Shown one piece after another: positions 1 through 64,000 of a stretch of DNA of 64,000 bases. Source of the DNA: Tridacna crocea (lineage: Eukaryota; Mollusca; Bivalvia; Cardiida; Cardiidae). The stretch spans positions 3,541,501 through 3,605,500 of the forward strand of contig OX031065.1 in the NCBI GenBank assembly GCA_943736015.1, written 5' to 3'. Each line of letters starts with the position of its first letter. Position 1 is the stretch's first letter. Both the position numbers and the translations under genes were made by a program. Under the pieces are notes generated by a model that saw only the letters and a program-made list of their open reading frames with translations, made no database searches and had not been told where the DNA came from.

Positions 1-149
1 ACAAATCTAAAACGTTGTCGTAGTCCAATTAAAAATTGACACACACAAGATATTAAAGGGGATTGTATAGATTGTTCAAACTTTGACTTTTAGAAATTGA
101 TTTGTACTGACATGATTCTATTCTTTTTCGTGTAACAACACTTTATCAA

Positions 150-345
150 ATGACAAAATAACAGGCTTTCCAATATTGAAAGTATTTGCAGAAAAAAAGT
201 TAAATGACATTAGAATAATAGAATATGTCTTCAAAGGACAGACAACTATGTGGGGAAACAGCTTGACCATGGTAACATGCAATTTCATCTTTTCCCACAA
301 TGTTTTCGAAAGCCGTTAGGGCTGTTAAAACAGGAGATTGTGATG
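150..345 (-). mobile_element. MITE M1, degenerate
   Basis: Left end resembles ATCAAATGACAAAAT; the palindrome is partly lost, with TTTTCCCACAATGTTTTC remaining at 275-306. Confidence 0.5.
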
Positions 346-430
346 GATGGATATATGGCTAAAGAGCTGCAAACAATTCATAAGAAACCTACAAGAAAAT
401 GAGATATATATAGCATATTGTTGTTTTCTT

Positions 431-659
431 TTAACCCTTTCCCAAACAACAAATTTTAGACTCTTCCAAATTGAAAGAGTTGGTAGACGACAATTTTAAC
501 TTTCATAACAATGACAGAAAATTATCTGAAGGGGCTGAAAACACAGTGGGAAAAAGGAGAAATTGCTCGTTACGAGCAATTTCTCCTTTTCCCACAGTGT
601 TTTCAAAAGACTTGTACTGCAAACACGTAAAAACAAGGGCTTGTTTGGGAAAGTGTTAA
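431..659 (-). mobile_element. MITE M3
   Basis: TTAA at both ends. The palindrome uses the GCTCGTTACGAGC core. Right end GGGCTTGTTTGGGAAAGTG. Confidence 0.9.
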
Positions 660-904
660 ACTCGATCGGCACATGAAAGATATAACTACATACTGACTTT
701 GACTAACTGCCGAGCTTTTTATCTCTAGTTTGCTTTGATAAGAATCTAACAAAAAAATAAAAAAGATGTGAAAATATTTTGCTAAATAAATCTAAACATC
801 TCCCTTTTATTTGTCTTTTTATAAACAGATACGTGTCAGGGTAAGTGCCAAATGCAATATGATTATGTTGATTTGTAAAACAAAACTATGAAAAAAGCCG
901 ACAC

Positions 905-1145
905 ACTTTAAACTTTCTCAACCAAATTATGCAGGTTCGAATACCCCGCTAGGCCAATATCTTTCCGAATATTTATGAGAGTCATTGCGCCAGTCAATCC
1001 TTTCTCGGTGCTGATCGTTGTTTCGATATCTGTTATATTGCAAAGCAGCCAGTGGCTATAGAAGAATATTGTGCGAAGTACTGGTAAAAATAACCTCAAC
1101 ACGGTATGGCTAGGTTCATGAAAACAAACGACCAACTCGACAGAA
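905..1145 (+). mobile_element. SINE family A, worn
   Basis: Box-B-like GGTTCGAATACC followed by CCAATATCTTTCCGA, GCAAAGCAGCCAGTGGC and GAAGTACTGGTAAA, the same order as at 43760-44055 in reverse complement. Confidence 0.65.
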
Positions 1146-1380
1146 CTCTAACAATAATCATTGCTGTAAAAACTTTAACGGTTTTTTTTAAAGAAGTTAT
1201 CTTGATTTTGCGGCTATTCAATCTTAGAGCCTGCCCAGTGCTCGAACTCACCACTCAGGTATAGGACAAATTCTCAGGCGATTTAAAAAGAAAATAGACT
1301 AAAACTTTCATTTGCTATAATTCTAAAAGAGTGAAGGAGATTTTTGGTCAAAACGTCGTCTCCTTATAATTTTTTTTTTT

Positions 1381-1608
1381 TGACTCTTTACCAAACGACA
1401 ATATTCTAGGCTTGTCCAAATTGAAAGCATGTGCAGACGACAAAATAAAAGCGACTGAAAATTTGAAATTTATTTTGTGAAAAGTAGAAAAAATTGTGGG
1501 CAAAGGAGAAAATGCTGGTTACAAGCATTTTCTCCTTTTCCCACAATGTTTTCTAACGGTTTCTTTCTCAGGGGCGTCAAAAGTAGGGATTGTGTGGTAA
1601 TGGGTTAA
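1381..1608 (-). mobile_element. MITE M1
   Basis: Near-consensus. Left target is eroded, right GGGTTAA intact. Confidence 0.9.
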
Positions 1609-2321
1609 ATCTGGTTTGTATAAACTACCGTCGGAATCTTCATGATCAATAAAAGTGGCTATCCGCTTTTTTACAATATCACTAGACTTTAAAATGAGTT
1701 ACCACGGAATTAGGTGAGGTGGTAGGTAGCTATCAACCAGTCAATGAAATGGCAATTGTTACAAAAAAAAACACCAATGGTATTTCCTTAACGAGCTATG
1801 AAGCCTTTCAATACAATTTTAGATTTCACCCTAAAGTTTAGGGATGGTGTTTTGGGGATTTCGTGTGACCAAGTACATTTACAGAGAGAAATATTAAGTA
1901 TAAAAACAATATGTAAGGGCCACTTAAACATGTGCCTGTGATTACAGACTGATAAAGAAATAAACCTGAAAAAAATCATAATGACTGGCGATATCAGTAT
2001 GAAAAGAAATCGCCCTCCACTAACGTATCGTGTTGCGTGTCCCATAATCATAATGTTTGTCTTGATCGACAACTAGACAAAAGCTTTTGTCGTAATGACA
2101 GATTTTGATCGTCTATAAGTGGTATGTAAAAAGATTATTTTTCTTAAGTTAAATAAACCGTGCATTGAATATATAGAGGATCGTTCAATTGCTTTTGTAT
2201 AAGAATACCTCTGTTAAAATATTTTCTCTCCTACAGCGAATGTAATTAATGTTTCTTTGTTATGTTTACAACGTTTGAAATAGGTATGTACCAGAAGATC
2301 AAATATGGACTGATCTTTTCC
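1609..2321. other. No feature seen
   Basis: AT-rich sequence without a recognisable exon, repeat unit or transposon end. Confidence 0.5.
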
Positions 2322-2550
2322 TTAACCCATTACCACACAATCCCTACTTTTGACGCCCCTGAGAAAGAAGCCTTTAGAAAACATTGTGGGAAAAGGAGAA
2401 AATGCTGGTAACCAGCATTTTCTCCTTTTTCCACAATGTTTTCTACCCTTCACAAAACAAAATTCAAATTTTCAGTCACTTTTATTTTGTTGTCTGCAAA
2501 TGCTTTCGATTTGGAGAAACCTAAAATTTTGTCGTCTGGTAATGAGTTAA
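2322..2550 (+). mobile_element. MITE M1
   Basis: TTAA on both sides; full palindrome around 2386-2450. Confidence 0.93.
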
Positions 2551-3237
2551 GGTACTAGACCCGTAATACTTCTAATACAGTATGGCATAAAATTTCTTGA
2601 TAATTCATCAATACGGATTTACACAGATATAATACTTTTGCACATTTTTAACCCACCAGAAATTCCTTTGATGTCTATCTGGAAATTATTGGTTGATACT
2701 TTTGATAATTTTCAGAAAAGGGAGGTAATTATCATCTCCCTTTGTGATGAGAATATAATGGTTTTAGATTTATAAATGATAATTCTAAGGTGGGGGGGGC
2801 ATAAAGGAAAAGGCTAAAGTAGTACAATAATGCCCACTTTTAATCATAGCAAAATTTCGTAGCCTAATATTAAAGTGGAAATAGCTGTTTTCTATTCCGG
2901 GTCCACTATCTTAAAAAAGAAATGTCTTCAGTGAAATAAGTTTGTAAAAATCATTATTCTATATAGCCGGTTTAAGGTTCATAGGGACTCCGCTGAATTT
3001 TGAAATATCTTAAAAAATGCTCTAGCTATTGTACTGAAAACTTGCATCGTTAATAATATTACCTTTACCAACTCTGGGTAAAATTTTCAGAATTTTTGAT
3101 AACCGAGTTTGACTTTTGTTTTGCTATAATTGCAATGTTGAAAATTATGAACAAAACAGCTTATAAACTGTGGGAGCGTTGAAGGCTATTCCGAGTAAGG
3201 GGTTTATATGTTTATGAAAACAATTTTCATTCTATAG
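2551..3237. other. No feature seen
   Basis: AT-rich; one G run at 2791-2799. Ends at the TA flank of the Tc1 element. Confidence 0.5.
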
Positions 3238-3494
3238 TACTCAACTTTTGCTAAGCACCATATGTTAAATAGTGTGAATTTTTTTTTGGGTAATTTTATT
3301 AACGCCGTGCAAAAGGTTTGAAATGTTCGTTTACTGTTTGATCAATTCAGGTGAAGGACAAATTCAACCCTATAAATTAGTTTTACACTGATTTTGTGCT
3401 AGAGATGAGGACGACCCCTCTTTTTAAAGCCTACAGAACATGCAGCGTGTTTTCCAAATTTGTTAAATTGCTTCTTTTGTTTACAGTTTTAGAC

Positions 3495-5642
3495 TTAATA
3501 CCGTGTGTGTGACCCGTGAAAATCAATGACAGTTTGGTAGCGCCTTCTCATACTCCCTATTAGGTTTCTGAGCGTTCTAACGGGTATGGAGGCCCATTCT
3601 TGGACAAACATGGCTCCAGGCTCCTGGATGGTTCTGGGTTGCACCTGACGAGCTGAAATTCGAACCTGCAGCTCATTCCACATGTGTTCTATTGGATTTA
3701 AGTCAGGTGAGCGAACTGGCCAGTTCATGCACTCAATAGTCTCCCTCTCTAGGTAGTCCTGGACCACCCTGGCCCTATGGGGGCGAGCTTAAATATCGTC
3801 CATTAGAATGAACTGATCGCCGAATGCTCCAGCATACAACCTTACCTGGTGTCTAAGATGTCGTCTGTGTATCGCTGACCTGTCAATGTGCCTCTATTTA
3901 GCACAACCAGGTTGGTTCGTCCATCCCAGCTGATGCCTCCCCACACCATAACTTACCCACCTGCGTAGCGGTCATGCTCAGCTATATTTGCAGCAAGAAA
4001 CCATTCACCTCGTCTTCTCCAGACTCTAGCATGCCTATCTGTGAGTCTAGGCAGAATCTGGACTCATCAGTGAACAGAATGTGTCTCCAGTGTTGCATGG
4101 TTCACCGTGCATGCTTCCTGGTCCATTCCAAACGGGCCAGTCGATGTCGTCGCGTCAAGGCGATATGTATGCAAGGTCTTCTCGACCGCAAATTACTTTC
4201 ATGCAGCCTTCTACGTACCGTCTGCGTGGAAACACGGACCCCCGCAGCATTAGCAAGGTCATTCCGAAGAGAAGTTGCCGTTGAAAACCTTGCACGACGT
4301 GCCTGAACGACCAAAAACCAATCATGAACTGGTGTTGTGACCCTTTGCCGACCTCCAGCATGCCTCCTGGCGGGTTAGTACTGATAACTGTCCCCAAAGG
4401 CGATGTTACTTTTCGACTGGTCGTCTCTGGGTACAGAGACAATCCGGACAAAATCAGTTGAAAGTTCCGCACAGATTTTGTGCGCAAGTTTGAACTCTCA
4501 GTATAATTTCCTAAATAGAGCACAAAACTAGGATTTAAACGTACCTGTGGCTTGCGTATTCAATATTCTTTCATTTGAAATACAAATATTTTCAATTCAA
4601 ACGCTGCTCGTGAGACCGTGCATTTCATCAGTGACCCGAGCTGTTTACGTTCCCGAAAACATTCAAAATGGCCGCCACGCACGATAAATTTCGTCCGTGA
4701 TTTTTCCGAGATAAACATGTTGTAAACGACTTCTACAAGCTTTTTATGTAATGTATGGTTTAACAATTTGTTTTTGGTCATGATTAGTACTAAAATTTAA
4801 TTGCATCTCACTGCAATACAGATAAAACCGACGAAACCGAAAGTAGGTATAGCGCTCTATATTTGGTGTCGCACCACTGCGAGATTGCTTCCGGGTCGTA
4901 GTAGTCAAAAGTAGTCCTATGTGAAATTTTGCAGTAGCACTTTTGTTGCACTGTTACACGGAGCCGAGATGGCTTGGAGTTATATGATTTAGATTTGCTT
5001 GAAATTTGGGCAATGGGGGACCACTTAGATGTGTTTTTATTGTGCACTGACAGGACTACTTTGTATTAGTGGAGGAACAAAACCTTGGGGTCATGGCGGT
5101 GAATAGGTGTTCCTGAGAAGATAAAATTTAGGGTGCCTAAGTTGGTTGGAAATTAGCGAAAAACGCAATCGGTTGACATGTTGTTTTTTTTTTTGCATTT
5201 TTTTGCAGGCCTATGGTGGTACTTTTCAGAGTAAGGAACGGACAAGCCATGATTTTGCCGTCAAGCAATATGCAAAGCTTCAAATATGGTCAATTTTGCT
5301 CTATATTCAATTAGGGAAAAAACCACACGTGTGACACCATTTGCTACCGGAAAATTTACGATGGACTTGAGACGGTACGGTGTAGAGTAAATATCCAAAT
5401 ATGAAAAAGATCACCGGGGCGTCTCATTATTGAGACTACCTGGCGGGTGTACCATGTAACCGGTATCTCCGCCAGGCTCTGGTGATGACGGTGTGGTGTA
5501 CACCAAGCGCCGCGCCAACCTGGCGGTGTGTGGCCCTCTGCTGCACCATCCCTACAGCCCTCCATAACTCTGCTTCTCCCAAATGCCGCCAAATGTTAGC
5601 ATTCGCCACATCGAAGTGACAGATGTAAGAAATGTAAGTCAC
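3495..5642 (-). pseudogene. Tc1-like transposase remnant
   Basis: From 5642 downward: an N-terminal helix-turn-helix segment (GAALGVHHTVITRAWRRYRL, 5642-5440), then after the insertion a second DNA-binding part (GVRVSTQTVRRRLHES, 4314-4102). The first catalytic Asp lies in FTDESRF (about 4060) and VVLNRGTLTGQRY at about 3900. The C-terminal DDE part has WPVRSPDLNPIEHMW (3767-3690). Frameshifts, stops and the nested insertion make it non-functional. Transposases of this family cut and paste their element at TA sites. Confidence 0.9.
4376..5438. mobile_element. 1063-bp DNA transposon nested in the Tc1 element
   Basis: Flanked by an exact 10-bp direct repeat CCTGGCGGGT (4366-4375 and 5439-5448) that occurs once in the uninterrupted transposase sequence. 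Ends are inverted: TAGTACTGATAACT on the left, ACTA reading inward as TAGTCTCAATAATG on the right. The long target duplication suggests a Mutator-like element, but I see no transposase in it. Confidence 0.8.
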
Positions 5643-5931
5643 CGAATGACGGTAAGCCGGTAATATCGGCGTATAACAAAAAACATGTGATTGTTTACAC
5701 CCTCAAAACATGAAAATACAGGGGTGCATGCTTTCTGTGCCACCTGGACGAGTTGTAACGGATTAGTCAACACGGATTCATGTCGGGGGACTATCTCAAA
5801 ACATTGTTGAATCATAATTTTCAAAAATTGGAAAGAAATCTGTTTTATACTTGTGATAATATAAAAAATAACTTATTGTGCTTAGCAAAAGTTGAGTAGT
5901 ATACATTATAGTAACTATGGTCTTCGATTGT

Positions 5932-6163
5932 TTAAACCTTTCCCAAACAATCCCTGTTTTTTACGAACCTGGGATAGAAGCCTTTTGAAAACATTGTGGG
6001 AGAAGGAGAAAATTCTGGTTACCAGCATTTTCTCCTTTTTCCCACGATGTTTTCTTTCCTGCTGCAAACAAAATATCTATTTTTGACTTATGTTTACTTT
6101 GTTATCTTCATGTGCCTTGAATTTTGGACCAGTCTAAAATTTTATCCTTTGATAAAGGGTTAA
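5932..6163 (+). mobile_element. MITE M4
   Basis: TTAA on both sides; begins AAACAATCCCTG. Lies 36 bp from the end of the Tc1 element. Confidence 0.9.
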
Positions 6164-6391
6164 ATAGAAACTTCATTTTTTGAGGCCTTAATCTCTTCGT
6201 TTATTAAGGTTTTATTTTCATGATTAAATTTTGGAGACTTTAACAGACTTAAGTTCATCTCTAGGCTTATGACTGTGCATTTGTACTGCATGTTTTTAGA
6301 AAAGAAATGAAATAAAAAAAGGAAGCAGAATCGAGAAAGATTAGTTTAAGTTGTAAGAATTTGTTTTTCAATGGATGTAGCATATATACGT

Positions 6392-6625
6392 TTAAACCTT
6401 TACTTCATAGATACTCATTTTGACATATCAACAACAGACAGCTTTTGAAAACATTGTGGGAAAAAGAGAAATTGCTCGAAATGAGCAATTTCTCCTTTTC
6501 CAACAATGTTTTCTACTCAATAAGATATACAATTCTCATTAATTTTGTCCATATTTTTTACATCATAACTTTATTTGCTGCTGAAATGGAAGAGCCTCAA
6601 ATTGGCATATCAGGTAAAGGGTTAA
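6392..6625 (+). mobile_element. MITE, M2-type end with M3-type core
   Basis: The left end CTTCATAGATACTCATTT is M2-like, but the palindrome (GAGAAATTGCTCGAAATGAGC) is M3-like. TTAA at both ends. Confidence 0.8.
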
Positions 6626-6696
6626 TTAAACTCAACTAACAAAAAGTATCAATATTGCAAATTAAGACATCATACAATATAGCAGACAGTCTAGAT

Positions 6697-6908
6697 TTAA
6701 CCCTTCGGCAGCTGAGCGCGACTCACTGACCTTTAGCGGACAGTGTAGATCAAGATCAGACTGCACAGAACGTGCAGTCTGATCTTGCATCTACACTGTC
6801 CGATTAAGAAATATTTTTATCCAAAAATTAAATCTGAAGTAGCATTATTCGGGATTTTACAACCGGCATGAAAGTTAAGGTAAAGTAATGTAGCAGGTAA
6901 CGGGTTAA
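6697..6908. mobile_element. MITE M5 (distinct palindromic family)
   Basis: TTAACCCTTCGGC and GGTAACGGGTTAA ends enclose a palindrome at about 6738-6802 with arms reading GACAGTGTAGATCAAGATCA and GACTGCAC. The sequence is unrelated to M1-M4 apart from the termini. Confidence 0.8.
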
Positions 6909-7380
6909 ATATCGACTGTCCTTTGCATTTTGTCCGATCTTGATTTTTATTGTCGACCCAAGCAAATAAATTCTACTTTGTACTGCAAGGGTTTTTCTTT
7001 TGTAAGCTATTAAGTTACCGATATGTTTTTGGGCATTGTTATATATATTCAAATGTGTACCATAGTATTTGAAAACAAAAGAGACAAAGAGATATTGAGC
7101 TATTTTGAGAACAATTGGTATGAAATCTTTAACTGAAAGAATTTTAAGCGTGATTTGCAGATCTTATGAAAATAATGTAGACTAGGATCAGACTACAGAG
7201 TACACATAGGTTAATCTTTGATTTACATTGTGCAATAATCTCCAAAATATTCTAACAGAAATGTTTGATCTCACAATGTCTGGTCCTTTTTTACTTTAAA
7301 AATCTTTACATCATGCCTTTATCAGACATTTTCTTTATGTTTGTCCGGTCATTCCTTACAGCGTGTTTTAAAGTTTTGCC
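6909..7380. other. No feature seen
   Basis: AT-rich sequence between M5 and the coding-like stretch; a weak M5-like AGACTAGGATCAGACTACAG at 7180-7199. Confidence 0.45.
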
Positions 7381-7498
7381 GACATGGTCCTTTTTTTGGT
7401 CACCATGACGGTGAAGAACCCCGTCAAAGTGAACACTATAAGAAACAGCTCGAAATTACATTCATATGAATTATACACTATATTTCTGCATGCAACAG

Positions 7499-8242
7499 GC
7501 CAGTGTCTCAAACTGAACCAAAGATCAAGAACACTCGTACCAAACATCCGTCAGTACAAGTTACTACAGCACGCTCTCCATTAGATAAAACTGCTATGAC
7601 GAGTCTCCAAGCAGGACACTTGGTTTTGGAAACAGTAACACCTTGAATACAGGTAAAGTAACCTCTAAACAAAATGTGATGAGGGTAAATAACCCATTTA
7701 ACTCATTACCACACGAGAAAATTTTGGACTGGTCCAAACTGAAAGCATTTGCAGACGACAAAATAAAGGTGACTGAAAAATAGACATTTGTTCTGGGAAA
7801 GGTAGAAAACACTGTAGGAAAAGGAGAAAATGCTGGTTACCAGCATTTTCTCCTTTTCCCACAGTGTTTTCAAAAGGCTTCTTTCTCAGGGGCATCAAAA
7901 GTAGGGATTGTGTGGTAATGGGTTAACTATAGGTCGTTACTGAAAAGTGGCACCATCACAAACATCCCATTGTATCAAACTTACAGTGCTTACCCAGATC
8001 AACCACTGCATGATAACCCAAGTCATGAATATAATGGATCTTTTGCAAGTAATCAGGTACATCTGTACCACAGCAACCCGGAAGAATCGATTGGGATAAT
8101 GGCGGAAAATCTACACAGAAACAAAATTTCTCCATTGTCTTATAGTAGTTACATCAATAAGAGATTGAGATCAGTTGAAGAGGAGAGGGAGCAAAATGGC
8201 AATCTGATCACTGATCTTGAATTCGGGAAGAAACATTGTTAA
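7499..8242 (+). pseudogene. Unidentified coding-like sequence split by a MITE
   Basis: An open frame from 7500 (PVSQTEPKIKNTRTKHPSVQ…) shifts near 7620 to one reading GFGNSNTLNTGKVTSKQNVM. After the MITE at 7698-7926 the frame resumes as YRSLLKSGTITNIPLYQTYS and continues to a stop at 8240-8242, ending LITDLEFGKKHC. Removing the MITE and one TTAA leaves the frame intact across the join, so the insertion hit a sequence that was open there. The MITE itself brings a stop. I do not recognise the protein. It is Ser/Thr/Asn-rich with no evident domain, and could be a dead gene, a retrocopy or a chance open frame. Confidence 0.4.
7698..7926 (-). mobile_element. MITE M1 inside a coding-like sequence
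   Basis: TTAA on both sides. The net insertion is 225 bp. It interrupts an otherwise continuous open frame. Confidence 0.93.
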
Positions 8243-8668
8243 ATCTCTATCAAATGACAATACTGACCCATGCCGAAATTGAAAGCATTTGCAGGCAAAA
8301 ACAAAACTTTGACTCAAAAATTAAAACTTGTTTATGAAAGGACAGAAAGGATTGTCCTTCACTCTTTACCAAACGACAAGAATTGAAAGGATTTGCAGAC
8401 GACAAAATAAATGTGAGTGAAAATTTGAAAATTGATTTGTGAAGGGTAGAAGACATTGTGGGCAAAGGAGAAAATGCTGGTTACCAGTATTTTCTCCTTT
8501 TCCCACAATGTTTTCTAAAGGCTTCTTTTTCAGGGGCGTCAAAAGTAGGGATTGTGTGGTAATGGGTTAATAAAGAAAAAAATGCTAGTTATCAGCATTC
8601 TCTCACAATATTTTCAAAAGGCGTCTTTGTAAGGGTTGTTAAAACTAGTGATTGTAGGGCTAAAGAGT
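8239..8668 (-). mobile_element. MITE M1, host of a nested copy
   Basis: The left part (8239-8356) stops at GAAAGGATTGT and resumes after 8570 with AAAAAAATGCTAGTTATCAG, so the two halves flank the inner copy. Confidence 0.75.
8357..8570 (-). mobile_element. MITE M1, nested
   Basis: Left flank TTCA, right TTAA. Near-consensus core. Confidence 0.88.
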
Positions 8669-9096
8669 ATTTCTTTGAACTTGTCCAATTTGAAGGCATT
8701 TGTAGACAACATAATATATGTGACTGAGAAACTGATATTGCTATTGAAGGTAGAAAACACTATGGGAAAAGGAAATATTGTTGATGACAAGTGTACTGTC
8801 CTTTTCTGACAATGTTTTCAGAAGCTGTCTTCCTCAGGATAGTTAAAAGTCAAATATGTCCGAAAAGGGGTATACCTATACTCACACAATAAAATTCTGG
8901 TATCTTTCAATATCGATATCTAAATGAATTTAGCTCGTATTAAATTAATACGTCTTTAGAATGATAGAAAACATTATGGAAATTACGATTTCCAGCTTTG
9001 AAAGGAAAGAAAACATTATTAGGAAAAATTGATGCTTGCCAGCAATTTCTGCTTTTCCAGCAGTATTTTCAAAATGGTACTTCTTCATGGCCATTA
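8669..9096. repeat. Two degenerate MITE copies
   Basis: 8669-8873 keeps AGAAAACACTATGGGAAAAGG and a decayed right arm. 8930-9096 keeps AGAAAACATTATTAGGAAAAA and CAGCAATTTCTGCTTTTCC. Confidence 0.55.
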
Positions 9097-9322
9097 AACC
9101 CATAACCACACAATCCCTACTTTTGACGACCCTGAGAAAGAAGCCTTTAGAAAACATAGTGGGAAAAGGAGAAAATGCTGGTAACCAGCATTTTCTCCTT
9201 TTCCTACATTGTTTTCTACCCTCACAAAACAAATTTCAAATGTTCAGTCACTTTTATTTTGTCGTCTGCAAATGCTTTCATTTTGGACAAGCCAAAGATT
9301 TTGTCGTTTGGTAATGGGTTAA
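9094..9322 (+). mobile_element. MITE M1
   Basis: TTAA on both sides; full length. Confidence 0.92.
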
Positions 9323-9354
9323 ATAGGGGATTACATGTATTTGGTAAAGAAGTA

Positions 9355-9535
9355 AATAACCTTTCAGGAAAAAAGCTTTAGAAAACAAAAAAGGAAAAAG
9401 AGAAAATGCTGGTAACAAGCAATTTCTCCTTTTCCCAAAATGTTTTCTTTTTTTTCAAAGACCTATCCTATCATCTGATATGTATCTAAAATGTTGTCTG
9501 CAAATGCTTCCAAATTTTAAATGAGTCTACCATTA
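9355..9535 (+). mobile_element. MITE M1, degenerate
   Basis: Palindrome partly preserved at 9380-9447; termini worn. Confidence 0.6.
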
Positions 9536-9552
9536 TACTATATATTTGAGAG

Positions 9553-9786
9553 TTAACTCTGTACCACACAATCCCAAATTTTACCAACCCAAGAGAAAGG
9601 CAGCATTTGAAAATATTGTGAGAAAAGGAGAAAATGCTAGTAAACAGCATTTTCTCCTTTTTGTCTCATCGTTTTCTACTCATTTAACCACAAATGCTAT
9701 CATTTAAAGAACTTTTAAAATGTCGTCTGCAAATGCTTTGAACAAGTTGAAAAAGTCTAATTTTTTGTCGTCTGGTAAAGGGTTAA
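9553..9786 (+). mobile_element. MITE M1
   Basis: TTAA on both sides. Central core reads AGTAAACAGC instead of GGTAACCAGC. Confidence 0.9.
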
Positions 9787-9898
9787 GCCTATTGCATTAT
9801 CTCCTGAAATGTTTTGTCGTCTGATTTATCCCACTTACAATTCCAGTCCATCTTGTTAGAGACAATTTGTGAATCTGTCTGCCCATGTAAATTGTTAC

Positions 9899-10560
9899 TT
9901 CATTTTCCAGTACCAGATGTTTCTAAACTGAAATATCTGAGGATAGGCTTTGAAGTATGCAAAACTGAAATTTGAACTTTGTTAAGAGTTCACTATTACA
10001 AAATTAGAAAATAAATATAAACTCCCGCCCCAGCTTTATTTGGAAGGTGGGGGGAGTGAATAGGCTTCATTTTCCAATTTCAGGTTCTTCTGAATATTGG
10101 AATCTGAGGAAGGTCTTTGAAGTATGGAAAACTAGCATTTGAACTATGTTGAAAGTACACTTTGACAAAAAATTGAAACTGGTATTGATATGTAACAAAT
10201 GACACCCCCTCCTCTTTTTGTAGGGGTGCGGGTGGGGATTGATGGGGCTTCATTTTCCAATTTTAGACACTTCTTAATTCGAATCTTAGGACGGGTTTTG
10301 ATGTATTGAAAGCTAAAATTTGAACTTTGTTGAAAGTTCACTCTGATAAAAATTGAAATTGGTATTGATATATAACAAATAACATCCCTTCCTTCTTTTA
10401 TGGGGGTGGGGGTGGGGGTTGAAGAGGCTTCATTTTCCAATTTTTAGACACTTCTGAATTGAATTCTGAGGAAGGGGTTGCAAACTAAAATTTAAACTTT
10501 CTTGAAAGTTGACTTCAACAATTATTATTTTTTTAGGGGGGTGGTTGGGTGAGGATGTTG
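9899..10560. repeat. Tandem repeat, about 180-bp unit
   Basis: Units begin CTTCATTTTCCA at 9899, 10066, 10248 and 10429 (spacing 167, 182, 181). Each has TTTGAACT(T/A)TGTTGAAAGT and a G-rich run GGGGGTGGGGGTGGGGG or similar. Confidence 0.85.
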
Positions 10561-10599
10561 CATTGATATCCTGATACGTTAAAACGATTGATTGTTTGG

Positions 10600-10785
10600 T
10601 GTTACCAAACAACAAACTTTTAGACTAGTCCACTTCCATTCCAAAGCATATGAGGATTGAATTGAATCTGGTTAGAAAGATCAGAGTTGTCCTGTAAGAA
10701 CAGAAAACTTTGTGGGAAAAAGAAAAGCTGTTTAACAAATCCTTTTCTGTTAGGGTTGTTAAAATTCTAGATCATATGATTAATA
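10600..10785 (-). mobile_element. MITE M1, degenerate
   Basis: Left end TTACCAAACAACAAACTTTT. The right arm of the palindrome is mostly gone. Confidence 0.5.
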
Positions 10786-10796
10786 TTTAAAGCTGT

Positions 10797-10990
10797 TTAA
10801 CTTCTTTCCCAAACAACCCCAGATTTTAATGACTCTTGAAAAGAAATCTTCTGCAAACATTGCTGGAAAAGGAGAAAATGCTGGTAGCCAGCATTTTCTC
10901 CTTTTCCCTCAATGATTTCTACCCTGTCGAAGAAGAATTGCATTATTGTAGCCACAAATTGACCTAGCTAAAAGTCTGACATCTGTTGAG
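10797..10990 (+). mobile_element. MITE M1/M4, right end worn
   Basis: Starts TTAACTTCTTTCCCAAACAA; palindrome at 10852-10920. Right terminus not identifiable. Confidence 0.75.
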
Positions 10991-11027
10991 TTCTACAATA
11001 TTTTCAGACTGACAGCTCCTTTATTTC

Positions 11028-12832
11028 TTTGTGGCTTTGGTTCCACCGGGACAAGGCTAGAGCTCAGACCTTTGCAGCCTTGATTCCACTGGGACTAGGA
11101 TAGACCTCAGACCTTAGTGGCCTTGGTTCCACCGGGACTAGGGTAGACCTCAGACTTTGCAGCCTTGGTTCTGCAGGGATCAGAGCTCAGACTTGGCAGC
11201 CTTGGTTCCACTGGGACTAGGCTAGATGTCAGACTTTGCAGCCTTGGTTCAACAGGGACTAGGCTAGAGGCCAGACTTTGCAACCTTGTTTCAACTGGGA
11301 CTGGGCTAGAGCCCAGATGTTGCGACCTTGGTTCCACCGAGACTAGGCTAGAGTCCAGACCCTGCAGCCTTGGCTCGACCAGGACTGCGGTCTGGGTTCG
11401 ACTGGTACTAGGCTGGAACCCAGACTCTGCGACCTTGGTTCGACCTGGACTAGGCTGGCGGACAGACATTGTGACCTTGGTACCACTGGGACTAGGATAG
11501 AACTCAGTCTTTGTTGCCTTGGTTCTTGCCAGACTAAGCTAGAGCCCAGACTTTGTGGCCTTGGTTCGACCGGGCTTGGCTAAAACCTAGACTCTGCAGC
11601 CTTGGTTCGACTGGGACAAGGCCTGGGGCCCAGACTCTGCGGCCTTGGTTATACCAGAACTAGGCTAGAGGTCAGAATTTGTAGCATTGGTTCCACAAGG
11701 ACTAGGCTAGAGGTCAGACGGCTGTTTTGGTTCCATCAGGACTAGGCTAGAGCCCAGACTTGTGGCCTTGGTTCCACCAGGACTAGACTAGAGCCTAGAT
11801 TTTGCTGCCTTGGTTCCATCAGGACTTGGTTAGAGCTCAGACTTTGTGGCCTTGGTTCCACCAGGATGGACGTCACGAAAGTAGAGTCCAAACTTGTACC
11901 TTGGTTCCATCAGGAATAGGCTAGATTTAAGAATATGTGGCCTTGGTTCCATCTGGACTAGGCTAGAGGACAGACTTTGTGGCCTTGGTTCCACCTGGAG
12001 TAATATAGAGGACAGACTTTGTGGCCTTGGTTCCACCAGGATGAACGTCACGAAGGTAGAGTTCAAACTTGTACCTTGGTTCCATCAGGAATAGGCTAGA
12101 GTTAAGAATATGTGGCCTTGGTTCCATCTGGACTAGGCTAGAGGTAAGACTTTGCGGCCTTGGTTCCACCTAGACTAGAGGTCAGACTTTGTGGCCTTGG
12201 TTCCACCAGGAGTAGTATAGAGGACAGACTTTGTGGCCTTGGTTTCATCAGGACTAGAAGTCAGACTCTGTGGGCCTTGGTTCCACCAGGACTAGACAAG
12301 AGGGCAGATTTTGTGGCCTTGGTTTCATCAGGACCAGGATAGAGATAAGAAATAGTGGCCTTAGTTCCACCAAGACTAGGCTACATGTCAGACTTTGTGG
12401 CCTTGGTTCCACCAGGACTAGGCTGGAGCTCAGACCTTTAGGCATTAGTTCCACCAGGACTAGGCCAGATCTAAGACTTTGAGACCATGGTTCCACTAGG
12501 ACTAGGATATAGCTCAGATTTTGTATCCTTGGTTTCATCAGGACCAGGAAAGAGCCAAAAGTTGGTAGCCTTAGTTCCACCAAAGCTAGGCTACATGTCA
12601 GACTTTGTGGCCTTGGCTCCACCAGGACTAAGCTAGAGCTCAGACCTTAAGGCATTAGTTCCACCAGGACTAGGCCAGATCCAAGACTTTGAGACCATGG
12701 TTCCACCAGGACTAGGTTATAGCCCAGACTTTGCGGCCTTGGTTTCATCAGGACTAAGCTCAAGCCCAGACTTTGCGGCCTTAGTTCCACCAGGACTAAG
12801 CTATAGCTCAGACTTGCCCAGTGGGGCACCCT
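11028..12832. repeat. 42-bp minisatellite, about 42 units
   Basis: The unit opens CCTTGGTTCCACCAGGACTA, then GGCTAGAG, a variable 2-3 bp and CAGACTTTGTGG. Because the period is close to a multiple of three, long open frames of the VEPRPQSL type appear on both strands; I do not take these for genes. A higher-order duplication is seen where GGATG(G/A)ACGTCACGAA units recur at about 11863 and 12043. Confidence 0.92.
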
Positions 12833-12964
12833 GGACAAATGCAAATATTCAAGTGAGGATCTTACCTTGGGATTTCATAGTGAAACTCCTGCATTTTCAC
12901 CACTGAGGACTAGCATGAGCCCTTTTCTGAAAGCCTTCACTAAAAGATCTCATATTTTTGTGAT

Positions 12965-13285
12965 GCTGACCACTATGTTATATTTATGGTGTTTAATACC
13001 ATTTTCAACATTACTACAGTTATATGACAGTGTTGGCAGTGGACCTATCAATGGTTTCCTGAGTTTCTTTTAGAAAGTACACCACACAATATTCTCTCCA
13101 AGCCAATGGCACCGTGCTCATACTTATTGTCAAAAACATTGTCAGCTGTGAGAGAGGAATGAATCCTGTAGCAATCAATGACTATCATCTATCCTTGGGG
13201 AAAGAAATTGGCCAAGACAGGGATCAAGCAGAGACCTTCTGCTCTCAAGTCCTGTACATTACAGACTGAGCTTCCAGCTTTTTCT
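12965..13285 (-). mobile_element. tRNA-derived SINE, family A
   Basis: Left edge is the tail (ATTTATGGTGTTTAATACC). Body at about 13150 has GAGAGAGGAATGAATCCTG. The right edge is tRNA-like (ACAGACTGAGCTTCCAGC). Confidence 0.7.
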
Positions 13286-13323
13286 CGGAATTATGTGGTA
13301 AAGGGTTTATATAGATTATTTAA

Positions 13324-13551
13324 TTAACCCATTACCACACAATCCCTACTTTTGGCGACCCTGAGAAAGAAGCCTTTAGAGAACATTGTGAGAAAAGGAA
13401 AAAATGCTGCTAACCAGCATTTTCTCCTTTTCCCAGAATGTTTTCTACTCTTCACAAAACAAATTTCAAATTTTCAGTCACTTTTATCTTGTCGTCTGCA
13501 AATGCTTTCGATTTGGACAAACTAAAAATTTGTCATTTGGTAATGTGTTAA
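13324..13551 (+). mobile_element. MITE M1
   Basis: TTAA on both sides; full length. Confidence 0.92.
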
Positions 13552-13737
13552 GGGTCAAAAAAGTTGTCTGCCAAAAGGGTACAAAATGATAGAGAAAAAA
13601 TGATAAGGTTAATGTAATAGACTGTCTCTCTCTGTAAAAATCCTGCCTTTTTTGATCCAGCCCGGGCTTTTCTGGTTCCATTCATAGAGACAGGTACTGA
13701 CTTTCTCCACACTTCTTTATATTGACAGCTTTTTTTT

Positions 13738-13960
13738 TTACCCCCTTTTTTTTAAACAAACAATCTCTGGTTTTTACGATCCTGAGATCAAAGCCCTTTA
13801 AAAACATTGTGGGAAAAGAAGAAAATGCTGATAACCAGCATTTTCTCCTTTTCCCACAATTTTTTCTAATTTTTCAATTTTTGAATAACATATATTCTGT
13901 CATCTGCAAGTGCCTTCAATTTGTACTTGCCTAACATTTTGTTGTTTGGAAAAGAGTTAA
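13738..13960 (+). mobile_element. MITE M4
   Basis: Left end blurred by T runs; AAACAATCTCTGGTTTTTAC. Right TTAA intact. Confidence 0.82.
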
Positions 13961-14299
13961 TCTCGTATACTAAATAATCCTGAGTTTTAATGAGTGGGAT
14001 AAACTTTTAAAAAACATTGTGGGATAAGAAGAAAATAATGTTGTAAGTCAGCATTCATAATTGTGTGGTAACAAGTAAACTCTCTACCCAACACATCAAA
14101 GTTTCAACATCCCTGGGAAACAGTCTTTTGAAAACATTGTGGGAGAAAAGGAGAAAATCCTCATAACCTGCATTGTATCTTTTTCAACAATGTTTTCTAC
14201 CCTATCAAAGACCGAAATCATCTGAGCTAAATTTACTTTGTTTTCTGCAAATGCTTCCAATTTGATCTAGTCCAAAATTTTATTGTTTGTAAAGAGTTA
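13957..14299 (+). mobile_element. Two worn MITE M1 copies
   Basis: 13957-14088 shares its left TTAA with the preceding copy and has lost most of the right half. 14086-14299 is fuller, with TTTGAAAACATTGTGGGAG and CAACAATGTTTTCTACCC. Confidence 0.65.
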
Positions 14300-14457
14300 C
14301 CATATTTGTTAAAGAAAATGAAGTAACTCAATGAATGGGATTTGTCAGTGGAGATTACAAAAGGCTTCTTTTTCAGGCCCTGGGGTATAAAAAACATGTA
14401 ACTTGATCAGTGAAAGAACACCCTTTTGAGCAGTGAATAAACCCAATAGACATTTAG

Positions 14458-14896
14458 CACTTTAACAAAGAACAAACTTTTAGACTGGTCCAATTTAACC
14501 CTTTACCAAATGACAAAATTTTAGACTGGTCCAAACTCAAAGCACTTGCAGAGGACAAAATAAATTTAACTCAAAACTTGAAATTTGTTTTTAGCAGGGT
14601 AGAAAACATTGTGGGAAAAGGAGAAAATGCTGGTTACCAGCATTTTCTCCTTTCCCCACAATGTTTTCAAAAGGCTTCTATCTCAGCGCCGTAAAAACCA
14701 GGAAAAGGGTTATAAATAGCTGCAGATGACAAATTAAATGTGAATCAAAAATTGAAATTAGTTTGTGGAAGGATAGAAAACATAATGGGAAAAGGAAAAA
14801 ATGCTGATTACCAGCATTTTCTTCTTTCCCCATCATGTTTTCAAAAGCTTTCTCTCTCAGGGTTGTTAAAAGTTGGCAATGTGTGGTAAAGATTAA
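14458..14896 (-). mobile_element. MITE M1, host of a nested copy
   Basis: Left piece AACAAACTTTTAGACTGGTC (14468-14494) continues after the inner copy as AAATAGCTGCAGATGACAAA, exactly where consensus has GTCCAAATT…GCAGACGAC. Confidence 0.78.
14495..14712 (-). mobile_element. MITE M1, nested
   Basis: TTAA on the left, TTAT on the right; complete palindrome at 14604-14668. Confidence 0.88.
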
Positions 14897-14904
14897 AATG
14901 TAAG

Positions 14905-17590
14905 TTTTCGGTCACTTTTGTCTAGAGTGTTTTAGATAGGTGGACAGTGTAGAGAAGGTTGATTTTGGCTAAAGTGTTTTAGATACGTAGACAGTGAACA
15001 GTAAGTTGCTTTTGTCTAAGGTGTTTATAGATGGGTGGACAGTGTAGGGCAGGTTGCATTCGTCTAAACTGTTTTAGATAGGTGGATAGTGTAGAGAAGG
15101 TTGATTTTGGCTAAAGTGTTTTAGATAGGTAGACAGTAAACAGTAAGTTACTTTTGTCTAAGGTGTTTATAGATGGGTGGACAGTGTAGAGCAGGTTGCT
15201 TTCGTCTAAACTGTTTTAGATAGGTGGACAGTGTAGAGCAGATTGATTTTGGCTAAAGTGTTTCAGATAGGTAGACAGTGAACAGTAGGTTGCTTTTGTC
15301 TAAAATGTTTATAGATAGGTGGACAGTGTAGAGCAGGTTGCATTCGTCTAAACTGTTTTAGATAGGTGGACAGTGTAGAGCAGGTTGATTTTGGCTAATG
15401 AGTTTTAGATAGGTAGACAGTGAACAGTAGGATGCTTTTGTTTAAGGTGTTTATAGATGGGTGGACAGTGTAGAGCAGGTTGCTTTTTGGCTAAAGTGTT
15501 TTAGATAGGTGGACAATGTAGAGCAAGTTGATTTTTGTCTATAGCGTTTTGGATGGGTGGACAGTGTAGAGCAGATTTCCTTTTGGCTAAATTGTTTTAG
15601 ATAGGTGGAATGTATAGAGCAGGTTGTTTTTTGTCTACAGTGTTTTGGATGGGTGGACAGTGTAGAGCACGTTTCCTTTTGGCTAAAGTGTTTAAGATAG
15701 GTGGACATTTCTGGCTACAGTGTTTTAGATAGGTGAACAGTGAAGAGCAAGCTGCTTTTGTCGACAGTGTTTATAGATAGGTGGACAGTGTAGAGCAGGT
15801 TGATTTTTGTCCACAGTGTTTTAGATAGGAGGACAGTGTAGAGCAGGTCGCTTTTGGCTAAAGTGTTTTAGATAAGTGGACAATGTAGAGCATATTGATT
15901 TTTGTGTACATTGCTTTAGACAGGAGGAGAGTGTAGAGCAAGTTGCTTTTGTCTAAAGTCTTTTAAATAGGTATACAGTGTACAGATTGAGTTTTGACTA
16001 AAGTGTTTTAGATAATTGGACAGTGTAGAGGAGGTTGATTTTTGTCCACAGTGTTTTAGATAGTTGGACAGTGTTGAGCAGGTTGAGCAGGTCGCTTTTG
16101 GCTAAAGTGTGTCAGATATGTGGACAGTGTAGAGCAGGTCGCTTTTGGCTAAAGTGTATTAGATAGGTGGACAATGTAGAGCAGGTCGCTTTTGTCTAAA
16201 GTGTTTTAGATAAGTGGACAGTGTAGAGCAAGTTGCTTTTGTCTAAAGTATTTATGGATAGATGGACAGTGTAGAGCAGGTCGCTTTTGTCTACAGTGGC
16301 TTAGATAGGTGGATAGTGTGGAGCAAGTTGCTTTTGTCTAAAGTGTATATAGAGAGGTGGACAGTGTAGAGCAGGTCGCTTTTGTCTGAAGTGTTTATAG
16401 ATAGATGGACAGTGTAGAGCAGGTCGCTTTTGTCTGAAGTATTTATAGATAGATGGACAGTGTAGAGCAGGTTGCATTGTCTACAGAGTTTAAGATAGGT
16501 GGACAGTGTATAGCAAGTCGCTTTTGGCTAAAGTGTTTTAGATAGGTGGACAGTGAAGAGCAGGTCACTTTTGGCTAAAGTGTTTTAGATAGGTGGACAG
16601 TGTAAAGGGAATTGCTTTTGGCTAAAGTGTTTTAGATAGGTGGACAGTTTAGAGCAGGTTGATTTTGGCTAAATCGTTTATAGATAGGTGAACAGCGTAC
16701 AGCAGGTTGCTTTTGTCTTATCTAGAATGTTTTAAATAGGTGAACAGTGTACTGCAGGTTGTTTTTGTCTTCAGTGTTTCAGATAGGTGGATAGGGTAGA
16801 TTGAAGAACAAACAGCATGTTTTATGCAGTCTGATCTTAATCTGCACTGACCACAAGGCAAATCTAGTGGCATGTTTATAGCTAATTTTGTCTAAAGTAT
16901 TTTAGACATGTGTACAATGTAGACCAGGTTGTTTTTGTCTAAAGTGCTTAAGAAAGGTGGAAAGGGTAGAGCAGGTTAGTTTTTGTCTAAAGTGTTCTAT
17001 ATAGGTGAACAGTGTAGAGCAGGTTGTTTTTTGTCTAATGTATTTTAGATAGGTGGACAGTGTAGAGCAGGTTGTTTTTGTCTAGATGTTTTAGATAGCA
17101 ATACAGTGTAGAGGAAGTTGTTTTTGTCTGATGTGTTTTAGATGGCTGGACAATGTAGAGCAGGCTGCTTTTGTCTAAAGTGTTTTAGAGAGGTGGACAG
17201 TATAAAGTAGGTTGCTTTTGTCTAAAGTTTTTCAGTTAATAGAACAGTGTAGAGCAGGCTGCTTTTGCCTAAAGTGTTTTGGAGAGGTAGACAGTATAAA
17301 GTAGGTTGCTTTTGTCTGAAGTGTTTCAGTTAGTATAACAGTGTAGAGCAGGTTGATTTTGTCTAAAGCATTGCAGATAGGTGGACAGTGTAGATCACTG
17401 CTTTAGTCTAAGGTGGATAGTGTAGAACACTGCTTTAGTCTAAGGTGGATAGTGTAGAGCAAGTTGCTTTGCCTAAAGCGTACGATGGGTGGACAATTTG
17501 GAGCAGGCTGCCGAACATGTTTTAGATAGGTGGCCAGTGTAAGGCAGGCTGCTTTTGTCTGAAGTGTTCAGATAGGTGGATGGGGTATAT
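14905..17590. repeat. 46-47 bp satellite array, about 57 units
   Basis: The unit opens TTTTAGATAGGTGGACAGTG, then TAGAGCAGGTTGCTTTTG and (G/T)CTAAAGTG. Two M5-like segments sit at 16799-16885 and 17585-17695. Confidence 0.93.
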
Positions 17591-17695
17591 CAAAGAGCAA
17601 ACAACATGTTTTATGCAGTCTGATCCGATTCTACACTGACCACAAGGCAACTTTAGTGGTGGAAAGCCCTCCAAGGGTAAAGGGTTTAAGCCTAT
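17585..17695. repeat. M5 right-half fragment at the array edge
   Basis: TTTTATGCAGTCTGATC, TCTACACTGACCACAAGGC and GGGTAAAGGGTTTA correspond to the right arm and terminus of an M5-like element. A similar piece interrupts the array at 16799-16885. Confidence 0.6.
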
Positions 17696-17793
17696 TTGTT
17701 TTACAATTTTTTGCAAGAGACACAAATTCAGTTATTCTAATTGTGGGGAGAGATTCAATATTTAGATTACTTTATTGAGGTTCCTAATTTGGC

Positions 17794-18012
17794 TTAAACC
17801 TTTACCACACAATCCTTACTTTTAACGACCTTGGGGAAGAAACCTTTAGAAAAAATTAGGGGAAAAGGAGAAAATGATGGTAACCAGCGTTTTCTCCTTT
17901 TCCCACAGTGTTTCCTACCCTTTCAGAAATGAATTCCACAATTTGAGCTACAAATATTTTTTCTTCTTTTCAATTTTAACAATCCTAAAACTGTTGTTCT
18001 GTAAAGAGTTAA
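17794..18012 (+). mobile_element. MITE M1
   Basis: Shares its right TTAA with the M2 copy that follows. Confidence 0.9.
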
Positions 18013-18267
18013 CCCTTTACCCCATAAGGCATTTCTATGATTTCTCTAATTGACCCTAAATAACAGCAAGGATGAAGCCATTTCTTATGTTTATATGACA
18101 CCTTTTGATAGTGTAGAAAACATTGTGGCAACTTTTAATAGTGTAGAAAACATTGTGACAAAAGGTGAAATTGCTTGTCACGAGCAATTTCACCTTTTGC
18201 CACAATGTTTTCCAAAGGCTCCTACAAGCAATGCAGAGAAGTGAGTATCTATGGAATAAAGGGTTAA
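18009..18267 (-). mobile_element. MITE M2
   Basis: Left end CCCCATAAGGCATTTCTATG, right end …ATCTATGGAATAAAGGG. The palindrome uses GTGACAAAAGGTGAAATTGC. Contains a short direct duplication of AGTGTAGAAAACATTGTG. Confidence 0.9.
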
Positions 18268-18512
18268 GATGGAAATGTCAAGGCTTGTTGGGCAGATTTA
18301 TATTATGAATTGAGAAGGAGGTTTAATGCACCTAAAGAAAGTATCCACCCTGTCTGCCTGTACAGTCCACACAGGATCATCTGAACAATGACATTTTACT
18401 TCTGGGAAAAAATTCTCTATGACAAAAAACCAGTCTACTTCATGACTCTTTTGGTTATTATAGAAGTTGGATTTCATGGAACAAGAATCACAATTGTGAT
18501 GAAATGCTTGAT

Positions 18513-18741
18513 TTTACCCTTTCCCAAACAATACCTGGTTTTTGCGGGCCAGGAATAGAAGCCTTTTGAAAACATTGTGGGAAAAGGAGAAAATGCTGAT
18601 AACCGGCATTTTCTCCTTTTCCCACAAGGTGTTCTACCCTATTATATAGAAAAATCATCCTTTTAGCAACTGGTAATTTGTCATCTGCAAAATGCTTTCA
18701 ATTTGGTCTGGTCCAAAATTTGCCAATTGGGAAAGGGTTAA
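18513..18741 (+). mobile_element. MITE M4
   Basis: Left target TTTA, right TTAA shared with the next copy. Confidence 0.88.
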
Positions 18742-18935
18742 CCCTTTACAAGAAGGCAAAATTTTGGCCTTGTCTGAATTGAAAGCATTTGCAGACAATA
18801 ACTTCAGTGTGGCTTCAATAGAGCAAATTACCTTTGATATGCTGGTTACCAGCATTTTCTCCTTTTCCCACATGGTTTTCAAAAGGTTTCTTTACTAGGG
18901 GTGTCAAAAGTCAGCATTTTGTGGTATAGGATTAA
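18738..18935 (-). mobile_element. MITE M1 lacking part of the left palindrome arm
   Basis: The left arm has lost about 25 bp (…CCTTTGATATGCTGGTTACC). The right arm is complete. Confidence 0.85.
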
Positions 18936-18939
18936 TGCA

Positions 18940-19085
18940 TCATGGAGATTGATTAATTGATTTTATGGTGTTTAATGCAAAATCTACCATTATTTCAGTT
19001 ATATTACCGTGGCCAGTGCATCTATTCATGCATTCCTAGGGTTTCTGTTACCCCATATTACTCAAACAAATCAACATAAAATGAA
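18940..19085 (-). mobile_element. SINE family A, tail fragment
   Basis: ATTGATTTTATGGTGTTTAA, then GCATTCCTAGGGTTTCTGTTACC. Confidence 0.6.
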
Positions 19086-19499
19086 TGACCTCTATTACCA
19101 TGTATTACACGCTTGAATTTGTCCAAAACTGGCTTCGGCTTGTGTCGACTACATGCGGATCTATGTGAACATTCTTCAACTCTTTATACCGCTTATTGAT
19201 TCATCATGTCTATCATGCACATTTAAAATACTTGAAATAAACCTGAATTTGTTAGTTTGAATAGATTAAACATGGCGGGTGACATTGATCCAAGATGCAC
19301 TTCTGTACAGTCTGATCCTGACCTATGTCATCTGCAAACGTTTCTTATTTTGAAAATGACACAGTTAGGGTCAAACCCAACATTTACCATTAACAGAGTT
19401 TCCATATCATCCTATTATACACGATGATATGATTATTTACTCTTTAACTATTCCATGCATAAAGGTCAATTTCAGGTCAATTTATTCCAGTAATACTTG

Positions 19500-19820
19500 A
19501 TACAATATTCTTCAAAAGCCAGTTTCACCTTTCCCACATAACCATCAATGAAAAAGCTATCAGCAGTGAGTTTTAACGACCCTGAGAAAGAGGCCTTTTG
19601 AAAACATTGAGAAGGCAGGTCGCTGGTTAGATTCCCCGCTCTGCCAATTTCTTTCCAAGGATTGGTGATGTGGGAAAGCAGCCAGGGCCTTGAAAAGAAA
19701 ATTGTGTGGACTACTGGCAAAAAAAAACTCCAGGAAAGCATGGATAGGTGCACTGCTAGCCATGATGTAACTGAAATAATGTTGAAAATGGTGTTTAACA
19801 CCATATAGTCCATAAATCTT
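19500..19820 (+). mobile_element. Left MITE piece followed by SINE family A
   Basis: 19560-19608 is M1 (AACGACCCTGAGAAAGAGGC). From about 19613 a SINE begins with a B-box-like GGTTAGATTCC and ends GGTGTTTAACACCATATAG. Confidence 0.6.
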
Positions 19821-19876
19821 CCCAAAGTTATTAAACTGATTGAATCTATGGCATTTCACAGTGTTTTCAACGTCAT

Positions 19877-20048
19877 TTCAGCTGTAGTTCTTTTGTCCAT
19901 ATTTTCCTTTAATTCATTTTACCAATACTTCACTTCAGCCATAGTTCTCTTGTCCATATTTTCCTTTAATTCATGTTACCAACACTTCATTTCAGCCATA
20001 GTTCTCTTGTCCATATTTTCCTTTAATTCATTTTACCAATACTTCACA
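19877..20048. repeat. 57-bp tandem repeat, three units
   Basis: TTCAGCCATAGTTCTCTTGT, then CCATATTTTCCTTTAATTCA and TTTTACCAATACTTCAC, three times with few changes. Confidence 0.9.
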
Positions 20049-20126
20049 CAAAAATTGTTCCAGAGTCCATGGCTGCTTTTCAACAGAACCATTGATGAAA
20101 CAACTAGAGCTATCACTGAATGTGAC

Positions 20127-20356
20127 TTAACCCTTTACCACATGGCAAAATTTTAGACCCATCCAAATTGAAAGCATCTGAAGATAAAAAATTTCACAGT
20201 GGCTCAAATTATGCAATTTTGTTTTGATAGGGTAGAAAACTTTGTGGGAAAAGGAGAAAATGCTGGTTACCAGCATTTTCTCCTTTTCCCACAATGTTTT
20301 CAAAAGGCTTTTTCCTCAGAGGCGTCAAAAGTCGTCATTGTGAGGTAAAGGATTAA
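20127..20356 (-). mobile_element. MITE M1
   Basis: TTAA on both sides; complete palindrome around 20236-20300. Confidence 0.92.
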
Positions 20357-20600
20357 TACCCCTGCCAGCGCTTTGACAGATACAGGCAATTACCAGTATT
20401 TTGTGCACAGACAGACGCAAGGAAACATGGACAGACACACAGACGGATAGAGAGGCTGATTCCAGTATACCCCTGCCAGCGCTTTGACAGATACAGGCAA
20501 TTACCAGTATTTTGTACACAGACAGACGCAAGGAAATATGGACAGACACACAGACGGATAGACAGGCTGATTCCAGCATACCCATGAAAACATTTGTTTT
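20357..20600. repeat. 111-bp tandem duplication, GACA-rich dispersed repeat
   Basis: TACCCCTGCCAGCGCTTTGA recurs at a 111-bp spacing, each copy ending in GACAGACACACAGACGGATA. Related to the repeats at 32517, 44325 and 46785. Confidence 0.8.
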
Positions 20601-20614
20601 GCAGGGATATGACG

Positions 20615-20758
20615 ATCAGAGATGAGAGAGCAATGAACCTTGTGGCCATGACTACAATCAGTCACTGGAGAGAAACCCGCCGAACTGGGGATTTGAACCA
20701 GTAAAACCCTACTCTCAAGTCCTGTGTGCTACTAACTGTGCTACCGAGGCTAAAATTC
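20615..20758 (-). mobile_element. SINE head fragment, tRNA-like
   Basis: On the minus strand it reads a box-A-like AGCCTCGGTAGCACAGTTAG and a box-B-like GGTTCAAATCCCC. Confidence 0.6.
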
Positions 20759-20983
20759 CACTGCTGTTGCCAAATTCAAGCTTTCAAAGGGTTGATGACC
20801 TTATTTGGTAAATGGTCAGAATTTACGGTGGATTCAAAGTGGCTCTAATGCCATAGAGGTCTAATCAATCCCAACATCAAGGAAAAATCAGATAAAAAAA
20901 GAAACAGAGAAGTTAAAATAGACTTAGAGGCAATAACTTTAATACCATGGTAACACAGATTGGCATCATGCTGTCTTGCACTT

Positions 20984-21210
20984 TTAACCCTTTACCAGAC
21001 GACAAAATTTTAGACCTGTCCAAATTGAAAGCATTTGCAGACAACAAAATAAATGTGGCTCAGAAATTGAAATTTGTTTTAGGACAGGTAGAAAAATTTG
21101 TGGGAAAAGGAGAAAATGCTGGTTACCATCATTTTCTCCTTTTCGCACAATGTTTCCATAAGGCTTTTTTCTCAGGGTCGATAAAAGTTGGGATTCTGTG
21201 TTAGAGTTAA
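20984..21210 (-). mobile_element. MITE M1, chain member 1
   Basis: Right TTAA is shared with the next element. Confidence 0.92.
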
Positions 21211-21437
21211 TCCTTTACCAACTGGGAAAAATTATCCACCATTCCAAATTGAAGGCATTTGCTGATGAAAAAACACTTGTAAATCAACAATTAAAATTTC
21301 ATCTAAGAGTGGTAAAAAACACTGTGTGGAAAAGGAGAAAATACTGGTTACCAGCATTTTCTCCTTTTCCAACAATGATTTTAAAAGGCTTCATCTGAAG
21401 GGTTGTTAAAAGTCTGGTAAGTGTGGTAAAGATTTAA
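21207..21437 (-). mobile_element. MITE M1, chain member 2
   Basis: Carries CACTGTGTGGAAAAGGAG; both TTAA sites shared. Confidence 0.9.
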
Positions 21438-21646
21438 CCCATCACCACACAATCCCTACTTTTGACAATCCGAGAAAGAAGCCTTTAGCAAACACTGTAC
21501 ATTGTAAAAAAGGAGAAAATGCTGGTAACCAATGTTTTCTACTCTTCACAAAACAAATTTCAAATTTTCAGTCACTTTTATTTTATCGTCTGCAAATACT
21601 CTTGATTTGGACAAGCCTAAAATATTGCCGTTTGGTAAAAAGTTGA
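21434..21646 (+). mobile_element. MITE M1, chain member 3
   Basis: Right palindrome arm shortened (GGTAACCAATGTTTTCTAC). Right target TTGA. Confidence 0.88.
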
Positions 21647-21869
21647 CTCTTTACCAAATGACAACATTTTGGACTTTACCAATTTCAAAGCTGTTGCAGG
21701 TGACAAACTGAATGACGCTCACTTGATGAAATTTGCCTCTCTAAGGGTGGAAAACATTGTGAGAAAAGGAAAAAATATTTGTTACCAGCATAATTTCCTT
21801 TTCCCTCAATATTTTCACAAGCCTTCTCCCTCAAGGTCATTAAAACAGAATTGTTTGGTATAGGTTTAA
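21643..21869 (-). mobile_element. MITE M1, chain member 4
   Basis: TTGA on the left, TTAA on the right; palindrome with several mismatches. Confidence 0.88.
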
Positions 21870-22064
21870 AAGAACTTGAGGAAATAAGATTTTCAAATAT
21901 TGTGGGAAAAGGAGAAAGCTGGTAACCAGTATTTTCTCCATTTCCAAAAGTTTTTCTGAGCCATATAAAGAACAATCCTATCACTTGAATTACAGTTCAT
22001 ATGTCATCTGTAAATGCACTGAAATTCAAGAAGTCTACAATTTTGTTGTCTGGTAAAGGGTTAA
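21866..22064 (+). mobile_element. MITE M1, chain member 5
   Basis: Left terminus truncated; right end GGTAAAGGGTTAA intact. Confidence 0.82.
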
Positions 22065-22156
22065 TCTAGTTTTGCATATCACAGAATACAGATTTCTACC
22101 AGCAATCTTATATAATGCATACATTTTTCTTTATGGGTATGACTGAACTGAATTAT

Positions 22157-22386
22157 TTAACTCTTTACCAAATGACAAATTTCATAGACTGGTCCAAATT
22201 GAAAGCATTTGCAGAAAACAAAATAAATGCGACTGAAAAATTGAAATTTGGTTTGGGAAGGTTCAAAAACATTGTGGGAAAAGGAGAACATGCTGGTTAC
22301 TAGCATTTTCTTCTTTTCCAACAATGTTTTTAACAAGCTTCTTTCTCACGGTCGTTAAAAGTCAGGATTGTGTGGGAAAGAGTTAA
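22157..22386 (-). mobile_element. MITE M1
   Basis: TTAA on both sides; full length. Confidence 0.92.
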
Positions 22387-22427
22387 ACTGAAATTAAATG
22401 AGCAATATGAACATGTACAAACAGAAT

Positions 22428-22595
22428 TTCCTACAGAATCCTGAGTTTTAATGACCCTGACCAGAATAGCTTCTGAAAATATTTTGAAAAAGGAGAAAAT
22501 ACTGCTGACTATCTTTTTCTCCTTTTCCCAAAATGTTTTCAAAAGCCTTCTTCCTACAAGTTGTTAAAGCTTGGGATAGCATGGTACAAGAGTAA
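22428..22595 (+). mobile_element. MITE M1, degenerate
   Basis: AATCCTGAGTTTTAATGACC and a mismatched palindrome. Directly precedes the LRRCC1 3' array. Confidence 0.6.
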
Positions 22596-22604
22596 CTTTA
22601 TCAC

Positions 22605-23620
22605 CAAGGAAATAGTCTGTTTGAAAGTCAATCAGAGCATTTGCCAACTTTCTTACTTTGTCTCCATGGAAATACAAGTTCTATATCACTTCCACTCTGA
22701 TGTTGAAAAAAGTCTGTCTGAGGATCACTCATGGCTTTCTGTCTCTAGCCCATGTCAACCTTATAGCTTTGTTTCCATGGAAACTAAAGTTCTATCACAC
22801 AATCTATCCTAAAATTTGTACAACTCTGTAGGTCACTCACAGCCTTATACGACCCTTTCACTTTGTCTCTATGGAAATCAACTGTACATAACTTCCACTT
22901 CATTGTAAATACAAGTCTGAAGGTAACTCAGCCTGTATCAACCTCTTTACTTTGTCTCCATGGAAACTTAAATCTTAGATCAAATCCACTCTAATGTTAG
23001 CTAATGTCTGTCTGAAGGTCATCTTTGGCTTTTTGTTGCCACAGAAACCAAAGTTTTACATCACTCCCAATCTCATAAGTGTGTCTGAAAGTCTCTCGTG
23101 AACTATGTCAATCTTCTATGTTTCCATGGAAACCAAAGTTCTACATCACTTCATTTTAATGTTAGCACAGGTCTGTCTGAAGGTCAATCAGAACCTTTGT
23201 GAACCTTGAAACTGAAAGTTCTACAGCACTTCTACTCTAATGTTAGTACAGATCTCTTTGAAGGTCACCCATGGCCTTCTGTCTCCAGGGAAACCAAAGT
23301 TCAAAAGCATTTCTACTCCAATGTTTGTACAAGTCACTCATAGCTTGTGTCAAACTTGTCTCCATGGAAACCACAGTCCCAAATGGCTTCCATTCTAGTG
23401 TTCATTTGAGTCTGTCTGAAGGTCACTCATGGCCTTTTGTTTCCATGGAAACCAAAGTTCTACATCACTTCAACTCTGATGTTATTTAAGTCTGCCTTAA
23501 GGTCACTCACTGCCATTTGTCTCCATGGCAACAAAAGTTCTTCATTGCTTTCACTCTAATGTTAGTACAAGTCTGTTTGAAGGTCACTCATGGCCTGTGT
23601 CAACCTTTTTACTTTGTCTT
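22605..23620. repeat. Tandem array overlapping the end of the LRRCC1 CDS
   Basis: About a dozen degenerate units of 70-110 bp. The shared plus-strand core is GTCTGTCTGAAGGTCACTCA, then a TGGCC… stretch, TTTGTCTCCATGGAAAC, a CAAAGTTCTACATCACTTC block and CTAATGTTAGTACAA. The last unit (23562-23620) is coding DNA on the minus strand and includes the stop codon. It will form part of the 3' UTR if the transcript extends that far. Confidence 0.85.
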
Positions 23621-23687
23621 CCATAGCTTTCTTGGCTGCTTGGTTCTCTTTCAATAGTTCTCTCATTTCCTCCTCAACTTCAAAGAT
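23562..23687 (-). CDS. LRRCC1: LRRCC1 terminal exon with stop codon
   Basis: 126 bp, 41 codons plus TAA at 23564-23562, with a TTTTTTACAG acceptor. It reads IFEVEEEMRELLKENQ and ends QAMSDLQTDLY. The recalled human protein stops at nearly the same position (…LNEIQQDM). The final 45 bp or so of coding sequence are also the first unit of a degenerate tandem array that runs through the 3' flank. Confidence 0.93.
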   Translation of the reverse strand: MFEVEEEMRELLKENQAAKKAMEDKVKRLTQAMSDLQTDLY

Positions 23688-26600
23688 CTGTAAAAAAAGC
23701 AAAACCCATGAATGCCAATAAACCTCTTTATAATTACCAAAAGACAAAAATGTCACAAAATCATAGCAACCATTGTTTTCTTCTTTTCCTACAAAGTTTT
23801 TAAAAGCTTTCGAATTCTAAGTCATTAAAACACAATTATTTTCCAAAGCCTTCTAATTCTGGGTAAGTTAAACAGGGAATAGTTTTATAAAGGTTTAAAC
23901 TTTGAGAAAAGTTTAAGTCTTTACCACAAAACCCGGAATTTTAACAACCCTATGGAAATGGCCTTTTGAAAACCTTGTAGGAAAAGGAGAAAATGCTGGT
24001 TACTAGCATTTTTCTCTTTTTCAAACAAGGTTTTCTGCACTTCCCAATACTGTAACCCTCATAACTGCTACATCTTATCTTGCTTTCAATTTGGAAAAGT
24101 CTAAAATTTTGTTGTTTGGTAAAGAGTTAAAGTTGCCACTGTAGCCAATAAAGACCAGAATCACTTTGTTCAATTTGGACTAGTCTTAAATATTGTCGTT
24201 TTGAGGAAGCGTTATGACAGATTTCCTGAAATTGTGAAAATAACAAATTCCCTGGACTGGTCTTCTAGGGTATCAGGGGAACCTTACACTAACTGCTTTA
24301 TCAGGGAAACCTTACACTTAACTGCTTTATCACCGGAACCTTACACTAACAGCTATATCAGGGGAACCTTACATTAACAGCTTTGATCCTTAATCACAAA
24401 CAGTGAAAGCAACATCTTCCACAGCCCAGGACAGATTATGAAAGTTACCACCCCAAAAATAACATCATCGGAAACTAATCCCAAAACACAGCCCTCTCAG
24501 CAAAATGCTCACAATGTATTTTGACAGTTTGTTTCATGTGTTGGGAGTTATGAAGAATGTTGAAATAAATATTGGTCATCTATGTTTTAAATAATTATTC
24601 CAAGCAAGTTCAACAACTCTCTCCTTTTTCAAAGTCTCTTCTATTTACATTTTGGAGATGATGAATAGCAAATGTACCTTGCTATTTGATTGGTTCTTTC
24701 AGAACAGACAGCAATAAATGATTACGAGTTCTTTGGGGTAACAAATTCTGATTCAATCTGCAAAGGTTGCATTGAGTAACATAATAATTATCACCCTTGC
24801 CTAGCAAAGATGTGAAAACAACCTAGCAAATTGCAGTTTCAATGTACTATTTCAGTCTTTAGTAGATGGCTAAATTTAGACCAGCCCAAACTGGAAGTAT
24901 CAGTAAATGTTTAATGTCACTCCAAAGATAGAGGTTATCTTTGATAAGGTAGAAAATATTGTGGAAAAAGGAGAAAATGCTGGTTACCAGCATTTTCTCC
25001 TTTTCCCACAATGTTTTCAAAAGACTTCTCTCTCAGGCTTGTTAAAACTTGTGACTGTGTAACTAAGGGTAGAGACAAAAACCACAAACCCTAAGGTTGG
25101 CTTTTTGTACTTCCTCGTCTTTCTCTTGCTCTAGTTGAGCCATCTGAACCTGATATACACTGATCTTGTCCTCAAGCTGTTTTCTAAATGCATCATCAGC
25201 TGATTTCAGCCTCTCAATTGCTAAACTGAAAGATGAAATTAAAACATAGTGCATGAATTGCATTATAATTATTATTATTATCTAATTTGCCTGACTGACT
25301 ATTATACTTGTTTTGAATATTGCATATCAGGGTTTTATGAATGAGTCTTTGGGCAAGACATCTAAATGCAGTCTTTTTCAGAAACAGAGTGATATTCAAT
25401 GAAAATTCTTCTTTTAACTCTTTACCAGACGACAAAATTTTAGATTTATCCAAAAAGTCAAAAAAGGGGGATAACCGTTTCAAAGAAATTTTGATATTTA
25501 CCATCCTTCACTGTATGGCATTTCATAGCCCTGTTTCAGGGCCAATCAAAAACAAGGACTAGCATGAACTAAGGCTACTTTCAGTTTGTCATCTGCAAAT
25601 ATGGCATTTTTTCCTTTAGAAAATTCTAGAATTTTATTCTTTAGTAAACAGTTGAACGAATGTTAAAGTTTTTAGACAGAATATCTCATAAACATCAAAC
25701 AGTGTAGATCTTGATCTACTCTGCAAGCAAAAAGCTGTAAAATGGCTCAATTCTTTACCACACAATGACACCATTTAATGACCCTGAGAAAGATGCCTAA
25801 TGGAAACATTGTGGGAAAAGGAAAAAATGCTGTTAACCAGCATTTTCTCCTTTTCCCACAAAGTTTTCTATCCTATCGAAGAAATATTGCATCATTTGAG
25901 CCACTATGAAATTGTTGTCTGCAAATGCTTTCATTTTGGACAGGACTAAAATTTTGTACAGGGTTACACATGCTGACGACTCAATCCAAGAATACAGAAG
26001 TTCTTACTTAGCTGCTGCTAATGCCTTATCTCTTTCTTGGGTCAACTTGGTCTCTTTTTTTTCCCATGATTCCTTCATCTCTCTGACTTGTTGCTCCAAC
26101 TGACCAATCAGCTGTGACTTCTCTTTCCATTTATTATTCAGTACACTGAAAAAAGAAATATTATGTTGAAGAAGTCATCTGCATAAATACATGTACAATT
26201 TTACCAGCATTTTCTCCTTTTCTCATAACTGTTAACTCATTACCACACAATATCAAATTTTTAATGACCCTGAGGGAGAAAGTGTTTGAAAACAGCATGG
26301 GAAAAGGAGAAAATGCTGGAAATCAGTACTTTATCTTTTACCAACCCTCTGAATGACATATTTCATCCTAAACAACATATAATTTTGTCAGCAAAATACT
26401 TTTGATTTGGATGGGTGTAAAATTTTGTCATCCGGTAAAGAGTTAGAGGATGGTTTGACCGTATACAAGCATTGTATATAGCATCAGACAGTGCACCAGA
26501 TGAACAGAAAACGGTAGAAAAACATTACAAACCATGATATTTTTCTGATTTTATTAAGTTCCTTTCAATTCGTTGTTTTCCCCAGAAGGTAAAACTGTAG

Positions 26601-29600
26601 TCCTTAACTCTTACCAGATGACAAAATTTCTGACTTGTCCAAATTGAAAGCACTTGCACAAGATAATATAACAACAAATTGAAAATTTAAAATTTGTTTA
26701 CTTGGGATTGTGTGGTAATGTGTTACGGAAGCCAAGGTAGCAAGAATGCACTATTTGACCACAAAACTCAGACAACAGTATCATAAATCATCCTGTTTTC
26801 TGTCCATTGTTACCGATATTTTCTCCTTTTTTCACAATATTTTCAAAGCCTCTTCCTTCAGGGTTCTTAAATTTCCGGATTGTTTGGTAATGTGCTATGG
26901 AAGGTTACAAGAGTGCACTAGTTGACCACAAAACCTAGACAACAGTATCATAAATCTTCCTGATTTCTGTCCATTGTTACATTCCTTTAAATTTTTTCTC
27001 CCTAACAGGACAGAACTGTAATAATCATATTAATGGATGTACTTTACAGATAAGTACAAAAGTACAGTAAGGCCTTATCAGACAACAAAGTTAAACTCTT
27101 TACCAGATGACAACATTTTAGACTGGTCCACATTGAAAGCCTATCCTGACCACAAATTGAATGTGTCTAAACCAATGAAATGTTTTCTCGAAAGGATGGA
27201 AAATGTTGTTGGAAAAGGAGAAAATGCTGGTTATTATGTTTTTCTCCTTTTTCCACAGTGTTTTCAAAGGGTTTTTCCTCAAAACTAGTCATTGTCAACA
27301 AATACAGGATTTGCAGATGACAGAGATGCAGATGATTTAGTCAAAGTAGCTCAAATGATGGATTTCGTCTATCAAAAGGTAGAGAACACTCTGATTTTCT
27401 TCCTTTTCCACAATGTTTTCAAAATGCTTTTGTTTTATTCTAAAGGTGGAAAAAATCTATAACCATTTTGTATATCTATAACCATTTTGTAAAGGATTAA
27501 TTCTCTGCCCATTGGATATAATTGACATTAGCTTGCTAGGAGATAAATGATGTTCTACTGTGAGGTCATTATGATTGCCTCAAAGAGTTCAGCACAACTG
27601 CAAAAGCTCTTGTGAATAGTGTCGATGGGAATCAGATGGTACAGAAACTGCTATCCAATCTTGATTCTACACTGAATAATATTTGAGACATACATGTACT
27701 GAACAATACAGTGTTGAAAATAAAAGATTAATCTTCTTTTTATAATGATTAATTAAAGTCAAAACTTTATACAAAGACCACCTATGGAAAGTCAATCAAG
27801 AGTTACCTATGTCACTGTCAATGGATGGCTACAATAACTTTAACCCTTTACTCCATAGATACTCATTTCTACGCCTCACTTGTAGGAGCCTTTGGAAAAC
27901 ATTGTGGCAAAAAGTGAAATTGCTCGTGACGAGCAATTTCACCTTTTGTCACAATGTTTTCTACGCTATCAAAAAGTGTCATATACACATAAAAAAACGG
28001 CTTCATCCTTGCTGTTATTTAGGGTCAATTAGAGATACCACAGAAATGCCTTATGGGGTAAAGGGTTAAGATAAAGATTGATTTGAAATTCTCAGTCAAA
28101 AAGGTTCAAACACGAGCACCCTATGCAGCTGCAAGCACACTGCTGAAAATGGTTTCAGGAAAAGACTGGTTTTTGGAAAAAGTTCTCAGTTGAAAAGCGG
28201 GAACAACTGTCTAAAATCTTTGACGGTTACTTGCACTTATTGTATGTGTTTCACTTTAAATAGTAATTATCTAGAGGAAGTCTGAAGTAACTATCTCTAG
28301 TAATGACAGAATTATAAAATGTGATGGTATTTGCATGAGGAGTTTTAACTTGTTACCAAACGACAAAATTTTAGGTTTGTCCAAATCAAATGCAAGTGCA
28401 GACGACAAAACAAAAGTGACTGAAAATTGGAAATTTGTTTTGTGAAGGGTATAAAACACTGTGGGAAAAGGAGACAAGAGGACCATGATGGTCCTATATC
28501 GCTCACCTGAGTACCATGCGGCATAGATCTAAAATAAAGATAAATACCACATATCATGGTTCAAGGCCAAATGATAATGAAACATGAGCAGTAAATTGTC
28601 GCAATTTAACTTGGGCCTTCGAAATTCCGTTCCCGACAAGCAAGAAATACTGTAAAAATGAAGATCAAAGCGGAATTACTCAAAATTAACCCAAGGTAGA
28701 GTTATTGTTTTTGTGCACTGTACTCTGTAATATTGAAACAAACATGCATACCAAGTTTGAAGTCATTCTGACTTGAGATGGCAATTTATTTCGGACTGGC
28801 ACTTAATGCTGTAAAAATGACATTCAAAGGGAAATAACTCAAAGACAGCAGGAAGTAGAGTTACAATTCTTAGGCACTGAACTTCTAAATATTGCAACAA
28901 AAAAGCATACCAAATTTCAAGTCATTCCTACTTAAGATGATAAAGTTTTGCTCCAGACAAGGATGAAATGTGAAAAAAAATGAAGGCCAAAGGGGGAATG
29001 ACTCAAAATTTGTGCTAGGAAGAATTATGGTTCTTGTGCACTGTACTCCATAACTTTTCAACAATCATGCATATCAAATTTGAATATGTTCAGGCTGCAG
29101 ATGACAAAGATATATTCCAGACAAGCAGAAAATGCTGTAAAAAAGATAATCAAAGGGAAATAACTCATAGATAGTATGAGGTAGAGTTATGGTTCTTCTG
29201 CACTGGACTCTGTATTATTGCAACAAACACAAATACCAAGTTTCAAGTCAATCGGACTGGAGATGACAATGTTATGCTTGGGACTAAGTACTATTTAAAG
29301 AACTTCCTTATTCAAGGGCAAATAACTCCAGTTGTTCTAATACAATTAAGTCCATAATCAAACTCATCCAAGATCTAGTGGTCATGTATATTTTGACCAA
29401 GTTTGGAACTAATTGGTTGATATTTGTAGATGCTAGAATGTAAACAAAGTGAAAAAATAGCAATTTTTCGAATGCAAGGGCAATAAACTCAATTTGTTCT
29501 GGTCCAATTACATCCATAATCCAACTTATTGGAGATCTTAATATATAATATGGTTATGCATATTCTTACCAAGTTTTGTGCTGAATGGTTAATAACTATA

Positions 29601-32600
29601 GATGCTAGAGTGTAAACAAAGTCAAATATAGCAATTTTTCTAATTCAAGGGCAAATAACTCCAGTCATTCTAATCGGATTTGACCCATAATCAAACATAT
29701 ACAAGATCTTATGATTATATATATTTTGGCCAAGTTAAGTGCTGATTGGTTAATAACTGTAGATGCTAGAGTGTAAACAATGTCAAATGTAGCAATTTTT
29801 CAAATTCAAGGTCAAATAACTTCATAATCTGATTAGGCCCATAATCCAAGTCATCCAAGAACTTACGGTCATATTATATTTTGATCAAGTTTGGTGCTAA
29901 TTGGTTAATATTTGTAGATGCTAGAGTGTAAACAACGTGAAATACATGTAGAGCAATTTTTCTATTCAAGGGCAAATAACTCCAGATGTTCTAATCCGAT
30001 TTGACCAATAATGGATCTCATCCGAAATCTTATGGTCATATATATTTTGACCAAATTTGGTGCTGATTGGTTGATAGTTGTAGATGCTATAGTGTAAACA
30101 AAGTGAAATATAGCAATTTTTCCAATTCAAGGGTATATAACTCTAAATGTTCAGATCCGATTAGACCAATAATCACACTCATCCCAGATCTTCAAGTTTG
30201 GTGTTGATTGGTTGATATTTGTAGATGCTAGAGTGTAAACAAAGTGAAATATAGCATTTTTTCTAATTCAAGGGCAAATAACTCCAGAATGATGTTTTCT
30301 GGTCCGATTTGACCCATTAACAAACTCAATTGAGATCTTGTGGTCAGATATATTTTGACTAAGTTTAGTGTTGATTGGTTGATAATTGTAGATGCTAGAG
30401 TGTAAACAAAGTGAAATATAGCAATTTTTCCAATTCAAGGGCAAATAACTCCAGAATGATGTTCTGGTCCGATTTGACCCATAAACAAACTCAATTGAGA
30501 TCTTATGGTCATACATATTTTGATCAAGTTAAGTGCTGATTGGTTGATAATTTTAGATGCTAGAGTGTAAACAAAGTGAAATATAGCAATTTTTCCAATT
30601 CAAGGGCAAATAACTCCAGGTGTTCTGGTCCAATTTGACCCATAATCGAACTCATCTGAGATCTTATGGTCATATATATTTTGACCAAGTTTATTGCTGA
30701 TTGGTTGATATTTGTAGATGCTAGAGTGTAAACAAGAAAATGTGAATGCACGACAGACAGACGACGGACGCTGACGGACGGTAAGTGATCACAATAGCTC
30801 ACCCTGAGCACTTTGTGCTCAGGTGAGCCAAAAATGCTGGTTACCAGCATTTTCTCCTTTTCCCACAATGTTTTCCAAAGGCTTCTTTTTCAGGGTCGGC
30901 AAAAGTAGGGATTGTGTGGTAATGTGTTAACCCTATCCCAAACAATCCATGGTTTTTACGGGTCTGGAATAGTAGTCTTTTAAAAACATTGTGGGAAAAG
31001 GAGAAAATGCTGGTAACCAGCATTTTCTCCTTTTCCCACAATGTTTTCTACTCTATCATAGATAGAAATCATCTTTTCAGCAAGAGTTGAATTGTCGTCT
31101 GCAAATGCTTTCAATTCCGTCTGGTACAAAAATTTGTCATTAGGGAAAGGGTTAAGCACAGTGTTACAGGAGACCGCTTCTTCATGCATGGCTTCATCCC
31201 AGTTTAAATACAATGCGTAATAACTGCAATAGGGGGAATTCTCTTTAGCTCTGTGGTTATGGTATTGGCCTTTCATCCGGGCTTAATAGATTTGAATCCT
31301 GCCCTGTCCCTGTATTTCTGCTATGCATTTGTTCATTTGTGTCTCTGTTACAGATTTTGTTCATTAGATGGGAGCTGGTCTGGGATTGGCCATTGAGCCA
31401 TTGGCCCTTTACCACACAATGACGACTTCTGACGACCATGAGGTAGAAACCTTTGGAAAACATTGTGAGAAAAATAGAAAATGTTGGTAACCAGCATTTT
31501 CTCCTCCCACAATGTTTCTATACATCCAAAATCAAATTTTGATTCTAAATCACATTTATTTTATATTCTGCACATGCTTTCAATTTGGACCAGTCCATAA
31601 ATTTGTCGTATGATAAAGAGTTAATTCCATTTGTTGCCCCCCAAAAAAGCCTTCCTGCCTTATGAGCAATAAATGATGACTTTTAGAGGGAGTGTGTTAA
31701 AACTGAAAACTGCAGGAATATACTTTGTATTTACTGGTATGAAACATTGGTCTAAAGATACTTAGGATAAACTATTTCTCCATTTCCCCCCATTTCTTTA
31801 CCTACCTGTGTGCTTTCTTAGATTCATCAAGTTCTTGCTGAAGCTCTGACACCTGATGCTTTAAGTCTTGTTTCCTTTCTCGTAGTCTTTCTAACATTTC
31901 CTGTATACAAGACATAAAGAAAAACTGTTAGGTTGACAGAAAGAGAGAAAGAAAGAAAGAAAGACTCATTCACTCATTACCAAACTACAAAATTTTAGGT
32001 TTGTCCAAATCGTAAGCTTTTGCAGACGACAAAATGAAAGTGACTGAAAATTTGAAATCTGTTTTGTCAAGGGTAGAAAACATTGTGGGAAAAGAAGAAA
32101 ACTCTGGTCACCAGCATTTTCTCCTTTTCCCACAATGTTTTCTTTTCTAAAGGCTTCTTTCACAAGGTCATCAAAAGTAGGGATTGTGTGGTAATGGGTT
32201 AACTCTTTTTTCAAACATCGAAATTTAAGATGGTTCTACATTCAAAGCACTTGCAGATGACAAGTTAAACCATTACCACTCAATCCCTACTTTTGACGCC
32301 CCTGAGAAAGAAGCCTTTTGAAAACACTGTGGGAAAAGGAGAAAATGCTGGTAACCAGCATTTTCTCCTTTTCCCACAGTGTTTTCTACCCTTTCCAGAA
32401 TAAATTTCTATTTTTCAGTCACCTTTATTTTGTCGTCTGCAAATGCTTTCAATTTGGACCAGTCTAAAATTTTGTCGTGTGGTAATGGGTTAAACTAGAG
32501 CTGTCACTGAAGTGATTTAATTACCCCACCAGCACTTTGACAGAAACAGGCAGTTGGACAAAAAGTTTTCTAAGTTCAAGGGGAGATTACCCTTGAATCA

Positions 32601-35600
32601 TAGGGAGTAGATGATCGAAAACTGTGTCTTGCACCACTTCAATATAATTATGACCAATTCATGTGCAAAGTTTCAATTTAATTGAAGGAGAACTGTAGGA
32701 AAAGGTTGCGACAAAGAATTGCTAGTATATGTACACCCAATGGACACACGGACAGACGGACATACATGTACAGATGGGCACACAGATAGGCAGACAGACG
32801 GATTCGAGTATATCCCCAAAAACATTCATTTTGAGGGGGTATGATAAGGCACAGAGTATGGTTAACAGCAATTTCTGCTTTTATCATGTTTTCAAAACCT
32901 GTCTTGCTCATGGCTGTTAAAACTCAGAAAATGCTCATTGAAAAAATAAAAATTGCCAATAAAATTTCTGTTGAAAAACAGCTGAAATCTATAGGGTTAT
33001 TTCGGCCAATTTTAACCCTATACCACACAATCCCGACATTTAGCGATCCTGATAAAGAAGCCTTTGAAAAACATTGTGGGAAAAGGAGAAAATGCTGGTA
33101 ACCATTTTCTCCTTTCCCCACAATGTTTTCTACCCTTCTACAACAAATTTTAATTTTTGAGCCACATATATTTTGTTGTCTGCAAATGCTCTCAATTCGG
33201 ACAAGTCTACAATTTTGTCATTTGTTAACTCATTACCAAACGACAATATTTCAGGTTTGTCCAAATCGAAAGCATTTGCAGACGACAAAATAAAAGTGAC
33301 TGAAAATTTGAAATTTGTTTTGTGAAGGGTAGAAAACATTGCGAGAAAAGGAGAAAATGCTGGTTACCAGCATTTTCTCCTTTTCCCACAATGTTTTCTA
33401 AAGGCTTCTTTCTCAGGGGCGTCAAAAGTATGGATTGTGTGGTAATGGGTTAAAGAGTTTAGCTTATTTCTTCCAGAAATTGTAACAAAGTTGGAGGCAG
33501 TGTTGACCTGGTAGCATAATTGCCTGTAATGTGAAAATGTAGTTGCTAACACACTTTGCAAGAATAAAAAGATTAACCCTTTCCCAAACGACAAATTTTT
33601 AGACTAGACCAAATTGAAAGCATTTGCAGACAACAATTCAACTCTTGCTGAAAAGATGATTTCTGTCTATGATAGGGTAGAAAACATTGTGGGAAAAGGA
33701 GAAAATGCTGGTTACCAGCATTTTCTCCTTTTTCAACAATGTTTTCAAAAGGCTACTATTCCAGACCCTAAAAAAACAGGGATTGTTTGGGAAAGGGTTA
33801 ATAACGAAAGCACCAGCCACCTAAAAATGGTATCTACAACTCAAAAATTTTATGAATAGAGATTCCCCAGACCCTATTGGAAAATTCCCCGCCCTCTCTC
33901 TGTTAATTCTTCACTATTCAATAAAATTTTGGACTGATTTAAATTGGAAGCATTCCTAATACAGGATTGTTGGTAAATGTTTACAGGGTATTTTCAGAGT
34001 CGTCTGTGGTAATTTTGATTAAATTTGTTACAGAAGGTCAAGATCAATCAACTTGGCTGCATTAGACTTTACAAGTTCACTGACTTCCTTAGATGACAGT
34101 AACTCTTTACAATTTTGCAAAATTTAAGACTCTCAGAATTTGAAGTGTTTGCAACTGACAAATCAGTTACTGGAGTGTGTCTTTGAGGGAATAGAAATCA
34201 GAAAATTATGAAAATGTTTAACCCATTACCACACAATCCCTACTTTTAATGACCCTGAGAAAGAAGCCTTTAGAAAACATTGTTGGAAAAGGAGAAAATG
34301 CTGGTAACCAGCATTTTCTCCTTTTTCTCCTTTTTTTCTCCTTTTTCTATACTATTTCCATACCCTTCACAAAACAAAGTTCAAATTTTCAGTCACTTTT
34401 ATTTTGTTGTCTGCAAACACTTTCGGTTTGGACAAACCAAAAAATTTGTCGTTTGGTAATGAGTTCAAGCATTTTCTCCTTTTCCCATCGTATATTCTAA
34501 TGCTCACTTTCTCCCGGTTGTGACTCTTTACCATATGTCAAATTTTAGACTAGTCCAAATTCAAAGCATAAAGCATTTGCAGATAACAAAAAAAAAAGTA
34601 ACTCAAAAATTGAAATTAGTTTCCAAAAGGGTTGAAAACGTTTTGGAAAAAGGAGAAAATGCTGATTACCAGCATTTTCTCCTTTTCCCACAATGTTTTC
34701 AAAAGGCTTCTTTCTCAGGGTCGTCTAAAGTAGGGATACTGTGGTAATTGGTTAAATTGTCATCTGCAAACACTTTCAAAATGGACAAGTCCACAATTTT
34801 ATTACACGGTAAAGACTCATCCAACTTACCCTCTACCACATGATCTTAAGTTTTTTATGACCCTGAGGAAGAAGCATTTTGAAAACATTGTGGTAAAAGG
34901 ATACAATGCTGGTTATTGGAAATGGAGAAAATGCTTGTAACCAGCACTTTCTCCTTTTCCGAAATGTTTTCTACCAGTCCTAAATTAAATCGTATCATAA
35001 TGACCACATTTGAACTGTCATCTGCAAACGCTTCAAATTTTGACACGCCTACAATTTTATCATGAGGTAAAGAGTTAATAAATAAATTCTACGTCCTCTG
35101 TCATTACGTCAAACAGCAGACACATTCATGCAGCCAAAACATTTCCCAAATGGAATATGGTTAACGTTAAGAGAATAAGACAGACAGTTTACATTAACCC
35201 ATTACCACACAATCCCTATTTTTGACGCCCCTGATAAAGAAGCCTTTTGAAAACACTGTGGGAAAAGGAGAAAATGCTGGTAACCAGCATTCTCTCCTTT
35301 TCCCACAGTGTTTTCTACCCTTCCCAGAACAAATTTCAATTTTTCAGTCACCTTTATTTTGTAGTCTGCCAATGTTTTCAATTTGGACCAGTCTAAAATT
35401 TTCTCGTGTGGTGAAGAGTTAACCCATGGCACTTTCCAAAACAATAAAATTCGAAGCACTTGCAGATGCCGACATATCAAAGGGGGCTCAAATGGCATAA
35501 TTTCTCTTCAATGGAGTAAAAAAACATTGAGGGAAAATGAAAAAATGCCGATTACCACCATTTTCTCCTTTTCCAGCACTGGTTTCAAACGCCTTCCACA

Positions 35601-38600
35601 AAGTCATTAAAACTCGGGAATGTCTGGTAAATGACTTAAATGTTGAATCAACCCAACCATCATTTTCAGTCCGGAAATAAGTGGCAAATGATTTATACAA
35701 GTGGACAGTGTAAATCAAAGATCAGACTGCCCATTCTGTTTGTAAACGAGCACATTCTGTGCAGTCTGATCTTGATCTACACTGGCCATAAAGGCATCAA
35801 CAAATATGAAATAAGTGTAGACCCATTATCAGACAATCCCGCCTTTTAACTCATTACCAAACGACAATATTTTAAGCCTGTCCAAATCAAAAGCATTTGC
35901 AGACGACAAAATAAAAGTGACTGAAAATTTTTAATTCGTTTTGTGAAGGGTATAAAACACTGTTGGATAAGGAGAAAATACCAGCATTTTCTCATTTTCC
36001 CACAATGTTTTCTAAGGGCTTTCTCAGGGTTGTCAAGAGTAGGGATTGCTTGGTAATGGGTTAATGACCCTTAGAAAGATTTTTTAAAACTGTGAGAAAA
36101 GGAGAAAATACTGGTAACCAGCATTTTCATCTTTTCCCACGTTTTCTACCCTGCTTGAAACATATTTCAATTTTTCAGTCATCTTCATTTTGTCATCTGC
36201 ATGTGCCTGCCATTTAGACCAGTCTAAAACTTTGTCGTTTGGTAAAGACTTAACCCATTACCAAACCAAAAAATTTTAGGGTTTGTCAAAATTGAAAGGA
36301 ATTGCAGATGACAAAATAAAAGTGACTGAAAATTTGAAATTTGTTTTGTGAAGAGTAAAAACATTGTGGGAAAAGGAGAAAATGCTGGTTACCACAATGT
36401 TTTCTAAAGGCTTCTTTCTCAGGGGCGTCAAAAGTTGGGATTGTGTGGTAAAGAGTTAAGAAGTTTAAACTGATTTGCCGTGATATACTTTTAGCTGTGA
36501 CAGTTTCTTGTCAAGCATTCTGCTAAATTTATTGGATTCTGACAGACTATTAGAATAAAGCTTCATTTCTACGCTTTGTGAAGCAAACCCTGATTCAACC
36601 TTGGGTAAAATTGCAACTGCAGTTTCTCCTGAAATTAATTTTGTAGAAGATCTAGATCTACCTTGAAAAAAGTCCTTGTACACAAAAACAAGGGATTTGT
36701 ACAGTTACATACGCGTCAAAACATTTTGACAAAAGGAGAAATCCTCTTTTAAAAAACACTGTCTCCTTTTCCCAAAATATTTTTCATTCTTTTACAACCA
36801 AATCTCATAGAATATTGTGCAGAGTACTGGTAAAAAGGAATTCCAGGTAATCATGGATAGGTTCACTTGCTACCACGATACAACTGAACTAGCATTGAGC
36901 ATGGTGTTAAACACCATACAATCAATCATTCAAAGCTTTTTGGAAGATGGTGAAAATACAGGCTACCAGCACTTTCTCCATTTCCCAGAAAGCTTATTCA
37001 AAAGCCTTCTTTGCTCAAGATCATTTAACTCTTTACCACAAAATCCCAAGTTTTAACAACCCTGAGGAAAAGGCCTTTTGAAAACATTGTTTGAAAAGGA
37101 GAAAATGCTGGTAACCAGCATTTTCTCCTTTTCCAACAATGTTTTTCTACTCTATCAAAGACCAACGCTGTCATTTCAACTACATCTTAATTGGTGCCTG
37201 TAAATCCTCTCATTTCAGACCAATCTATTTTCTCTCGGGTGGTACGAGTCAAATATAGCCATAACATGTATTTGGTAAATGGTTCAATGTCAAATCAAAA
37301 ACAAAAGTACAAATGGAACAACTGCGCAAACAATTGCATATAATATCACTTTCATGGTCCACAAAACCTTTGCACTCTGAGATACTGAGAGCAATCCACT
37401 GATGGCAAGCCACATTTTGTCTCAACTGCGGGAAAAAGGAAACATTGTGGGAAGAGAAAGGATTGCTGGTAACCATAAATTTTTTCTTTTCCCATAATGT
37501 TTTTAAAAGCTTTTTTCCTTACCAGTATTTGCTCCTTTTCTTGAAATATTTTAAACCCTTCACGACATAACAAGATGTTTTACTTGTCCGAACTGAAAGC
37601 ATTTTGCTGATGACAGTTTCATTGTGGCTCATATGAAATGATTTTTCTTTGAAATGGAAGAAAACATAGTGGGAAAAGGAGAAAATGCTGGTAAGCAGCA
37701 TTTTCTCCTTTTCCCACTATGTTTTCAAAAGCCTTCTCTTTAAGGGGTGTTAAAAGTCGTTAATGTGTGGCAAAGAGTTAAAGGCCTTTTTCTAAAGTAC
37801 ATCTAAACACAGGGATTATTTGGCAAATCAAATTCTTCAGTAAAGAAATACAAGATACAAGATCACAGATTGAAAATAACAGATAAACACAACTGCGTTA
37901 ACAATTGCACATTATCATTTTCTCGGTCAAGAAAACCTTTGGTCACTTGGTGATATTAAAAGGATTTTGTAGACGGCAAAATAAAGCTAAAGTGTTTCAA
38001 ATTACGGGATGTGATTTTGAAAAGGTAAATAACATTGTGGGAAAAGAAGAAAGTACAGAAAAACAGCCTTTTTTTTTCAAATAAATGTAAAGGCCTTTTT
38101 CCCCTAAGCTCGTCCAAACAGATTGTTTGGCACAGGATTAATCCTTTGTGACATGACAAAATTTTGTCCAAGAACAAGGCACAATGCAGATGTGAAAGCA
38201 GATGTTGCCCAAATAAGGTGATTTGTCATGTAACAGGTAGAAACATTGTTGGAAAAAGGAAAAAAAAAAGATGGTTACCACCATTTTCTCCTTTATTTTT
38301 TTTTAAATGTCATTCTCCCTAAGGGTTATTAAAATTTGGCAATTACTTGGTAAAGGGTGAAAATTGATCACGAAAAAAGCAAGACTGAAAAAAGCGGATA
38401 TAGCAAAACTGCACTAACAATTATTGCATATTATTACTCTTTTAACACTTTACCCCATAAGGCATTTCTATGGTATCTCTAATTGACCCTAAATAACAGC
38501 AAGGATGAAGCCATTTCTTATGTGTATATGACACCTTTTGATAGCATAAAAAACATTGTGACAAAAGGTGAAATTGCTCGTGACGAGCAATTTCACCTTT

Positions 38601-41600
38601 TACCACAATGTTTTCCAAAGGCTCCTACAAGCAATGCGTAGAAATGAGTACCTATGGAGTAAAGGGTTAACACTCTCCACACAATGACAACTCTTAGCAA
38701 CACTAAGAAAGAAGCCTTTTGAAAACATTGAAGGAAAGGAGAAAATGCTGGTAACCAGCATTTTCTCCATTTCCCACGATGTTTCTTATCCTTTCTCTGA
38801 CAATTTTTCCCTTTTGGGGTACATTTAGTTCGTCACCATCAAATACTTTCAACTTGGACAAGTCCAAAATTTTGTCGTTTGATAAAAAGTTAAACAACAA
38901 GACTTTAGACTCCAACAATTTGAAAACATTTACAGACTAAAATGATGGGTTTTGCCACTGAAAGTACAAAAAACATTCAGGAAAAATGAGAAATTTATTA
39001 CATTAAGCATTTAGCCCTTTTGAAAATGTTTTCCAAATGTCTTTGTTCCTCAAGATCGTTCCAAGAAGCCATCATTTGATACAGGATAAATTGTCAAAAA
39101 GGACCAGAGATTGATAGGCACTGATAAGGGCATCTGCACAATACATAACTATTATCAATTTTTTTTCTTGGAGGACAAACTTCAGACCTGAACACTCTGA
39201 GAGACTAACATAAAAGTGGATCAAATGATAGTATTTGTCATTGAAAGAATGGAAAACATTGAGGAAAAAGGAGAAAATGCTGGTTACCAGCATTTTCTCC
39301 TTTTTCCTCAATGTTTTCAAAAGTCTTTTCCTACTGGTCATATCAAACAAGCATTTTGTTTGGTATAGGGTTATGCTATGCAACCTGACAAAAACCAGAT
39401 ATATGGAGATGATCCGATTTTAACAAAAATACAATGTTTGACAATTTTGCCCTGGCTTTCACATACGCCATTAGCTGCAGATGACGTTTTAGATTTTTTT
39501 GACAAATAGTACCTTAACCCTTTTCCACATGACAGAAATTTAGCCTAATCAAAATTGAGAGCGTTTGCAGATGACAATTTCAACTTGTGAAATGGTGAAT
39601 TCTTTCTCTGATAGGGTAGGAAACATAGTGGGAAAAGGAGAAAATGCTGGTTACTGGCATTTTCTCCTTTTCCCACATTGTTTCCAAACAGATTATTTCC
39701 TGGGGTTGTTAAAAGTCGGCATTGTGTGGTAAAAGGTTAACTCTTTCGGAAAAGACGAAATTAATTCTGGACCAGTCCTATTCGAAAGCATCAGCAGTTA
39801 ACAACTTAAATGTTGCTAAAATTATCATTTCTGTCTTTTATAGGGTAGAGGACATTGTTGGAAAAGGAGAAAATACTGGCTACCAGCAATGTTTTCAAAA
39901 GTATTTTCCTTCAGAGTTGTTTAAAGTTCAGATTACATGGGAAAGGGTTAACTCTTTATCAAAAAACGAAATTCTAAACTGGTTCAACTATTTTAATTAA
40001 AGAAAACAACTTTTTGAAGGATCCCCAGGTGTTGCAAACACTGCTGTAAAAGGAGGAGATGCTGATTACCAACATTTTTTTCCCTTTTCCCAAAATGCAT
40101 TTCACCCTGTCAAAGACAACTTTTGTCATTTAACCCTTTACTCCATAGATACTCATTTCTACGCATTGCTTGTAGGAGCCTTTGGAAAACATTGTGGCAA
40201 AAGGTGAAATTGCTCGTGACGAGCAATTTCACCTTTTGCCACGATGTTTTCTATGATATCAAAAAGTGTCATATACTCGTAAGAAACAGCTTCATCCTTG
40301 CTGTTATTTAGGATCAATTAGAGATACCACAGAATTGCCTTATGGGGTAAAGGGTTAACACTTTACCAGATGACAAAATTTTAGACTTGTCCAAATTGAA
40401 AGCATTTGAAGACAATAATTTCAGAGTAGCTCAAACGGTGCAATCTCTCTTTGATAGAGTAGAAAACATTGTGGGAAAAGGAGAAAATGCTGGTTACCAG
40501 CATTTTCTCCTTTTCCCACAATGTTTTCAAAAGGCTTTTTTCTCAGGGTCGTTAAAATTCAGGATTGTGTGGTAAAGAGTTAAGTCACATAGTTATGTTT
40601 TATCGTCTGCATTTGCTTCCAATTTGGTCAAATCTAAAATCTGTCATTTGGTAGAGAACTTGGGACAAATCTTTAAATACCATACTCTATACATGCAATA
40701 CCCGGTAACCAGAAATTGAAGAGGAACTCTATAAGCTTTGCTTCTGATCCAGTCCACTTCTGCAGGATTATTTTTGTCAATTTAATGTATTTAAATTGTT
40801 CGTGTACATGTATATTGTATTTCTGTAGAATAAATTATGTGTAAATTATATCTGTAAATCTGTAATCTTATAAAGGGTAAGCTATTACTCTGAAAAACTG
40901 TTCTCTGCACAAGCTGTATTCTACAGGGAAATGTAGATCTAAATTATATTCCAGGAAATGCAGAATCAGTCCATGGAACGTGTAACAAGCAAGAGAAAAC
41001 TGAAGACTAATGGGAAATCAAAACCTGACATATCACAGTCTATAGCATTAGCTGATCAAAGAAAAATGTAATCCCAGTCTGTTGCTAGCTTATCAAAGAA
41101 AAATGTCATTTTAGTCTAAAGCTGATAAAAATCAAAAGCACTGCATGTGGGTGCCAGTTGTCTGCGCATGTCATATTCTTCGAAGATTCGACCTGTCTGC
41201 TATGACCCATCATTCCCCCCATTTTTGGGGGGATTGTGGTAATATGTGCTATAAAGTAGCAATGGAGAAAATGGCTTTTATCAATAAGTTTGAGGACATA
41301 TCAGGCCTGTTCTAGCTCCAGATTTCTCTTAACTGCTGATCATAGATGAATGAATCAAACGAGGTAGTGTTTTATAAAGGTTTATTTTACTTTGAAATTC
41401 AAAGTAATGGTTGTGGCGTAGGAAAGTAGTCCGGTTCTGTACCCAGAATGCCCAAATTAGATATGTATTTGTAGAATGCCATCTAGCCGGAGATAATGAC
41501 TGTGTGGGTGTAAACATTCTGTTGCAGTTGCGATCAGAAAAGATAGCTTGTCAGTAAGAAAAAGGGGAATAACTTTGACAGAAATATTTTGATTGTTAAC

Positions 41601-44600
41601 TGCTCCTTTAACACTTTACTCCATAGATACTCATTTCTTCGCATTGCTTGTTGGAGCCCTTGGAAAACATTGTGGCAAAAGGTGAAATTGCTCATGACGA
41701 GCAATTTCAACTTTTGCCACAATGTTCTCTATGCTATCAAAAGCTGTCATATACACATAAGACACAGCTCATCCTTTCTGTTATTTAGGGTCAATTAGAG
41801 ATACCACAGAAATGCCTTATGGGGCAAAGGGTTAATTTTAATTAGGTCAATCATATCTGTAACAACAGTCAGTGCACCTATGCACGAGTTTCCTTGCTTT
41901 CCTCACACCAGTACCAAGCCATAGACTACTTTTCTCACACGCACCAGAGATGAGACGCAAAAGTCCCCTAACCCTTTACCACACAATCCCGAGTTTTATC
42001 GACCCTGAGGATGAAGCCTTTGGAAAACATTGTGGGAAAATGCTGGAGACATTGCTGCATTTTCTCCTTTTCCCACAATGTTTTCTACCCTGTCAAAGAA
42101 ATACCATATTATTTGAGCCACTCTGACATTGTCGTCTGCAAATGCTTTCAATTTGGACAAGTCTAACATTTTTTCATGTGGTAAAGGGTTCAAAGGAGGT
42201 TTGCCTCAGTTGAAGTATCAAACTCACAACCACAAGGTCACGAGTCAGATATGCTAACCACTAAGCTACCAAGCCGGGCAGGAAAAGGAATACATGTACT
42301 AGGAAAATGCCAGTAGCCAATCAGAGTGTGTGTTACAAATTGTGTGCTGAGAAGACTGTGCCGCTTAAGCAAGAAAACGGGGGGCACTATCCAAACACAG
42401 CAATGGTAAACATAATGAAAACAGTTGTTGTCAATATTTGCTCATTCCAAAATGTATTTGCAGAGACGTCAGAAGCTGTCAGAAACTGCGAAGATTTATG
42501 CTCCCAAGTATGGTAATATTGCACCATGAAAGATATGATATATTCCTGTAGCATGACCTCCTCAATATCCGACTGAAGACTTGCCCGATTTATCAGAATT
42601 ACCTACACTGCAAATATATGTATGATAAATTTGTTACAGTTTTTCAGTCTTGCACCGTATACACTTTTTACCTCTTTTTACTAAACAAAACAATTTCAGA
42701 CTTTCAAACTCCAAAGGACATTCAGACAACATATATTATATGGTCAAAATGATAGGCTTTGTCTTTTTACTCATTACCAAACGACAATATTTTATACTGG
42801 TCCAAATTGAAAGCATTAGCAGACGACAAAATAAAAGTGACTGAAAATTTGAAATTTGTTTTCTGAAGGGTAGAAAGCATTGTGGAAAAAGGAGAAAATG
42901 CTGGTTACCAGCATTTTCTCCTTTTCCCACAATGTTTTCTAAAGGCTTCCTTCTCAGGGGCGTCAAAAGTAGGGATTGTGTGGTAATGGGTTAACAAGGT
43001 AGAAAAAACATTTTGGGAAAAGGAGAAAATGCTGGTTACCAGTATTTTCTCCTTTTCCAAAAATTTTTTCACCACCCTTGATCAGCATTTTCTCCTTTTC
43101 CCATTTTTAGAAAAAAATATTTTGGGAAAATTTTTTCACCACCCTTTATCAGCATTTCTTCCTTTTCCCATTTTTAGAAAATGCATTTTGGGAAAAGGAG
43201 AAAATACTGGTCACCAGTATTTTCTCCTTTTCCTAAAATGTTTTTCCTGACCTTTATCAGCATTTTCTCTTTTTCCAAATTTTTTTCCACCCTTTACCAG
43301 AATTTTCTCCTTTTCCAGACAGATTTCAAGTCTTTTTTTTTTTGGTCCAGATTGTACCGGATATTGTTGTATAGAGACGATCATATGTTGTCAATGAATA
43401 TGTATCACAAGAAGCTCCCAAGACCCTTTATCTCTTTAGAAGCTCCAAAGACCCTTTATCTCTTTTCTGTCACTGTCAAATAAAGATTGATTAATTCTAC
43501 AGTGTTTTACACAGCTTTCAACATTATTTCAGTCATATCACGCTAACAACTCACATATTAATCTATTTCCTGGATTTTGACAGAACTAGGCTAGGGTTCT
43601 CAAGTGTCTTGAACAAATACACTCCCACAAAAACCCATTGAAGACCTGTGTAGATCCGCTACAGATCCTACGCAGGTCTCCAGGTTACGAGTCCCACACT
43701 TTACGACAGAGCCACGTGGGACCCTCCCCCCCACTGTCCAGGATATTTGACAACATTAATGGCTGATTGATTGTATGGTGTTTAATACCTTTTTCAACAG
43801 TATTTCAGTTATATCATGGCAGCCAATGCACCTATCCATGCTTTCCTGGAGTTTCTGTTACCAGCACTCCTTACAACATACTTTCCAAGCCACTGGCTGC
43901 TTTCCCACATCATCCAAACAGCGATCAGTGCTGAGAGAGGAATGAATCCTGTCACAATGACAATCCTCGGAAAGAGATTGGTTGAGCCTTAGATCGAACT
44001 CAAGTCTTTAAGTTCTTAAGTCTTGTTTGCTACCGACTGAGCTATAGGGGCTTGGCTTGACAACATTACAAACTAGAGCCATCACTGATGTTGACTTAAC
44101 CCATTACCACACAATCCCTATTTTTGACGACCCCGAGAAAGAAGCCTTTAGAAAACATTGTGGGAAAAGGAGAAAATGCTGGTAACCAGCATTTTCTCCT
44201 TTTCCCATAATGTTTTCTACCCTTCACAAAAGAAATTTCAAATTTTTATTCACTTTTATTTTGTTGTGTGCAAATGCTTTTGATTTGTATAAATCGAAAA
44301 TTTTGTCGTTTGGTAATGAGTCAATAACCCCACCAGCACTTTGACAGAAAAAGTGTCAAGTTCAAGGGGGAATAATTCTTCAACCAGGGCGAGCTTGAAA
44401 ATTGTGTCTTTCAAATCTTCAATATATGATCAGTATATGTGCAAAGTTTCAATACAGTTGAAAGAAAACTGCAGGAGGAGTTTGCAACACAAAATTACTA
44501 GTATTTTGTACACAGACGGACATATGGGACGCACAGACACATGGACGGACACACAGAGGGTCACACGGACAGACAGGCTGATTCCAGTATACCCCCCCCC

Positions 44601-47600
44601 CCCCCCCCCCCCCCCGAAAACATTCGTTTTGCTGGGGATAATTAAAGAATATTGTAACTATTATCAAGATAGTCAATGCTTTATCACACAGCAAAATTTT
44701 AGGCTTTTTCAAATTAAAAACATTTGCAGACGACAATTTCATAATGGCTCAAATATGCAATTTTTCTTTGATGGGGTGGAAAACTTTGTGGGAAAAGGTG
44801 AAAATACTGGTTACCAGAAAACAAAGTGGGAAAAGAAAAAGTTTGGATAAAGATAGTACAGCTATGAAAGAGAAGAGTCGGGTAAAATTTGAACAAGGAA
44901 ATGACATCAATTTCTGTGTTATTGCCAAGTTGCATCTTTGGGGTTTCACTTAACTTGACGAGAATTTTTTTACTATTAATCCATTACCACACAATCCCTA
45001 CTTTTGACGACCCTGAGAAAGAAGCCTTTAGAAAACATTTTGGGAAGAGGAGAAAATGCTGGTAACCAGCATTTTCTCCTTTTCCCACAATGTTTTCTAC
45101 CCTTCCCAAACTAAATTTTAATTTTTCAGTCACAGTCATTTTGTTTTCTGCAAATGCTTTCAATATGGAATGGTCTGAAATTTTCGCTGTGGTAAAGAGT
45201 TAATTTGACATGGATTTTTCACTATTAAAACTTCAAACCTAATGACACAAATTTGCAGTCAACCAAAAAATATAATCTCAATATAAGGACAATCAACAAG
45301 AAATGAGGTCAAATACCTTCAACTCTTCACTACACGAGAAAATTTTAGACTGGTCAAATTGAAAGCATTTGCAGACGATAAAAAAAAGGTGACTAAAAAA
45401 TAGAAATTTGTTCCGGGACGGGTAGAAAACACTGTGTGAAAAGGAGAAAATGCTGGTTACTAGCATTTTCTCCTTTTCCCAAAGTGTTTCCAAAAGGTTT
45501 CTATCTCAGGGGCGTCAAAAGTAAGGATCGTGCAGTAACGGGTTAACTCTTTACCACACGATGCCAACTTTTAACTCTTTACCGTAGGTATTTGCAGACA
45601 ATACTTTCAGTGTGGCTCAAATGGTGCAATTGTTTACTGATAGGGACTAAAACACTATGGGAAAAGGAGAAAATGCTGGTTATTTTTTCCACAATGTTTT
45701 TAAAAGGCTTCTTGCAAAGGGTTGTCAAAAGTCGTCAATGTGTAGCAAAGGGTCAACAACCCAGAGAAAGAAGCCTTATGGAAATATTGTGCTCAGATGA
45801 GCTCAAATTTACATATAGAATTTTAAGTACTGATTCTACCACCCTGTGCATAGTGTCTTTCAATAACAAACAAACTGTAAACTAGTTTCTATCTTCAAAG
45901 TATTGAAAAGGAAGACAGCAGTTTTGGACTTTTTTGTTGTCTGCATGTCTCAAAATAAAGATCTACAGACAGAAACAAAAAAGTTTCAAGGCATGTTTTC
46001 TACAAATTATGATAATAGCCATGCAAAACATGTTTTATTATATGTTGTTTACAACATCTGAAGTTTGTAAGGTTGAATAAACTGTCCGTAAGAAACACAA
46101 CTGGTCCCCAAAACATTATCCCATTACCACACAATCCCTACTTTTGACGCCCCCGAGAAAGAAGACTTTTGAAAACACTGTAGGAAAAGGAGAAAATGCT
46201 GGTAACCAGCATTTTCTCCTTTTCCCACAGTGTTTTCTACCCTTCCCAGAACAAATTTCAATTTTTCAGTCACCTTTATTTTGTCGTCTGCAAATGCTTT
46301 GAATTTGGACCAGTCTAAAATTTTCTTGTGTGGTAAAGAGTTATAGAGAGCAGTCAAAATGTCCTGTTGAATGAAAACCTACCATTATCACTGGTATTTA
46401 TCTCTTTATCAAACAAGAAAATTCTAGACTTGTTCAAATGCAGATATAGAATCAAACACGGCTCAAACAAGAGCTTTCATTAATCCTTTCCCAAACAATC
46501 CCTGGTTTTTATGACCAAGAGGAAGAAGCCTTCTGAAAGCATTGTAGGAAAAGGAGAAAATGCTGGTAACCAGCATCTTCTCCTTTTCCCACAATGTTTT
46601 CGACTCTTCTAAATCTTAAAGTCAAGTTTCAATTTTTGAGTCACGTTTGATTTGTTGCCTGCAAATGCTTTCAATTTGGACAAGTGTAAAATGTTATTGT
46701 TTGGTAAAGAGTTAAACGTGATCATACTCCAACCCACTCCTTGTCACAAAACAGGTCTTTGTCACAGAATGCAGAATGATTAAGTACAAAAGTAAGAGTT
46801 GAAAAAACTTCAAGGGGAGATAATTCCACAACAAATCACAGCAAGGTCATAGAATTTGAATATGAACAACTTCATATATATAGGAACACTGTGTAAACTT
46901 AAGTTCAGTACCTGAAAAAACTCGCTGCACAAATTTGTACCCATAGACAAAATGAACAGACAGACAGGCAGATGGACGGAGAGAAAGATGGACAGACAGC
47001 CATGGTGATTCCAGTATAACCCTCTGTACTTCGTTGTGGGGGTTAAATTGATTGTATTGGAGTTTAACGCCACTTTAACAACTAAAGTCATATCATGGCG
47101 GTCGGTGACGCACATGTGTTTCCTGGCTTTCTCATACCAGTACTAACACTACTTTCTTTCCAAAGCCACCGACTACTTTTCTCACATGCCTCAGCAGAGG
47201 TGAGAGGCGAAAATACGCCGGAAAGAAAGTTTGCCTCAACCGGGTATCGAACTCACAACCACCAGGTCATGAGTCCAACGCGCTCACCACTGAGCCACCC
47301 GGGCGGGCTGTGGGGGTTAAACAATGGAATTTGTCTCGGAAACGACAACATACATTGTGGGAAAAGGAGAAATTGCTGGTTTCTATGTATTTTCTTCGAT
47401 TCAAACAATGTTTTCAAAAGGCACTTCCAGCAGAATCACTTATCTCGGGATTGTGTGGTAATGGGTTAATCCTTTACCAGACGACAAAGTTTTAGCCCTG
47501 TCCAAATTGAAAGCACTTGCAAACGACAAATTCAATGTGGCTCAAATGGCGTAATTTTTTCTTTTATAGGTTGGTTACGAGCATTTTCTCCTTTTTCCAC

Positions 47601-50600
47601 AATGTTTTCTACAGACTTCTTTCTCAGGGTCATCAAAAGTAGGGATTGTATGGTAAGAGTTAAAACTGACGGACAGACAGGAACACAAAGAACCATTTTG
47701 GAAAAAATTATATCCCTCTTTTTTCTTCCCGCCCCCCCTCCCTTTAACCTATTACCACTCAATCCCTACTTTTGACGCCCCTGAGAAAGAAGCCTTTTGA
47801 AAACACTGTGGGAAAAGGAGAAAATGCTGGTAACCAGCATTTTCTCCTTTTCCCACAGTGTTTTCTACCCTTCCCAGAACAAATTTCAATTTTTCAGTAG
47901 CCTTTATTTTGTCGTCTGCAAATGCTTTCAATTTGGACCAATCTAAAATTTTCTTGTGTGGTAAAGAGTTAAATAGGACAAAAAGAAGGGGGAGAGGGGG
48001 AAAGCAGACCAAAAGAGACTGTTTTCATGCATTCATGCCACCCTGAAATTGTGGCTATTTTGCGTCTTATTTCTAACCTGATAATGTCTGTTAGCTTTCT
48101 GTGACACTCTGTCGGTCTAAAGTCTAAATGACGGTAAAAACACTGACCTGATTATCTTGACAATTAGCTCTCTCCTCTGCCAGTTGGTCCTCAAGGCTTT
48201 GTTGGATTTTCAAGTTTTCTTGTCGACATTTCTTGATTTCATTATCTCTCTCTTCTAAACCCTGGAAAACAAATCAAGAAAATTATAACAAATAGATAGT
48301 ATCCACCATTGACACCACCTGAATTAATCAACTCACTGCTTTTAATGACTTTTTTCTTACTAGTGATCCATGCTTAAACTTGCAAAACTGGCTCTGAATT
48401 TTTAAAAACAAGAGGGCCATGATGGCCCTGTATCGCTCCACTGGCTAATTCGTAAAAACACTACAAGCCAAACATTACATTATTTGGCCAACTGGTTTCA
48501 AACTTGAGGGCATATAATTTTTTTCCAGTTGTGACCCCTGAGCAAATCCAATTTTGACCACAAAGCTATAATTACTTGAATCCTGGTGGAAGTCTACAAG
48601 ATAAAGCCCCATACCAAAAATACAGGTTTACAATGTGTGGTTATAAACAAGAAGATTTTCAAAGTTTTCTCAATAAAAAGCCCTGTAAAACATAAAACCC
48701 ATGAGACAGGGCTAAATTTAGTGGTCCTAGTCTTTATTATGGTTAGTAACAAGATGACTTAGAAAGTTTTCACCACAAAAGCCCATGTAAAACTTGTGAC
48801 CCCTGGTGTGGGGACAAACTTGACCCTAAGGCTATAATTTGGGCCCTCCTGGTAGAGGCCTACTAGATAAAGCTATATGCAAAATTTGGTAGCCCTAGGC
48901 CTTATGGCTAGGTACAAGTAGATTTTTAAAAAATTCCCAATATGAGCCCATGTAAAACTTGTGACCCCCAGGACAGGACCAAATTTGACCCCAGGGCTAC
49001 AATTTGGGCACCTTTGGTAGACAACCACTTGATAAAGCTAGATGCAAAATTGAGTAGCCCTAGGCCTTATGGCTTGGTACGAACAGATTTTTATAGTTTT
49101 CACTATATAAGCCCATATAAAACTTGTGACCCCCGGGGCCAGGGCAAAATTTGACCTCTGGGCTATCATTTGGGCACTCTGGGTAGAGGTCTATTAGATA
49201 AAGCTACATGCCAAATTTGGTAGCCTTAGACTCTATGACTAGGTACCAGAAGGATTTTAAAGTTTTCCCTATATAAGCCCATATAAAACTTGTGACCCCC
49301 GGGGCGGGGCCAATTTTGACCCCAGGGCTATTATTTGAAGGAACTTGGTAGAGGTCCACTAGATAAAGCTACATGCCATATTTGGTAGCTCTAGGCCTTA
49401 TGGTTTCAGAGAAGAAGATTTTTAAAAATTTTCAATATTTTTCAGTTTTGTTGCCATGGCAACCAGAGTTTTTGAAGGAATAAAATTCTTTCAAGGAATT
49501 CTGAAGAGGACCATGGCAGGATCATTTCTGTGAAGTTTCATCAAAATTGGATGGGTAGTTTCAGAGAAGATGTTTGAAATAAAAGTTAACGCACGCACGG
49601 ACGCACGCACAGACGGACGCACGCACGACGGACACCGGGCCATGACATAAGCACGCTGGCCTTCGGCCAGTGGAGCTAAAAAACACTTTGACGTCTAAAA
49701 TTTTGTCCTTAGGTAAAGAGTTTTGAAACCCCCTGCTTTAAACCTTTTCCAAGCAAACCCCTGGTTTTTATGACCCTTAGGTAGAGGCCTTTAGAAAACA
49801 TTGTGGGAAAACATTGCTGGTTACCAGCATTTTCTCCTTTTCCCATGTTTTTCTACCCTGTTGGAAACAAGTTTAAATTTTTAAGTTTTGTTGATTCTGT
49901 CATCTGCAAGTGCTTTCAAACTGAACCAGTCTAAAATTTCATTGTTTGGTAAAGAGTTAAAATTACCATCGTTTTTTAATTCTTAACCCTTTACCACACA
50001 ATGCCGACTTTAAACAACCTTGGGTAAGAAGCCTTTTGAAAACATTGTGGCAATAGGAGAAAATGCTGGTAACCAGCATTTTCTCTTTTTCCCACCTGCT
50101 AGAAATAAATTTTGATCTTTCATTTACATTTACTTTGTCCTCTGCAAGTGCTTCCAATTTGGACCAGTCTAAACTTTTGTTGTTTGGTAAAGGGTTAAAA
50201 CACATGATTGATTGCTACAGAAGCCCACTTACTTCCTTCAGTTTTTTTATAGTTTCTGTCTGATCCTCCAGCATTTTGGTTTTGATTTTCAAGCCATCTG
50301 TCTCTCTCTGTCAAAAAAAATGTAAATTTTAGCATGCATCGATAATTTACAACTTGACCAAGTTTGAAGTAAATATCTTCAGTAATAGTACAGATATAAT
50401 AAAATGTCAGAGTTGTTGCATGCTAACACAGACAACAATGACACAAAGGCGACAGGGCTGTGACTATACTCGACAACAGCGGCGCCTTTCAGTTTAGAAC
50501 AACATCCTATATAAAGCATTTTCAGAATTATCTTGACACCAGGATAATTTATAGAACCTGGGTACAAAGTAAATCTAAGACCAGATTCTACTTTCTGTGT

Positions 50601-53600
50601 TGTCTGATCTTGATCAATCAACCTGCCTGCAAACCTGACAAAAACTGTACTAAGCACTCTTCGGGCCACATTAACTCTTTACCACATGAGAAAAATTTAG
50701 ACTGGTCCAAATTGAAAGCATTTGCAGACGACAAAATAAAGGTGACTGAAAAAATGAAATTTGGTCTGGGAAGGGTAGAAAACACTGTGGGAAAAGGACA
50801 AAATGCTGGTTACCAGCATTTTCTCCTTTTCCCACAGTGTTTTCAAAAAGCTTCTTTCTCAAGGGTGTCAAAAGTAGGGATTGTCTGGTAATTGGTTAAA
50901 AATTACAACATCTTTCTCCTTAACTCTTTACCAAACAACAATTTTGGACTAGTCCAAATTGAAAGCACTTCCAGACGACAAAATAAATTGTGATCAAAAA
51001 TTTAATTTTGATTTTGGAAAGGTAGAAAATATTGTGGGAAAAGGAGAAAATGCTGGTTACTAGCATTTTTTCCTTTTCCCACAATGTTTTCAAAAGCTTT
51101 CCTTCTCAAGGTCGTTAAAAGTCGGTATTGTGTGGTAAAGAGTTAATCTGTATTTTTTTCTTTTAACTCTTTTCCCAAACGACTAATTTTCGACTCTTCC
51201 AAACTCAAAGAGTTTGCAGACGACAATTTCAAATTTGATAAAAATGGCAGACAGTTCTCTAAATGGGTAGAAAACACTGTGGGAAAAGGAGAAATTGCTT
51301 ATTACGAGCAATTTCTCCTTTTCCCACAGTTTTTTCAAAAGACTTGTACTGCAGACACGTAAAAACAAGGGCTTGTTTGGGAAAGGGTTTAAAGGGGTTA
51401 TTTTTCACCGCTTTATGTTCCATTTTAGTTCCAATGAATGCAAATATTGCATGTAGAAATTACCACCGACTAATGCAAAATCAAAAAAAAAAACATTATC
51501 TGAAAAAATATCCGTCACATTAACTTCCTTTGCCACACACTGTGCCATGTTACAACAACCCTCAGGAAAGCCTTCTGAAAACATTGTGTGATAGGAAAAA
51601 GATGTTTACCAGCATTTTCTCCCTATCCTACAGTATTTTCTATCCTTCAAATGATAATTCTTACTGTTAAGCTGCATTTTATAATGCCATCTGCAAGTTC
51701 TTTCATTTCGGACAAATCTAAGATTTCATCTCCTGGTGAAGAGTTAACCCTTTACCAGACGACAAAAATTTTAGCCTTGTCCAAATTGAAAGCACTTGCA
51801 GACGACAATTTTAGTGTGGCTAAAATGGTGTAATTTTTCTTTGATAGAGTAGAAAACATTGTGGGAAAAGAAGAAAATGCTGTTAACCAGCATTTTCTTC
51901 TTTTCCCACAATGTTTTCAAAAGGCTTCTTTTCCAGGAGCATCAAAAGTCGTCATTGTGTGGTAAAGGATTAAAATGCATGTTATTTGATGCTAAAATAG
52001 TGCATGGCTGTTGCACTTTTTTTCTTAAAATGAGGGTTTTGATAAAATTACAAACTGAGTTTCTTCACCCCGGCTTAGAAATTTCATTTATTCATAGAAA
52101 TTAGATTCATTTAACTTTAACATTAATCCTTGGCCATGTATTGCCCACAGGAATAAGGCTTTTGAAAACATTATGGGAAAAGGTGAAAATGCTGGTTACC
52201 AGCACTTTCTCCATTTCCAACAATGTTTTATACCCTGAAGAAACAAATTCCATTATTTTAGCCTCACTGAATTCGTCAACTGCTAATATTTTCAATTTGG
52301 ACAAGTCTGAAATTTTGATGTCTAGTAAAGAGTTCACTTTAATACCAGACAACTAATTTTTTAGACTTGTCCAAATTGAAAGCCATTACAGAAAACAAAT
52401 TAAGCTTAACTGAAATGAAGTAAATTGTCTTGGAAAAGGTGGAAAACATGGTGGGAAAAGGAGAAAATGCTGGTTACCAACATTTTCTCCTATTCACACA
52501 TTGCTTTTAAATGCCCTCTGGTTAGGGTTGATAAAACTCAAGATTGTCCGGAAAAGGTTCACTTGACGATTAACCCTTTACCACACAATGACGCCTTTTG
52601 ACGACCTTAAGTAAGAAGCCTTTTGAAAACATTGTGGGAAAAGGAGAAAATGCTGGTAACCAGCATTTTCTCCTTTTCCCACAATGTTTTCTATCTTATC
52701 AAAGAAGGGTCATTTCATGTGAGCCACATTGAAACTGTTATCAGCGAATGCTTTCCATTCGGACAGGTCTAAATTCCTGTTGTGTGGTAAAGGGTTAAAC
52801 CTTTACCAGATGTCAAAATTTTAGGCTTATCCAAATTATAAGCATTTGCAGATGACAATTTCAATGTGGCTCAAATGGTGCAAATTTTCTTTGATAGGGT
52901 AGAAAACATTGTGGGAAAAGGAGAAAATGCAGGTTTTGGCATTTTCTTCTTTTCCCACAAATTTTTTCAAAAGGCTTCTTTTCCAGGAGCATCAAAAGTC
53001 TGCATTGTTTGGTAAAGGACCAAACAGACTGACTACCTCTAGCTGCTTCTTCAAACTGCCAATCTCTGACTTCTGCGCTTCAATTTTGGCTTCCAAACTT
53101 CCTCGGTCTTGGGCCAAAGAGGCACCTGTAACAATTAACAGAAAAAAAACAGTTCTACAAAATAATGGCTTGTATACAAGATTTAGAATGAATAGCGTTT
53201 TAAGGCCCGTCGACAACTTAGGTCATTTTGGGCGCACTTACTTAGTAAACAATAATCCGAGGTGAAAATAACATAGATGTGCAACAACATACCGTAAGAC
53301 AAACAGGATAAATGAGGAATGGACGAAACACAAAATGATGCCCCTTTTGTCGCTTTTTATGACATGCATGCCGTCACTTTTGTTCCGCCAGATGAAATGG
53401 CAGATGTGACGATCGCGGGACTGCAGTGGTTTATTCTTATACCCCCGATTAAACCACACGGGGTACCACAGGCTAATTGATTCCCATTCCAAACCCTATT
53501 TACATCGAGGAAAAAAATATAGGATTTGGAATAGGAACTACCCAGCCTGCTGCAATCCTACGAATTACAAGGAAAGCAGCCATTTGTCTCTAATTTCAGT

Positions 53601-56600
53601 CGCCTTCTACGACATGTCATAGAGAAAGGCCCAGGTCCATACAGTAAAAAAACCGCGGGATCCCACGGGGATGTATACAAGATTTAATTCATCAATATGG
53701 TAAAAGTCTTGGACAACTACTTTTTCTTTCAAATGGTGCAAAGACCTTGGCGGACTGTCATATAGGCTGACACTCGAGTCAGAGGCCGACAGCCCTTTTT
53801 GAGGATAGAGGGCAAAGGTCTTGAGATGCACTGGGTTTAAAGCATTTAACCCTTTCCCAAACAAGCCCTGGTTTTTACATGTCTGCAGTAAAAGTCTTTT
53901 GAAAACACTGTGGGAAAAGGAGAAATTGCTCCTTTTCCCACAGTGTTTTCTACCTTTTTTGAGAACTTTCTGGCATTTTCTCCGAATCTAAAATTGTTGT
54001 CTGCAAACTGTTTTGGTTTGGAAGAGTCCAAAATTTGTCATTTGGGAAAGGGTTAAAAACCTTTTCAACAGCTTTCCTAGCCTTCCTAGCTGAAATTTTT
54101 CATGTATTGCAGATCTTCTGAGTTCTAATATTGATCATGCTTTTATCAGCTGGGTTTCAGTTTATAGCCGAGGGGAAAAAAATTCCAGCAGGGAGCTTTG
54201 GGAGACGGCATAGGCCACTGATGGGGTCAAGGGTTAATAACCTGTTTCCTGGGACCAAACATGAAGCCATGTTAAATGTGGCACAAATCATGGTTCTTGT
54301 TTTCAAAAAGGTATAAACATTGTTGGAAAAGTAGAAAATGCTGGTCACTACCATTTTCTCCTTTTCCAATACTGTTTTCAAAAGCATCATTCTGCAGTAT
54401 CCTTAGAACATTAGATATTGTCCTACAGGGTTAACTCTTTAGCAAACAACAAAATTTAAGACTGGTCCAAATTGAAAGCATTTGCAGACGACAAAATAAA
54501 TTTGATTACAGGGTTGAAATTTGTTTTACGAAGAGAAGAAAATATTGAGGGAAAAGGAGAAAATGCTGGTTACCAGCATTTTCTCCTTTTCCCAAAATAT
54601 TTTCAGAAGGCTTCTTTCACAGGGCTGTTAAAAGTCGGAAATTGTGTGGTAAAGGGTTAAAGATGAAATATGATCATATTACATACCCTGATGAGCAAGT
54701 TCCTGTTCCCAGAGTTTACGTTCTGATCTAAGACCTTCTATCACCGACTCCTGTCCGTGGACCTGGGACTTCAGCTTAATGTTGTCCTGAAATTACATTC
54801 AAATTCATACCGGTGGTCAATGCATTGTATTCAGTGGCCACCTTTGTCAACCCATTAACTTGTAACCAAACCACAAATTTTAAACTTGTCTAAATACAAA
54901 GAAATTGCATACGACAAATTAAAGGTGGTGAACATGACACAACCTTTCCTTGATGGAGCAGAAAACATTGTGGGAAAATGAGACAATGCTGGTTAACAGC
55001 ATTTTTTTCTTTTCTCACAAAGTCTTCAAAAGGCTTCTTTTTCATGGTCGTTAAAAGTCCAGATTGTCTGGTAAAGAGTTAAACAACAAATTTTTCGACT
55101 GGTCCAAATTGTAAGCATTTGCACACGACAAAATTAAAACGACTCAAAAACTGAAATTTGTTCTGGGGAAGGTGGAAAACAAGGTGGGAAACAGAGAAAA
55201 TGTTAAATAATATCATTTTCTCCTTTTTGCCCTATGTTTTCAAAAGGCTTCTTTAACTCTTTACCAAACAATAAAAATGTTAGACTAGTCTAAATGCAAA
55301 GCATTTGCAAACAACAAAAATAAATGTGAAAAAAAAAAATTGAAATTTGATTTGGGAAGGGCAGAAAACATTGTGGGACAAGGGGAAAATGCTGGTCACC
55401 AACATCTCCTCCTTTTCGCCAAAATGTTTCCAAAAGGTTTCTTTAACAGTCGTAAAAATTCGGGGATCACTTAGTACAGAGGTAACTATCGCAATGACCC
55501 CAAAATAGGTGTTTGAAAACATTTTGGAAAAAAGAAGAAAATGCTGGAAACTAACATTTTCTCTTTTTCCAATAACATTTTCTACTCTTAGACAAAGATT
55601 AAGAAATCTATAGTTGAGGTTCAAAAAAGCAGTTCACATTTATATCAAAAAAAAAAAGACAATATAAAACAGATTGGCCTAAATGTACCAAGAACCATTT
55701 CTCAAAGTCAATTGACAAAACATCATGTGTCAGGAAAACCTGTCCTTCTTCTCAAAAATCTGGAGCACAAATTAACCCTTTCCTAAACAAGCCCTTGTTT
55801 TTATGTGTCTGCAATAAAAGTCTTTCAAAAACACTGTGGGAAAAGGAGAAATTGCTCGTAACAAGCAATTTCTCCTCTTCCCTCAGTATTTTCTACCCTT
55901 TTGAGAACTTTCTGCCATTTTCTCCAAATTTAAAATTGTCATCTGCAAACTCTTTTGGTTTGGAAGAGTCCAAAATTTGTTGTTTGGAAAAGGGTTAAAC
56001 CTGTTGTTATTGAACAACACCAGGTTTTCACTACCCTTGGATTGAAAGCTTTTGAAAACAATGTGGGAAAAGTAGAAAATGCTGGTAATTTTGGTTTCTT
56101 TCCTATCATAGAGCTGGAGTTAATTTGTACCAATTTGAATTTGTCGTTTGCAGACCTTTTTCAGAATTTGAAAGCATCTAAAATTTATCATTTGGGAAAG
56201 TTTGGGAAAGATGGAAATCGGGAAAAACTTATAACCCTTTACCATATAGGTTAATGGCTTTAAAGAGGAAGGCTGTTCGCAACATTGTGAGAAATGGAGA
56301 AAATGAAGGTTATCAGCACTTCCCACAAAGATTTTTAAACCTAATATATTGTCATAAATATGCAGCACTGATTAGTAACATTCTTAACTTTGCCATATTA
56401 TGATCTGAAGATTTAACTCTTTACCAAATGACAAAATTTTAGTCTTGTCCAAATTGAAAGCATTTGCAGACGACAAAATAAATGTGACTAAAACATTAAA
56501 ACTTGACTTTAGAAGAGTTTAAAACATAGTGAGAAAAGGAGAAAATGCTGGTTACCAGCATTTTCTCCTTTTCTCACAATGTTTTCAAAAGGCTTCTTCC

Positions 56601-59600
56601 TCTGGGTTGTAAATATCAGGGATTTGTTTGGTTAAAAGTTAACAAGCTTGAGAAAAAGTCTTTTGAAAAAAATGAGGAAAATGGAGAAAAACGCTGGTAA
56701 CCAGAGTTTTCTCCTTTTTCCACCATGTTTTCTACCCTTTCAAAGGCAAAAATCAGTTTTTGGGTTACTGTGGGTTTGTCATCCGTGAATGCTTTCAATT
56801 GCATTCAGTCTACAATTTTGTCTTGTAAAGGATGGGAAAAAATAATTATATGAGATTATGGGAAATGCAGAGCTGTCTAATTCCGCTTGAATTTGTCCAA
56901 TTTCTAAATAGGGTGTTTTCGTTTGAAAAAATGAGATTACATGAAATCATGATCAAAATCCAATAAAAATCACTGTCAACTTTTTACTCCAAGACAAAAT
57001 TTTGGTTTCAACCAAATTCAAAGCATTTGCAGACAACAAAATACAAATGTGGCTCAATTGATGATTTTTGTCTCAGGAAGGTTGGTTGGTTGTATTGAGG
57101 TTTAACGGCACTTTAACAGCTGAGGTCATATCATGGCAATCGGTGACGCACACCAGTACCAACACAACTTTCTTTCTAAAGCCACAGACTACTTTTCTCA
57201 CTTGCTTCAGCAGAGGTGAGAGGCAAAATTACGTCGAAAGAAAATTCGTCTCAACCAAGACCTGGTATCAATCTCACAACCACCAGGTCATGAGTCCGAC
57301 ACACTCACCAGAGCCACCAGGGCGGGCTTCTCCAGAAGGGTATAAAACATTATATGAAATGGGGAAAATGCTGGTTGCTTGCATTTTCTTCTTTTTAAAC
57401 AATGTTTTCTCTTTCAGGTTTATCAAAACTTGTAGCCAAACAGAATTCTACGCTTGACCGCATCAGGGGTATTTTACGGGGGCAAATAAAAAACGGCTTG
57501 AACAAGTGGCTTCTTTAAAAAAGAAGCCAGGAGAGGTCGACATCATTTTTTTCTAATACTTTTTATGCTTTTAGGTTAAATATATCTAGGTACATGTAAA
57601 GAAACAAGCAAGACAATAAACGGGTAGTTGAAATCTGTTCAGTTGTAAATACACATTCATCAAAGTGGATGGCAAAAACAGGATTCCGTACTCATCCGTC
57701 CTTGTAATTTATGTAAGTCACACGACCTTCTTCCCGCGTTTTAAGGTCACCGCTGTGTTCGTTTCTATTTTTAACGAAATTCTTTTTTCTTTTTCTTCTT
57801 TTTGTTAAGATTTAAGATTGTAATACAAAATCAAAATTGTTGGAAAAGGAATATCTAATTAAATCCCTAGAATTTTGTTGAAATTCGTGATATAGAAACA
57901 AACCACGTCTATTTCCTATTTCAGTTTTTAGACTTCGATTTCTTTATAAAATCATGACCAAACAGACTGTGTATCGTAACAATTCCCCTACAAAGATTGG
58001 ATATAGACAGCAATTTCTGAGGCAGTCTGCCTTTTAAACTCAACACTGTTGGAGAGGTCTGATGACCTCTCCAATGAAGGAATTGTTCAAGAATAGTCTG
58101 CTGTTTGTGTGATTGTGTGACAAAGGGCTATAACTCTTTCCCATATGACCAAATATTGACCTGTAAAATATAACACTTTTTGTAGACGGCAGATCAAATA
58201 TGGCAAAATGACAGTGTTATATAATAAAAGAGTAGAAAACATTGACAGGAATGGAGAAAGTGAACAAGAGGAGACAAGGAAGTGATCTAATTGGAACAGT
58301 ATCTGTCAACCTGTTTTAAAATCTCTAGCTGTACCATTCTTTTTCGGGCCTCTTCCACGTCTGCTTCCAGGGTATTCACTCGTTCCTGTAAAATAAATCG
58401 GCATAATATTGGACCCTTCTTATTGCAGGGTTTGATCAGGTAAGAGGCCCGTGCTCAACCACTGCACGACTGTCTCCCAATAGTTGTCTTGTGACAAGAT
58501 AAACCCATCTTGATATCTTTAACCCATTACCAGACAATCCCTACTTTTGATGACCCTGAAAAGAAGCCTATAGAAAATATTGTGGGGAAAAGGAGAAAAT
58601 GCTGGTAACCAGCCTCCTTTTCCCACAATGTTTTTTTAACCAGCTGGAAACAGCGTTTAATTTTTGAGTAACGTTTATTTTGTTGTCTGCAATTGCTTTA
58701 GATCTGGAAAAACCTAAAATTTGTCGTTTGGTAAAGAGTTAACCCATTACCACACAATCCCTACTTTTCTAGACCCTGAGAAAGAAGCCTTTAGTAAACA
58801 AATTTCAAATTTTCAGGCACTTTTATTTTGTCATCTGCAACTGCTTTCGATTTGGACAAGCAAATTTTTTTGTCGTTTGGTCACAAATTAATGCTTTACC
58901 AACGACAAAATCCCCAGTTTTTAACCAGCCAGAAAAAGAAGACATAAAAATAAGGTGGGAAAAGGAGAAAGTGCTGGTTACCAGTATTTTTTTTCCCCAC
59001 AATGCTCTCATACTCTTGTAAACTCAAATTCCATCATTTGCACTACAGCTAATTTTTCATCTGCAAAATTAATGCTCTCAGTCTAGCCCAGTCTGATACG
59101 GTAAACCAGGAAATAGTTTGGCGTATTTTTGTCGCTAGGTAAAGAGTTAATTCTTTCCCAAACAAGCCCCGATTTTTACGTGTCTGCAGTAAAAAGTCTT
59201 TTGAAAACACAGTGGGAAAAGGAGAAATTGCTCGGTATGAGCAATTTCTCCTTTTCCCACAGTGTTTTCTACCCTTTTCGAGAACTTTCTACCATTTTCT
59301 CCAAATCTAAAATTGTCGTCTGCAAACTCTTTCGGCTTGGAAGAGTCCAAAATTTGTCGTTTGGGAAAGGGTTAATTATCTGTCTATCAAGAATTGTCTA
59401 TTGGAACATTTCCCTGAGAAATCTATTTCAAAAAAAATTTTTTTTCAAATGGTTGATAAGTTTTCAATTCCGATTTTTAGATGATTTTGAAATGAAATGA
59501 CAGGAAACTAATTTGACTGTATGTCTAAAAATAGCTAACAATTCCTTATTTTTACACCCCAAAAATTTTTCTTAAAATTTTGAAGAACAAAGAGAAAACA

Positions 59601-62600
59601 CTAGTAACCAGCATCTTTCCCTTTTCCAAAATGTTTTCTAGCATTTCATAGATAAATACTATCATTTGTCTCATTTATCTTCAACAAATGCAATCGATTA
59701 AATTACTAAGAATCTAAAAATTTGTTGTATGGTTATAGGAGTTAAAATATAGATACAGATCATATTTCGTGCCAACCTTGGCAGAAACCTTTTGCCATAA
59801 TGTTTTAAAAAATTGTCTACTTTGACAACCGAAATTGTCTAAAGGACATTTTTTTTCTTTCAAAAAAATCTTGAAACAACCTACAGCACCCTATCTGAAA
59901 AAAGCTCTACCAAATACCATCCACTCATGTCAATAAATCCACCTCGACATTTAATTACCTTTCCTATCAAGAAATGCAATCCAGATTTGTTCCCTGGAAA
60001 ATCTATTTCACATATTTTTTCAAATGGCTGACAGGTTTTCAATTCTGATTTTCTCAGGAAATGACCGGAAACTAATTAGGACCTTTCAAGGCTCAAATGT
60101 CTAAAAATATCTTATTCTGAAGCTTGCCATAACATAGATTTTTACACTAACTCAGGACATTGTTTAATTAGCACAATTACCCTGCAGCTCAGATTGTATT
60201 TTATAAAGATAAAAAAAAAATATCAATATTGATTCAGGTTTAATCATAACAACATTAGACTTTTACACACTAATTCAGAACATTCTTTAATTAGCACAAT
60301 GACCTCGCAGCAACAGATTTTATCTTTTAAAGACAAAAATATGGATTATGAACATAGATTCAAGTGTAATTATCTCATTACCAAACAACAAAATTTTTGA
60401 CTCCGACAACTTCGAAGCATTTGCAGATGACAAAAAAAAACAAGATTTAAACTAAATCAGGACATTCTCTAACAAGCACAGTGACCTTGCAACAACAGAT
60501 TATTTCATACAGACAAAAACATAGAGCATCGATAAAGATTCAAGTAATTATGTCATTACCAAATGACAAAATTTTGGACTCCTCCAAACTGAAAACATTT
60601 GAAGACGCCAAAAGTGAATATGGCTCAAATTTTGATTTCTATCTTTGAAAAGGTAGAACAACATTTTGGGAAAGGAGAAAATGCTGGCTACCAAAATTGC
60701 ACTTTCTCTTTTACTCACTATGTTTTCAAAAGCTCTGTTTTACATGGTTGCTAAAAGTGGGGATCGTGTGGTAAAGGATTAATCTTCAAGAGCAATTTTT
60801 CTCCACTTGCCACAACAACAGTTTCATGAATTGTACACTGCAGCCTTGGGCAAGAACTAAATAATTAAGTTGTTACCAAATGAAACTGTATTTAACCCTT
60901 CACCACACATTTCTATGTTTTAATTCTAGGTAAAAGAGGGCTTTTGAAAACATTGTGGGAAAAGAAGAAAATGCTGGTAAGCAGTAAATGCTGGTAACCA
61001 GTATTTTCTCCTTTTCTCACAATGTTTTCTACACCATGAAAAGCAGATTTCATGTTTTGAGATTCATGCAATATGTCGTCTGCGAATGCTTTCAATTTGG
61101 ATAGGCCTAAGATTTTATCGTTTGGTAAAGAGTTAAATGACCCTGTGAAAGAATCATTTTGGAAACATTGTAAGAAAAGGAGAAAATGCTGGTTACCAGC
61201 ATTTTCTCCTTTTTTCCACAACGCTTTTTACCCAGTTGAAAAAAGTTAAGATCATTAATTTGTAATTTGTACTACAGCTTAACTTGTATGCGGATGCTCT
61301 AAATTTTAAATGGTCTATAATTTGTTTTATTAATTAACTATTGGATATATAGAAGTTATACAAGGAAACCGGTCCACTCGATACCAGTCACATTTCTGAT
61401 TTCGTACAGTACACAGGTTGTGACCCCGGCTTAATAATACTTGACCTCCGATCAATACAGTTGACCTCGTATCAATATTGATGACCCGCGACCAATACAG
61501 AAATCCTTGAACGTGATTGGTCAAAAGCTCAGTGGCGTGAGTGTCTGCGCTTACTTTTAGCCAATAACGTTCCATGAGGCAGCAAAGTAAACGTAACCCA
61601 AAATTTGATATTTGTTTCCAGCAGGGTAGAAAACATTGTGGGAAAAGGAGAAAATGCTGGTTACCAGCATTTTCTCCTTTTCCCACAATGTTTTCAGAAG
61701 GCCTCTTTTTCAGGGTTGTAAAAACCAGAGGTTGTTTGGTAAAGCATTAATTAATAAAACTGTCATTAATCAAGTGATTTCATATTGGCCCAGTTACAGG
61801 TCCTCGGTCAGCCGTATTGACCCTCGGCCTTCGGCCTCGGGCCAATACGGCTAACCTCGGACCTGTAACTGGGCCAATACGAAATCACTTGATTAATAAC
61901 ATTATAATATAGATAATTCTGGAACCAACTACACCAGATATATATGGAACAAGAAATATCTTTGAAAAAGACAGACAACCTAAGACCTACTGGAACATGA
62001 ATAAATATGGAAAAACTTCATAATTTGACAGTTGCATGATAATTTTCTCCATGTGCAGTAATGTTTTTGTGTTATTTATGCTGATTCAAAGATTTTGCAG
62101 TCATAGTTTCTATTCTTTTCTACATTATCAAAGGTAGGAAATGTCAGAAGGTTAGCTAACCAGGTTTTCTTCAATCTTGCTATTGAAGTCAAGAAGAATT
62201 ATCTTGCAAATAGCACATCCCTTCGTTTGTATATGAGCCATGCTCTCATAAAAGGGGGCATAATGCATCTCCGTGATGCGGGATATATAAAAAAATAAAC
62301 AGAAAAACAAAGCATAAAAACTCACCCTATATTGTGATGTTTGTTCTTGTTTGGACTTGGCTAATTCAGTTATTCTGCCCTTTTGTTCTTTTACAACCTG
62401 CAAAAAAAATAAGAGTTAGATAGGTTGATTGATTGATTAAATAGTGGATTGATTAAATGGTGGATAGATTAACGCTTTCCCAAACAATCCCTGGTTTTTA
62501 CCGGTCTGGAATAGTAGCCTTTTGAAAACATTGTGGGAAAATTAGAAAATGCTGTTAACCAGCATTTTCTCCTTTTCGCACAATGTTTTCTACCCTATCA

Positions 62601-63232
62601 TAGACAGAAATCATCTTTTTAGCAAGAGTTTAACCCATTACCACACAATCCCTACTTTTGACGCCCCTGGAAAAGAAGCCTTTAGAAAACCTTGTGGGAA
62701 AAGGAGAAAATGCTGGTAACCAGAATTTTCTCCTTTTCCCACTATGTTTTCTACCCTTCACAAAACTAATTTCACATTTTCATTCACTTTCATTTTGTTG
62801 TCTGCAAATGCTGTCAATTTGGACAAGCATAAATATTGTCATTTAGTAATGAGTTAATTGTAGTCTGCAAATGCTTTCAATTTGGTCTAGTCCAAAAGTT
62901 TGTCATTTGGAAAAGGGTTAAATGGTGGATTGATTAAATGGTGGATTGACTGATCGACTGATTGACTGATTGATTGATTGATTGAATGGTGTTTTATGCA
63001 GCTTTCAACATTATTTTAGATATATTACAACTCACTAATTCAACATGAGAGACTTTGCTAGTTTTTTAAACGAACTATATTGACATTAGCACAAATACTT
63101 TCCTGACAGCAGTTCAAAAAACTGTGATGTTTTGGCCTGATTAATTTCTGTAACTTGACTGAAAAACTGATACCCGTTTTTGGAAGGCGAGATCTTCATT
63201 CTCGCCTTCTATTGTCAACGCTCGGCAGCTTG
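23562..63232 (-). CDS. LRRCC1: LRRCC1 orthologue, C-terminal part (11 exons, 5' end outside window)
   Basis: Spliced coding region on the minus strand: 63232-63174 (tentative), 62397-62326, 58385-58311, 54786-54687, 53125-53037, 50307-50233, 48261-48148, 31900-31806, 26145-26008, 25225-25090, 23687-23562. All introns are GT-AG and phases join without a break. The product is about 358 residues of continuous coiled coil. Diagnostic stretches are LWEQELAHQGASLAQDRG, LEDQTETIKKLKE, SADDAFRKQ and EEEMRELL. They correspond, with the same spacing, to the C-terminus of human LRRCC1 as I remember it (LW..ELA.QG.SLAQ.RG, DDQTETIRKLKD, SMDDAFK.Q, EKEMRELL). LRRCC1 is known as a centriole/centrosome protein with N-terminal leucine-rich repeats and a long coiled coil; centriolar location here is inferred from the family. 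The LRR exons should lie beyond position 64000. Any coiled-coil protein can give weak matches, but the ordered motifs make LRRCC1 much the best call. Confidence 0.9.
23760..24130 (+). mobile_element. MITE M1 plus fragment
   Basis: The complete copy is 23913-24130 with TTAA on both sides. 23760-23870 holds only a decayed right arm. Confidence 0.82.
24131..24844. other. Intron stretch with a 30-bp repeat
   Basis: At 24265-24390 the motif GGAACCTTACACTAACTGC recurs about four times at roughly 30-bp spacing. A MITE end fragment lies at 24170-24215. Nothing else recognised. Confidence 0.6.
24845..25070 (-). mobile_element. MITE M1
   Basis: Worn termini but a full palindrome (24954-25020). Its right end is about 20 bp from an LRRCC1 donor. 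Confidence 0.85.
25090..25225 (-). CDS. LRRCC1: LRRCC1 coiled-coil exon
   Basis: 136 bp. The first base completes an Asn codon, giving ALAAA-N-LAIERLKS. It carries SADDAFRKQLEDKI and MAQLEQEKDEEVQKANLR, matching the human segment around SMDDAFK and SANLK as recalled. The donor is CTTAGG|GTTTGT. A MITE ends about 20 bp past it. Confidence 0.93.
25414..25655. repeat. Two MITE end fragments
   Basis: 25414-25460 is an M1 left end; 25575-25655 carries the opposite end. The intervening sequence is not MITE-like. Confidence 0.5.
25747..25966 (+). mobile_element. MITE M1
   Basis: Palindrome at 25803-25867. Ends worn. About 40 bp from an LRRCC1 exon. Confidence 0.85.
26008..26145 (-). CDS. LRRCC1: LRRCC1 coiled-coil exon
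   Basis: 138 bp, starting with one completing base and ending with two (AA). The acceptor is TTTTTTCAG and the donor GTAAGA. It contains VLNNKWKEKSQLIGQLE and KLTQERDKALAAA. MITE copies lie close on both sides in the introns. Confidence 0.92.
26232..26446 (+). mobile_element. MITE M1
   Basis: Left TTAA, right TTAG; right palindrome arm decayed. A lone arm (CAGCATTTTCTCCTTTTC) precedes it. Confidence 0.85.
26604..26725 (-). mobile_element. MITE M1 without its palindrome
   Basis: Both termini are present but the whole central hairpin and right inner arm are missing, leaving 122 bp. Confidence 0.82.
26694..26985. repeat. Tandem duplication, about 172-bp unit
   Basis: CTGTCCATTGTTAC, AACAGTATCATAAAT and GGATTGT(G/T)TGGTAATGTG each occur twice in the same order. 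The duplicated segment includes the end of a MITE. Confidence 0.8.
27091..27500 (-). mobile_element. Two worn MITE M1 copies
   Basis: 27091-27300 starts at TTAA and has a complete left half. 27300-27500 keeps GATGGATTTCGTCTATCAAA and TTCCTTTTCCACAATG. Confidence 0.7.
27840..28069 (+). mobile_element. MITE M2
   Basis: Starts TTAACCCTTTACTCCATAGA; core GCTCGTGACGAGC; right end CCTTATGGGGTAAAGGGTTAA. Confidence 0.92.
28345..30930 (-). mobile_element. MITE M1 split by a 2.36-kb element
   Basis: The left part ends GTGGGAAAAGGAG at 28473. The right part resumes AAAATGCTGGTTACCAGC at 30831 and runs to TTAA. Confidence 0.9.
28474..30830 (+). mobile_element. Internally repetitive non-coding element, type R
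   Basis: Opens ACAAGAGGACCATGATGG, TCGCTCACCTGAG; closes GCACTTTGTGCTCAGGTGAG, an inverted subterminal match. Inside are about four 160-bp units (28620-29280, AAGGGAAATAACTCA) and about nine units of roughly 165 bp (29290-30735, ATTCAAGGGCAAATAACTCC and GATGCTAGAGTGTAAACAA). GACAGACGACGGACG precedes the 3' end. No coding capacity seen. Confidence 0.85.
30927..31155 (+). mobile_element. MITE M4, perfect palindrome
   Basis: Positions 30983-31047 form a flawless 65-bp palindrome (32-bp arms around one A). Left TTAA shared with the split copy. Confidence 0.94.
31225..31395 (+). mobile_element. tRNA-derived SINE fragment
   Basis: Box-A-like TTAGCTCTGTGGTTATGG and box-B-like GATTTGAATCC, followed by a CATTTGTTCATTTGTGTC body. 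Confidence 0.65.
31401..31624 (+). mobile_element. MITE M1
   Basis: Left target TTGG, right TTAA; right palindrome arm has lost about 6 bp. Confidence 0.88.
31806..31900 (-). CDS. LRRCC1: LRRCC1 coiled-coil exon
   Basis: 95 bp (31 codons plus two bases) with a TATACAG acceptor and a GTAGGT donor. It contains EMLERLRERKQDLKHQ and ends ELDESKKAH. The split codon AG+T gives Ser, so the junction reads KKAH-S-VLNNKW, like human RKAYSTLNRKW as recalled. Confidence 0.92.
31967..32202 (-). mobile_element. MITE M1
   Basis: Left end follows an AGAAAG run; right TTAA shared with a 65-bp left-end fragment (32199-32264). Confidence 0.88.
32265..32493 (+). mobile_element. MITE M1
   Basis: TTAA on both sides; palindrome begins AAAACACTGTGGG. 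Confidence 0.93.
32517..32850. repeat. GACA-rich dispersed repeat, copy 1
   Basis: CCCCACCAGCACTTTGACAG, AAGTTCAAGGGGAGATTA, GTGCAAAGTTTCAAT, a (GACAGACGGACA)-type stretch and AAAACATTCATTTTG in order. Confidence 0.75.
33012..33228 (+). mobile_element. MITE M1
   Basis: Central palindrome shortened at GGTAACC. Right TTAA shared with the next copy. Confidence 0.9.
33225..33453 (-). mobile_element. MITE M1
   Basis: Full length; left arm reads ATTGCGAGAAAAGG. Confidence 0.92.
33573..33801 (-). mobile_element. MITE M4
   Basis: TTAA on both sides; right end CAGGGATTGTTTGGGAAAGG. Confidence 0.92.
34100..34530 (-). mobile_element. MITE M1, host of a nested copy
   Basis: The left part ends near 34217 (GAAAATTATGAAAATG). 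AGCATTTTCTCCTTTTCCCA resumes at 34468. Confidence 0.65.
34218..34467 (+). mobile_element. MITE M1, nested
   Basis: TTAA left, TTCA right. The right arm contains an expanded CTCCTTTTT run (34318-34348). Confidence 0.85.
34519..34755 (-). mobile_element. MITE M1
   Basis: Left terminus TGACTCTTTACC, right TTAA. A lone right-end fragment follows to about 34815. Confidence 0.87.
34826..35078 (+). mobile_element. MITE M1, enlarged core
   Basis: The core carries two half-palindromes (AATGCTGGTTATTGG then AATGCTTGTAACC), making it about 25 bp longer than usual. Confidence 0.85.
35194..35422 (+). mobile_element. MITE M1
   Basis: Near-consensus; right TTAA shared. Confidence 0.93.
35419..35639 (-). 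mobile_element. MITE M1, diverged
   Basis: Palindrome retains AATGCCGATTACC…CATTTTCTCCTTTTCC. Confidence 0.82.
35690..35800. repeat. M5-like palindrome
   Basis: GGACAGTGTAAATCAAAGAT and its inverted partner GCAGTCTGATCTTGATCTAC enclose a short spacer. Confidence 0.7.
35820..36253 (+). mobile_element. MITE M1, host of a nested copy
   Basis: The left piece ends AATCCCGCCTTT at 35845 and resumes TGACCCTTAGAAAG at 36065. The inner copy sits at the internal TTAA of CTTTTAATGACC. Confidence 0.88.
35846..36064 (-). mobile_element. MITE M1, nested
   Basis: TTAA both sides; part of the left palindrome arm deleted (GAGAAAATACCAGC). Confidence 0.9.
36250..36459 (-). mobile_element. MITE M1, right arm deleted
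   Basis: Reads GCTGGTTACCACAATG, so about 20 bp of the right palindrome arm are missing. Confidence 0.9.
36465..36683 (-). other. 72-codon open frame of unknown status
   Basis: Lies in a 250-bp gap between MITEs within the largest LRRCC1 intron. It encodes a Ser/Lys-rich peptide ending MLDKKLSQLKVYHGKSV. No splice pattern ties it to LRRCC1, whose flanking exons already join in phase. Confidence 0.2.
36712..37027. repeat. MITE fragments around a SINE family A piece
   Basis: 36715-36800 and 36935-37027 hold decayed palindromes. 36812-36932 is SINE-like (GAGTACTGGTAAAAAGGAAT to GTTAAACACCATACAATCAA). Confidence 0.6.
37025..37251 (+). mobile_element. MITE M1
   Basis: Left TTAA; worn right end GGGTGGTACGAGTC. 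Confidence 0.88.
37430..37555. repeat. MITE fragment
   Basis: GGAAACATTGTGGGAAGAG and CTTTTCCCATAATGTTTT remain around a decayed core. Confidence 0.6.
37551..37781 (-). mobile_element. MITE M1
   Basis: TTAA both sides; core GCTGGTAAGCAGC. Confidence 0.9.
37940..38360 (-). mobile_element. Two worn MITE M1 copies sharing a TTAA
   Basis: 37940-38141 and 38138-38360; the second has A and T homopolymer runs in the palindrome arms. Confidence 0.72.
38442..38670 (-). mobile_element. MITE M2
   Basis: Begins TTTACCCCATAAGGC. Core GCTCGTGACGAGC. Right TTAA shared. Confidence 0.93.
38667..38893 (+). mobile_element. MITE M1
   Basis: Left arm reads AAACATTGAAGGAAAGG; both TTAA sites shared. Confidence 0.88.
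38890..39088 (-). mobile_element. MITE M1, degenerate
   Basis: ACAACAAGACTTTAGACTCC on the left; palindrome largely lost. Confidence 0.65.
39165..39374 (-). mobile_element. MITE M1, M4-like right end
   Basis: Perfect arms around CATTGAGGAAAAAGGAG; left terminus lost. Confidence 0.8.
39514..39740 (-). mobile_element. MITE M1, chain member
   Basis: TTAA both sides; right one shared. Confidence 0.92.
39737..39951 (-). mobile_element. MITE M1, chain member
   Basis: Reads ACTGGCTACCAGCAATG: the right palindrome arm is truncated. Confidence 0.88.
40130..40358 (+). mobile_element. MITE M2, nested
   Basis: ACTCCATAGATACTC on the left, CTTATGGGGTAAAGGG on the right; right TTAA shared. Confidence 0.93.
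40355..40583 (-). mobile_element. MITE M1, nested
   Basis: Complete, perfect arms (40467-40531). Confidence 0.93.
40668..41607. other. Intron sequence, nothing recognised
   Basis: No exon, repeat family or MITE stands out. A poly-C/G stretch CCCCCCATTTTTGGGGGGAT at 41215-41234 is the only local feature. Confidence 0.6.
41608..41835 (+). mobile_element. MITE M2
   Basis: TTAA both sides; arms carry GCTCATGACGAGC. Confidence 0.92.
41855..42285 (-). mobile_element. tRNA-derived SINE family C split by a MITE
   Basis: The body (ACCAGTACCAAGCCATAGAC) stops at about 41967. The tRNA-like head (minus strand GGTAGCTTAGTGGTTAGC and GAGTTTGATAC) resumes at 42193. Confidence 0.82.
41968..42192 (+). mobile_element. 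MITE M1 inside a SINE
   Basis: CTAA left, TTCA right; core rearranged (ATGCTGGAGACATTGCTGC). Confidence 0.88.
42669..43075 (-). mobile_element. MITE, host of a nested copy
   Basis: The left part (AAACAAAACAATTTCAGACT…GATAGGCTTTG) continues after 42994 as AAGGTAGAAAAAACATTTTG with its palindrome. Confidence 0.8.
42766..42994 (-). mobile_element. MITE M1, nested
   Basis: Left TTTA, right TTAA; complete palindrome. Confidence 0.9.
43076..43325. repeat. Amplified MITE palindrome arms
   Basis: About five repeats of CACCCTTTATCAGCATTTTC followed by TCCTTTTCCCA or similar. They include a second palindrome (43182-43240). Confidence 0.8.
43497..43730 (-). mobile_element. tRNA-derived SINE family B
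   Basis: The minus strand reads ACGTGGCTCTGTCGTAAAG (box-A-like), then a body. It ends at the left in GTTTTACACAGCTTTCAAC. Confidence 0.65.
43760..44055 (-). mobile_element. tRNA-derived SINE family A, full length
   Basis: The minus strand starts TATAGCTCAGTCGGTAG (box A) and GAGTTCGATC (box B). It continues GGAATGAATCCTGTC-type body in complement and ends in the TGGTATTAAACACCATACAAT/CAATCA tail. Confidence 0.85.
44096..44324 (+). mobile_element. MITE M1
   Basis: Left TTAA, right TCAA; complete. Confidence 0.92.
44325..44645. repeat. GACA-rich dispersed repeat, copy 2, with poly-C
   Basis: Same module order as 32517-32850. It has a run of about 27 C at 44593-44615 where copy 1 has ATATCCCC. 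Confidence 0.75.
44672..44840 (-). mobile_element. MITE M1, right end missing
   Basis: Left half intact (ATCACACAGCAAAATTTTAG). Stops after ACTGGTTACCAG. Confidence 0.75.
44976..45203 (+). mobile_element. MITE M1
   Basis: TTAA both sides. Confidence 0.92.
45318..45546 (-). mobile_element. MITE M1
   Basis: Left TTCA, right TTAA shared. Confidence 0.9.
45543..45800 (+). mobile_element. MITE M1, host of a nested copy, right side lost
   Basis: The left 30 bp end ATGCCAACTTTTAA and resume CAACCCAGAGAAAGAAGCC at 45757. The insertion site is the same internal TTAA as in the 35820 host. Confidence 0.82.
45571..45756 (-). mobile_element. MITE M1, nested
   Basis: TTAA left, TCAA right; part of the right palindrome arm is missing. 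Confidence 0.85.
46116..46344 (+). mobile_element. MITE M1 with a TTAT target duplication
   Basis: Both flanks are TTAT rather than TTAA; otherwise near-consensus. Confidence 0.93.
46399..46715 (+). mobile_element. MITE M4 preceded by an M1 fragment
   Basis: 46399-46478 is a left end only. 46480-46715 is complete with TTAA both sides. Confidence 0.85.
46785..47043. repeat. GACA-rich dispersed repeat, copy 3
   Basis: CTTCAAGGGGAGATAATTCC, GACAGACAGGCAGATGGACG and a TGTACTTCGTTGTGGGGG end. Confidence 0.7.
47045..47310 (-). mobile_element. tRNA-derived SINE family C
   Basis: On the minus strand the head reads GGGTGGCTCAGTGGTGAGCG (box A) and GAGTTCGATACCC (box B). The tail at the left is GATTGTATTGGAGTTTAACG. 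Confidence 0.85.
47310..47663 (-). mobile_element. Two MITE M1 copies sharing a TTAA
   Basis: 47310-47468 is truncated on the left. 47465-47663 lacks most of its left palindrome arm (TAGGTTGGTTACGAGC). Confidence 0.8.
47744..47972 (+). mobile_element. MITE M1
   Basis: TTAA both sides; full length. Confidence 0.93.
48148..48261 (-). CDS. LRRCC1: LRRCC1 coiled-coil exon
   Basis: 114 bp, 38 codons, phase 0 to 0, with a TTTTCCAG acceptor and a GTCAGT donor. It begins GLEERDNEIKKC, equivalent to human CLQEKDEHIKRL as recalled. Together with the next exon it spans the same 70-residue length as the human segment, so no exon seems to be missing from the 16.2-kb intron that follows. Confidence 0.9.
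48409..49677 (+). mobile_element. Internally repetitive non-coding element, type R, second copy
   Basis: Opens ACAAGAGGGCCATGATGGCC and CGCTCCACTGGC; closes GGCCTTCGGCCAGTGGAGC, an inverted match. About four to five units of roughly 165 bp (48770-49430) share AAACTTGTGACCCC, GGCTA(T/C)AATTTGGGC and AGATAAAGCTACATGC. ACGGACGCACGCAC precedes the end. Confidence 0.85.
49738..49960 (+). mobile_element. MITE M4
   Basis: TTAA both sides. The left palindrome arm is rearranged (GGGAAAACATTGCTGG). Confidence 0.9.
49983..50198 (+). mobile_element. MITE M1
   Basis: TTAA both sides; about 35 bp from an LRRCC1 donor. Confidence 0.9.
50233..50307 (-). CDS. LRRCC1: LRRCC1 coiled-coil exon
   Basis: 75 bp, phase 0 to 0, with a TTTTTGACAG acceptor and a perfect GTAAGT donor. 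It carries KMLEDQTETIKKLKE, matching the recalled human stretch ending DDQTETIRKLKD. Confidence 0.93.
50672..50898 (-). mobile_element. MITE M1
   Basis: TTAA both sides. Confidence 0.92.
50920..51146 (-). mobile_element. MITE M1
   Basis: TTAA both sides; core GCTGGTTACTAGC. Confidence 0.92.
51163..51392 (-). mobile_element. MITE M3
   Basis: TTAA both sides; right end AGGGCTTGTTTGGGAAAGGG. Confidence 0.92.
51520..51747 (+). mobile_element. MITE M1, diverged
   Basis: TTAA both sides, right one shared; palindrome arms mismatched. Confidence 0.85.
51744..51973 (-). mobile_element. MITE M1
   Basis: Perfect arms with the variant GGGAAAAGAAGAAAATGCTG. Confidence 0.92.
52123..52336 (+). mobile_element. 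MITE M1
   Basis: TTAA left, TTCA right (shared). Confidence 0.85.
52333..52561 (-). mobile_element. MITE M1 with TTCA on both sides
   Basis: Both flanks TTCA; right half of the palindrome worn. Confidence 0.87.
52570..52798 (+). mobile_element. MITE M1
   Basis: Complete; right TTAA shared. Confidence 0.93.
52795..53022 (-). mobile_element. MITE M1
   Basis: The right end GGTAAAGGACCA lies 15 bp from the LRRCC1 exon at 53037. Confidence 0.9.
53037..53125 (-). CDS. LRRCC1: LRRCC1 coiled-coil exon
   Basis: 89 bp. Its first two bases complete a Gly codon with the previous exon, giving HQ-G-ASLAQDRG. It ends in LKKQLE at a GTAGTC donor. The recalled human protein has (V)SLAQERG here. A MITE ends about 15 bp past the donor. 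Confidence 0.92.
53186..53671 (-). mobile_element. Insertion of about 0.5 kb with a 15-bp target duplication
   Basis: TGTATACAAGATTTA is present at 53171-53185 and 53672-53686. The insert has no obvious inverted ends. It contains two related motifs (GTCGCTTTTTATGACATGCA and GTCGCCTTCTACGACATGTC). Duplication length and absence of terminal repeats fit a retroposon; strand is a guess. Confidence 0.7.
53846..54056 (+). mobile_element. MITE M3, shortened core
   Basis: AAACAAGCCCTGG on the left; the palindrome tip is lost (GAGAAATTGCTCCTTTTC). Confidence 0.9.
54234..54434 (-). mobile_element. MITE M1, diverged
   Basis: TTAA both sides; left end poorly conserved. Confidence 0.75.
54431..54660 (-). 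mobile_element. MITE M1
   Basis: TTAA both sides; arms AAATATTGAGGGAAAAGG. Confidence 0.92.
54687..54786 (-). CDS. LRRCC1: LRRCC1 coiled-coil exon
   Basis: 100 bp starting in phase 0 and leaving one base (G) for the next exon, with an ATTTCAG acceptor and a GTATGT donor. It contains SERKLWEQELAHQ, the most recognisable LRRCC1 segment. A MITE ends only 27 bp beyond the donor. Confidence 0.92.
54855..55082 (-). mobile_element. MITE M1
   Basis: TTAA both sides; right one shared. Confidence 0.87.
55079..55495 (-). mobile_element. Two MITE M1 copies
   Basis: 55079-55256 ends abruptly at CTTCTTTAA, where 55253-55495 begins. Either two adjacent copies or one nested in the other. Confidence 0.75.
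55495..55635 (+). mobile_element. MITE fragment
   Basis: GTTTGAAAACATTTTGG and CAATAACATTTTCTACTC arms only. Confidence 0.6.
55772..55998 (+). mobile_element. MITE M3
   Basis: TTAA both sides; core GCTCGTAACAAGC. Confidence 0.92.
55995..56360 (+). mobile_element. Two worn MITE copies
   Basis: 55995-56210 has lost the right palindrome arm. 56228-56360 starts TTATAACCCTTTACCATATA. Confidence 0.6.
56413..56642 (-). mobile_element. MITE M1
   Basis: TTAA both sides; right one shared. Confidence 0.92.
56639..56832 (+). mobile_element. MITE M1, left end truncated
   Basis: Begins AACAAGCTTGAGAAAAAG; right end TTGTCTTGTAAAGG. Confidence 0.8.
56975..57445 (-). mobile_element. MITE M1 split by a SINE
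   Basis: The left half ends TTTGTCTCAGGAAGGTTGG. The right half resumes CCAGAAGGGTATAAAACATT at 57332. Confidence 0.82.
57082..57331 (-). mobile_element. tRNA-derived SINE family C inside a MITE
   Basis: Same order of blocks as 47045-47310. Flanks CAGGAAGGT and CAGAAGGGT look like a worn target duplication. Confidence 0.82.
57446..58132. other. Intron sequence, nothing recognised
   Basis: Contains a short inverted pair TGGCTTCTTT/AAAGAAGCCA (57510-57531) and a small inverted pair GGAGAGGTC/GACCTCTCC around 58049-58072. No exon seen. Confidence 0.55.
58133..58265 (-). mobile_element. MITE left-half fragment
   Basis: Keeps CTCTTTCCCATATGACC and GAGTAGAAAACATTGACAGG; stops about 45 bp from an LRRCC1 donor. 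Confidence 0.6.
58311..58385 (-). CDS. LRRCC1: LRRCC1 coiled-coil exon
   Basis: 75 bp, 25 codons, phase 0 to 0, with a TATTTTACAG acceptor and a CAG|GTTGAC donor. The core is RVNTLEADVEEARKRMVQLE. The donor is weaker than its neighbours, but the reading frame and the CAG ending support it. Confidence 0.82.
58519..58742 (+). mobile_element. MITE M1, chain member
   Basis: Right palindrome arm shortened (GGTAACCAGCCTCC). Right TTAA shared. Confidence 0.9.
58739..58891 (+). mobile_element. MITE M1 without its palindrome, chain member
   Basis: Jumps from AAGCCTTTAGTAAAC directly to AAATTTCAAATTTTCAGGC; 153 bp. Confidence 0.9.
58888..59150 (+). mobile_element. MITE M1, chain member
   Basis: Longer than usual because of a duplicated AATTAATGCTCTCAGTC region near 59067-59085. 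Confidence 0.85.
59147..59375 (+). mobile_element. MITE M3, chain member
   Basis: Core GCTCGGTATGAGC; right TTAA intact. Confidence 0.93.
59540..59820 (+). mobile_element. Worn MITE copies
   Basis: 59540-59744 keeps CACTAGTAACCAGC and GGAGTTAA. 59750-59820 keeps only short arms. Confidence 0.6.
60130..60550. repeat. Three copies of a 110-bp unit
   Basis: Shared blocks: CTAA(T/C)TCAGGACATTC, AATTAGCACAAT(T/G)ACC, GCAACAGATT and AGATTCAAG(T)GTAATTAT. A MITE left-end fragment lies between units two and three (60370-60440). Confidence 0.75.
60548..60782 (-). mobile_element. MITE M1
   Basis: Left ATTACCAAATGACAAAATTT; mismatched arms; right TTAA. Confidence 0.85.
60892..61136 (+). mobile_element. 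MITE M1
   Basis: The core has a duplicated AAATGCTGGTAA block; TTAA both sides, right one shared. Confidence 0.9.
61133..61326 (+). mobile_element. MITE M1, left end truncated
   Basis: Starts directly in AATGACCCTGTGAAAG; palindrome complete. Confidence 0.82.
61590..61750 (-). mobile_element. MITE, left end missing
   Basis: Complete palindrome (61629-61693); M4-like right end CCAGAGGTTGTTTGGTAAAG. Confidence 0.85.
61765..61897. repeat. 133-bp palindrome
   Basis: Arms begin ATTAATCAAGTGATTTC and run through GGCCCAGTTACAGGTCC to a GGCCTTCGGCC centre. Few mismatches. Sequence is unrelated to M1-M5. Confidence 0.9.
62326..62397 (-). CDS. LRRCC1: LRRCC1 coiled-coil exon
   Basis: 72 bp, 24 codons, phase 0 to 0, with a TTTTTTGCAG acceptor and a strong GTGAGT donor. 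It reads VVKEQKGRITELAKSKQEQT and four more residues. The heptad-like pattern of charged and aliphatic residues fits coiled coil. Confidence 0.8.
62469..62921 (+). mobile_element. MITE M4, host of a nested copy
   Basis: The left part runs to TAGCAAGAG (62628). After the inner element it continues TTGTAGTCTGCAAATGC to GGAAAAGGGTTAA. Confidence 0.9.
62630..62857 (+). mobile_element. MITE M1, nested
   Basis: TTAA both sides. The host consensus has GAGTTGAATTG here, so a TTGA or TTAA was the target. Confidence 0.92.
62925..63050 (-). mobile_element. SINE family B tail with (ATTG)n
   Basis: TTGATTGATTGATTG leads into GTGTTTTATGCAGCTTTCAA, as at 43497. Confidence 0.6.
63174..63232 (-). CDS. LRRCC1: LRRCC1 exon, tentative most upstream exon in window
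   Basis: A TTTTCAG acceptor precedes a 59-bp exon whose only open frame gives SCRALTIEGENEDLAFQKR, followed by a GTATCA donor. It ends in phase 0, as the next exon needs. The donor is weak and I cannot match this segment to a remembered homologue. An alternative acceptor (GTTCAG, 15 bp upstream) keeps the same frame. Confidence 0.5.
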
Positions 63233-64000
63233 CTGAAAATGCCTCTGAACAGCATTATCAAAACGCCCTCCAAATAGTTCGATACTTCTCGAGTACATTA
63301 GAACAAAATAGTGTCGAGACCATTGTAAATTTAATCAGAACAGCAAGAAGAAACTTCAAGTTTCTAGAAGGAATGAAATCGAATTCGTAAAAAGCATCGT
63401 CTTTGACAAATGCAAAATACTTTGGATCAGTTCATTGATATAATCACGTTGCTACAGCAAAGAATAAACCATAGCTAATGTAAGCCAATCGAAAGCTACT
63501 AACATGACGTCATTCGGACCTACTTCCACTTCACAACACATAAACAATTATAACCAGGGGGATCGTACATGTAAATTTACTATCCCAGAACTAACCAATC
63601 GGATAGCTTCTTTGAATGACGTACCACTGATAGACCCCTTTCCTCTGTTGGCAACCTTATTCTGTCTTTGTTAGGAGTAAAATTTCAATGAAATAAATTC
63701 CTTTGAATCATCAAGTGTTTAAACAAAATTTTCTCTTTCAAAGAAATATTTTTCTTTTATCAAAGTTTTGCTTGACTTTATGATTAATGACTAGGTTATT
63801 GTTACGCATCGGCGTGGCCGAGTTTTGATTCCTGAGACCTGTGAAAAGAAAAAGGTAAATCAGTTGAAATCACAATAGATGTGTCATTTCAAAGTAGTTC
63901 TGGTCAGTATGATGTACCGATGTATATAGCCTTGGTTCCAGGCTGATCACTTCTTTCCTTATAAACGAGTGTGACCGGATTTTACTACATCGAAAATGAC
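63233..64000. other. Unassigned upstream intron/flank
   Basis: No repeat family recognised and no convincing further LRRCC1 exon. GC content rises slightly in 63480-63660, which has two CCAATCG motifs (63486, 63596). Confidence 0.4.

Follow-up and report, generated by a model that had tools for sequence, protein, structure and literature searches.

A minisatellite at the 3' end of a Tridacna crocea gene, probably founded by the gene's own coding end

The last coding exon of a minus-strand gene in Tridacna crocea ends inside the first unit of a tandem array that continues into the 3' flank, and in all likelihood this local minisatellite began as a tandem duplication of the 3' end of that gene. 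The window analysed is a stretch of 64,000 nucleotides (contig OX031065.1, positions 3,541,501 to 3,605,500), and its coordinates are used below. Minisatellites grow by unequal exchange or slippage and, to our knowledge, their founder is rarely identifiable. Here, selection seems to have frozen the founder, so that the decay of each unit is measurable against a known ancestor, and tandem copies of the gene provide a second time point. The coding end of a gene would also have supplied the raw material for ∼1 kb of flanking repeat, with no visible damage to the protein. Growth of this kind is ordinary for a minisatellite; a founder that is still so legible is not.

The array and the last exon

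A preliminary description, made from the sequence alone, placed a degenerate array of a dozen units at 22605-23620. The array is real and slightly larger, extending on the minus strand from 22593 to 23624, with 12 units and a partial unit of 15 nt. That coding DNA with its stop codon forms part of a unit also holds; the estimated size of this overlap, ∼45 nt, does not, and becomes 63 nt including TAA (23562-23624). The features are as follows.

23562..23687, minus strand: terminal coding exon IFEVEEEMRELLKENQAAKKAMEDKVKRLTQAMSDLQTDLY, with the stop TAA at 23562-23564, preceded by an TTTTTTTACAG acceptor.
23527..23624, minus strand: unit 1, 98 nt, comprising the last 63 coding bases and 35 post-stop bases; proposed founder.
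22608..23526, minus strand: units 2-12, from unit lengths and nhmmer matches, with starts (high end, gene strand) at 23526, 23446, 23365, 23288 and 23206 (units 2-6) and at 23127, 23042, 22961, 22872, 22778 and 22667 (units 7-12).
22668..22778, minus strand: unit 11, which reads as units 11 and 12 of a paralogue fused through a deletion in the window copy.
22608..22667, minus strand: unit 12, equivalent to paralogue unit 13 minus an internal piece after AAACAGACT.
22593..22607, minus strand: partial last unit TTGGTGATAAAGTTA, from comparison with paralogue units.

On the minus strand the exon end reads GCT followed by ATGGAAGACAAAGTAAAAAGGTTGACACAGGCCATGAGTGACCTTCAAACAGACTTGTACTAA, and the first unit starts with the latter; the last 20 codons and the stop of the exon are thereby part of unit 1. 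Units are 60-111 nt long, with 81 nt the commonest length in the window and 97 nt the long form in the paralogue, and their head-to-tail arrangement (12 units and a partial one) is that of a minisatellite, for which units of ∼10-100 bp are typical. The DNA occupied by the array 3' of the stop codon amounts to 969 bp. Tandem Repeats Finder alone reports just 22950-23601 at the array, with a period of 81. Membership of the exon does not depend on its own contribution to the model: an nhmmer profile built from window units 2-12, with the exon unit excluded, recovers that unit with 64.7 bits and E=3.6e-19, as the second best of 12 array matches, and the single match listed outside the array in the 64-kb window has E=2.8. 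A similarity between units and exon no better than chance had been named as grounds for discarding the idea; the observed value is far beyond chance. In the window copy, AATAAA is absent from the stop codon to the array end, and ATTAAA occurs once 404 nt past the start of the stop codon and next at 1112, outside the array.

The gene may be LRRCC1 (VFL1), whose family has N-terminal leucine-rich repeats and a long C-terminal coiled coil, a plausible assignment from likeness alone. Several coiled-coil-like, charged exon candidates are found on the same strand from 23.6 to ∼84 kb (window coordinates); a string of them matches neither Pfam nor PDB sequences. A search for a leucine-rich-repeat exon over window positions 40-64 kb and a further 50 kb past the window, relying on a crude LRR pattern and with element-like frames filtered out in part, gave none that was convincing, and the 5' end of the gene may lie further off.

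Gene copies and the age of the array

Exon and array are present together at all four copies found in the window's own genome (1.05 Gb, 31 contigs): C10:3565 kb (the window), C10:3456 kb (c3456), C10:3725 kb (c3725) and C19. Three of these loci lie on one contig within 270 kb, both extra C10 copies having the orientation of the window copy, and C19 is a 57-kb contig ending within the array, which may be an alternative haplotype. A protein search with the last exon returned these four loci and one chance-level match (E=6.5). Genome searches were made with three queries, namely the exon end, the array (827 bp) and a dimer of the consensus (178 nt), one of them at E up to 10; they pass over very common words and score the best candidates only. 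Within this scope they gave no dispersed copies, and the sequence is locus-specific, as befits a minisatellite. A 26-nt unit motif gave 0 matches in viral contigs. The restriction to four gene copies in these searches weighs against an origin of the unit from a dispersed mobile element, a piece of which would have inserted in the last exon and then multiplied. Such an origin would suit neighbouring DNA that is rich in dispersed repeats and other minisatellites, as well as unit ends that resemble inverted repeats around CATGG, but it must be considered highly improbable.

The expansion of the array seems to predate the duplication of the locus by a wide margin. Likeness between c3456 and c3725 amounts to 96.7% over 7.8 kb; for the window copy versus c3456 it is ∼84-88% in stretches around these exons. 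Divergence is greater between units than between paralogous positions: window units 2-10 share 87% identity (650/747) with the c3456 units at the same positions, whereas the mean identity among units within one locus is 71-72%, which suggests that the array predates duplication of the gene. In a tree built from the window, c3456 and c3725 units (C19 and the partial units left out), clustering follows position for all but unit 6; concerted evolution since the duplication of the gene is rejected for this reason. Two stretches present in c3456 are missing from the window copy (units 11/12 fused, unit 13 without its middle), and in the tree window unit 11 clusters with paralogue unit 12 (0.988) and window unit 12 with paralogue unit 13 (0.956).

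The 41-aa peptide of the terminal exon is identical at two other loci and 95% identical at the third. The last exons of the window and c3456 differ by three synonymous and no non-synonymous changes; the window exon has no amino-acid change relative to c3725, and two occur in C19. Exon 25111-25225 differs between the window and c3456 by eight synonymous and two non-synonymous changes; exon 26008-26145, with one synonymous and four non-synonymous changes, has no synonymous excess and shows no constraint. The three exons pooled give pS 0.175 and pN 0.020 for this pair. Gene conversion from the array into the coding end, which the many near-copies had suggested as a possibility, shows no sign: the exon units of the three loci form one cluster (0.913) apart from the position-wise clusters of the others, unit 6 excepted, and inspection reveals few, scattered exon differences between loci and the same peptide at three of the four.

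Direction of growth

The proposal that the exon is the ancestral copy, or the unit nearest to it, and that the array grew from it is supported by the consensus of the units, the genome searches and the heptad pattern of the peptide. The peptide can be read from units that are not coding. In the exon frame, the consensus of window units 2-12 gives M-DKVKRLTKAMSDLQTDLY-stop, the exon itself giving MEDKVKRLTQAMSDLQTDLY-stop, and the consensus of c3456 units 2-13 gives M-DKVKRLT*AMSDLQTDLY-stop. The coding part of the exon is the unit nearest the leave-one-out consensus, with 54/55 positions in the window and 50/52 in c3456 (8 and 11 gap columns, respectively, set aside), compared with 0.72-0.92 and 0.68-0.89 for the other units. 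The post-stop part of the same unit is ordinary in this respect (29/35 in the window and 30/35 in c3456), which indicates that the coding part was frozen and the tail drifted. Between the c3456 exon and its units, third-position differences reach 46/168, versus 28/162 and 31/169 (codons 5-21), an excess in keeping with mostly silent change in the exon itself.

On a home-made heptad (coiled-coil) score, the 20-aa exon stretch obtains 8.6; all of 50,000 random open sequences fall short of this value, as do all 1089 open 20-codon windows in the non-exon units of the window and c3456. At the unit border the best heptad register moves by 3, and if the register of the upstream part is imposed on the unit, 477 of 20,000 random sequences score equally well. 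These results bear on the opposite direction, in which a pre-existing minisatellite extended into the gene and gave it a new C-terminus. The exon unit is a regular array member, as that scenario predicts, but the consensus of the array units by themselves already encodes an in-frame coiled-coil end and a stop, which a non-coding founder would have had no reason to possess, and the exon sits at the consensus, undiverged unlike the other units. Extension into the gene is thus unlikely; an exon that acquired its unit when the array had only just arisen would be indistinguishable from a founding exon. An array of former coding repeats is rejected, because lengths such as 97 break the frame and a stop lies inside the unit.

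A trace of the founding event by the exon may persist in the exon's GGAAGAC stretch, in GGAAGACAAAGT. According to the unit alignment, in which unit 6 is gapped throughout this stretch, one base of it is missing in 10 of the 11 window and 11 of the 12 c3456 non-exon units; the shortened stretch has the length of GGTGAC in the partial unit at the array end, in GGTGACAAAGT. This would follow from a first exchange that linked the exon stretch to a match downstream, with junctions inheriting their left side from the latter. The extra A could also be a later insertion that set the frame, were the gene to have acquired its end from the array. The partial last unit could be what is left of a full one, or else the short match downstream that served in the first duplication.

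With the exon as founder, a ∼97-bp segment, from ATGGAAGACAAAGT in the last exon to the similar TTGGTGACAAAGTTA past the stop, would have been duplicated by unequal exchange or slippage between these two short matches. Further exchanges would have led to ∼13 units, among which a form shorter by 16 nt would have spread. The exon copy would have been held by protein-level selection, the remaining units drifting, presumably neutrally, and the locus would have been duplicated later, at least twice. Hairpins are a possible driver of array growth: DNA folding of units 1-3 has a stability modestly above chance (z −2.5; 3 of 200 shuffles at least as stable).

Like minisatellites in general, the array is head-to-tail, degenerate and locus-specific, with units of 80-100 bp and unit-length variants; unlike them, its unit spans a stop codon and its translated founder is still recognisable. 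The 3' UTR VNTR of SLC6A3 is likewise a tandem repeat at the 3' end of a gene, but it is located after the stop without the coding end, which the present array includes. Human segmental duplications contain internal tandem repeats that change gene structure (PMC2812944); these are likewise of minisatellite type and lie in exons or UTRs of genes that were duplicated, but they vary between recent paralogues, whereas the array here appears older than its paralogues. The words 'stop codon' do not occur in the main text of that article. Among the matches listed in literature searches, nothing on point concerned stop-spanning or exon-derived arrays. The array is real and well preserved, and this minisatellite most likely owes its founding to the coding end of the gene.

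Junction palindromes and neighbouring elements

The unit junctions carry palindromes that resemble X-boxes.

22771..23532, no strand assigned: X-box-like palindromes at unit junctions, from strict and relaxed patterns; strict GTYNCCNNGGNRAC sites in the array at 22771, 22954, 23120, 23281, 23358, 23439 and 23519.

The strict pattern is our own, and seven of its eight sites in the 64-kb window fall in the 1-kb array. The relaxed consensus RYYNYYN(1-3)RRNRAC, given in PMC4168999, has 18 matches in the 1032-bp array versus 164 in the other 63,020 bp, both strands counted, and shuffled arrays have a mean of 2.06 and at most 10; the real array is above background. Junctions are exactly GTTTCCATGGARAC in 5 of 12 cases in the window, most others being near forms, and the unit 5/6 junction is broken in the window, c3456 and c3725. 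Over units 2-10, the window and c3456 differ at 9/118 junction positions versus 88/629 elsewhere (Fisher p=0.072). The palindrome GTTTCCATGGAAAC, as a literal string, was not found in a literature search.

As LRRCC1 is described as a protein of the centriole and cilium in PMC8983040, it is tempting to propose that the array, whatever its origin, was retained because its cluster of RFX/X-box-like sites has a function at a gene of ciliary type. The concentration of strict sites in the array and the lower divergence of the junctions speak in its favour, but the latter is not significant, repetition alone multiplies a single palindrome, fewer than half of the junctions are exact and one is broken at three loci, and the array lies 3' of the gene; moreover, LRRCC1 is unmentioned among the matches listed in a literature search on LRRCC1, RFX and X-box. 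Retention for such a function is very unlikely. Selection on the junction palindromes is unproven, and repetition alone can explain their number. It is also very doubtful that copying of the coding end incidentally built an RFX/X-box-like cluster behind a centriole/cilium gene that would now regulate this gene or its tandem copies.

The eighth strict site, at 49450-49463, lies outside the array and is a perfect canonical X-box palindrome, GTTGCCATGGCAAC. Two large minisatellites, at 11037-12815 and 14915-17458, have 42- and 47-bp units and long minus-strand open frames; neither is matched by the array profile. A dispersed sequence is repeated often throughout the window (e.g. 22306-22360, 22515-22569 and 23776-23830), and one of its copies seems to adjoin the distal end of the array. 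Broken open frames at 3498-5700 resemble a Tc1/mariner transposase. Beyond the window, C10:3645501-3655500 contains a long open frame, 45-50 kb past the window end, that resembles a Ty3/gypsy polyprotein, and a separate open frame of 515 codons starts at C10:3647294.
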